Origin: Candidatus Daviesbacteria bacterium | GTDB lineage: Bacteria > Patescibacteriota > Microgenomatia > Daviesbacterales > UBA10151 | Assembly: GCA_016176405.1 (NCBI GenBank) | Contig: JACOXG010000010.1 | Coordinates: 1-33,077 of the forward strand | Length of the DNA stretch: 33,077 nucleotides | Direction of reading: 5' to 3' | In this document: positions 1 through 33,077 of the stretch, piece by piece | Position numbering within the stretch: the first letter of the stretch is position 1 | Layout: the number at the start of each line of letters is the position of its first letter | Translations under genes and position numbers: made by a program | Notes under the pieces: model-generated | Seen by the model: only the letters and a program-made list of their open reading frames with translations | The model's database searches: none | What the model was told of the DNA's origin: nothing

Positions 1-1
1 G

Positions 2-2635
2 AGAATATCTGCTGGTGATGTTGATGACCCCGCTAACTACATAATAATAACTAGAGAAGCATCCAGTGGGTTTAATAGAATTTCAGCCCATGCTGAATTT
101 AATAACATCGCACAAACTGATGTTAATTTTAGCACTACTGATAATGCCGTAGCTTTCAAAATAGAACGCTATGGTAATGTCTGGAATCTATTCTACAGCC
201 TGACTCAATACCCGAACTGGGTATGGACCAAACTAACTCAATATGAAGATGCCAATGGGGATATGACATCTGTCACCAGCGCTTATTTATATGCAGAAAG
301 CGTTGGGACCACCGATACTCAAATTGCCACTGGTGACTTTGACAATTGGAAATATTATATTGGCTCTGGTGCGATTGACCAGATTCTTTCTACATTAGTT
401 CTAGCTACTGGTACTTTTACTACCTCATCTGCAACAGTCCCAGCTGACACAGGAAGACTAGAGGGAGACAACTATTGGAATGGCACATTAATAATACCTA
501 CTAATGGAGTGGCTGCATTCCAGCCAAGAACAATTGTTGCATTTGCTAATGCTGGTGGTGTATTCACAATTGACCCAGAAGCAGTATTTACAGTTGCCCC
601 AGCAGTTGGCGACGAATATGCTATTGTAGCCTACCAATATCCATTAGAGCCAGGCACAGATGCAACAAGTAATTCTGCAAGTGCCCATGTGGTTGGAAGC
701 AAGGCAGATACAGCCCAGTATGATGGGACTAGCACAAATAGTTCTCTCGTTAGACTATTACGGGCAGTGCATAGGGGAGAAATATTAGCTAGCGGGACAT
801 TAACTTTATCAGATACCACCAATCCTGCTGATGCTGGGCGAACAGAAGCAGATAATTATTGGAATGGTAGCTGGTTAATGACTACAGCAGGGGCAGTAGC
901 GTTCCAGCCCAGGCTAATAACAGACTTCCAGAATGCTACAGGGACTTTCAACCTTGACAGCCAGCAGCCATTTACTGCTGCCCCAGGCTTAGTAGCATAT
1001 GTTATATTGGCCCCAAATAGTCAACTTGTTCCTACTGCTGATGCTGCTACTAATACTACTCCAGCCCATGTCATTGGCAATAAGTCTGACGCTGCTAGTG
1101 TTACCGCAGGGTCTGCTTCTATTATTGCTAGATTAAGGGCAATAGAAGCTGCTTTGTCTGTCAATACTTCTGCTGGTGGAGAATTTGAGTTAGATGGCAC
1201 TCCAGATTTGTGGGACGCATTAGTAACAGATAGTTCTGCTCAAGCTGACATCACAACATTGACTGGTAATAGAGATGCTGCTGTAATACAAAGAATTGCA
1301 GCATTAGTAAATGCATTACAAATAACCGATGCTGGGACTGCCACTGGTTTTGAAGAAGATGGAACTGGTGGAAGACTATGGGAGTCTATAACTGCTGTAA
1401 AGGGGACATTTACAACTTCTTCAGCTACAGTACCTGCTGATACTGGACGGACTGAAGCAAATGATTATTTTAATGGCGACATAATTATACCAATATCAGG
1501 TGATGTTGTAAGACAAGCTAGAGTAATTGCTGATTTTGCTAATGCTGGAGGAGTATTCACATTAGATTCTGAACTCCCCTTTACAGCGGTTCCTGGACTA
1601 GTTGACTATGTAATAATACATTGGAAATATCCTTTAGTTCCAGCAGTTGATTCTGCTGCTAATACTACATCTCCTCATGTAGTTGGAAATAAATCTGATA
1701 CTATACCTGCAATGAACCTGGCTCCAGCAAATGATTCTATTGTACGTCAATTAAAAGCTATCTTAGAGAGAGTAGGGGCTACTCCAGCTGACCCAGACGA
1801 TTCTATATTAACTAATGTTGGTCAAAGAGATGACACAGCTACTGCTGATTCATTGGCAGATGTAACAACTACATCAATTCAGGCCAAATTAAGAAGGCTC
1901 TTATTACGATTTTCTGCTGATGCATTCAGCTCTACTGTACAAGGAGTAGCTAGAACTGATGTAGAAAATATGATCCAGGGACTAGCTAACTATCTATCAG
2001 CTGCTGGAGCTGCATGGTCTGTAACCGCTAATCCTGGAGCAGCTGCTAGAGATAACCTTGAGCAGACACTAGAAGATTTTGCAGACATGTTAGCTGGAAC
2101 TACTGGAATAGTAACATTTCCAGCTGCAGCAGTAGCTGCCAATGGTATCTCAATAGCAGAAGTTTTGAGACATGTAATGGAGGCTGTTGGAGAAGACACA
2201 GCTAATAACGCATTTGCTTCAACTCTTGTAGCTGAAAATGGTGATGGTTCTGCTCTAGAAAGACTTGAAGAAATAAGAGGTAGAACTGCAACTGGAACAT
2301 TTACTCAAACAGCTGCTATGGGGACAACTGTAAACACAGTAACAGAAATATCTCCGATTAGGCATGGACAAATAGCAGTAGAATTAGATATAAACACATT
2401 GATTGCAGCCGCTGAAGGCGGGACAGTAATTGTTAGACTATTAAATATGATTGATGGGGCTACTTTACGAATAATTGACAGGGTTGATTTTACAATTGGC
2501 GGGGCTAATGAAGTTCATCCTACAGTGAGAGGATGGGTACAAGAGGGCACTACGACAGCCAGGATTACAATTCAATTGAACTCTGCTGTTACTGTCAATA
2601 GGGATATACCATGGAGAATAATTGAGAGTGCATAA
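2..2635 (+). CDS. Repeat-rich virion appendage/adhesin protein (5' end outside the window)
   Basis: Frame is open from nt 2 (RISAGDVDDPANYIIITREASSGFNRISAHAEF...), so the ATG at 263 is probably internal. Contains three copies of a ~125 aa module (GTFTTSSATVPADTGRxEAxDYWNG...FANAGGVFTLD...AAPGLVxYVI...HVVGNKSD). Confidence 0.8.
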   Translation, partial: RISAGDVDDPANYIIITREASSGFNRISAHAEFNNIAQTDVNFSTTDNAVAFKIERYGNVWNLFYSLTQYPNWVWTKLTQYEDANGDMTSVTSAYLYAESVGTTDTQIATGDFDNWKYYIGSGAIDQILSTLVLATGTFTTSSATVPADTGRLEGDNYWNGTLIIPTNGVAAFQPRTIVAFANAGGVFTIDPEAVFTVAPAVGDEYAIVAYQYPLEPGTDATSNSASAHVVGSKADTAQYDGTSTNSSLVRLLRAVHRGEILASGTLTLSDTTNPADAGRTEADNYWNGSWLMTTAGAVAFQPRLITDFQNATGTFNLDSQQPFTAAPGLVAYVILAPNSQLVPTADAATNTTPAHVIGNKSDAASVTAGSASIIARLRAIEAALSVNTSAGGEFELDGTPDLWDALVTDSSAQADITTLTGNRDAAVIQRIAALVNALQITDAGTATGFEEDGTGGRLWESITAVKGTFTTSSATVPADTGRTEANDYFNGDIIIPISGDVVRQARVIADFANAGGVFTLDSELPFTAVPGLVDYVIIHWKYPLVPAVDSAANTTSPHVVGNKSDTIPAMNLAPANDSIVRQLKAILERVGATPADPDDSILTNVGQRDDTATADSLADVTTTSIQAKLRRLLLRFSADAFSSTVQGVARTDVENMIQGLANYLSAAGAAWSVTANPGAAARDNLEQTLEDFADMLAGTTGIVTFPAAAVAANGISIAEVLRHVMEAVGEDTANNAFASTLVAENGDGSALERLEEIRGRTATGTFTQTAAMGTTVNTVTEISPIRHGQIAVELDINTLIAAAEGGTVIVRLLNMIDGATLRIIDRVDFTIGGANEVHPTVRGWVQEGTTTARITIQLNSAVTVNRDIPWRIIESA

Positions 2636-2638
2636 ACT

Positions 2639-3127
2639 ATGCCAGCATATTTACCAGTTACACTTGAGATAACATTAGATGATGACAATTCTACTTTTCT
2701 TGTAAAGAGAGGAGGAAGACAGAGAAAGGTGGAGTATAATTCGGAGCAATTCGGTAAAGACATAATAAACTTATTTAAATTAGATGAATTAATAGTGCCA
2801 TTGGAAGATGCAAAAATAATATTACAACGTTTTCTAGATTGGGTTAGCATATTAAAGTTTAAATATGGAGCAATAGCGGGCGTAGATTCAACTCGTAATG
2901 TAGTATTTAGTCAAATAAACGGTGAGGCAAGCATTTCTTTTAGTGCAACAAGAGATCTTTCTGTTTCGTATTCTAAAGACACAAATGAGATAACATTCCA
3001 AGAGGGAGACTCTCCAACACAGACATCTTTAGCTACAACATATAGAACAACTATAGAACTTCTAGACTGGATAAAACGTGATTTTAGAATTTGGTGGAAT
3101 GCTTCTTTGCAAATTACAGTACAATGA
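2639..3127 (+). CDS. Hypothetical protein between the two repeat-protein genes
   Basis: 162 aa ORF, ATG 3 nt after the preceding stop, co-directional. Confidence 0.75.
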   Translation: MPAYLPVTLEITLDDDNSTFLVKRGGRQRKVEYNSEQFGKDIINLFKLDELIVPLEDAKIILQRFLDWVSILKFKYGAIAGVDSTRNVVFSQINGEASISFSATRDLSVSYSKDTNEITFQEGDSPTQTSLATTYRTTIELLDWIKRDFRIWWNASLQITVQ

Positions 3128-3156
3128 AGTCCATCATAGTGGAAGGACGGTAAAAA

Positions 3157-4527
3157 ATGGATTCTGAAGTAACAAGACAACTATCACTCCTTAAAAATAA
3201 AGGAGCATTAACTAATGGAGTACCAGTTAGTGAGACTTTCAATAACACTACTGACTCTATGGAGGCCATTGAAGATGATTTATTAGTCCCTTCGGCTGAT
3301 TCTGCCACAAATACTAGAGCACGAGATGTAATTGGAAATAAGACAGATGCAGCAGTATCAGTAGCTTCTACAACTGCTAGTGCCATAGCTTATTTAAAGA
3401 GATTAATAACAAATTCAATTATAGCAACAGGTACGTTTACTACCTCTTCAGCAACTGTTCCTGCTGATACTGGTAGAACTGAAGCTAACGATTATTGGAG
3501 AGGGAGTTGGCTTTTGCCATTGACCGGAGCAGTAGCTTTGCAGCCTAGATTAATAGTAGGATTTGCCAATGCTGGAGGAGTATTCACACTAGACGCTGAA
3601 AATCCGCTTACAGCAGCCCCAGGATTAGTAACATATGCTATTTTACCTCCAGTATTTCCATTACAGCCTGCTGCTGATGCTACGACAAATACGACAACTC
3701 CTCATACAGTAGGAAATAAGGCAGACACAGCTTCTTATTCTCGTAACTCAGCTAATTCATTGATGCGGTATTTGAAAGGTTTGCATACAATTGAGATTGT
3801 AGCTAACGGCACTTTTACTACTTCTTCTACAACAGTGCCCGCAGATACTGGCAGAGCTGAAGCTAATGATTATTGGAATGGTAGCTGGATTATTCCACTA
3901 ACTGGTTCTGTAGCTCTCCAGCCGAGGTTAATTGTAGACTTTGCCAATGCTGGGGGTGTGTTTACTCTTGACTCCGATCAACCATTTTCTGCTGCGCCAG
4001 GATTAGTAACATATGTGATAGTATCCCCTAATTCTCAACTTGTCCCAGCAGCAGACTCTACTTCTAATCAAACTCCTGCTCATGTAATAGGAAATAAGAC
4101 AGATGCTTCTTCTAGTGGTGCAACAGCCTCTTTAATTGCTAGAATAAAAGAGTTAAGAGATCGAGAAGTTCCGACAGAAACAGGGGCAACATTCACGTTT
4201 ACAGTAGCAATGGGAACAACAGAAACTGATGTCATAGAGCTGTCACCTGGGACAACAATTTTAGAAATTATGTCTCTATATATGGATTTTGTTAATGTTC
4301 AAGGAGATGCAAATACACCTACAGCGACTGTTAGAAAATATGAAAAAGTTGATGATGCAACATATCGAAGGGTTGATTCAATAACAGTTGCGCCAAGCAG
4401 CGATCCAGCAGTTGAATTCAAGTCATGGACAACTGGAAGAGACACTAAAATTACAGTTCAAATGTCTACGGCATTAAATGCTAATGCAGGAATTCCTCAT
4501 TATCGTGTAGTTAGGACGGTAGCATAA
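3157..4527 (+). CDS. Repeat-rich virion protein, paralogous to the upstream repeat protein
   Basis: 456 aa; two full copies plus a partial copy of the same ~125 aa module and a related C-terminal domain (TFTVAMGTTETDVIELSP... versus TFTQTAAMGTTVNTVTEISP...). GGAAGGACGG upstream of ATG. Confidence 0.85.
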   Translation: MDSEVTRQLSLLKNKGALTNGVPVSETFNNTTDSMEAIEDDLLVPSADSATNTRARDVIGNKTDAAVSVASTTASAIAYLKRLITNSIIATGTFTTSSATVPADTGRTEANDYWRGSWLLPLTGAVALQPRLIVGFANAGGVFTLDAENPLTAAPGLVTYAILPPVFPLQPAADATTNTTTPHTVGNKADTASYSRNSANSLMRYLKGLHTIEIVANGTFTTSSTTVPADTGRAEANDYWNGSWIIPLTGSVALQPRLIVDFANAGGVFTLDSDQPFSAAPGLVTYVIVSPNSQLVPAADSTSNQTPAHVIGNKTDASSSGATASLIARIKELRDREVPTETGATFTFTVAMGTTETDVIELSPGTTILEIMSLYMDFVNVQGDANTPTATVRKYEKVDDATYRRVDSITVAPSSDPAVEFKSWTTGRDTKITVQMSTALNANAGIPHYRVVRTVA

Positions 4528-4528
4528 A

Positions 4529-6040
4529 ATGGCTATATTTGATAAATATAATCTTCCAACACAAATCAAAACAGTTGGCCCAGACAACGATGCAGATTTC
4601 AGCACTATTGGGGCTGCGCTAACAGCTATAACTGATAACACGACTACAAGACGTTATACAATCAAAGTTGCACCAGGTACATATACTGAAGCAGTGACTA
4701 TCAAAGACTATGTAGATATTGAAGGGAGCGGGTCAACTACTGTTATAACCCAAGCTGATGCTACTGTTCTTACTCAGACAAATTCAACATTTTTATCGAA
4801 GATTTCTAATTTAACAGTTCGAGTTTCAGGTGCTGGGGGTGGCACAATAAGTGCTGTTGCTGGGGGCGGGGGAGCTTGCTTATATGAAAATATAATCTTT
4901 GAAAATACAAAATCAGCGGGGACAATGTGGGTAACAGATACTAATATAGCCTTGTCTAGTTTTGTAGACTGCCATATTTTGCATCAAGGGGCTGGCGGCA
5001 CAACAAATGGGTATAGGGCAGCCTCTGGTAGAAGCATACGAATAGTAGGTGGACAAGCTATGGCTACAGGGGGAGATCCAAATATTGGATTTCAAGCTGA
5101 TAGTAATGGCGGAATAATAGTAGTTGGGAGCAAATTGGATGCCTGGACTACTCCATTTAATCTTACTGGGGCAGGTTCTAGAAATATCGTAGCTTCTGGG
5201 TGCTCTTTTAGTGCAGGCTTTTCTTTTCCAAATGATCAAATTGCAGTTTATACAGGTAGATCTGATGCTTTATATGGTGATGGTTCTGATGGGGATGTAA
5301 CTATTGCAGCGCCAACAACATTAACTAGGAACATGTATTATAACACTTTAGTAGTTAATGCTGTAATTAGTACTGGTGGATATAGAATCTTTGTCAGAAA
5401 CTTACTTAGTGGGACAAGTAGCGTAAATAGAAATGGGAATGCTGCATCTGGGGGAACTGAAGGAGCAGCTTTGGCTAATAGTGCTGGTGGGCTAGCTGGT
5501 GGGCTAGCTGGTGGGGCGGGTGGAATTTCTGGTGGAGCAGGAGCTAATGGATCCAACTTAGCCTCTGGACTTGGCGCTGCTGGTGGAAATGGGGGGGCAG
5601 CTACAGCAGGTGGGGGTGGTGGGACTGGAGGAACCTTTGCTGTGGCTGGAGGAGGGCGACCCAGAAGCTCTGCTCTTCTATTTGGGAGATATGCAGACCA
5701 AGATGAATGGAGAGGGGGAGCAGGTGGGGCAGGAGGTGGGGCTGATGGTAACACTGGTGGGGGAGGAGGAGGAGGTGCAGGTATATTATTTCTTGCGGCT
5801 AGGGAAATTTCTACAGCTTTAACGATTTCCGCTAATGGTGGGGCAGGTGCTAATGGTACTGGTGGAAATGCGGGAGGTGGGGGCGGAGGAGGCGGAGGTT
5901 ATGTCGTAGTAATTTCGCAATTAATTAGTCAGTCAACTTTCACAGTTCAAGCTAATGGTGGCACAGCAGGGTCAGGAGCAGGGACTGGAGGAGCGGGGGT
6001 AGATGGGTCAGCTGGTGTAGCTATAATTATAAAGAGCTAG
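4529..6040 (+). CDS. Beta-helix (pectin-lyase-like) virion protein with polyglycine-rich C-terminal adhesin-like region
   Basis: N-terminus DADFSTIGAALTAI...IKVAPGTYTEAVTIKDYVDIEGSG resembles pectin-lyase-like tailspikes; C-terminal ~200 aa dominated by GGxGG runs, ending GVDGSAGVAIIIKS. Confidence 0.85.
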   Translation: MAIFDKYNLPTQIKTVGPDNDADFSTIGAALTAITDNTTTRRYTIKVAPGTYTEAVTIKDYVDIEGSGSTTVITQADATVLTQTNSTFLSKISNLTVRVSGAGGGTISAVAGGGGACLYENIIFENTKSAGTMWVTDTNIALSSFVDCHILHQGAGGTTNGYRAASGRSIRIVGGQAMATGGDPNIGFQADSNGGIIVVGSKLDAWTTPFNLTGAGSRNIVASGCSFSAGFSFPNDQIAVYTGRSDALYGDGSDGDVTIAAPTTLTRNMYYNTLVVNAVISTGGYRIFVRNLLSGTSSVNRNGNAASGGTEGAALANSAGGLAGGLAGGAGGISGGAGANGSNLASGLGAAGGNGGAATAGGGGGTGGTFAVAGGGRPRSSALLFGRYADQDEWRGGAGGAGGGADGNTGGGGGGGAGILFLAAREISTALTISANGGAGANGTGGNAGGGGGGGGGYVVVISQLISQSTFTVQANGGTAGSGAGTGGAGVDGSAGVAIIIKS

Positions 6041-6049
6041 GAGGCTACA

Positions 6050-6310
6050 ATGATTAGGAAAGCGTATATTACAGAGTTTATTGATACTAAAAATATTGCC
6101 GAACGTAGTGTCGCTGAAGACAAGGCTTTATCTTATGGATGTACTGAGATTATCTTTGGGATTCCCCCTAGATATGAAAGACTGATTGTTACTACTCCTG
6201 CTATTATTATAGAAAAAGGAGAAGAAATCTTATCTATTTTACAGGGTGGTTTTAAAGAGAGTGATGCCTTGGCTGAAATAGATAGATTAGAAAAGGATAA
6301 TAATGACTAA
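6050..6310 (+). CDS. Hypothetical small protein
   Basis: 86 aa, AGGAGG ribosome-binding site 5 nt upstream of ATG. Confidence 0.7.
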   Translation: MIRKAYITEFIDTKNIAERSVAEDKALSYGCTEIIFGIPPRYERLIVTTPAIIIEKGEEILSILQGGFKESDALAEIDRLEKDNND

Positions 6311-6485
6311 TTTGGAAGAAAAGCTACAGCAAGCTGTTAAAGATTCCGAAGAACTGCAAAGACAGCTTAGTCAAGTAATGCAAACTCAGAATACTTTAAC
6401 AGTGTTATTGGCTAAAAAACAAGGGGCAATTGAACTATTGCAAAGTATGATTAAAGAAGAAAAATTAAATAAGTCCGATGAGTAA
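6303..6485 (+). CDS. Small coiled-coil-like protein
   Basis: 60 aa; heptad-like EEKLQQAVKDSEELQRQLSQVMQTQNTLTVLL; overlaps neighbours by a few nt. Confidence 0.65.
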   Translation: MTNLEEKLQQAVKDSEELQRQLSQVMQTQNTLTVLLAKKQGAIELLQSMIKEEKLNKSDE

Positions 6486-6702
6486 AACTGTTGTTTTAAC
6501 TAATATTATAATCAATAATATATCTTTAAATTTTGATGGTCAAAATATTAATGCTGAAGTAGGGTATTATTTAGCATCTGATACAGACTTAAAAATAGAA
6601 AAGCGATTCAGGTTTTCATTTATTTCAAATAATTATTTGAATCTGATAAATGAAGCAAAGATAAGTTTATTAAAAGACTTAAAAGAAAAAGAAAATATAT
6701 AA
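6478..6702 (+). CDS. Hypothetical small protein
   Basis: 74 aa; ATGAG overlap with the preceding stop. Confidence 0.6.
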   Translation: MSKTVVLTNIIINNISLNFDGQNINAEVGYYLASDTDLKIEKRFRFSFISNNYLNLINEAKISLLKDLKEKENI

Positions 6703-6727
6703 AAAATGATCTCTGGCTGAAATACAA

Positions 6728-8809
6728 ATGCATAAGGGATTACAATATTCTCAAAAATATAGTGATGTTAGAAATCTAGTAACAGTGGGAGTTGGAGGAG
6801 AATTTCCTACAGTCACTAGAGCTTTAGGTAGTATATCTGCCTCATCTACTAGTAGATTTACCATACAAGTAATTGGTCGGATTACAGACAACGTAACAAT
6901 TCCCAGCAATGTTGATATTGTGGGTCTGGGAGCCTACGCTTCACAAATTGTATCAGGGACAAATGCAACTGCTGTTATTACAACTGGTACTTCAGCCACA
7001 AATTGCAGCATAAATAATTTAGGATTAGTAGCTGGGACAGGGGCTACAGATTTTGCATCAAATGTTTCTGTTTCTGGGGGAGCTATCCTAGATATTAGAG
7101 ATTGTGTATTAACTGCTCAATATACATATACTAGTCAAGCTGATGATGGAGGCAGAGCTTTTTTTACATCAGGGTCTGATGCGTTATTAAGAGCCTATAA
7201 TTGCCGAATTGATGGGGTTCAAGTAGGGGCATGGAACAACTCTTTTAATCCATCTGCAAATACTGTTACTGTACAATATTTATATAGTTGTCTATTTGAT
7301 AGAATAGGGTCCATGATAATTCACAATGCAAGTGATGGGAGAATGCAGGCTCATGATTGCTCATTTGGGTCATACAATGATGGGGCATGGGCTTCCCCGA
7401 ACAGTCTTGCAGTTGTTTTAAGAGGGACTAGTGGGACGTGCGGGGATGTTTTTCTGACTCATACTAGAAGACTACAATTAAGTAGTGATGTTCCCAGAAT
7501 TTTAAACGTACAAGTTGGAGTTAGTAGTAGCACAGCTAGATATTTCAGCTTTAATGATGAGACTATGGCTGAAATTACATTACAGAGCAGTAATGCTTCT
7601 GCATATGTCATGGATGAGTATGAATTTATGTCTGGAGCTGGAAATCCTACACTACCAGTAGCTATTTATAGTGACATAGCAGGCAGTGGCTCCGAAACAG
7701 AAAGTGGACTATATCGTCTAGCAAATAAGGATGATGCTTCTACTATGCCAGCGGAAGCGATTTGGGTGTTTACTGTTTCAGGAGGGGCTACCCAAAGCAC
7801 AGGGTATTTTGCAAGGCGTGGCCTAATGTATTTAGGAAATCCCTCTGGCTCTGGAGTTCAAGAAAGCGGAAACATATATGTAGGGGCAAGTGGGGTATTG
7901 GTGTGGTCTAAGCCCAGAGCAGGAATAATCCAAAAACTGGGAAGACAGCGTCAAGGTGCTGCCGGGATATTACAAATAGAATTAGAACAAGTAGAGCTAG
8001 ACAAATATCGTTTTACTTGGGACTCTGCTGGAACTCCCGCGCAGAGCCAAGTTGCATTAATAAATACTGCCAGATTTGCCGGGATTATACAGCCTGCTGG
8101 GACTGGCAATGAAATAAACCCAAGAGTTATTCTAGCCAATGGACTGGTAGAGAGACTGCCTGCCAATGCCTTAAAAAATGGGGCTTCAACTACTAGCTCT
8201 AGGGCAGCAGCTCAAGCAACAGACGGCACTACATTTACATTTTTAAATTCTACTTCCCCCACTGTTAGATGGTATTTTGGGCATGGCAAACCATTTGCTG
8301 GAATTGACGTTGATCTAACTATTGCTGGCTCATATGGAGCGTTGACTTGGGAATATTGGAACGGGTCTTCGTGGGCTACTCTAACAGAAACTATCGGATA
8401 TGGATTTGCTGCTGATGGGACTACTAGATGGGATGAACCAGCAAATTGGGTAGCTAAAGTGCTAGCAACTAGCGATGAAACAGAATGGGGTGCCGGAGTG
8501 CCGACAGTTGTAGCAAATATTAGACTGTATTGGATACGAATTGGTGCGGCGGCGGTAACGACCAATCCCACCATTGATAGAATGTCTGCTCGGGGCAAAG
8601 CTGTAATTGCAAAGCCTGGAGATGTAACAGAAGTATTAGTAGATACAAGCGATGTAGCCCCAGGAGATATTTTAGTGACTTCCTCAATTACTGCTGGGAG
8701 GGCAATGACAAACAATGCTCAAACAGACGCAAAGAGAATATTAGGAGTAGCATTAGAAGCAAAAACTGGGGGAGCAAACGGAGTAGTTTTGGCGGAGGTT
8801 TTAGCATAA
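6728..8809 (+). CDS. Beta-helix-like virion protein with C-terminal WEYWNGSSW domain
   Basis: 693 aa; N-terminus EFPTVTRALGSI...NVTIPSNVDIVGLG resembles the 4529 protein; C-terminus contains LTWEYWNGSSWATLTE...IRLYWIRIG, shared with two other virion proteins. Confidence 0.8.
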   Translation: MHKGLQYSQKYSDVRNLVTVGVGGEFPTVTRALGSISASSTSRFTIQVIGRITDNVTIPSNVDIVGLGAYASQIVSGTNATAVITTGTSATNCSINNLGLVAGTGATDFASNVSVSGGAILDIRDCVLTAQYTYTSQADDGGRAFFTSGSDALLRAYNCRIDGVQVGAWNNSFNPSANTVTVQYLYSCLFDRIGSMIIHNASDGRMQAHDCSFGSYNDGAWASPNSLAVVLRGTSGTCGDVFLTHTRRLQLSSDVPRILNVQVGVSSSTARYFSFNDETMAEITLQSSNASAYVMDEYEFMSGAGNPTLPVAIYSDIAGSGSETESGLYRLANKDDASTMPAEAIWVFTVSGGATQSTGYFARRGLMYLGNPSGSGVQESGNIYVGASGVLVWSKPRAGIIQKLGRQRQGAAGILQIELEQVELDKYRFTWDSAGTPAQSQVALINTARFAGIIQPAGTGNEINPRVILANGLVERLPANALKNGASTTSSRAAAQATDGTTFTFLNSTSPTVRWYFGHGKPFAGIDVDLTIAGSYGALTWEYWNGSSWATLTETIGYGFAADGTTRWDEPANWVAKVLATSDETEWGAGVPTVVANIRLYWIRIGAAAVTTNPTIDRMSARGKAVIAKPGDVTEVLVDTSDVAPGDILVTSSITAGRAMTNNAQTDAKRILGVALEAKTGGANGVVLAEVLA

Positions 8810-8811
8810 AA

Positions 8812-9888
8812 ATGCCAAGTCATTTTTCAGCTTGCTGGGTCTTTGATGCTAGTGCAGCAGCATACATTAATAATACTGTAGAATCTTCAACTGTAGGCGG
8901 TACTGTATTTACAGTCTTTGACGCCACCGCTGATTATCTTTATCTCGGAAATGAGACTAGATTTGACTTATTTACTCTATCTATGACAACTTTTGGGAGT
9001 CTGGGAACAATTATTTATGAATATTATAATGGTACCGCATGGACTAGATTTTATCCTAGACACCAATATGACTTTACAATAAATGGTGGAAATCAATGGG
9101 AGAGACTATCAGGGTGGGCAACATTAGCTTTTTCTGGTACAGTGCCTCATGCTGCTACTCCTCCAGATACTACAGCTAGATTTTGGATTAGACTAAGTGT
9201 ATCTAGTATTACGACTTCTCCGACTGTGCAAGAAATAGTAATGAGGCCATATGCTGCATATACTGTTCCTGGTGATGTAGCAACACTATTACAAATTCCA
9301 GCATTTTCTTCTTCAACAACTCCTACATTAGCTACGATTGAAGATTTTATAAACCGTGCTCAAAGTACTATAGATTTTAAGACTAGGGCAAGCTGGAGAC
9401 CAAATATTATATTTGATGAGGAGTATGACTTTGACATAAATGGGATCCCATTGCGAAAGTCACATGTTAGAGAAGTAACTAGACTCCAAGTATGGGACGG
9501 AGCTTCGTATCAGACTAGAACTCAAGGAAGAACAAGTGATTATTTTGTAGTTAATGATTTAGGACAAATTTATTTTTCTAGGTTCTTTTTGCTGCCCGCT
9601 AGAATAGTTGGAGGGGGGACCCCAATTTGGGTATGGGGCTTGGGAGAATACAACTATCCAGTTAGAGTTAGCTATATACACGGAAGAGATTATGATAGAG
9701 ATGAGCAAGCTCAAATAATTTGGAATATAGCCACAAAACTTGCTGCCATTGATGTATATACATCACATGATTATTCAGTCTTAGCTGTATCTGGTTCAGA
9801 CAGAGTAACATTAGATAGAAAAATAGAAAGCTGGAGAATTGAGACAGACGAAGAAATGGACCGCCTTCGCTCGTGGGATATTCTATAA
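8812..9888 (+). CDS. Head-tail connector/adaptor-like protein with N-terminal YEYYNGTAW domain
   Basis: 358 aa; C-terminal half (LLQIPAFSSSTTPTLATIEDFINRAQSTIDFKTRASWRP...IIWNIATKLAAIDVY...IESWRIETDEEMDRLRSW) resembles gp6-like connectors; lies just before terminator-like and tail tube-like genes. Confidence 0.6.
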   Translation: MPSHFSACWVFDASAAAYINNTVESSTVGGTVFTVFDATADYLYLGNETRFDLFTLSMTTFGSLGTIIYEYYNGTAWTRFYPRHQYDFTINGGNQWERLSGWATLAFSGTVPHAATPPDTTARFWIRLSVSSITTSPTVQEIVMRPYAAYTVPGDVATLLQIPAFSSSTTPTLATIEDFINRAQSTIDFKTRASWRPNIIFDEEYDFDINGIPLRKSHVREVTRLQVWDGASYQTRTQGRTSDYFVVNDLGQIYFSRFFLLPARIVGGGTPIWVWGLGEYNYPVRVSYIHGRDYDRDEQAQIIWNIATKLAAIDVYTSHDYSVLAVSGSDRVTLDRKIESWRIETDEEMDRLRSWDIL

Positions 9889-10338
9889 ATGCCAAATGAA
9901 GTTCTTCCAACTCAGTTAATCAAGAATCTTCTTTCTAATAACTGGAATACTCAAGGAGGCCTTGCCCCTACTCCGACATTCAGAGATGTTGGAGAGCCTG
10001 GTCAGGCAATACGCGTAGACATGAGGCCAGGAGACCAGATTATAATTCGAATGGATATAACAGGAACCGCTGAAGAGCCCATTGGAAATTGGACCTATGG
10101 GAATCGCTATGTAGATATTGAATTAAAATTTTATACTATGACTAGTAGACAAAGACTACACAATTTAATGCAAGAAGCCAGAAGAGTCTGCCATTCTAAT
10201 ATGCATGCTGCTGGAATTAATCCTTTTCACAGATTAAGATACAAGAACTTTGCAGAATTAACTCAGGAGCAAGCAAATATTTGGGAAGGGCGCATGACGG
10301 TTCGTCTAGAAAGTTTTGGAATACTTCTGGAAGTCTAA
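9889..10338 (+). CDS. Tail terminator/neck-like protein
   Basis: 149 aa; position between connector and tail tube; DxRPGDQIIIRMDITG...VDIELKFYTMTSRQRLHNLMQEARRV style. Confidence 0.5.
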   Translation: MPNEVLPTQLIKNLLSNNWNTQGGLAPTPTFRDVGEPGQAIRVDMRPGDQIIIRMDITGTAEEPIGNWTYGNRYVDIELKFYTMTSRQRLHNLMQEARRVCHSNMHAAGINPFHRLRYKNFAELTQEQANIWEGRMTVRLESFGILLEV

Positions 10339-10370
10339 TAAGTTATAATATAAAAATGGAGATATAATAT

Positions 10371-11711
10371 ATGGCAGTTTTTCTAAACACACAAACGGAA
10401 TTAGCTCTCGGATTCGAGCCTACATTTGGGACTAGAGCTGCGGCTGCAACTATCCGTTCAACGCCTGGGATATGGGAAACAGTTGATTTACCAGATCCTG
10501 ATATGGGGTTTGAACCACACTATTTCGTAGCAGACTCTACAAATGCCAATAGAAACTTTCGTTTCATATACAGGGGCAAAAGGTCTCATAATTTATCTAT
10601 CCCAAATATGTTGGCAATTGATGGAACTGCATTACGATGGTCCATAGGTAGTGTGGCAACACCGACGGCTACAACTTCAACAGCTACGACATTTACACTA
10701 CCTGTAGCTAGGGGAGCGACTGTTATTACTGTTGCCGATACTGCTGGATTTATTGCTGGAGACAACATTAGGATTGCTGGGACCAGCGCAATTGCTGAAG
10801 TAAGAACGATAACATTAGTTACTGGTGGTGTTGGGGGAACATTGACATTCGCAAACCAGCCCTTACAATTTACACACGCAGCTGCCACCGATGCAAATGT
10901 TCATGAAGTAGTTGCCCCATTTACACATCAAATTAGAGAAACAAATGTTTTAGATTCAATGACATTATGGTCAAGATATACAGACAGTGATTCAACAGCA
11001 GCTAATAACTTTGTTAGATTACATTCTGGGGTAAAAATTGGGAGAACTACATATTCTGCTGATGACGGAGGAGCCTTACGAGTTTCTTGGGACGGAATTG
11101 CTCAAGACATGGTGCACAATCAGCAATTTCATAGTTCAATTGGTGGTGGCGCAACAGATATTTCTAATTATCATGCTGATGCTATTGCAGCATTTCCTGG
11201 AGTAACATATCCAACTACAGAACCATATTATTTTTCTCAAGGGCTATTAACAGCCTTTGGAGTAGCATTTGCTAGAGTACGTAATTTTAGAATTGATGTG
11301 GATAACAACTTAGAGCCACGATATTATATTAGAGACAATATTCCTTCTCAAGTGCCAAGGGAGATACAAGAAAATCCTAGAACATATAGAATGTCAGCTA
11401 CTATCGCATTACCAGATTCATTTGCTGCAACAGCTACAACCCGTTCATTGTGGAAGGAATTAGTTGTCGAAGGAACATATGCTACATTTGCTGGATTTGA
11501 TATGACGTTAGTTTTTACCAGAGGGACTAATGATACAATAACATTTACAATCCCACCTTCTGCCGCAGCCGCTGGAAATAATGCACAAGGGGCATTTATA
11601 ACAAGAGCTCATCATCCATTGGGGGGAGACTCGCCAATTCATATTCCGGTTGAAATAGTATTTAGGTCTATGAGTATTAATGTTGTTGATAGTCTAGCAT
11701 ACTACCCATAA
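10371..11711 (+). CDS. Major tail tube-like protein
   Basis: 446 aa; MAVFLNTQTELALGFEPTFGT N-terminus; immediately precedes the G/GT chaperone pair; GGAG upstream of ATG. Confidence 0.65.
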   Translation: MAVFLNTQTELALGFEPTFGTRAAAATIRSTPGIWETVDLPDPDMGFEPHYFVADSTNANRNFRFIYRGKRSHNLSIPNMLAIDGTALRWSIGSVATPTATTSTATTFTLPVARGATVITVADTAGFIAGDNIRIAGTSAIAEVRTITLVTGGVGGTLTFANQPLQFTHAAATDANVHEVVAPFTHQIRETNVLDSMTLWSRYTDSDSTAANNFVRLHSGVKIGRTTYSADDGGALRVSWDGIAQDMVHNQQFHSSIGGGATDISNYHADAIAAFPGVTYPTTEPYYFSQGLLTAFGVAFARVRNFRIDVDNNLEPRYYIRDNIPSQVPREIQENPRTYRMSATIALPDSFAATATTRSLWKELVVEGTYATFAGFDMTLVFTRGTNDTITFTIPPSAAAAGNNAQGAFITRAHHPLGGDSPIHIPVEIVFRSMSINVVDSLAYYP

Positions 11712-11735
11712 GAAAGAAAGAAAAGGAGAAAGAAA

Positions 11736-12089
11736 TTGGAGTATCAAAAATATTTTGTGGCAAAAGAACCTAAGGATATAGACTTAATAGTAGGGGATGA
11801 TGTCTTTAAACTAAAAGTAAGAAATTTACCGTGGGCACTAAAAAATCAGATTGTATCCCGATGTACTACATACACTGTTAACGGAGAAATAAAGTTTGAC
11901 GGAGATACATACATCAAAGAAGTCTTGAAATATAGAATTGTTGAAGCTCCTTGGGGAGTTACGAATGAAGTCTTTTTAATCCAACTTAATGATGATTTGG
12001 GGGATGCTCTTAAAACATTAGTCCCAAATGCATTTGCACCCAGTAATGTTAATAGAGACGAACTAAAAAAAGAGTCAAGCGTGTCTTAA
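11736..12089 (+). CDS. Tail assembly chaperone, gpG-like (0-frame product, TTG start)
   Basis: 117 aa between tail tube and tape-measure candidate; AGGAGAAAG upstream; ends after an A7 slippery run. Confidence 0.75.
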   Translation: MEYQKYFVAKEPKDIDLIVGDDVFKLKVRNLPWALKNQIVSRCTTYTVNGEIKFDGDTYIKEVLKYRIVEAPWGVTNEVFLIQLNDDLGDALKTLVPNAFAPSNVNRDELKKESSVS

Positions 12090-12295
12090 AAGGGGAGGAC
12101 ACGCTATCTAATAAAAGAGGAGAGGATGTAGTCTTTAAAATTCGCCTTTTCCCAAAAATTGAAGAGATCCGTTTAATGAGGCACGGATTTAGCAAAGAGC
12201 AAATTGATCTCATGTCAGAAGAAGATGCCTTAGAATATTTAACTATTATTGATTCTATAAATGAAATAGAAGCTGAGAATTTATTGCAGAGATAA
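11736..12295 (+). CDS. Tail assembly chaperone -1 frameshift fusion, gpGT-like (join 11736..12071, 12071..12295)
   Basis: In-frame A AAA AAA at 12065-12071; -1 frame open from 12056 to TAA at 12293-12295, encoding ...RVKRVLKGEDTLSNKRGEDVVFKIRLFPKIEEIRLMRHGFSKEQIDLMSEEDALEYLTIIDSINEIEAENLLQR; perfect 8-bp hairpin 6 nt downstream. Confidence 0.85.
12065..12105 (+). promoter_or_regulatory. Programmed -1 ribosomal frameshift element
   Basis: Slippery A_AAA_AAA (12065-12071), 6-nt spacer, stem AGCGTGTC (12078-12085)/GACACGCT (12098-12105), 12-nt loop containing the 0-frame stop. Confidence 0.85.
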
Positions 12296-12301
12296 AAGTA
12301 T

Positions 12302-13237
12302 ATGGTTGAAAATGTTGGCGGCGAGATAAAAGTAAATATAATAACTACAGAAGAAGGAAGTGTAACTACTTCTGGAGTGCAACGAGCAGGAGCCCCAGGT
12401 GCTGGAGGAGTTCCAATGGGAGCTTTTGGGCCAGCTGCCTATTTTCCTCCGGCATTTGTTAAACTAACTCCTGAGCAAAAACAAGAATTAGCCTTTGCCG
12501 AGGAAGCGGTACGAATACAAAATGAAGCGCTAAGATACAATAAATTAGTGCTTGGAGTAGCGGCAGAGAAACAAGATAAAAATACAAACGGCATGTGGGA
12601 TACATTAAAAGAATGGCTCCCCCTTATTGGGGGTAGTTTTGGAATTGGAATGTTAATACGTCAAAGTAAAATAATTAACACTGTTCTATCTTCCTCGCTT
12701 ACAATATTAGGAACAATGGTAGACATAGCTTTAATGCCATTTTTACCTGCAATTGTCTCTGGATTAAGTGCATTAGCTTCTTTAATTAAGCCATGGGGAG
12801 ATTTAATTAAAGCAATAATGGACTTTTTTAGAATTAAACCTAAAGAGCCTCCCATTAAGATACTATCTCCTGAACAAAAGTCTATGCAATTCCCAATTGG
12901 ACAAAGACCTATTTCACCATTAACTCCAGAGTTGTCTAGGCTTTATGGTGGGGGAGAAAGATTAGTTATTCCGACATTAAACGAGAAAGAGATCTTAGAG
13001 TTCATGAAAAGGTATCGTTCTGGAGAAGGAGAGTTATCTCGTGAAGGAGCTTTGCAAAGTATTCAAAAAAGTATTATAGATCGAAGACCTGGCCCAAATG
13101 TTACAATAACTCAAAATTTTAGTGTTCGATCCAAAGAAGAATTGGAAGAAGAGACTAGAATCAAGACGCGAGAAGGCGCTAAAAGAGGTTTTGGGCAAGT
13201 CCTTTCAGATTATGGAATGACAATACCTGGATTTTAA
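12302..13237 (+). CDS. Tape-measure candidate (unusually short)
   Basis: 311 aa immediately after G/GT; ~70-residue hydrophobic central region (WLPLIGGSFGIGMLIRQ...VDIALMPFLPAIVSGLSALASLI). Confidence 0.5.
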   Translation: MVENVGGEIKVNIITTEEGSVTTSGVQRAGAPGAGGVPMGAFGPAAYFPPAFVKLTPEQKQELAFAEEAVRIQNEALRYNKLVLGVAAEKQDKNTNGMWDTLKEWLPLIGGSFGIGMLIRQSKIINTVLSSSLTILGTMVDIALMPFLPAIVSGLSALASLIKPWGDLIKAIMDFFRIKPKEPPIKILSPEQKSMQFPIGQRPISPLTPELSRLYGGGERLVIPTLNEKEILEFMKRYRSGEGELSREGALQSIQKSIIDRRPGPNVTITQNFSVRSKEELEEETRIKTREGAKRGFGQVLSDYGMTIPGF

Positions 13238-13243
13238 GCTACT

Positions 13244-13639
13244 ATGCCATTAGATGTTAATCTTTTATCAAATGCAATTACATATCGTTTGCAAGCTGAT
13301 AGTGTAACGATTTCTTATAACCGTTTTCCAGTAGTAAATCCAACTGGAGCAGCAACACAGCCAATTCTATTCGACTTAGGGCAATTTGTAACAATGATTA
13401 GAATAGAAGGCAGAATTAATGAGACATCAAGCACTGATTCTGATGCAGCAACAATACAAAATAAAACTGCGCTCGAGGATGCAGTAGGGGTTGCAGATTG
13501 GAATACAACACAAAGATTGACTGTATCAGGTGATACCTATTTAGTAAAAATTAGATCTTTAGTTTTTAAACTAGAGGGATCTCTTGAGGATAGATGGCAG
13601 TTTACATTAGAATTAACTGGCCAGGGGCGAGGAACTTAA
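13244..13639 (+). CDS. Tail/baseplate protein (distal-tail-like position)
   Basis: 131 aa; FDLGQFVTMIRIEGRINE...WNTTQRLTVSGDTYLVKIRSLVFKLEGSLEDRWQFTLELTGQG; sits between tape-measure candidate and tip protein. Confidence 0.6.
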   Translation: MPLDVNLLSNAITYRLQADSVTISYNRFPVVNPTGAATQPILFDLGQFVTMIRIEGRINETSSTDSDAATIQNKTALEDAVGVADWNTTQRLTVSGDTYLVKIRSLVFKLEGSLEDRWQFTLELTGQGRGT

Positions 13640-13649
13640 AGTTTAATCT

Positions 13650-16600
13650 ATGCCAGCGACATTTCAATATTCTACAAGTCTAGGCGGAGTTTGGACTACT
13701 GAAAATAATTTAGTTCGAGCTACAATAAAAGACACTCTCGGCTTGCCAATGTCTATAAATGTGACATTAGCAAATCCATTGAATGCCAGAGAAAGAACTT
13801 ATACAGAATATATCCGTGTTCGTTTTATTGATGATATAAATACGAATCAAATCATATTCTTAGGGAAGGCTGACATGATTCAGCCATTTTACGATGATAT
13901 ATATGGGCAAGTTTTGACCTTATCTGGAAAAGACAATTTTCAAAGCTTACTAAAACAATTTATTAATACTAACTATACTGGGTTTGTCCAGCGTAGTGCT
14001 TTAATAGAACAAATTGTTTTAGACCATCGCATAACTGGCTCTACTGATACAATTAGTATTCCTACAAGTGCTGCTCTATTTGAAGATTCTGTAGTTGTTG
14101 AACCTGCTGGGCAGCTGGAAACAAATTATTTAAATTCTAGAAAACCTGTGCTTATGGCCATAGCTGAATTAGCATTAGAGGATCCATGGGACGCTACTCC
14201 AACTGGATTTGGTTATGATTACTTTTTAACTCCAGAAATGTATGGAAATACACCAAGTCCAGATATGCATTATTTTATTAGAGGTGCGAGACCAGTTGGG
14301 GGGGCTTCTGGTAATGGATTAACAGTTCAGTTCAATACGACAGAAACAAGCCAGCGTTTACAAATGCTGCCAGATTATGAGTTTCCAAAAGCCGCAGTTG
14401 ATATTCGCACAATTTGTAGAATTGAATATGTTGATGCAAGTGGGGCAAATCAAAGTTTAAGAGTTGAGTTGATTGAAGTCTCTGGGGGAGCTGGGACATT
14501 TACTTTAGGAGAAACCATAACTGGAGGGGCCAGTGGAGTAACAGCTGTTGTGCAATTCACTGGGGCAACTACATCATTTATAACAGTTTCTACATGGAGT
14601 GGAAATTTTACAGTTGGAGAAACTATAACTGGAGGAACAAGTGGGGCAACTAGAGTCATAGACAGAGTACCCAGACAAGCCTTTAACATAAATACAGAGC
14701 TTATTATTACTGGCTATCATGTAGCTCAAATCGCCGAAGCAAGAGACAAAGCTGCTAGTCTTTTGTTCAAAAGTACAAATCTTTCTACTCGTTCAATTAC
14801 ACGCGGAAAATTTAGAGTTATTGGCTGGCCTAGATATACAAGAACAAATGCTGCTATTGACAAAGCTGAATCAGAAGACAGTGGGGTATTTGTTAATGAA
14901 ACCGCAGCTGCTAATAATGCCGCTGCAAATGATATGACCTTGCTCCCGCCTGCTGGAAGTGCTGGAGTCAATGATGGGTATAACTTTGGGTCAAATGAAA
15001 AATTTAACACATTAACTTTAAATGTTGGAACTGCTGGAGTTGGAACTTGGACAATCACGTGGGAATATAGTACTGGTGGGACATGGGCAGCTTTATCTGG
15101 AGTTGTAGATGGTACAAATGGTTTTCATAATGCTGGAAGTAATACTATTACATTCACTGTCCCAAATGATTGGAGTAAAGGCACATCTGGTTTAGATACT
15201 TTATTTCTTGTTCGAGCTAGAATTTCAGCCTTCACAAATATGGTTACTCAGCCATTAGGGACTCAAGTATTCCAAACTTACAATCATTTAGTTCGTGCTG
15301 GGGAGTTAGTTAGAGTTATTAATTCAAATGTCCCAATAGGAAGCGGGGTGGCCACTCTTAATGAGGACATGTTAGTAACTAGTATTGTATATGATTATGG
15401 GCCAGGGGTGCATTATTCAATAATTGAAGTTGTAGAAACTGACCGTGGTTTGAGCTATTCTAAGTCTATTATAAAAAAGATGGACGAAGAAATTGATGAT
15501 TCTCAATTTGCGAGTATTGGAGCAGCAGGGGGTTTGGCTGAAGCTTCAATGACAGCAAATTTAAATTTTGCATTTACTGTTGTTGATAACAATGACATTA
15601 CATGGCCATTAGGCACTATTACTTGGGCAGATGGCTCAAGCCAGTCAATTTTAGCGGGAAGTTTAAATTGGGCTGGAACTAGATACCTATATGTTATCGC
15701 AGGGAATACAACATTACAAAATACGGCTACATTTTCTGATACAATTGGGGCGAATCGGACATTAGTTGCCATTGCAGTAAGTACAGCCGCTGGGTTAAAC
15801 GCAGACCTTGTTTCTTTGAATCATGGGACCCCATTTATTGCTGGAACTAGAATAATATCTAATCAATTAAGTGCTTTATCGGCAGATATGGGACTTTTAA
15901 CTGCTGGAGAAGTTAGAGTTGGGTCGGGGGCTATCGGGGTAGATTTTGCTGGCTTTAGAATCTATCCAACAGCTATTGAGGGATATGAAAATATTGGGGG
16001 AGTATCAACTCTTCATGTACAAATCTCTTCTACTGATGGAAAATTAAGACTAATAGGAACTGCGGCTAATGCTGGATTAGAATTTCACAGCCCATTAAAT
16101 ACAATTATTTCTTCATTCTATGCCACTGCTACAGACATGAACATAGCAGCTTCCAACAATTTTAATTTAAGATTAATTGTATCTGGAACAGGAGAAATAC
16201 TAACTGGTTTAGCAGGGGCTGGTTCTACGAATATCGGAAATGCTACGTATTATTTTGGAAATATCTATGGGACAGACTTATATGTCCAGGAGATTCGTAG
16301 AAGGAGTGGGGCTGGAGGAGACATAGGCTCTGGAACAAACTATTTCAATACTATTTGGTTGGGATTACAAAATAGGATTACCAGTTCTTCAGGAGATTTA
16401 TTATTTCAAGTAGCAAATACTGCTCAAAATGGGCAAGTAACTGGCTCCCTAATTCAAGACGGAGATAATCCAGTTGTGCAAATAGGGTCAGCAGCTTATT
16501 TTGATTTCAATTCTCGTCCGCATAGAAATTTACGAACTAGAACTTCTCCTCCTACTATTGACAATTTAGAAATAGGAGAATTAGTTCTTGGAGACTTGGG

Positions 16601-16685
16601 AAATACAGCAACAGATGGTAGAATATGGATTAAGCCAAATAGTGGAGAAATTTTTGAATTTACTTCAACTGCTATAATAACCTAA
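13650..16685 (+). CDS. Large tail tip/baseplate hub-fibre protein
   Basis: 1011 aa; N-terminus hub-like (VTLANPLNARERTYTEYIRVRFIDD..IIFLGKADMIQP...LTLSGKDNFQSLLKQFI); internal GETITGGxSGxT duplication; C-terminus fibre-like. Confidence 0.75.
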   Translation: MPATFQYSTSLGGVWTTENNLVRATIKDTLGLPMSINVTLANPLNARERTYTEYIRVRFIDDINTNQIIFLGKADMIQPFYDDIYGQVLTLSGKDNFQSLLKQFINTNYTGFVQRSALIEQIVLDHRITGSTDTISIPTSAALFEDSVVVEPAGQLETNYLNSRKPVLMAIAELALEDPWDATPTGFGYDYFLTPEMYGNTPSPDMHYFIRGARPVGGASGNGLTVQFNTTETSQRLQMLPDYEFPKAAVDIRTICRIEYVDASGANQSLRVELIEVSGGAGTFTLGETITGGASGVTAVVQFTGATTSFITVSTWSGNFTVGETITGGTSGATRVIDRVPRQAFNINTELIITGYHVAQIAEARDKAASLLFKSTNLSTRSITRGKFRVIGWPRYTRTNAAIDKAESEDSGVFVNETAAANNAAANDMTLLPPAGSAGVNDGYNFGSNEKFNTLTLNVGTAGVGTWTITWEYSTGGTWAALSGVVDGTNGFHNAGSNTITFTVPNDWSKGTSGLDTLFLVRARISAFTNMVTQPLGTQVFQTYNHLVRAGELVRVINSNVPIGSGVATLNEDMLVTSIVYDYGPGVHYSIIEVVETDRGLSYSKSIIKKMDEEIDDSQFASIGAAGGLAEASMTANLNFAFTVVDNNDITWPLGTITWADGSSQSILAGSLNWAGTRYLYVIAGNTTLQNTATFSDTIGANRTLVAIAVSTAAGLNADLVSLNHGTPFIAGTRIISNQLSALSADMGLLTAGEVRVGSGAIGVDFAGFRIYPTAIEGYENIGGVSTLHVQISSTDGKLRLIGTAANAGLEFHSPLNTIISSFYATATDMNIAASNNFNLRLIVSGTGEILTGLAGAGSTNIGNATYYFGNIYGTDLYVQEIRRRSGAGGDIGSGTNYFNTIWLGLQNRITSSSGDLLFQVANTAQNGQVTGSLIQDGDNPVVQIGSAAYFDFNSRPHRNLRTRTSPPTIDNLEIGELVLGDLGNTATDGRIWIKPNSGEIFEFTSTAIIT

Positions 16686-16691
16686 AAAATA

Positions 16692-17102
16692 ATGCAGAAA
16701 CAAATAAGACATAGAAAAATAAAAACTACATATCACAAAGTAGTAAAATTGAGATTACTTCATCCTGAATGGAAGTTATATCAAATTGGGAATGAAGTAG
16801 GAAAAACAAAACAATGGGTTAGAAAAGCGTTATATCAAGCTGGATTGTCTACTCATTTTTATAATCCAGTCGGCATATGCGAAGTTTGCGGCAATTCTTC
16901 AGGTGTAAGGCGATACAAAGTTTGTTCATTATCTTGCTGGCACAAGAAATATTGGATTGAAACTAAATGTAGAATTTGTGAGAAAAAATTAGAAGTTAGA
17001 AAACAAACTATAGTTTATAGGAAAAAAGTGCAAGAAGGGCTATATAATACTTATTGTAGTTTTAAATGTTATTATATAGGTAAAAGATTAGGCTGGAGTT
17101 AA
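16692..17102 (+). CDS. HTH plus Cys-rich putative DNA-binding protein
   Basis: 136 aa; LYQIGNEVGKTKQWVRKALYQAGL HTH-like followed by several CxxC/CxxxC motifs. Confidence 0.6.
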   Translation: MQKQIRHRKIKTTYHKVVKLRLLHPEWKLYQIGNEVGKTKQWVRKALYQAGLSTHFYNPVGICEVCGNSSGVRRYKVCSLSCWHKKYWIETKCRICEKKLEVRKQTIVYRKKVQEGLYNTYCSFKCYYIGKRLGWS

Positions 17103-17106
17103 GCTT

Positions 17107-17295
17107 TTGTTTAGACCAGAAAAGTACTGTGGCTGCTGTTATTTTGAATTAGAATATTCTGAAGTGAAACTTCTACAGCAAAAATGCAATGATTGTGGGT
17201 GCTTTTTTGGATTGACTTTTATTCATAGATGCAAGCATTATTTATCCTGGTTTTTACATATGCAAAGTAGTGAACCATCTGTAGCAGGAGATTAG
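17107..17295 (+). CDS. Small Cys-rich protein (TTG start)
   Basis: 62 aa with CGCC and CNDCGC. Confidence 0.45.
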   Translation: MFRPEKYCGCCYFELEYSEVKLLQQKCNDCGCFFGLTFIHRCKHYLSWFLHMQSSEPSVAGD

Positions 17296-17299
17296 GAAT

Positions 17300-17605
17300 A
17301 TGACAACTAGTAATGGACATTCTATAGTTATCAAAACGGGGCATGGGAATCTACACGTAAATCCATTTTGGTTAGAGAATAACTTACATGTCCATCTAAA
17401 AATTGGGAAATCTGGGTCATGCGAAAGTGCAGATACTGAAGCAATAGCTAGAATGATAAATGTAGCATTGAAATATGGGGCTCCTGTAGAAGAAATAGTT
17501 GGCCATCTCAGCAATATTGCTTGTGAACATGTAGTAATAGGAAAATCTAGTAGTATAGCAGATGGGATCAGTAGGGCGCTAAAAGATTTGCCAAAGAGGG
17601 AATAA
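17300..17605 (+). CDS. Stand-alone TSCPD-domain protein
   Basis: 101 aa; LHVHLKIGKSGSCESADTEAIARMINVALKYGAPVEEIVGHLSNIAC matches the TSCPD domain found at the C-terminus of class II ribonucleotide reductases. Confidence 0.75.
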   Translation: MTTSNGHSIVIKTGHGNLHVNPFWLENNLHVHLKIGKSGSCESADTEAIARMINVALKYGAPVEEIVGHLSNIACEHVVIGKSSSIADGISRALKDLPKRE

Positions 17606-17796
17606 TGGAATTAATAGAAACATCAGAATATAGTGGATATTTGTTAGAAGACATTAAACAAACTCTTAGTCTGGAAGATTTCCACTGTTTTCAAAAATGG
17701 TTTTTCGGACAAACCGGCGTTATACACAAGGGAAGATTACTTGTATATAAGCAGGATTATGATAATTGGATGAACAATGAGAAAGTCTATGACTAA
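17605..17796 (+). CDS. Hypothetical small protein
   Basis: 63 aa; stop/start overlap with the TSCPD gene. Confidence 0.6.
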   Translation: MELIETSEYSGYLLEDIKQTLSLEDFHCFQKWFFGQTGVIHKGRLLVYKQDYDNWMNNEKVYD

Positions 17797-17815
17797 AAAT
17801 CTTTTTCTTTAGATT

Positions 17816-17824
17816 AGTTATAAT
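17816..17824 (+). promoter_or_regulatory. Putative -10-like element AGTTATAAT upstream of the RNA locus
   Basis: Same 9-mer at 10341-10349 and 29489-29497, all three intergenic; a start ~6 nt downstream would begin the structured RNA at ~17830. Confidence 0.4.
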
Positions 17825-17827
17825 ATA

Positions 17828-17968
17828 TGTTGGTGGAGTATAAAGGCCCAAGGGGGGATAGTTTAAGTAATAAAATATCGTCTTGTGAAGACGAAGATGA
17901 CGGTGAAAGGCCGTCTCCTCGCATGCTTTATACAATAACGAGGCGTCATTACACGCCTACCACCAATA
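17828..17968 (+). ncRNA. Structured RNA with a nested tRNA-His-like fold
   Basis: Closing helix TGTTGGTGG (17828-17836)/CCACCAATA (17960-17968); inner helix GTATAAAG (17838-17845)/CTTTATAC (17926-17933); hairpin AGGCGT/ACGCCT (17941-17958); cloverleaf-like insert 17852-17923. Confidence 0.55.
17852..17923 (+). tRNA. tRNA-His-like (anticodon GTG), degenerate
   Basis: Acceptor GGGGGGA/TCCTCGC with one G-G mismatch; D arm GTTT/AAAT; anticodon arm TCGTC-TTGTGAA-GACGA; T arm GACGG-TGAAAGG-CCGTC with non-canonical T loop. Confidence 0.55.
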
Positions 17969-17972
17969 ACAT

Positions 17973-18055
17973 GCCATAATGGCGAAATGGAAGACGCAGC
18001 AGACTTAAAATCTGTAGAATGAAAATTCATGGAAGTTCGAGCCCTTCTTATGGCA
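17973..18055 (+). tRNA. tRNA-Leu(TAA)
   Basis: Acceptor GCCATAA/TTATGGC; D arm GCG/CGC; anticodon loop CTTAAAA; long variable arm with GAAT-GAAA-ATTC; discriminator A; no encoded CCA. Confidence 0.85.
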
Positions 18056-18086
18056 CTTTTAATCTATCTACAAGGAAAAATTTAAG

Positions 18087-18515
18087 GTGGCTAATCCACC
18101 TCAATGGGCCTTAGACTTCACTGAAAAAGCTACGTTATATTATAATGAATTAACAGGCAAAGACTATAGAACTCCAACTATTCAATGGAAAAAATCTAAG
18201 AATGAAGTCACTACTGGCTCGGCTTTTACAGATAAAAATTTAGTAATAGTCAGATATGGGACATATCTCCATAAATTTTCTAAGCATAAAATTAGTCTTC
18301 GTGTAAATCATAAACTTACTCTAGCCCATGAAATTGCTCATTGCTTTTCGCCAACTCATCATCATGATAGTATATTTTGGAGAATTGCATGGGATTTATA
18401 CAAATGGGCTAAAATTCCAATGTGGTATGCTAAGTGGAATGAGGGATGGTATAAAAAGAAAAGTCTAGTTGTTCTAAAACAAATGAAGGCAGAAGCAAAG
18501 AGTAGAAAAGAATAA
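18087..18515 (+). CDS. SprT-like zinc metalloprotease (GTG start)
   Basis: 142 aa; LAHEIAHCFSPTHHHDSIFW gives HExxH and a downstream His. Confidence 0.75.
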   Translation: MANPPQWALDFTEKATLYYNELTGKDYRTPTIQWKKSKNEVTTGSAFTDKNLVIVRYGTYLHKFSKHKISLRVNHKLTLAHEIAHCFSPTHHHDSIFWRIAWDLYKWAKIPMWYAKWNEGWYKKKSLVVLKQMKAEAKSRKE

Positions 18516-18517
18516 AA

Positions 18518-18616
18518 ATGAAAGAAGTTTGGATGATACAAATACTGAATGGCGCTGAGTATCCAATATGGTGCAATAAAAGAACACACAGATATGTTGG
18601 TTGTAATAAACCTTGA
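18518..18616 (+). CDS. Small hypothetical protein (32 aa)
   Basis: ATG shortly after the SprT-like stop: MKEVWMIQILNGAEYPIWCNKRTHRYVGCNKP; below the ORF-track cutoff. Confidence 0.35.
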   Translation: MKEVWMIQILNGAEYPIWCNKRTHRYVGCNKP

Positions 18617-18680
18617 AAAATGTCCTAAAAACATTCATAACTTGGAGTGAAATAGAAGAAATGCACAGAAAAGTAGATTC

Positions 18681-18881
18681 ATGAATTATCCTAGACTAAA
18701 TCTTGAACAAAACGGGAATTCAATTTGTAGTGGCCCTGTTTTTCACAATAAAGAACTATTTTTTCTATGGTTAGCAAAAACAGACATAAACAATGTAATT
18801 ATTTGTCGTGTTCTAGCCTTCAACTTAAAATGGCCATTTATTCATTTTGATGAAGGATGGATTTCAGAAAGAGACATATAA
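18681..18881 (+). CDS. Hypothetical small protein
   Basis: 66 aa co-directional ORF ending 3 nt before the next start. Confidence 0.55.
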   Translation: MNYPRLNLEQNGNSICSGPVFHNKELFFLWLAKTDINNVIICRVLAFNLKWPFIHFDEGWISERDI

Positions 18882-18884
18882 AGA

Positions 18885-19349
18885 ATGTATGAAGATATAA
18901 TAGTTAAGTGGGAACCAAAATTACATAAAATGCTTCAAACTTGTCCAGTCTATGGCATTGATCAAGAAGAAATATTACAGGAGATGAGAGCAACTATCAT
19001 AAAGGCTATAAAGCATTTTGATGAAAGTAGGGGAGTTAAGTTTCATACATATCTCCATAAAGCATTATTAAATACTCTTCTGATTCTGAGGTCTACTGCC
19101 CATTTGAATTTAGGATATGCTTATCTAAAACACGAAGATAGTTTCTCAGACAAACAAGATGATTGGAGTTTTATACAAGAGGCTAAATTAACAAATCCAG
19201 AAATTATTGTGCTAGATTTAGTAATGTGCGGGTACAAAAGAAATGAGCTTTACAGAATGACAGATGATCTTATTAATATGAAAAAAGTTTATAATAGTCT
19301 TAAAAGAAAAATGGCAGCGAGCCGCCATGAAAAAGAAATTAGAGTTTGA
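18885..19349 (+). CDS. Sigma-70-like protein
   Basis: 154 aa; GIDQEEILQEMRATIIKAIKHFDESRGVKFHTYLHKALLN resembles sigma region 2; C-terminal HTH-like GYKRNELYRMTDDLINMKKVYNSLKRKM resembles region 4. Confidence 0.65.
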   Translation: MYEDIIVKWEPKLHKMLQTCPVYGIDQEEILQEMRATIIKAIKHFDESRGVKFHTYLHKALLNTLLILRSTAHLNLGYAYLKHEDSFSDKQDDWSFIQEAKLTNPEIIVLDLVMCGYKRNELYRMTDDLINMKKVYNSLKRKMAASRHEKEIRV

Positions 19350-19542
19350 TGACAGACTATTAATTCCTGGATGGGCTGGAGAATTAGGCGATGATGAGTT
19401 AGGCTTTATTCTACAAAAATTAAAAGAAAATAGAAGACTTAGGAAAAAATGGGGATTCAAAATAGATCAAAAAACATTCAGAGAAAGCAAAATAAGAAAA
19501 GTAGCCTATGAAGGAATCGGAGATTATACAGATGAAGGATAA
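19327..19542 (+). CDS. Hypothetical small protein
   Basis: 71 aa, overlaps the sigma-like gene end by 23 nt. Confidence 0.5.
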   Translation: MKKKLEFDDRLLIPGWAGELGDDELGFILQKLKENRRLRKKWGFKIDQKTFRESKIRKVAYEGIGDYTDEG

Positions 19543-19630
19543 AATAATATTTTTTATAGTCTTTTTGGCAGCCATATTGATAATTTCTCTTGATAGTTTA
19601 CCGAAATTAGATTCTATAACTACTCAATGA
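19532..19630 (+). CDS. Single-pass membrane microprotein (32 aa)
   Basis: MKDKIIFFIVFLAAILIISLDSLPKLDSITTQ; ATGA overlap with the IF3 start at 19627; below the ORF-track cutoff. Confidence 0.55.
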   Translation: MKDKIIFFIVFLAAILIISLDSLPKLDSITTQ

Positions 19631-20112
19631 TAAAGCACCTTAAAATAAATTATCAAATCAAAGCCCAAGAAGTTAAGCTAATAAATGAAGAAGGAGAATT
19701 CAAGGGGATACACCCAATACAGCAAGCCTTAAATATGGCTATGGCATCAGGTCTAGATTTAGTTGAAGTATCTCCAGGAACTTGTAAAATTTTAGACTAT
19801 GGGAAATTCATATACGAACAAAAGAAAAAACAGACAAAGCAGAAATTGCAAGATACTTTAGAAATTAGATTGTCTCCCAATATAAATAATCATGATGTAG
19901 AATATAAAATTAAGCATGCAAAAAGAATCCTATCCCGAGGAGACAAAATTAAACTAATTATAGTCTTTAAAGGCCGTCAAATGCAGCATACAGATTTAGG
20001 AATTGGATTATTAAAAACTGTGACTGAAAGGCTTATAGACACAGCTATTTTAGCAGATAATCCAAAATTAGAAGGAAAATATCTAAGTGTTACAGTAGCC
20101 CCGAAAAAGTAA
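19627..20112 (+). CDS. infC: Translation initiation factor IF-3
   Basis: 161 aa; INYQIKAQEVKLINEEGEFKGIHPIQQALNMAMASGLDLVEVSPGTCKILDYGKFIYEQKKKQ and GDKIKLIIVFKGRQMQHTDLGIGLL...APKK align across both IF3 domains. Confidence 0.95.
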   Translation: MIKHLKINYQIKAQEVKLINEEGEFKGIHPIQQALNMAMASGLDLVEVSPGTCKILDYGKFIYEQKKKQTKQKLQDTLEIRLSPNINNHDVEYKIKHAKRILSRGDKIKLIIVFKGRQMQHTDLGIGLLKTVTERLIDTAILADNPKLEGKYLSVTVAPKK

Positions 20113-20179
20113 ACAATAAGGAGATGACTGTTGGGCGCGTGATTTTTCAGTTTTATATTGCCTAAGATAGGAGATATAC

Positions 20180-20455
20180 ATGGACTTAATTTTAGAACAA
20201 AAAGAGCTGCTTAATGACAGATTTGCAAAGTTAGCTAAAGAATATATAAAAACAGATGCCGGGATATCTGAAGTTGAGTTTATGAACTTTGTCTATAATT
20301 TTCTTACTGTAGAAAATATTTGTTTAGATGATAATGAAACAAGATCTTTCATGGCTGGGAATATGTGTTTCGGATTTTTTCTTGGACTGGCCTATACAAG
20401 AAATTTTGGCCTTCCAGAATGGGCCGAAGATATACTAATAGAAAGGATAAAATGA
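20180..20455 (+). CDS. Hypothetical protein
   Basis: 91 aa; AGGAG 7 nt upstream of ATG. Confidence 0.7.
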   Translation: MDLILEQKELLNDRFAKLAKEYIKTDAGISEVEFMNFVYNFLTVENICLDDNETRSFMAGNMCFGFFLGLAYTRNFGLPEWAEDILIERIK

Positions 20456-20667
20456 GAAATCCAGCTAGAATTCCAATAGTATTAGGAAAATTACAAATAG
20501 TCTGGGAAGTAATACCGGATTTACGTCTAATGCAGTTATTAACTAATATAGTAGGATACACTGGATGGAGGGACGACCCGTTTTATTTCGAAGATAACAA
20601 ATTGGAAGAAATGCTAGATGAATGTATAGAGAGAATAAATGAAAGCAAAAGAAGAAAAACGAAGTAA
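20452..20667 (+). CDS. Small conserved phage protein (start corrected from 20365)
   Basis: MRNPARIPIVLGKLQIVWEVIPDLRLMQLLTNIVG; ATGA overlap with the preceding stop; the track's 20365 start would add 29 implausible residues overlapping another gene. Confidence 0.7.
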   Translation: MRNPARIPIVLGKLQIVWEVIPDLRLMQLLTNIVGYTGWRDDPFYFEDNKLEEMLDECIERINESKRRKTK

Positions 20668-20806
20668 AGCTGGCGATGAGTTAATTGAGGCAGAAAAAGA
20701 TCTTAAGTGGAAATTAGGATTTGGAAAAAACCACTTTCTATATAAAATGCAACTCGCCAGAGTTAATGATTTAAGAAAAAGATTAGGGATGCCTGAAAAG
20801 ACTTAA
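20639..20806 (+). CDS. Small basic hypothetical protein (55 aa)
   Basis: MKAKEEKRSKAGDELIEAEKDLKWKLGFGKNHFLYKMQLARVNDLRKRLGMPEKT; below the ORF-track cutoff. Confidence 0.5.
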   Translation: MKAKEEKRSKAGDELIEAEKDLKWKLGFGKNHFLYKMQLARVNDLRKRLGMPEKT

Positions 20807-20815
20807 AACTTTCAA

Positions 20816-21154
20816 ATGGTAATAGCATCTTGTATTTCTACAGCACGTAAATATAGTAAGTCTTCAGAGGAAAATTATAAGATAACTGCATTCCTTGTTC
20901 GTAATGGTAAGCCATTTTCTATTGCTACAAATCTTGGATGGAAACATGCTGAGGCCAGGTGCATAGACCAGGCGTCCTCAGAAAAGATAAAGAATTCTAT
21001 AATGTATGTTATTAGAATCACAAAAGAAGGATTAGGAATAGCAAAGCCTTGCAAGAAATGCCAAGGTCTAATCAAAGACACTACAATAAAGAAAGTCTAT
21101 TATACAACTAACGATAATACATTAGAAACGTGGGAGTTCCATGAAACTGATTGA
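20816..21154 (+). CDS. Cytidine/dCMP deaminase-like protein
   Basis: 112 aa; HAEARCI and KPCKKCQGLI are the zinc-binding HAE and PCxxC motifs. Confidence 0.7.
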   Translation: MVIASCISTARKYSKSSEENYKITAFLVRNGKPFSIATNLGWKHAEARCIDQASSEKIKNSIMYVIRITKEGLGIAKPCKKCQGLIKDTTIKKVYYTTNDNTLETWEFHETD

Positions 21155-21314
21155 GCTAGTTAAAGAATCAAATTATTGCTATGTATGTTTAAAAAAAGTT
21201 CGTCGGTTCATAAGATATGAATACGATGTACTCCACTATACAGATATTTGCCAAGATTGTCTAAAAGAAGGGTTAGAATTAATTCATATGGAAGATATAT
21301 TGCAAAATGATTAG
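21141..21314 (+). CDS. Zinc-ribbon-like small protein (57 aa)
   Basis: MKLIELVKESNYCYVCLKKVRR...YTDICQDCLKEG with two CxxC; overlaps both neighbours. Confidence 0.55.
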   Translation: MKLIELVKESNYCYVCLKKVRRFIRYEYDVLHYTDICQDCLKEGLELIHMEDILQND

Positions 21315-21528
21315 AATGGCAGAAAAATGGATATATAAGCATCCAGAAATATGGTCTAAATACAAAGGGCTGTGGCTTGCAATTAACAGCTCTGGGCTTA
21401 TAGCTAGTTCATTAAATTTTGATGAAGTTTTAAAAATAGCAAGACAAAAAAGCAAAATCCCATTCGTCTTTAAAATTCCGCAGGATTCGTCTACAGGTAA
21501 AATTTTTTCACCAAAAATAGTAAAATGA
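21307..21528 (+). CDS. DUF5678-like small protein
   Basis: 73 aa; KYKGLWLAINSSGLIASSLNFDEVLKIARQKSKIPFVFKIP resembles that family. Confidence 0.55.
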   Translation: MIRMAEKWIYKHPEIWSKYKGLWLAINSSGLIASSLNFDEVLKIARQKSKIPFVFKIPQDSSTGKIFSPKIVK

Positions 21529-21668
21529 TTAGGATAACAATTGAATTAGTTCCTCATGGATATGAAGCTAGAAAGGAAGTAATTGCTAAAGCCGAAATAG
21601 CAAATGATGGCACTGGAACTAACATCAGGGGAAATTATCGGTATAGACTATTTAAAAAAGCGCAGTAA
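21525..21668 (+). CDS. Small conserved phage protein (47 aa)
   Basis: MIRITIELVPHGYEARKEVIAKAEIANDGTGTNIRGNYRYRLFKKAQ; ATGA overlap with the preceding stop. Confidence 0.65.
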   Translation: MIRITIELVPHGYEARKEVIAKAEIANDGTGTNIRGNYRYRLFKKAQ

Positions 21669-21765
21669 AGTTTTTAGAGAAGGAGAAGTCAAAGACTTTC
21701 CCAGAAAAAGCTTAGGTTCATGGGACTTATTACACAGAATTTTAAAAAATGCATTAGATAAATGA
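21604..21765 (+). CDS. Small hypothetical protein overlapping the previous gene out of frame
   Basis: (M)MALELTSGEIIGIDYLKKRSKVFREGEVKDFPRKSLGSWDLLHRILKNALDK; ends in ATGA overlap with the 21762 start. Confidence 0.45.
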   Translation: MMALELTSGEIIGIDYLKKRSKVFREGEVKDFPRKSLGSWDLLHRILKNALDK

Positions 21766-21962
21766 CTCATAAGTTCTGTGAAGCTATACAAGATTTTATA
21801 GATGGTTATCTTTCTTTGTCAGTAAAACCAAATCAAGTATATTTATTATCAAAAGATTTTCCAGGATTCGGAATTCCTATTTCATATTGCCCATTTTGCG
21901 GGGATAAGCTAATAGAAAATCCTACGTATAATACAGAACAGAAAGGATTGGCGCCAGCATAA
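21762..21962 (+). CDS. Small protein with YCPFCGDKL zinc knuckle
   Basis: 66 aa; CPFCG motif. Confidence 0.6.
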   Translation: MTHKFCEAIQDFIDGYLSLSVKPNQVYLLSKDFPGFGIPISYCPFCGDKLIENPTYNTEQKGLAPA

Positions 21963-22442
21963 ATGCCTAACTTTATAGAAATGAATAGATGGGGAAAAGA
22001 CCATTGGGGCACATTAGCTTATGCAGAGACTTGCTCTGTAGAAGGACAACATTTACATTTAGAAAGAATGAGATGTGATCCTACAAGACATCCATTATTA
22101 GCTTCTTCAAGAATTACATATGGGGCAACAAAATACCCTACATATCTAAAAGATGAGGTTCTGCAATCAAATCATGATGATTGGGATTGTTTATATGATG
22201 CTGCATGTGAAGGACTTATTACTTTGCATGGTTTTCCAGAAGACTTTGTTATAAACATTGTCCCAGGAAAAAGAGGACAAATATTTCCAAATGTTAAAAG
22301 AAAGAAGAATTCTCTAGGATATGAATGGGGTGGAAAACCAGTAGTAAAATTTACGGAGTTGGGATTTAAAGTTATAGCAGAATTAAGGAAACACAAAGCT
22401 AATGGTGGTTCATTTGGGACATTTGAATATCAGAAGATTTAA
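21963..22442 (+). CDS. Phage hypothetical protein
   Basis: 159 aa well-formed ORF abutting both neighbours. Confidence 0.7.
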   Translation: MPNFIEMNRWGKDHWGTLAYAETCSVEGQHLHLERMRCDPTRHPLLASSRITYGATKYPTYLKDEVLQSNHDDWDCLYDAACEGLITLHGFPEDFVINIVPGKRGQIFPNVKRKKNSLGYEWGGKPVVKFTELGFKVIAELRKHKANGGSFGTFEYQKI

Positions 22443-24038
22443 ATGATTTCAATCTCATATGAAAAGCCAAATTTTATTCTTTCATTCCCATACAATGAAG
22501 AAGATTTACGCCTTGTAAGAAGCTTGTCTGTTAGAGAATGGGACAAGAAACAAAAAGTCTGGAAAGTCTATCATTTAGCAATTAAAAGTCTAGAAGAGCT
22601 TAATAATACGGTTTGGTCAAAAGAGGCTCTAGTTGCTAAAGAAACTATCAATAGAATTTTATCTAAATGTATAGACTTTCAATTTAAAAAAGGAGAAGCC
22701 AGAGGATTTTTACGCCCATACCAATCAGCAGGGATTTCTTATTTAGCCTTTGTTAATCGCGGTTTTCTGAATGATGAAATGGGGCTTGGGAAGACAGTTC
22801 AAGTTATACAAACCTTATTAGACTTAGACTGCCGAAAATCCTTAATTCTATGTTCAGCCACGTTAAAACGCAACTGGGAGAATGAATTTCTAAAGCACTT
22901 TAATATTCAACCATTAGTAATTACTGGAAATGCAGAAGAACGAAAAGAATTATGGAATTCTGATAATAAATTTCTAATAGCTAATTATGATTTGTTAAAT
23001 AGAGACTGGGGTATCATACCGAAAAAATGGGATGCAATAATATGTGATGAAGTGATGCATCTCAAAAATCATGCGGCCACTAGAACAAAATTAGCTAAAA
23101 AGCTAATCAGTAAAGTTAGGATCCCATTGTCTGGAACATTGTTTGAGAAAAATATCTTTGAATTTCATTCTGTCTTAGATTGGGCTATTCCTGGGTTACT
23201 TCCGCCTTTTTATAGATATAAATACAGATATTGTGTATTTGATTTCAATGGAAAAGTAATAGATTATAAGAAAGATAAGCTAACAGAGTTATATACATTA
23301 ACTGCCCCATTCATTCTAAGGCGCACAAAAGACAAAGTATTAACGGAATTGCCTCCGAAGATTTACAATTATGTCCCATTAGATTTAGATGAAATGCAAA
23401 AAGAGGCTTATAAAGCAATAGCATCAGAGTTTATAGAATGGCTTAGAAAACAAACTGGAACTAATTGGGGATTAAATGCCTTACAAAAAAGGATCAAACT
23501 AAGACAGTTTGTAGAGTTTGCTGATATAATCAATCTAAAAGTTCCAAATCCAAAATTAGATTGGCTAGATGAAATGTATGAAGCAACTAATAAGATGGTA
23601 GTATTTTCATTCTTTGATGAATCTATAAAACGTCTTCAAAAGCATTTTAATACTAAATACTATATTTCAGGAAGTGTAGATGCTGACAAAAGAGTTGGTA
23701 TAATAGACGAATTCAATGCAGAAGAGAAAGCCATATTAGTTTCTACAGATGCTGGCAAATATGGAGTAAATATTACAGGGGCTGATACAATTGTGCATTT
23801 CGGTTCAGTTGATAATCCAGCGACAATGATGCAGAGAGAAGATCGTCTACATCGTTTCGGTCAAAAATCAATAGTAAATGTATATAATCCTTATTACGTA
23901 GGGACAATAGACGAAGGCATGATGAAAAAATGGCAGAAAGAGAGAGACAATCTAAAGGAGTTTGAAGAAGGCACTGAACTGATGGCTAAAGTAAATTTAT
24001 CAAGGACTGATTTTGAAAGGATGATATATGGCAACTAA
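22443..24038 (+). CDS. SNF2-family helicase (SMARCAL1/HARP-like)
   Basis: 531 aa; RPYQSAGISYL, DEMGLGKTVQVIQTL, CDEVMHLKN, QREDRLHRFGQ; N-terminal W....KVWKVYH resembles a HARP domain. Confidence 0.9.
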   Translation: MISISYEKPNFILSFPYNEEDLRLVRSLSVREWDKKQKVWKVYHLAIKSLEELNNTVWSKEALVAKETINRILSKCIDFQFKKGEARGFLRPYQSAGISYLAFVNRGFLNDEMGLGKTVQVIQTLLDLDCRKSLILCSATLKRNWENEFLKHFNIQPLVITGNAEERKELWNSDNKFLIANYDLLNRDWGIIPKKWDAIICDEVMHLKNHAATRTKLAKKLISKVRIPLSGTLFEKNIFEFHSVLDWAIPGLLPPFYRYKYRYCVFDFNGKVIDYKKDKLTELYTLTAPFILRRTKDKVLTELPPKIYNYVPLDLDEMQKEAYKAIASEFIEWLRKQTGTNWGLNALQKRIKLRQFVEFADIINLKVPNPKLDWLDEMYEATNKMVVFSFFDESIKRLQKHFNTKYYISGSVDADKRVGIIDEFNAEEKAILVSTDAGKYGVNITGADTIVHFGSVDNPATMMQREDRLHRFGQKSIVNVYNPYYVGTIDEGMMKKWQKERDNLKEFEEGTELMAKVNLSRTDFERMIYGN

Positions 24039-24636
24039 CAAAACACAGTTAATTAGTCTAGATATAGAAACAAGCACTAGTGATGTAAATACAGGAGTCT
24101 TGTTATCCATAGCAATGGTTAGTTTTAACACAGGAGATAGAATAGAAAAAAATATCAGGCATCGTTATTTGTCATTAACTCCTGAAGCGATGAGAGTTAA
24201 CCAAATTGATACTTTGATGCTAGACTCTGATACAAGAGATCCCTTAGAACAAGCAGAGGAGCAGCTAATGTGGTGGTTGGATAGAAATACTAGCCCAGAG
24301 CTGTCATTGTCTAGACTACAGCCAATCCCTGTCGGAATGAATGTAGGGTCCTTTGATATGCAGTTTGTAAGGAAATATCTTCCACAAATTTCTAAAAAAT
24401 TCGGATATAGAAGTCTTGATTTGAATGCGCTATTCTTTGCAGAAGCATTAAAGGAGAATGAGGACTTCACAAAACTAAAAACTAGATACTATGAACCAGC
24501 TATGGAATTTGCATCAAAAGTTGTGCCACACTTAAAAAAGCACAACCCATTATTTGATTGTTATATAAATTGTAGTCTATTGTCTCAAGTAACGAAGGTT
24601 GTACCAAAATGGATGTCAGAAGTAAGCATAAAATAG
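24028..24636 (+). CDS. DEDD-family 3'-5' exonuclease-like protein
   Basis: 202 aa; LISLDIETSTSD and GMNVGSFDMQFVRKYLP. Confidence 0.75.
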   Translation: MATNKTQLISLDIETSTSDVNTGVLLSIAMVSFNTGDRIEKNIRHRYLSLTPEAMRVNQIDTLMLDSDTRDPLEQAEEQLMWWLDRNTSPELSLSRLQPIPVGMNVGSFDMQFVRKYLPQISKKFGYRSLDLNALFFAEALKENEDFTKLKTRYYEPAMEFASKVVPHLKKHNPLFDCYINCSLLSQVTKVVPKWMSEVSIK

Positions 24637-25043
24637 AAGACTACAATGCTTTAGATTTGAAAGAATATTGGCGCAAGCAATATAATAAGAAACATAAAGA
24701 AGATTATTCTACCCACGGATATGGTGGCACAGAATTAAAGAATCTAAAGCAATTACTACAAGATTATGATGTCTATACTATTTTACTTGCAATTCCAGCA
24801 GCCCTAGAAGAATGTAATTCAATAAATATTTTTTGCTCAGAAATTGAAAAATACATTACTAACTATGAGTTCCCAAAAGCAGTGTTTTATTGTCTCACAA
24901 AAGGAGATAAAGAAATACAGCATAAATTACAGGATTTATTAGTTTTAGAAGCAAAGTGGTTACCAACAGCAAATGATTTGAAAAGAAAAGGAACTATTGC
25001 AAGTGAAATTTATGAATGGATAAATACTTTAAATTTGGACTGA
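24609..25043 (+). CDS. Hypothetical protein
   Basis: 144 aa, overlaps the exonuclease gene end. Confidence 0.6.
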   Translation: MDVRSKHKIEDYNALDLKEYWRKQYNKKHKEDYSTHGYGGTELKNLKQLLQDYDVYTILLAIPAALEECNSINIFCSEIEKYITNYEFPKAVFYCLTKGDKEIQHKLQDLLVLEAKWLPTANDLKRKGTIASEIYEWINTLNLD

Positions 25044-25046
25044 TTA

Positions 25047-25193
25047 ATGCCAACTAGAGTTTATAAATGCCCAAATGGTCACATCATGGAAGTTAAAGAA
25101 GACTGGACTAAGCAATTAGAAATATGTCTAGTTTGTAAACAATCTGTCAAACGTATTCCACAATCATTTACCTTTTTTATGGAGAAGAAATAG
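25047..25193 (+). CDS. Zinc-ribbon-like small protein (48 aa)
   Basis: MPTRVYKCPNGHIMEVKEDWTKQLEICLVCKQSVKRIPQSFTFFMEKK. Confidence 0.5.
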   Translation: MPTRVYKCPNGHIMEVKEDWTKQLEICLVCKQSVKRIPQSFTFFMEKK

Positions 25194-25204
25194 AACATGT
25201 TTAA

Positions 25205-25765
25205 ATGGAAAGCAAAATGAACAACTTGATAATTTGCAAATGCACTCACTATAAAGCCCATCATTACAATGCCTATGGGAACCTAAAAAGGTGCTTGTGA
25301 AACTTGCACGGTAAAACGTGTGACTGCCCCCAGTTCCAAGAGGATGCTTCTACGCTGACCTTGCGAAGTGTCTTCGCCTCTGTCTCTACCGTTGAGGCAC
25401 CATCAAAAACTAATCCACTTGCAGATAGAGTGAAATACTTAGAAGAACAGCTTATTATTGCGGATAAAGATACCGCTACTCTAAAGGCTTGGGTTACTGA
25501 CTTGCAATCAATGGCTGATGTCTTAAAGAAGCATATAGAAGCCTGTCCCAAACATCCAATGAGTGACTTGACAAAAGAATTGTGTCAACTACGGAAGGCT
25601 GCCGAACAGGTCAGAGAAGAATACAACATGCTAGCGGGTTACGTTAGTAAGGCATGGGACATAATGGGTGGTGCAGGCGATTTTGATTCTATATACTCGG
25701 ATGTCTACCTAGCATTGGAAAACGCTAATGCCTTCTTGAATAATCCCAAACAGGAGAACCAATGA
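25205..25765 (+). pseudogene. Cys/His zinc-binding ORF interrupted by an in-frame TGA (25298-25300); readthrough or disrupted gene
   Basis: 25205-25300 (MESKMNNLIICKCTHYKAHHYNAYGNLKRCL*) and the 25304-25765 track ORF (LHGKTCDCPQFQED...) share a frame and together form CxC-H-H-C-CxC-PQF. Confidence 0.5.
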
Positions 25766-25802
25766 TGTTAAGGTGGGCAGATCAGTTATCTAAAGGCGTT
25801 TA

Positions 25803-27023
25803 ATGGAGTCATATAACTATATAGAGTCAGGAATTGTCTTTTCATTAAAAGACAGAAGATCATTAGAGAAGTTTAAATACCAAAGTAAAGATTTCTCGGT
25901 TCACCAAAAAACAATAGATTTTGTATTAAACTATTCTGAAAATTATGAGAATTTTCCAACTGAAGCTCTATTATTAGAGAAATTTCCAGACCTTGATAAA
26001 AATGCCGTTGGATTAGACATAGAATATTGCCTCCAAGAATTTGACAAACAACTAATATTCCGGAAGACAGTAGAAGTAATAAATAGCAATAAAGACCTAT
26101 TAAAATCAGAGCCTAAAAATGCCATAAAGAAAATATTGTCCGGCCTGGAAGACGTAGAATTATCATTTGATGATGACATAGAGATATATGACAATGGGGC
26201 ACTCAGTAGGTTAGAAGACTATAATAAAAAGGTAGAATTACGGAATAAGGGACTAAAAACACTAGGCATTCCAACTAGCTTCAAAACAATAAATAGAACT
26301 ACAATCGGGTGGATGAAAGGAGATTTAGTTTCTATCTTTGCTAGGCCTGGCATTGGAAAAACTTTTTTATTGATTCATGCAGCAGCAGTGGCCTATAAAT
26401 TTGGGTTCAAGGTGTTGTTCATTTCTACAGAGATGTCCAAAGCTGCTATCAATGCTAGGATGGATGTAATGCTAGGGAAGATGTATGGATATGACTTTTC
26501 ACACACGTCAATTAGGAGAGGAGAAGGCTTAGATAAAGAAAAATACAAGGAATTCCTAACAAAGCTAAATTCAAAGCGTCTAATAGTTTTAGATAGCATA
26601 GAAAGAAATGCTATAACATATAATGGGATAGCCTCAAAAGTTAGGAAATATAAACCAGACTTGCTAGTTCTAGATGGGATACAATTAATAGCTTCTGAAA
26701 AATCATCAAATGCTGTATGGGAAAAAATGTTTAACTTATTCTATGGCATAAAGACCCTATCATTATCATCACAAATAACTAGCATTGTTTCTACTCAAGC
26801 GAATAGAAAAGCTGCTGATTTATTTGTACCGCCCAAAGTCGCAGAAGTAGCATTTGGAGACGCTTTAATACAAGCATCAGATTATGCTATGTCTCTATGC
26901 AGAGTCAGAAATGAACCCTTACAGCTATTAGTGCAATTTCAAAAATTTAGGGATGAGGCCTTTCCCGCCGATTATGTAACAATGCATTGGGACGTAGATA
27001 AAGGAGATATAAAAGAAATATAA
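25803..27023 (+). CDS. DnaB-like replicative helicase
   Basis: 406 aa; GDLVSIFARPGIGKTFLLIHAAAVA Walker A, VLFISTEMSKAAINARMD, LLVLDGIQLI Walker B. Confidence 0.9.
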   Translation: MESYNYIESGIVFSLKDRRSLEKFKYQSKDFSVHQKTIDFVLNYSENYENFPTEALLLEKFPDLDKNAVGLDIEYCLQEFDKQLIFRKTVEVINSNKDLLKSEPKNAIKKILSGLEDVELSFDDDIEIYDNGALSRLEDYNKKVELRNKGLKTLGIPTSFKTINRTTIGWMKGDLVSIFARPGIGKTFLLIHAAAVAYKFGFKVLFISTEMSKAAINARMDVMLGKMYGYDFSHTSIRRGEGLDKEKYKEFLTKLNSKRLIVLDSIERNAITYNGIASKVRKYKPDLLVLDGIQLIASEKSSNAVWEKMFNLFYGIKTLSLSSQITSIVSTQANRKAADLFVPPKVAEVAFGDALIQASDYAMSLCRVRNEPLQLLVQFQKFRDEAFPADYVTMHWDVDKGDIKEI

Positions 27024-27232
27024 TGCCATATCTTGAAATTCCATATGAATTAGCAGATGAAATAGCGGATTGGGCGGGTGTCTATGGGGGCCATGATGAA
27101 ATATGTAATCCTAGACAAAGAATACAAGATAAATGTAGAATCTGTTTTACTGAAGAATTAGTAGATAGAATTAAAAAAAGTGTGGAGAATGAAGAAAAAT
27201 ATTATGCAATGTATCTTAGACCTCCTATATAA
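27023..27232 (+). CDS. Small hypothetical protein
   Basis: 69 aa; TAATG overlap with the helicase stop. Confidence 0.6.
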   Translation: MPYLEIPYELADEIADWAGVYGGHDEICNPRQRIQDKCRICFTEELVDRIKKSVENEEKYYAMYLRPPI

Positions 27233-27240
27233 TACTACAT

Positions 27241-27312
27241 GGCGGGGTGGAGCAGCGGCAGCTCGTTGGGCTCATAACCCAAAGGTCGTTGGTTCGAATC
27301 CAACCCCCGTCT
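27241..27312 (+). tRNA. tRNA-Met(CAT), initiator type
   Basis: GGCGGGGTGGAGCAGCGGCAGCTCGTTGGGCTCATAACCCAAAGGTCGTTGGTTCGAATCCAACCCCCGTCT; anticodon stem has three consecutive G-C pairs (GGG/CCC) and A11-T24 as in bacterial fMet tRNA. Confidence 0.9.
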
Positions 27313-27357
27313 CCCAAGACAATAATTAAAACTTTAAGAGCATAAAGGAGATGTAAA

Positions 27358-27504
27358 ATGGAAAAACAACGCAACAAAGAAGTCCGAATTTTAGACGACA
27401 AAGAAGGTAGTGAGCTTTTCTATTCATGGATGAAAGAATTGACATTAGACCAGCAAAACTGTATAAGAATATTCCTAAGATCAAATGATTTTAAACATGA
27501 GTAA
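27358..27504 (+). CDS. Small hypothetical protein (48 aa)
   Basis: AAAGGAG 7 nt upstream of ATG; MEKQRNKEVRILDDKEGSELFYSWMKELTLDQQNCIRIFLRSNDFKHE. Confidence 0.55.
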   Translation: MEKQRNKEVRILDDKEGSELFYSWMKELTLDQQNCIRIFLRSNDFKHE

Positions 27505-27518
27505 AACATAGGATTAAA

Positions 27519-27809
27519 ATGAAGAAACAAACAACACATCATATTCCTAATTCAATAAAAAAAGACTTACCAAATCCTAATTGCAAATGTGGTAAACCAA
27601 TGCGGATTGTGATTCAACCAGGCCAACATATTCATCCATGTCCCGTTCATCCAGACAAAGCCGTGTATGGCTTAAATATAATTTATAGAAAACCACTAAG
27701 AGCAGCAATAGCTCAATTAGGTAGAGCAGATGTCTTATATACATCCAGGCTGAAGGTTCAAATCCTTCTTGCTGCACCAGTTAAATTAACTATTGGAAAA
27801 TGCCCCTAG
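27519..27809 (+). CDS. Small Cys/His protein whose ORF runs through a tRNA gene
   Basis: N-terminal CKCGKPMRIVIQPGQHIHPCPVHPDK looks genuine; the C-terminal AAIAQLGRADVLYTSRLKVQILLAAP is translated tRNA sequence. Confidence 0.45.
   Translation: MKKQTTHHIPNSIKKDLPNPNCKCGKPMRIVIQPGQHIHPCPVHPDKAVYGLNIIYRKPLRAAIAQLGRADVLYTSRLKVQILLAAPVKLTIGKCP
27702..27779 (+). tRNA. tRNA-Ile(TAT) with encoded CCA
   Basis: Acceptor GCAGCAA/TTGCTGC, anticodon arm GATGT-CTTATAT-ACATC, T arm GAAGG-TTCAAAT-CCTTC, ends ACCA. Confidence 0.9.
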
Positions 27810-27851
27810 AACCTCCTAGAATGAAATCTGCAGGGGTTCTTTAAAAGAGTT

Positions 27852-28736
27852 ATGGTAAACTACTTAGACTGGGTTAAAAAGATTGGAATTGATGGTCGTT
27901 TTAGTGGAAATGAATACATAGCCTGCTGCCCATTACACGGAGAGAAACATCCTAGCTTTAGTCTCAATTTACAAACAGGGTTGTGGAATTGTTTTTCTAA
28001 TTGTGGTGGAGGGAATTTTGTCTCTTTAGTTCAAAAAGTATATGATGTTAGCTTATTAGAAGCAACTAAACTAATATCTGATGAGATGCCTGGACAGATA
28101 AATTTCGACTTAGACATTGAAGAAGACAATACAAATTTAGTGCTTCCAGAGGTTAAATTCCCATTTGTTAGAAATAATTTTCCAAAATGGATATTAGATA
28201 GAGGCTTTACCAAAGACATACTAACTAAATGGAAGTGTGGCTTTAATCCAGATAGTGGTTCATTTGTAATTTCAGTATATGATGAAAAGAAAAGATTAGT
28301 TGGTTGGATATGCCGACAGCCTAATGGAAAAGAGCCAAAGTACATAAATTCTACGGGTCTAGAAAAATCAAAAATAGTTTTTGGCCTATATAATATTAAG
28401 CAGAGAAGAATAGTATGCGTAACAGAGGGGGCATTAAATACAATTTGGTTAAATCAACATGGTTTTTCTTCAGTGGCAATTTTAGGGGCAAGACTATCAA
28501 GACGACAGGAGGAACTTTTATCAATAGCACCAATAACTGAACTAATTATTTGTTTAGACAATGATGAAGCAGGAAGAAAAGGAAGAGATGAAATATATGC
28601 CATAATGAAAAAATACTTTCAAATATCATTTATACAAATCCCAAATGAATACAATGATGTTCAAGACATTAAAGATCCAAAATTACTGACAAACATAATT
28701 AAAAACAGAACAATGTTCAAAGAAGGAGTTATTTAG
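27852..28736 (+). CDS. DNA primase (CHC2 zinc finger + Toprim)
   Basis: 294 aa; CCPLHGEKHPSFSLNLQTGLWNCFSNCGGGNFVSLV; Toprim VTEGALNT...LIICLDNDEAGRKG. Confidence 0.9.
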   Translation: MVNYLDWVKKIGIDGRFSGNEYIACCPLHGEKHPSFSLNLQTGLWNCFSNCGGGNFVSLVQKVYDVSLLEATKLISDEMPGQINFDLDIEEDNTNLVLPEVKFPFVRNNFPKWILDRGFTKDILTKWKCGFNPDSGSFVISVYDEKKRLVGWICRQPNGKEPKYINSTGLEKSKIVFGLYNIKQRRIVCVTEGALNTIWLNQHGFSSVAILGARLSRRQEELLSIAPITELIICLDNDEAGRKGRDEIYAIMKKYFQISFIQIPNEYNDVQDIKDPKLLTNIIKNRTMFKEGVI

Positions 28737-29480
28737 ATGCCTGGAATTAACAGAATAAAGTCAGAAGCAGCAGACGAGAAATCACAACAATCTAGTTCAG
28801 AGCTCTGGCCAAAAGATGGAGATGAAGTATTTGGCCTAATAGTATCTGACGGGAATGATGATAATGACTTAAGATTTGATAAGTTCTATACCCATTCTGT
28901 CCAAGGAAAAAGAGATGATGGCTCGAATCTTTGGAAGAATTCTCTCTGCCCTTCTAAAGAGGAAGAAGTATGTAAACTATGTGATAAGGATGTTAGACCA
29001 GCGAGAAAATTTGGGTTTTGGATGTATGTAAATTATATTTTACATAAAGAGAAGAAGAATGATTCCTGGGAAGCTGTGAAAAAGAGGGCCTCGGGAGAAG
29101 TACAATATAAAGAAGACATAAATGACTTTAGAGTATTTTCTCATGGGTTTGGGTCTAAAGACTATCTTTTCAATCAAGTTGTAGATATATTCAATGAGTA
29201 TGGTTCATTGAATAAATATGTTATTAGAATCAAAAGGACAGGTTCTGGTATGAAAGATACATCTTATGCTATAACCAGTACCACTAAAATATTTGAGCTG
29301 CCAAAAGAAATGCAGACTAAAGTGAAAGAATTGCCTGGGATTAGAGAATTCTTTAAAAAGCAATGGTCTCCTAGAGTTCAAACATCAGAAGACAATAAAG
29401 ATGCTAAATTATTAACTCAAGAAAATGATGAACTAGGTTTGGGAGATATAGATGAAGACCCTACAGAATCTTTGTTTTAA
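28737..29480 (+). CDS. Single-stranded DNA-binding-like protein
   Basis: 247 aa; Cys motif CPSKEEEVCKLCDKD and acidic C-terminal tail (DELGLGDIDEDPTESLF); follows helicase and primase. Confidence 0.55.
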   Translation: MPGINRIKSEAADEKSQQSSSELWPKDGDEVFGLIVSDGNDDNDLRFDKFYTHSVQGKRDDGSNLWKNSLCPSKEEEVCKLCDKDVRPARKFGFWMYVNYILHKEKKNDSWEAVKKRASGEVQYKEDINDFRVFSHGFGSKDYLFNQVVDIFNEYGSLNKYVIRIKRTGSGMKDTSYAITSTTKIFELPKEMQTKVKELPGIREFFKKQWSPRVQTSEDNKDAKLLTQENDELGLGDIDEDPTESLF

Positions 29481-29488
29481 ATTTTCTG

Positions 29489-29497
29489 AGTTATAAT
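29489..29497 (+). promoter_or_regulatory. Putative -10-like element AGTTATAAT
   Basis: Third intergenic copy of the same 9-mer. Confidence 0.35.
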
Positions 29498-29581
29498 CTA
29501 GTTCTTTAGTTCATTATTTTATAGTTTAATAGATGATTATAAGATAAGAATATTTATTTATAGTATAGTCCAAAGCATAAA

Positions 29582-29693
29582 TAGGTCCATTATGGCGCAA
29601 CAGGACCTGTATTAGTATATATAAGGACCTGTATTGGACTCATTAGAGCACAAGACCTATAATGGACCTAATGGTATATAGGACCTATACTAG
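29582..29693 (+). repeat. Intergenic GGWCC-centred repeat cluster
   Basis: GGTCC at 29584, GGACC at 29603, 29625, 29664, 29681 and AGACC at 29654, mostly within (A/T)GGACCT(G/A)TA; perfect 12-bp inverted pair TAGGTCCATTAT (29582-29593)/ATAATGGACCTA (29659-29670). Confidence 0.7.
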
Positions 29694-29707
29694 ATTGAAT
29701 AGAATAA

Positions 29708-30907
29708 ATGATTAATTTACTATATGATCTACAGCTAAGCGTATTAGACTCATTAGATGACGGGAATTTTATTATGACTACGGACTCTAATGTAAATGTA
29801 GCCACTGTATTGATAAAAAATTTACTTAATTTGTCTAATAACATAAAAATTTATGTTTTAGTGCCGCCAAAGTCTAAAATCCTAAACTTTAAAAATTATT
29901 TATTAAGTGACATACAATCTTCCAATTTAGACTTTATTGAGTACAAATATTATGGAAATCCGTTCGTAGATAGGATGTCCTTTTTTAGTCGAGATTTAAT
30001 TCAATCTCTGAAGAACTTGAAAGTTGATATTGTCTATACTAATGATCCATGCAAAGTTCTGGGGTATAAGACAGTGCTATATAGTCTATTATCAAAACCG
30101 GTTCCAGTGATGTCCAGAAATCACTGGGTGACCGGAAAGACAGACTATAAGGTTCCACAATACATTGACTTTGCTCTTAGACAATGCGAAGGAGCTTTGT
30201 ATTCTGATAATGCTACTTTCAATTCAAAATTTGCTGTCGATTCATTCTTATATAATGCAGAACAATACTTGAATAAAGAGACGATAGAGTCACTGTCTAA
30301 AAAATTAGATCATATAGAATGTGTAGACATAGATAAAATTGATCAATATAGAACTGATGAAAAGTTTGATGAATTTACTATGATTTTTGCAAATAGACTT
30401 AGTTATTACACTGGATGGAAAGAGACATTAGACGCTATAAATAGACTATGGAAAAGACGAAAAGATTTTCAAGTCATAGTCCCAGACCCTGGAAATAAAT
30501 TCAAACAAGAAGACTTATTTTCTGAATATAATTTTATTAAGACAGTGAATAAAGATACTTGGACTCATGAAGATTACATAAAAACCTGTTGGAAAGTAGA
30601 TGCCTGTATAGGTAACCATAAATATCCGGCTACTTGGGGCGGACTGGCTATAACAGAACCAATGGCAGCGTACAGTATTCCTATTATTCCTAAAAGACAC
30701 GCTTATTTAGAAATGTTTGATTCAGACTCTCATTCTTTTTTTACTGATGAAAATGATCTTATTAGAGCCATTGAATTTTATTTAGACAATAGAGAAATTT
30801 TAGAGAAAGATAAGCTAAGAGCCAGAGCCTTTTGTGAAAAGAATCTTTCACCTCAAAAATTTGCTGAATTTATTTTAGATAAGCTTAATATGCTATGCAT
30901 ATCATAA
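29708..30907 (+). CDS. Glycosyltransferase-like protein (GT-B type)
   Basis: 399 aa; N-terminal MINLLYDLQLSVLDSLDDGNFIMTT; C-terminal TWGGLAITEPMAAYSIPIIPKRHAYLEMF and FCEKNLSPQKFAEFILDKL resemble GT4-type enzymes. Confidence 0.6.
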   Translation: MINLLYDLQLSVLDSLDDGNFIMTTDSNVNVATVLIKNLLNLSNNIKIYVLVPPKSKILNFKNYLLSDIQSSNLDFIEYKYYGNPFVDRMSFFSRDLIQSLKNLKVDIVYTNDPCKVLGYKTVLYSLLSKPVPVMSRNHWVTGKTDYKVPQYIDFALRQCEGALYSDNATFNSKFAVDSFLYNAEQYLNKETIESLSKKLDHIECVDIDKIDQYRTDEKFDEFTMIFANRLSYYTGWKETLDAINRLWKRRKDFQVIVPDPGNKFKQEDLFSEYNFIKTVNKDTWTHEDYIKTCWKVDACIGNHKYPATWGGLAITEPMAAYSIPIIPKRHAYLEMFDSDSHSFFTDENDLIRAIEFYLDNREILEKDKLRARAFCEKNLSPQKFAEFILDKLNMLCIS

Positions 30908-31830
30908 TAACTGGTTGTGATAAAACTGGAAAAAGTTTTTTGGCTAGAGAGTTAAGCAAACGTTTATATTTTCCAGTTATCAATAGGCTAGTTCCAAAAC
31001 AAAATATTTTTATAGAATGTATTGACACGTTAACTGAATTAAAAAGTCCAATGATAATAGATAGATTTCATATAGATGAAGAAGTCTATGGACCAATAAA
31101 ACGTGGAAAAAGTAGATTTGATTTTAGACAATATAAGATAATAGAGCTTTTGATGTTGATGTTAAAAACAGTTAATGTTTATTGTATAGATTCGGAAAGT
31201 TCAATTCAGTCTAGAATAAACTTATCAAAAGAAAATGAATACATATCTAGTAACGAAGTCAACATAATTTTACGGTCATATGATAATTGCTTAAGGACCA
31301 GTATTTTAACTTGGAATACGTATAAATTAGGAGATGATATTAGTCCATTAGTAAGTTTGATACAAAAACAAACACTGAATTTAAGACGCAGACTTAATTT
31401 TTTGTCCTATAGGACAATAGGAAATTTACTCGGATCTATTTTAATAGTTGGAGATAGATATGGAGACAAATTATTGCCACCTCTAATTCCATTTGGTAAT
31501 AATGAGCCAGGACTAAGATTATTTTTAGCTTTAGAAAAGTCTAATCTGTCTTGGTCTGATATAATAATAACTAACTCAATTAAATTAAATAAAAATGAAA
31601 TCGGACTAGAAATTGACAATAAAAAAGCTTTAATTGAAGAATGTTCTTTGCCGAATATAAAAGTCATAGTCTGTTTGGGAAATAACGCGTATAATAATGT
31701 ATTGGCCATTAAACCAAAAATTTCGAACAATGTCATAATAAACAAAATACCTCACCCGAGTGCTTGGTTTGTCTATCAAAATAAATCCATAGAAAGTTAT
31801 TCGAGACTAATAGATGCAGCAATACTTTAA
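30895..31830 (+). CDS. P-loop (d)NMP-kinase-like domain fused to uracil-DNA-glycosylase-superfamily-like domain
   Basis: 311 aa; Walker A GCDKTGKS and IIDRFHIDEEVYG; C-terminal ILIVGDRYG...IIITNSIK...VIVCLGNNAY...IPHPSAW follows the UDG superfamily motif order. Confidence 0.65.
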   Translation: MHIIITGCDKTGKSFLARELSKRLYFPVINRLVPKQNIFIECIDTLTELKSPMIIDRFHIDEEVYGPIKRGKSRFDFRQYKIIELLMLMLKTVNVYCIDSESSIQSRINLSKENEYISSNEVNIILRSYDNCLRTSILTWNTYKLGDDISPLVSLIQKQTLNLRRRLNFLSYRTIGNLLGSILIVGDRYGDKLLPPLIPFGNNEPGLRLFLALEKSNLSWSDIIITNSIKLNKNEIGLEIDNKKALIEECSLPNIKVIVCLGNNAYNNVLAIKPKISNNVIINKIPHPSAWFVYQNKSIESYSRLIDAAIL

Positions 31831-33077
31831 AAAATCAATGACGTTGGTTAAGTCTAAATTAGACTTTTCAGATCTTTTAAGGTTTATTGCAAAGTCACAA
31901 AGCCTAGTCATAGATACTGAGACTTCAGGTCTAAGACTATGGCAAGATGATTTTGTGTCTGCTATTGGGATTGGAGATATAGACAGACAATTTTTTCTAG
32001 ATTTGCGTCCTGATTGTTTGGATTATGAAATTAGTTTAAGTGAACTATTTGACTCTTTAAGAAAGACTAAAGTTATTATTGGCCATAATATAAAATTTGA
32101 CTTAGCCGGCCTATTAAGACTAGGATACGAGGTTCCAGATAATCAAGAAATTCATGACACAATTGTAATGGCTAGGTTGTTATCAATAGAAAGATTTCCT
32201 AAGTTAGGTCTCACTCCTTTAATCCAACAGTACATTTCAGAGTTTGGTAGTCAATATGATATAGACTTTAAGCAGTTCTTAAAGACTAATAAAATAAAGC
32301 TGTATTCTCAGTCCCCTAGTTTAGAGCTTGGGATCTACTGTTTAAATGATGTTTACTATACAGCTAGTCTATATGAAAAATTTAAACAATCATTAGTTTC
32401 TTTAAACTTGGTTGGACTTTGGAATCATGAGATTAAAGTAACTAAGACAGTTTGGAAAATGGAAAAACAAGGAGTTTTAATAGACAAGAAATATTGTAGC
32501 ACGGCCTTAAGTGTAATTAGCTTAAAGTCTAAGCAATTGGAGTCTGAAATTAACGAAGTGGCTGGTGAAGATGTAAACTTAGGAAGTAACAAACAGCTAT
32601 CAAAATTTTTTAGGGGTCTTAAATTAGAGGCTCCAACAAAAACTAAGAAGGGGGGCGAAAGTTGGGGAGAGGCTTCTTTAATTTTATTAGACCATCCAGT
32701 AGCTAAGAAATTGTTATCTTGGAGAGGACTTCAAAAATTAAAGACATCATATTTTGAGACATACTTAGAAAGAGAAAGTCCATTACATTGCTCATTTAAA
32801 AACTGGGGTACTGTTACTGGACGGTTTTCTTGTGTTGATCCTAATTTTCAACAGCTACCTAAAGAATTGACTAAAATTTTTGATGAAGATGAGACTAAAG
32901 AACTGTCAGAATTTCAAAAGGCTGCCATAGCCTTAGTGAAGGCTGATAAAGAACGCCAAGGAGGCGGTAAACTTTTAATAAAGTCTGTGTCTTCATATGA
33001 AGATGATATATTTGATGAAGAGAAACACATTTCTGCTAAGAGGTCTATAGTTCCTAGAGATGGAAATGTTTTTCTTA
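31814..33077 (+). CDS. polA-like: Family A DNA polymerase with 3'-5' exonuclease domain (truncated by the window end)
   Basis: Absent from the ORF track. Exo motifs LVIDTETSGL and IIGHNIKFDLAGLL, then GTVTGRFSCVDPNFQQLPKE and AKRSIVPRDGNVFL. Confidence 0.9.
   Translation, partial: MQQYFKKSMTLVKSKLDFSDLLRFIAKSQSLVIDTETSGLRLWQDDFVSAIGIGDIDRQFFLDLRPDCLDYEISLSELFDSLRKTKVIIGHNIKFDLAGLLRLGYEVPDNQEIHDTIVMARLLSIERFPKLGLTPLIQQYISEFGSQYDIDFKQFLKTNKIKLYSQSPSLELGIYCLNDVYYTASLYEKFKQSLVSLNLVGLWNHEIKVTKTVWKMEKQGVLIDKKYCSTALSVISLKSKQLESEINEVAGEDVNLGSNKQLSKFFRGLKLEAPTKTKKGGESWGEASLILLDHPVAKKLLSWRGLQKLKTSYFETYLERESPLHCSFKNWGTVTGRFSCVDPNFQQLPKELTKIFDEDETKELSEFQKAAIALVKADKERQGGGKLLIKSVSSYEDDIFDEEKHISAKRSIVPRDGNVFL

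What the first reader, a model, noticed from the sequence alone, without database searches (positions are those of the whole stretch)
17828..17968. Nested structured RNA: tRNA-His-like cloverleaf inside an outer tRNA-like frame
Long-range helices TGTTGGTGG/CCACCAATA (17828-17836/17960-17968) and GTATAAAG/CTTTATAC (17838-17845/17926-17933), plus hairpin AGGCGT-CATTAC-ACGCCT, enclose a cloverleaf-like segment (17852-17923) with anticodon GTG. The outer order (acceptor-like helix, long stem where the anticodon stem would be, T-arm-like hairpin, acceptor strand) recalls tmRNA-type topology, but with a tRNA-like insert. I do not recognise it as a known RNA class.
Basis: partly seen in the sequence, partly recalled or inferred. 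Interest (0 to 1): 0.8.

Follow-up and report, generated by a model that had tools for sequence, protein, structure and literature searches.

The report
Unnamed phage RNA carrying a tRNA mimic
A phage stretch first read as a tRNA inside another tRNA is one member of a widespread, apparently undescribed family of phage RNAs, in which a strongly conserved three-helix module carries a tRNA look-alike; its function is unknown, but it can now be tested.

Summary
At 17828-17968 a 9-bp helix (P1) and an 8-bp helix (P2) enclose a weak tRNA-His-like fold, with a side hairpin (P3). The P1+P2 geometry arises in 1 of 20,000 shuffles. The outer frame is not a second tRNA or a tmRNA. They also occur in about 360 of 5,426 E. 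coli genomes, where the best matches listed carry no annotation. P1 and P2 sequences differ almost everywhere but stay paired (covariation 0.72 and 0.81, 0/500 shuffles). The same module exists in three layouts, two of them circular permutations. A tRNA-like domain is often attached: nested in P2 (window, Erwinia phages, L352-L354), 5' of it, or around it. A few host-phylum genomes carry the module alone. Rfam 15 matches only the tRNA-like parts. The most likely reading is a new structured phage ncRNA family: a constant junction probably bound by a conserved host factor, displaying a tRNA mimic. The identity is well supported; the mechanism is inferred and weak.

The parts
17828..17836 (+). 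P1, 5' strand (UGUUGGUGG)
   Evidence: fold; P1 strands differ but stay paired in relatives
17837..17837 (+). junction J1/2 (A)
   Evidence: 'AC' in the closest relatives L352-L354
17838..17845 (+). P2, 5' strand (GUAUAAAG)
   Evidence: covariation with AAGAUAAG, AAGGUAAG, AUAGAAAG, CUUUAGGG, CCUUAGGG in relatives
17852..17923 (+). tRNA-like domain, His (GUG) anticodon loop UUGUGAA. G-G mismatch at 2:71, D-loop without GG, T-loop UGAAAGG instead of UUCRANY
   Evidence: lowest of 42 tRNA hits in the assembly
17924..17925 (+). UG linker between acceptor 3' strand and P2 3' strand (UGC conserved in relatives)
17926..17933 (+). P2, 3' strand (CUUUAUAC)
17934..17940 (+). junction J2/3 AAUAACG (consensus UAANNACG)
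17941..17958 (+). P3, invariant hairpin AGGCGU-CAUUAC-ACGCCU
   Evidence: stem invariant by sequence, loop variable
17959..17959 (+). junction J3/1 (A)
17960..17968 (+). P1, 3' strand (CCACCAAUA)
   Evidence: see P1 5' strand
17973..18056 (+). neighbouring tRNA-Leu(TAA), 4 nt downstream; setting, not part of the RNA

Best explanation
The 141-nt element is a phage-borne structured non-coding RNA of a large family absent from Rfam. Its constant part is a three-way junction: variable helices P1 and P2, joining strand UAANNACG, and invariant hairpin P3. Its changeable part is a body carried on P2, here a degenerate tRNA-His-like domain joined by UG to the P2 3' strand. Shown here: the helices, their covariation, the conserved motif, the tRNA-like bodies, the circularly permuted layouts, the bias to viruses and tRNA clusters, and stand-alone copies with promoter- or terminator-like flanks. 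Inferred: the invariant P3/J2-3 surface is the binding site of a conserved host factor. The junction closes the RNA's ends and the acceptor end, so the tRNA-like domain cannot be charged normally and persists as a tRNA mimic, most likely a decoy or platform for tRNA-acting proteins such as anticodon nucleases, repair or modification enzymes.
For: Motif in at least 120 viral contigs and named phages, in gaps mostly within tRNA clusters for the jumbo phages. P1 pairing: 39 of 111 loci beat 95% of foreign strands, about 5.5 expected. Window-like set: all 20 pairs kept in 6 sequences, 12 with changes on both sides, covariation 0.81 against 0.24 shuffled. Permuted set: 20 pairs with double changes, 0.72 against 0.20, 0/500. 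Third set: 10 such pairs. A relative folds unconstrained into the same layout, z = -4.3. A tRNA lies within 1 kb of the motif in 39/109 loci against 9/115 control points. No Rfam family hits the module. Stand-alone copies with promoter-like and terminator-like flanks. For the tRNA link: RtcB lies within about 2 kb, same strand, in 6 of about 129 loci, and the window's own phage contig carries the assembly's only RtcB. YrlA, a tRNA mimic beside RtcB, has been proposed as an anticodon-nuclease inhibitor (PMC7790460).
Against: No expression or binding data. RtcB is not a general partner: 0 of 80 viral RtcB loci carry the motif and only 3 of 72 scanned downstream genes are RtcB. Many members have bodies that are not recognisably tRNA-like (classes B, C, D), and stand-alone copies have none, so tRNA mimicry cannot be the whole function. 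P1/P2 strands were located by complementarity, which inflates pair counts in small sets.
Confidence: 0.45

Rival explanations
1. Processing scaffold: the element is a precursor from which an ordinary phage tRNA-His is cut, and P1-P3 only present it to RNase P, RNase III or similar enzymes.
For: The inner part is a tRNA hit with a His anticodon loop and lies 4 nt before tRNA-Leu; relatives sit in tRNA clusters.
Against: Weakest of 42 tRNA hits in the assembly, mismatched acceptor, non-canonical D- and T-loops. In the closest relatives L352-L354 the enclosed domain is not even detected as a tRNA. Other members carry non-tRNA bodies or none, with the same module.
Confidence: 0.15
2. Ornate multimeric RNA of the GOLLD/ROOL sort: the constant 3' module drives RNA-only assembly and the bodies, including tRNAs, are cargo or linkers.
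For: GOLLD also has a conserved 3' region, a variable 5' region, linked tRNAs and phage tRNA-island settings (PMC12286853). An invariant hairpin with variable loop and permuted layouts suits a structural role.
Against: No Rfam GOLLD/ROOL match; several-fold smaller (about 100-250 nt); no evidence of oligomers.
Confidence: 0.15
3. Circular or spliced RNA: the permuted gene layouts encode one RNA that is closed by a ligase (RtcB) or by its own catalysis.
For: Window-type and T/T'-type genes are circular permutations with the same junction. RtcB beside some loci and on the window's contig.
Against: 0 of 80 viral RtcB loci carry the motif. RtcB needs 5'-OH ends that RNase P does not make (general knowledge). 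Stand-alone copies look like ordinary linear transcripts.
Confidence: 0.1
4. tmRNA-like RNA used in trans-translation.
For: In the lambdoid layout the module sits in the anticodon arm of a tRNA-like frame, formally like tmRNA.
Against: No tmRNA hit by ARAGORN or Rfam. No encoded CCA next to the window's acceptor; no tag reading frame was looked for; hairpin P3 is not a T-arm.
Confidence: 0.03

Closest known systems
GOLLD and ROOL phage RNAs
   Same: Phage/prophage RNAs of unknown function near tRNA islands; GOLLD has a conserved 3' region, a variable 5' region and sometimes linked tRNAs (PMC12286853)
   Different: No sequence or structure match in Rfam scans; here about 100-250 nt with one invariant hairpin, whereas many GOLLD members exceed 800 nt
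Bacterial Y RNA YrlA (RF02553)
   Same: Helix formed by the RNA's ends plus a tRNA-like module; YrlA genes lie beside RtcB, as a few loci here do
   Different: No match over the cut-off in 49 records; weak matches are largely to ordinary tRNAs. TROVE/Ro60 gene in only 1 of 50 records
tRNA (RF00005)
   Same: Inner 17852-17923 scores 41.1 bits, over the cut-off
   Different: Degenerate elbow loops, closed into P2 on both sides; explains only the inner 72 of 141 nt
T4 stable RNAs rnaC and rnaD (species 1 and 2)
   Same: About 120-140 nt stable RNAs in a phage tRNA cluster; rnaC ends in a T-arm-like sequence
   Different: Neither contains the junction motif
tmRNA
   Same: tRNA-like parts joined to other helices
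   Different: Not detected; different topology in the window

Membership tests
tRNA (RF00005) | covariance-model score over the gathering score | tested here: met
   inner part only, 41.1 against 29 bits
tRNA (RF00005) | canonical D-loop GG and T-loop UUCRANY elbow | tested here: not met
   D-loop AAGUAAUA, T-loop UGAAAGG
tRNA (RF00005) | matured and aminoacylated | not testable with these tools
   needs RNA from infected cells
tmRNA | tRNA-Ala-like domain plus tag reading frame, found by ARAGORN or Rfam | tested here: not met
   no hit in window or relatives
YrlA / bacterial Y RNA | covariance match to RF02553 | tested here: not met
   0 of 49 records over cut-off; none over cut-off
YrlA / bacterial Y RNA | Ro60/TROVE protein partner gene | tested here: not met
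   1 of 50 motif-bearing records
GOLLD / ROOL | covariance match in Rfam 15 | tested here: not met
   no match at E<=1 (window) or E<=0.5 (relatives)
GOLLD / ROOL | homo-oligomeric cage | not testable with these tools
   needs cryo-EM or native gels
T4 rnaC/rnaD | shared conserved sequence | tested here: not met
   junction motif absent
New junction-RNA family described here | UAANNACG-AGGCGU-CNNNNC-ACGCCU-A motif | tested here: met
   window 17934-17959; model R1 built from other members finds the window at 30.6 bits, E 2.3e-7 in the window
New junction-RNA family described here | P1 and P2 helices meeting at the motif, with covariation | tested here: met

The most novel reading that the evidence does not exclude
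An ancient mobile or selfish RNA module that exists in several circularly permuted gene layouts, inserts into or captures tRNA genes, and works as a circular, catalytic or self-assembling RNA in phages of very different hosts; its invariant hairpin would be the active or assembly site.
Probability: 0.15. Interest if true: 0.92.

Novelty: categorically new. Interest (0 to 1): 0.78.

Why it matters
An RNA module whose hairpin sequence is essentially unchanged across phages of Erwinia, Pseudomonas, E. coli, Arthrobacter, Rhodococcus and uncultured hosts, while every other helix has been rewritten, must be under strong functional constraint, yet it was unannotated in the public phage and E. coli records examined. 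It offers a ready set of model phages for finding its partner. It also links phage tRNA islands to a class of RNA that is not there to decode codons.

Tried and rejected
Outer frame as tRNA or tmRNA: rejected. Y RNA: rejected by model and by rarity of TROVE. T4 rnaC/rnaD: no motif. rRNA mimicry or antisense to E. coli rRNA: no match beyond a 9-mer. Dedicated protein partner: all-against-all comparison of neighbouring ORFs and a Pfam scan of 72 downstream genes gave only generic phage genes with RtcB on top. The RtcB link looked strong forward but failed in reverse, 0 of 80. Whole-phage relatives found through neighbouring proteins (one search found none) lacked the motif, and most lacked tRNAs. 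An exact P1/P2 pattern search gave nothing. Core cellular RNA of the host phylum: only 6 of 380 genomes match. Nine literature searches found no description; only open-access text was searchable.

Full report
OBSERVATION. Energy is -50.2 kcal/mol, z = -3.9. The enclosed 17852-17923 is called tRNA-His(GTG) by ARAGORN and scores 41.1 bits in Rfam. It is the weakest of 42 tRNA hits in the assembly, with a mismatched acceptor pair and non-canonical D- and T-loops. A permissive Rfam scan of 17780-18080 finds only the two tRNAs plus one sub-threshold chance hit. Shuffling the 160 nt upstream of the motif reproduces P1 of at least 9 bp plus P2 of at least 8 bp in the same geometry once in 20,000.

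SETTING. The window is the first 33 kb of a 109,932-base phage contig (C21) inside a 0.95-Mb metagenome-like assembly. The phage has tail proteins, DnaB, primase, a sigma factor and an IF-3 homologue, four tRNA calls in the window, another tRNA at 79 kb and an RtcB RNA ligase at 96 kb, the only RtcB in the assembly. There is one copy of the motif on the contig.

FINDING THE FAMILY. Blastn of the 153 nt gave nothing over most of its length, but about 23 nt around the hairpin matched unannotated gaps in jumbo phages. These were mostly inside tRNA clusters and the Erwinia ones had a P1/P2 frame around a tRNA-like body. The pattern ACGAGGCGTC-NNNN-CACGCCTA hit at least 120 viral contigs, where the scan stopped at its limit. 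It also hit named phages including CUS-3, IME10, Acinetobacter SR and Pseudomonas D6. In 264 Gb of bacterial genomes it hit only 23 stretches; by my estimate about 8 of those are expected by chance for 18 fixed bases. The CUS-3 version, whole or in part, lies in 360 of 5,426 E. coli genomes (116 with most of the query); the 15 best matches listed have no annotation.

STRUCTURE AND COVARIATION. In many loci the bases right after the motif pair with an upstream strand, often 9-13 perfect pairs of unrelated sequence, e.g. GGGCTGGTCGGAG/CTCCGACCAGCCC. Against foreign 3' strands, 39 of 111 loci exceed the 95% level, about 5.5 expected. Three layouts emerge. (W) Window type: P1 open, body in P2. (T and T') A tRNA-like domain lies 5' of the P2 3' strand and P1 is closed by a loop, a circular permutation of W. 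(E) P1 extends the anticodon arm of an outer tRNA-like frame, as in CUS-3 and L198/L119. T' has 29 pairs, 20 with changes on both sides, covariation 0.723 against 0.197 +/- 0.033, 0/500 shuffles. T has 10 double-change pairs. A set with another body, class C, has 9. P3 never varies in these sets, which were collected by its sequence.

CLOSEST RELATIVES OF THE WINDOW. A stricter pattern found L095, L176 and L187, extended as L352-L354. All three show window-type P1, an 8-bp P2, a tRNA-like domain and UGC before the P2 3' strand. L353 folds unconstrained into this shape, z = -4.3. Window, L352-L354 and two Erwinia phages keep 100% of 20 pairs with 12 double-change pairs; covariation 0.813 against 0.237, 0/500. 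That set is small, registered by hand, and its strands were chosen by pairing, so the numbers are optimistic; the slid controls still fall to 0.05-0.27. A covariance model built from T members alone finds the window at 30.6 bits.

VARIABLE BODIES. Bodies include tRNA-like domains with abnormal anticodon arms and at least three other types. In lambdoid phages the same Q-S gap holds a tRNA-like frame whose anticodon arm differs completely between close phages: CUS-3 has the module, HK629, E212, HK75, Klebsiella 6 and lambda do not. In the host phylum the T model matches 6 of 380 genomes. Copies in L233 (Ca. Kaiserbacteria, between a cysteine-desulfurase-like gene and a PaaX-like gene, both named by eye), L345 and L347 have no tRNA-like body. 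L233 and L345 follow promoter-like sequences, and all three precede terminator-like hairpins, by inspection. So the junction module is probably a functional RNA in its own right.

NEIGHBOURHOOD. A tRNA lies within 1 kb of the motif in 39 of 109 loci against 9 of 115 control points on the same contigs. RtcB lies within about 2 kb on the same strand in 6 of about 129 loci, from divergent RtcBs, and in none of 90 other loci. However, 0 of 80 viral RtcB loci carry the motif and no protein family dominates downstream genes. The RtcB link is therefore weak and may only reflect shared tRNA-island settings.

MECHANISM. Shown: structure, covariation, modularity, viral and tRNA-cluster bias. Inferred: an invariant stem with a variable loop, plus an invariant joining strand, is what a protein- or RNA-docking surface looks like. 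Since no phage partner gene recurs, the partner is probably a host factor. In the window the acceptor end runs into P2 after two bases, so the tRNA-like domain is unlikely to be charged as it stands, and a decoy or platform role towards tRNA-acting proteins is the reading I commit to. The precedent is YrlA: PMC7790460 suggests that its tRNA-like domain may inhibit an anticodon nuclease. I put this mechanism at roughly one in three, and the identity of the family at above 0.9.

NOVELTY. Rfam 15 has no match to the module in the window or in 12 representative loci and nine searches of open-access papers found no description. The nearest known kinds are GOLLD/ROOL and Y RNAs; both were tested and not met. 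A description in subscription literature cannot be excluded.

Noticed in passing
L213:1300-1620, L240, L241, L243-L245 (lambdoid Q-S gap): A tRNA-like frame (acceptor, D-arm and T-arm) with a completely different anticodon arm in each closely related lambdoid phage, lambda itself keeping a weak version; unannotated.
   Followed up: partly
L233:2001-2117, L345, L347: Stand-alone copies of the junction module without tRNA-like body in candidate-phyla genomes; promoter-like upstream in L233 and L345, terminator-like downstream in all three.
   Followed up: partly
alignment A3; L087, L014, L119, L125, L163: A second conserved heptamer UAAUCAG lies just 5' of the P1 5' strand in the T' and E layouts but not in the window.
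   Followed up: no
alignment (L103, L122, L138, L177, L192): The anticodon-arm insert of class T tRNA-like domains seems to have two hairpins with conserved loops (UACUAGUUAA and UGAUCA) and varying stems.
   Followed up: no
window 19627-20112: Phage-encoded translation initiation factor IF-3 with both Pfam domains.
   Followed up: partly
window contig C21:96008-97105 (L260, L264): The phage encodes an RtcB RNA ligase, the only one in the whole assembly.
   Followed up: partly
window 29708-30907: Glycosyltransferase with a weak match to tRNA-queuosine mannosyltransferase N-terminal domain.
   Followed up: no
L212 (T4 70908-71046): T4 stable RNA rnaC ends in a T-arm-like CCGGGTTCGAATCCCGG, so it too looks tRNA-like; no junction motif.
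   Followed up: partly
L116 contig (G154:44724-45407): A TROVE/Ro60-like protein on a phage contig with at least 36 tRNA calls and a junction RNA.
   Followed up: no

Follow-up and report, generated by a model that had tools for sequence, protein, structure and literature searches.

A phage kinase-UDG fusion family in an operon that appears to build modified cytosine into DNA

Introduction

An overlapping gene run in which a glycosyltransferase, a P-loop kinase joined to a UDG-like domain and a DNA polymerase follow one another raises the question of which base, if any, these proteins modify and why a base-reading UDG domain is joined to a nucleotide kinase. The run lies in the window, the whole stretch of 33,077 nucleotides analysed here, which forms bases 1-33077 of a 109,932-b contig (C21) in a 33-contig, 952-kb assembly. 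A sequence-only reading had proposed a DNA base modification pathway that includes the fusion, and this very probably holds; the base is probably cytosine, not uracil or thymine. The operon appears to build a 5-hydroxymethylcytosine-type modified cytosine into the phage DNA. We computed the gene content, the domain identities, the linkage between fusion and hydroxymethylase and the residue signatures, while activities were taken from sequence and literature.

Results and discussion

Phage contig and gene order

The contig ends in a 99-bp direct terminal repeat and codes for terminase, portal, head-maturation protease, helicase, primase, single-strand DNA-binding protein and polymerase. These features identify the contig of about 110 kb as a phage genome, which is probably complete. 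The open reading frames of the glycosyltransferase, the fusion and the polymerase overlap in that order, as had been described, by 13 and 17 bp (Table 1). The third was correctly called a family A polymerase where, on the full contig, it has 654 aa and a 3'-5' exonuclease domain (PF01612) in addition to PF00476. Past the end of the window the run continues, with the polymerase gene overlapping a ThyA-fold gene that itself overlaps the gene of a 114-aa protein. This ThyA-fold gene, just outside the window, is the thymidylate synthase/hydroxymethylase homologue for which the sequence-only reading had suggested a search. Farther along the contig are a ribonucleotide reductase, which we read as class II, and an NT5C-type 5'-nucleotidase. 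The deaminase-like gene at 20816, suggested to feed the same nucleotide pool, is a real one (PF00383 4e-9) with the zinc motifs HAE and PCxxC; it is located upstream, outside the overlapping run, and a longer dCMP deaminase is encoded beyond the window.

Table 1. Location of the genes and domains discussed in the text
Feature	Position	Strand	Remarks
Small cytidine/dCMP-deaminase-fold protein, 112 aa	20816..21154	+	PF00383 4.1e-9; phrog_174 dCMP deaminase 5.6e-12
DnaB-like replicative helicase	25803..27023	+	PF03796 2.6e-20; upstream, same strand as run
DnaG-like primase	27852..28736	+	PF01807 1.1e-12, Toprim
Single-strand DNA-binding protein	28737..29480	+	phrog_1192 2.9e-7
GT-B-like glycosyltransferase, 399 aa	29708..30907	+	First gene of overlapping run
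Kinase-UDG fusion protein, 311 aa	30895..31830	+	Proposed hydroxymethyl-dCMP kinase with UDG-superfamily domain
N-terminal P-loop nucleotide-kinase domain	30895..31392	+	About residues 1-166; YorR (2axp/3kb2) best by profile and fold
C-terminal family-4-like UDG domain	31420..31830	+	Residues 176-311; PF03167 4.2e-6
Family A DNA polymerase	31814..33077 (cut by window end; contig 31814-33778)	+	PF00476
ThyA-fold enzyme	contig 33756-34643, outside window		PF00303 7e-20
NTP-pyrophosphatase-like protein, 114 aa	contig 34630-34974		phrog_173 NTP pyrophosphohydrolase 5e-6
ThyX	contig 34975-35757		1e-33
dCMP deaminase	contig 36161-36640		phrog_174 7e-31

Architecture of the fusion protein

The description of the second gene as a P-loop kinase fused to a UDG-superfamily-like domain is borne out by Pfam, profile, model and fold comparisons. 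The C-terminal half matches the Pfam UDG family at 27.3 bits, above the curated cut-off of 24.3, and a four-sequence profile finds YorR as the best solved relative of residues 1-158 (5e-23) and a family-4 UDG for the rest (1e-9). The AlphaFold2 model built on a 52-row alignment reached a pLDDT of 86.9 and a pTM of 0.83. When it was compared with the PDB by Foldseek, the kinase half was found to resemble YorR and deoxynucleoside (dNK) kinases and the other half UdgX and family-4 UDGs (about 1e-6), and the top match among viral models was gp315 of Bacillus phage G over its full length. The P-loop GxDxxGK at residues 7-13, the DR motif at 56-57 and YorR as closest structure mark a YorR-like deoxynucleotide kinase. 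Together with E62, Y65 and R70, these kinase motifs are invariant or nearly so in the 56 dereplicated homologues described below. Landmarks of the UDG fold in the second half are the motif-1 acid D187, a PF pair, N227, LG at 261-262 and H287-P288.

A phage family labelled 'thymidylate kinase'

Full-length homologues were found by tblastn in Bacillus phage G, Actinomycetia phage DSL-LC01, Stenotrophomonas phage AXL3, Pseudoxanthomonas phage PW916 and a spring-water phage. No matches were obtained in IMG/VR or GTDB genomes with the window fusion as sole query, nor in GTDB genomes with the 52-row alignment; the IMG/VR relatives were recovered with alignments built on AXL3 relatives. These scans gave 121 loci, with some contigs counted twice, which dereplication at 80% identity reduced to 56 fusions and 33 stand-alone kinases. 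The kinase-UDG fusion is a widespread phage family, labelled only 'thymidylate kinase', in which identity to the window protein can fall to 16-25%. PHROGs (phrog_761, 'thymidylate kinase') and the records of gp315 and AXL3 gp29, both full-length homologues, carry no mention of the UDG domain. No earlier account of such a fusion was found in the literature searched, a search that key older work lay outside of, and the terms 'UDG' and 'thymidylate kinase' are absent from the main text of the survey of jumbo phages by Iyer et al. (2021). In a kinase tree the fusions cluster but do not form one clade; the window protein groups with loci L057 and L058, on long branches that make this placement rough.

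A ThyA-fold gene co-occurs with the fusion in all 56 loci. In 54 of them it lies on the same strand within 600 bp, with a median gap of -16 bp (that is, overlapping), and in the other two it is 1.5 kb away (phage G) and 1.9 kb away (window phage, where the polymerase gene sits between them). This linkage was not built into the search, as the scan queries were fusion peptides only. Among the stand-alone kinases with enough flanking sequence, 16 of 32 have a ThyA-fold gene (Fisher p = 4e-7 against the fusions, a guide only because the rows are related by descent). A dCMP deaminase is present in 46 of the 56 fusion loci, an NTP pyrophosphatase of the AXL3 type in 27 and a small deaminase like the 20816 protein in four.

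The UDG half

Pocket residues were observed to be highly conserved in the 56 fusions: the motif-1 acid in 52, PF in 51, Asn227 in 55, His287 in 54, Pro288 in 56 and Arg293 in 54. Alignment to TM0511, Tth UDG and MsmUdgX shows that the acid, the PF pair and the Asn match those of solved family-4 enzymes, with which the fusions also share the fold and the His-Pro followed six residues on by an Arg. By our count this Arg at His+6 corresponds to R184 of UdgX. Unlike these enzymes, the fusions do not keep the family-4 motif 1 Gly-Glu-x-Pro-Gly, where the acid remains (52/56) and Pro-Gly is lost; they also do not have the KRRIH loop of UdgX, and HPQ replaces HPS in most. Inspection of the UDG half in the 56 fusions revealed no conserved Cys columns for a four-Cys Fe-S cluster. 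The window domain carries Ser289 and Val293 where most members have Gln and Arg, so that the conserved Arg293/Phe294 is lost.

An Asn at the specificity position is typical of uracil recognition. Its retention suggests a UDG half that reads pyrimidines of the U or hmU type rather than hmC; a glycosylase directed at hmC would destroy the genome of the phage itself. Brig1 and Brig3 are UDG-superfamily anti-phage glycosylases that act on hmC-type bases (PMC11078745, PMC13160076), but they serve bacterial defence by excising the phage base, and for a phage-encoded protein the same action would be suicidal. Brig1, for which glucosyl-hmC is the substrate and a family-4 UDG the nearest fold, has a Glu at the Asn position (PMC11078745). 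We tentatively suggest that the role of the UDG half in the pathway might be to find, and perhaps to excise, U or hmU. In that case the fusion could conceivably be one bifunctional enzyme, a hydroxymethyl-dCMP kinase with a UDG that polices the wrong pyrimidine and so enforces full base replacement, a proposal that we hold equally loosely. The literature searched gave no account of an enzyme of this kind.

It is also possible, if unlikely, that the kinase carries its UDG half as a structural or regulatory part that has no catalytic activity, which would be compatible with a cytosine pathway. Loss of the motif-1 Pro-Gly, absence of a conserved Cys pattern like that of family 4 and loss of Arg293 in the window member are consistent with such a domain, whereas the acid, PF, Asn, His-Pro and Arg remain nearly invariant across proteins of such low identity, as in a working pocket. 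A UDG domain is in any case not essential to such a pathway since the stand-alone kinases also adjoin ThyA-fold genes.

The ThyA-fold enzyme and the modified base

The identity of the base was read from the residues at positions 147 and 177 (E. coli ThyA numbering). Control sequences showed T/D in T4-like gp42, H/N in true ThyA and N/N in enzymes of hmU phages (SPO1 gp29, ViI-like and M6-like). All 54 readable fusion-linked enzymes carry Thr147/Asp177, and the catalytic Cys of the ThyA superfamily is kept in these and in the window enzyme. The latter has a mixed signature, Asn147/Asp177 (FPYDVF), and a CMP 5-hydroxymethylase as its closest solved relative (4e-20). Asp177 is a published determinant of dCMP specificity and marks cytosine-modified contigs experimentally in MetaGPA (PMC8670742). 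Asp177 alone is not proof, since SP18 td, annotated as a dTMP synthase, is H/D. Given Asp177 in the window enzyme and Thr147/Asp177 throughout its readable relatives, the modified base is probably cytosine rather than uracil or thymine. ThyX, which is encoded by the window phage and by AXL3 (PMC7504290), would make the ThyA-fold enzyme dispensable for dTMP.

Two phages of the family provide independent support for a modified cytosine. AXL3 DNA resists all 35 enzymes tested that have G/C in their sites; only TasI and Tru1I, with the all-A/T sites AATT and TTAA, cleave it (PMC7504290). Phage G encodes two AGT-type DNA alpha-glucosyltransferases (PF11440), gp306 and gp313, near its fusion.

These observations bear on whether the operon could instead make hmU as in SPO1, with the ThyA-fold enzyme acting on dUMP, the kinase yielding hydroxymethyl-dUDP and the UDG half reading hmU. 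The Asn147 of the window enzyme, as in dUMP hydroxymethylases, and the uracil-type Asn of the UDG half would fit this, as would SPO1 itself, an hmU phage in which an N-terminal UDG domain (PF03167 3e-22) is likewise fused to a replication enzyme, there the polymerase rather than a kinase. The profile of the kinase-fused UDG gave no significant match to that SPO1 domain. We regard an hmU operon as improbable because Asp177 is found in the window enzyme and all readable relatives against Asn in the three hmU controls, the AXL3 cleavage pattern indicates C/G and not T, and phage G carries AGT-type glucosyltransferases.

Substrate of the kinase half

The fusion had been suggested to phosphorylate either a modified nucleotide or a base in DNA. 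Of the two, a nucleotide kinase is more likely, as the kinase half is nearest to nucleotide kinases (YorR) and its stand-alone versions adjoin a hydroxymethylase, and hydroxymethyl-dCMP is predicted as its most likely substrate. A DNA kinase, in which the UDG half would flip a hydroxymethylated base for the kinase half to phosphorylate for hypermodification, would be comparable to the 5-hmU DNA kinases. Base flipping has precedent in UDG folds, both domains are confidently predicted in one chain and the fusion profile weakly matches CBA120 orf074, a P-loop protein that adjoins the CBA120 hydroxymethylase and that we take to be an hmU-phage DNA kinase. Such an activity is nonetheless very improbable: YorR and deoxynucleoside/dNMP kinases are the nearest relatives, kinases without a UDG domain adjoin the same sort of ThyA-fold enzyme, and no known hypermodification transferase was recognised beside the fusion in the window phage. 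Least credible of all is ordinary dTTP supply by a ThyA-like enzyme and a dTMP kinase, with a UDG half repairing uracil and no modified base, which is what the record names 'thymidylate kinase' and 'thymidylate synthase' and the dTDP pathway proposed by the AXL3 authors, with gp29 assigned to dTMP phosphorylation (PMC7504290), would imply, since ThyX is also present in the window phage and in AXL3, the His147 of true ThyA is absent (T/D in 54/54) and AXL3 DNA resists digestion.

Proposed pathway

We consider it likely that the kinase half acts in a modified-cytosine pathway, the activities and order of which are predicted from sequence. The class II ribonucleotide reductase and the dCMP deaminase would feed the nucleotide pool, the pyrophosphatase would clear unmodified dCTP and dUTP, and ThyX would supply dTMP. 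The ThyA-fold enzyme would produce 5-hydroxymethyl-dCMP, which the kinase half would phosphorylate and, as the modified nucleotide, the family A polymerase would incorporate; the glycosyltransferase may then cap the modified base. The UDG half might target U or hmU arising from deaminated C or hmC, or misincorporated dU, so that in the fusion the provision of the correct nucleotide would be coupled to clearance of the incorrect base. The proteins of the window are divergent members (Asn147 in the ThyA-fold enzyme; Ser289, Val293 and no RF in the UDG half), which makes these family-level statements less certain for the window phage.

The scheme resembles the hydroxymethyl-dCMP pathway of T4 (gp42 hydroxymethylase, gp1 kinase, gp56 dCTPase, AGT/BGT) in the Thr/Asp hydroxymethylase of the family and in having, within a single replication region, an NTP pyrophosphatase, a kinase, a deaminase and a glycosyltransferase. 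It differs from T4 in its YorR-like kinase with an attached UDG domain, its family A polymerase and a window glycosyltransferase that is not AGT-like. If correct, it would turn a 'thymidylate kinase' family into a marker of phage cytosine hydroxymethylation, and it predicts that a modified cytosine underlies the unexplained resistance of AXL3 DNA to restriction and that phage G contains glucosylated hmC.

The glycosyltransferase

The first gene of the run is a real open reading frame, and its assignment as a GT-B-like enzyme is less secure: its Pfam matches to Glycos_transf_1 (4.4e-5) and QTMAN_N (4e-4) are both below the cut-offs. Its single-sequence model was unusable (pLDDT 35), and the T4 AGT family (PF11440) has no match in this protein or in the rest of the assembly. 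Hydroxymethylcytosine in DNA is a candidate substrate, gene order alone being the tie to the pathway. No relatives were found among phage records or IMG/VR, and the matches observed, all of them weak, were in related host genomes.

Possible modification genes in the fusion loci and related loci

A SAM-dependent methyltransferase related to gp31 of Stenotrophomonas phage AXL3 was found in 27 of the 56 loci encoding the kinase-UDG fusion, where in several cases it lies close upstream of the fusion gene, and it possibly modifies the product further. The window locus contains no match to this methyltransferase. A C-5 cytosine DNA methylase occurs together with the fusion and the hydroxymethylase in one phage (L060).

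A single 438-aa ORF in locus L135 matches both the kinase profile and the hydroxymethylase profile and is therefore predicted to be a hydroxymethylase-kinase fusion. Shigella phage SP18 td (L148), which is annotated as a dTMP synthase, carries Asp in place of the Asn177 of ThyA.

Features of the phage contig (C21) and of the fusion and hydroxymethylase loci
Feature	Position	Match
Aldehyde dehydrogenase, complete	C21 44492-45979 (L004:11493-12980)	PF00171 3e-135
DUF192 + ADP-ribosyltransferase-fold protein	C21 55421-57469	domain matches (PF03496 for the latter)
IF-3	window 19627-20112	TIGR00168 1.3e-45, over cut-off
Glutamyl/glutaminyl-tRNA-synthetase catalytic domain	C21 74740-75681 (L006:2741-3682)	PF00749 1e-88
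tRNA-Gln	L006:7265-7338	
GroEL-like chaperonin	C21 81232-82803	PF00118 1e-67
RtcB RNA ligase	C21 95891-97111	PF01139 2e-109
SAM-dependent methyltransferase	L010:10596-11420, L057:5187-5963, further loci	Methyltransf_23; AXL3 gp31 relative
C-5 cytosine DNA methylase	L060:11100-12323	PF00145 1.5e-9
438-aa ORF	L135:1483-2799	kinase and hydroxymethylase profiles
SP18 td	L148:469-1329	

Other genes of the phage contig

The aldehyde dehydrogenase, an unusual gene for a phage, adjoins a 5'-deoxynucleotidase gene, and no counterpart of it was found among the 56 fusion loci. The protein combining DUF192 and ADP-ribosyltransferase-fold domains also has a weak head-maturation-protease match. Translation initiation factor IF-3, the chaperonin and the RNA ligase are phage-encoded. 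The glutamyl/glutaminyl-tRNA-synthetase is represented by its catalytic domain only and shares its contig piece (L006) with a tRNA-Gln gene.
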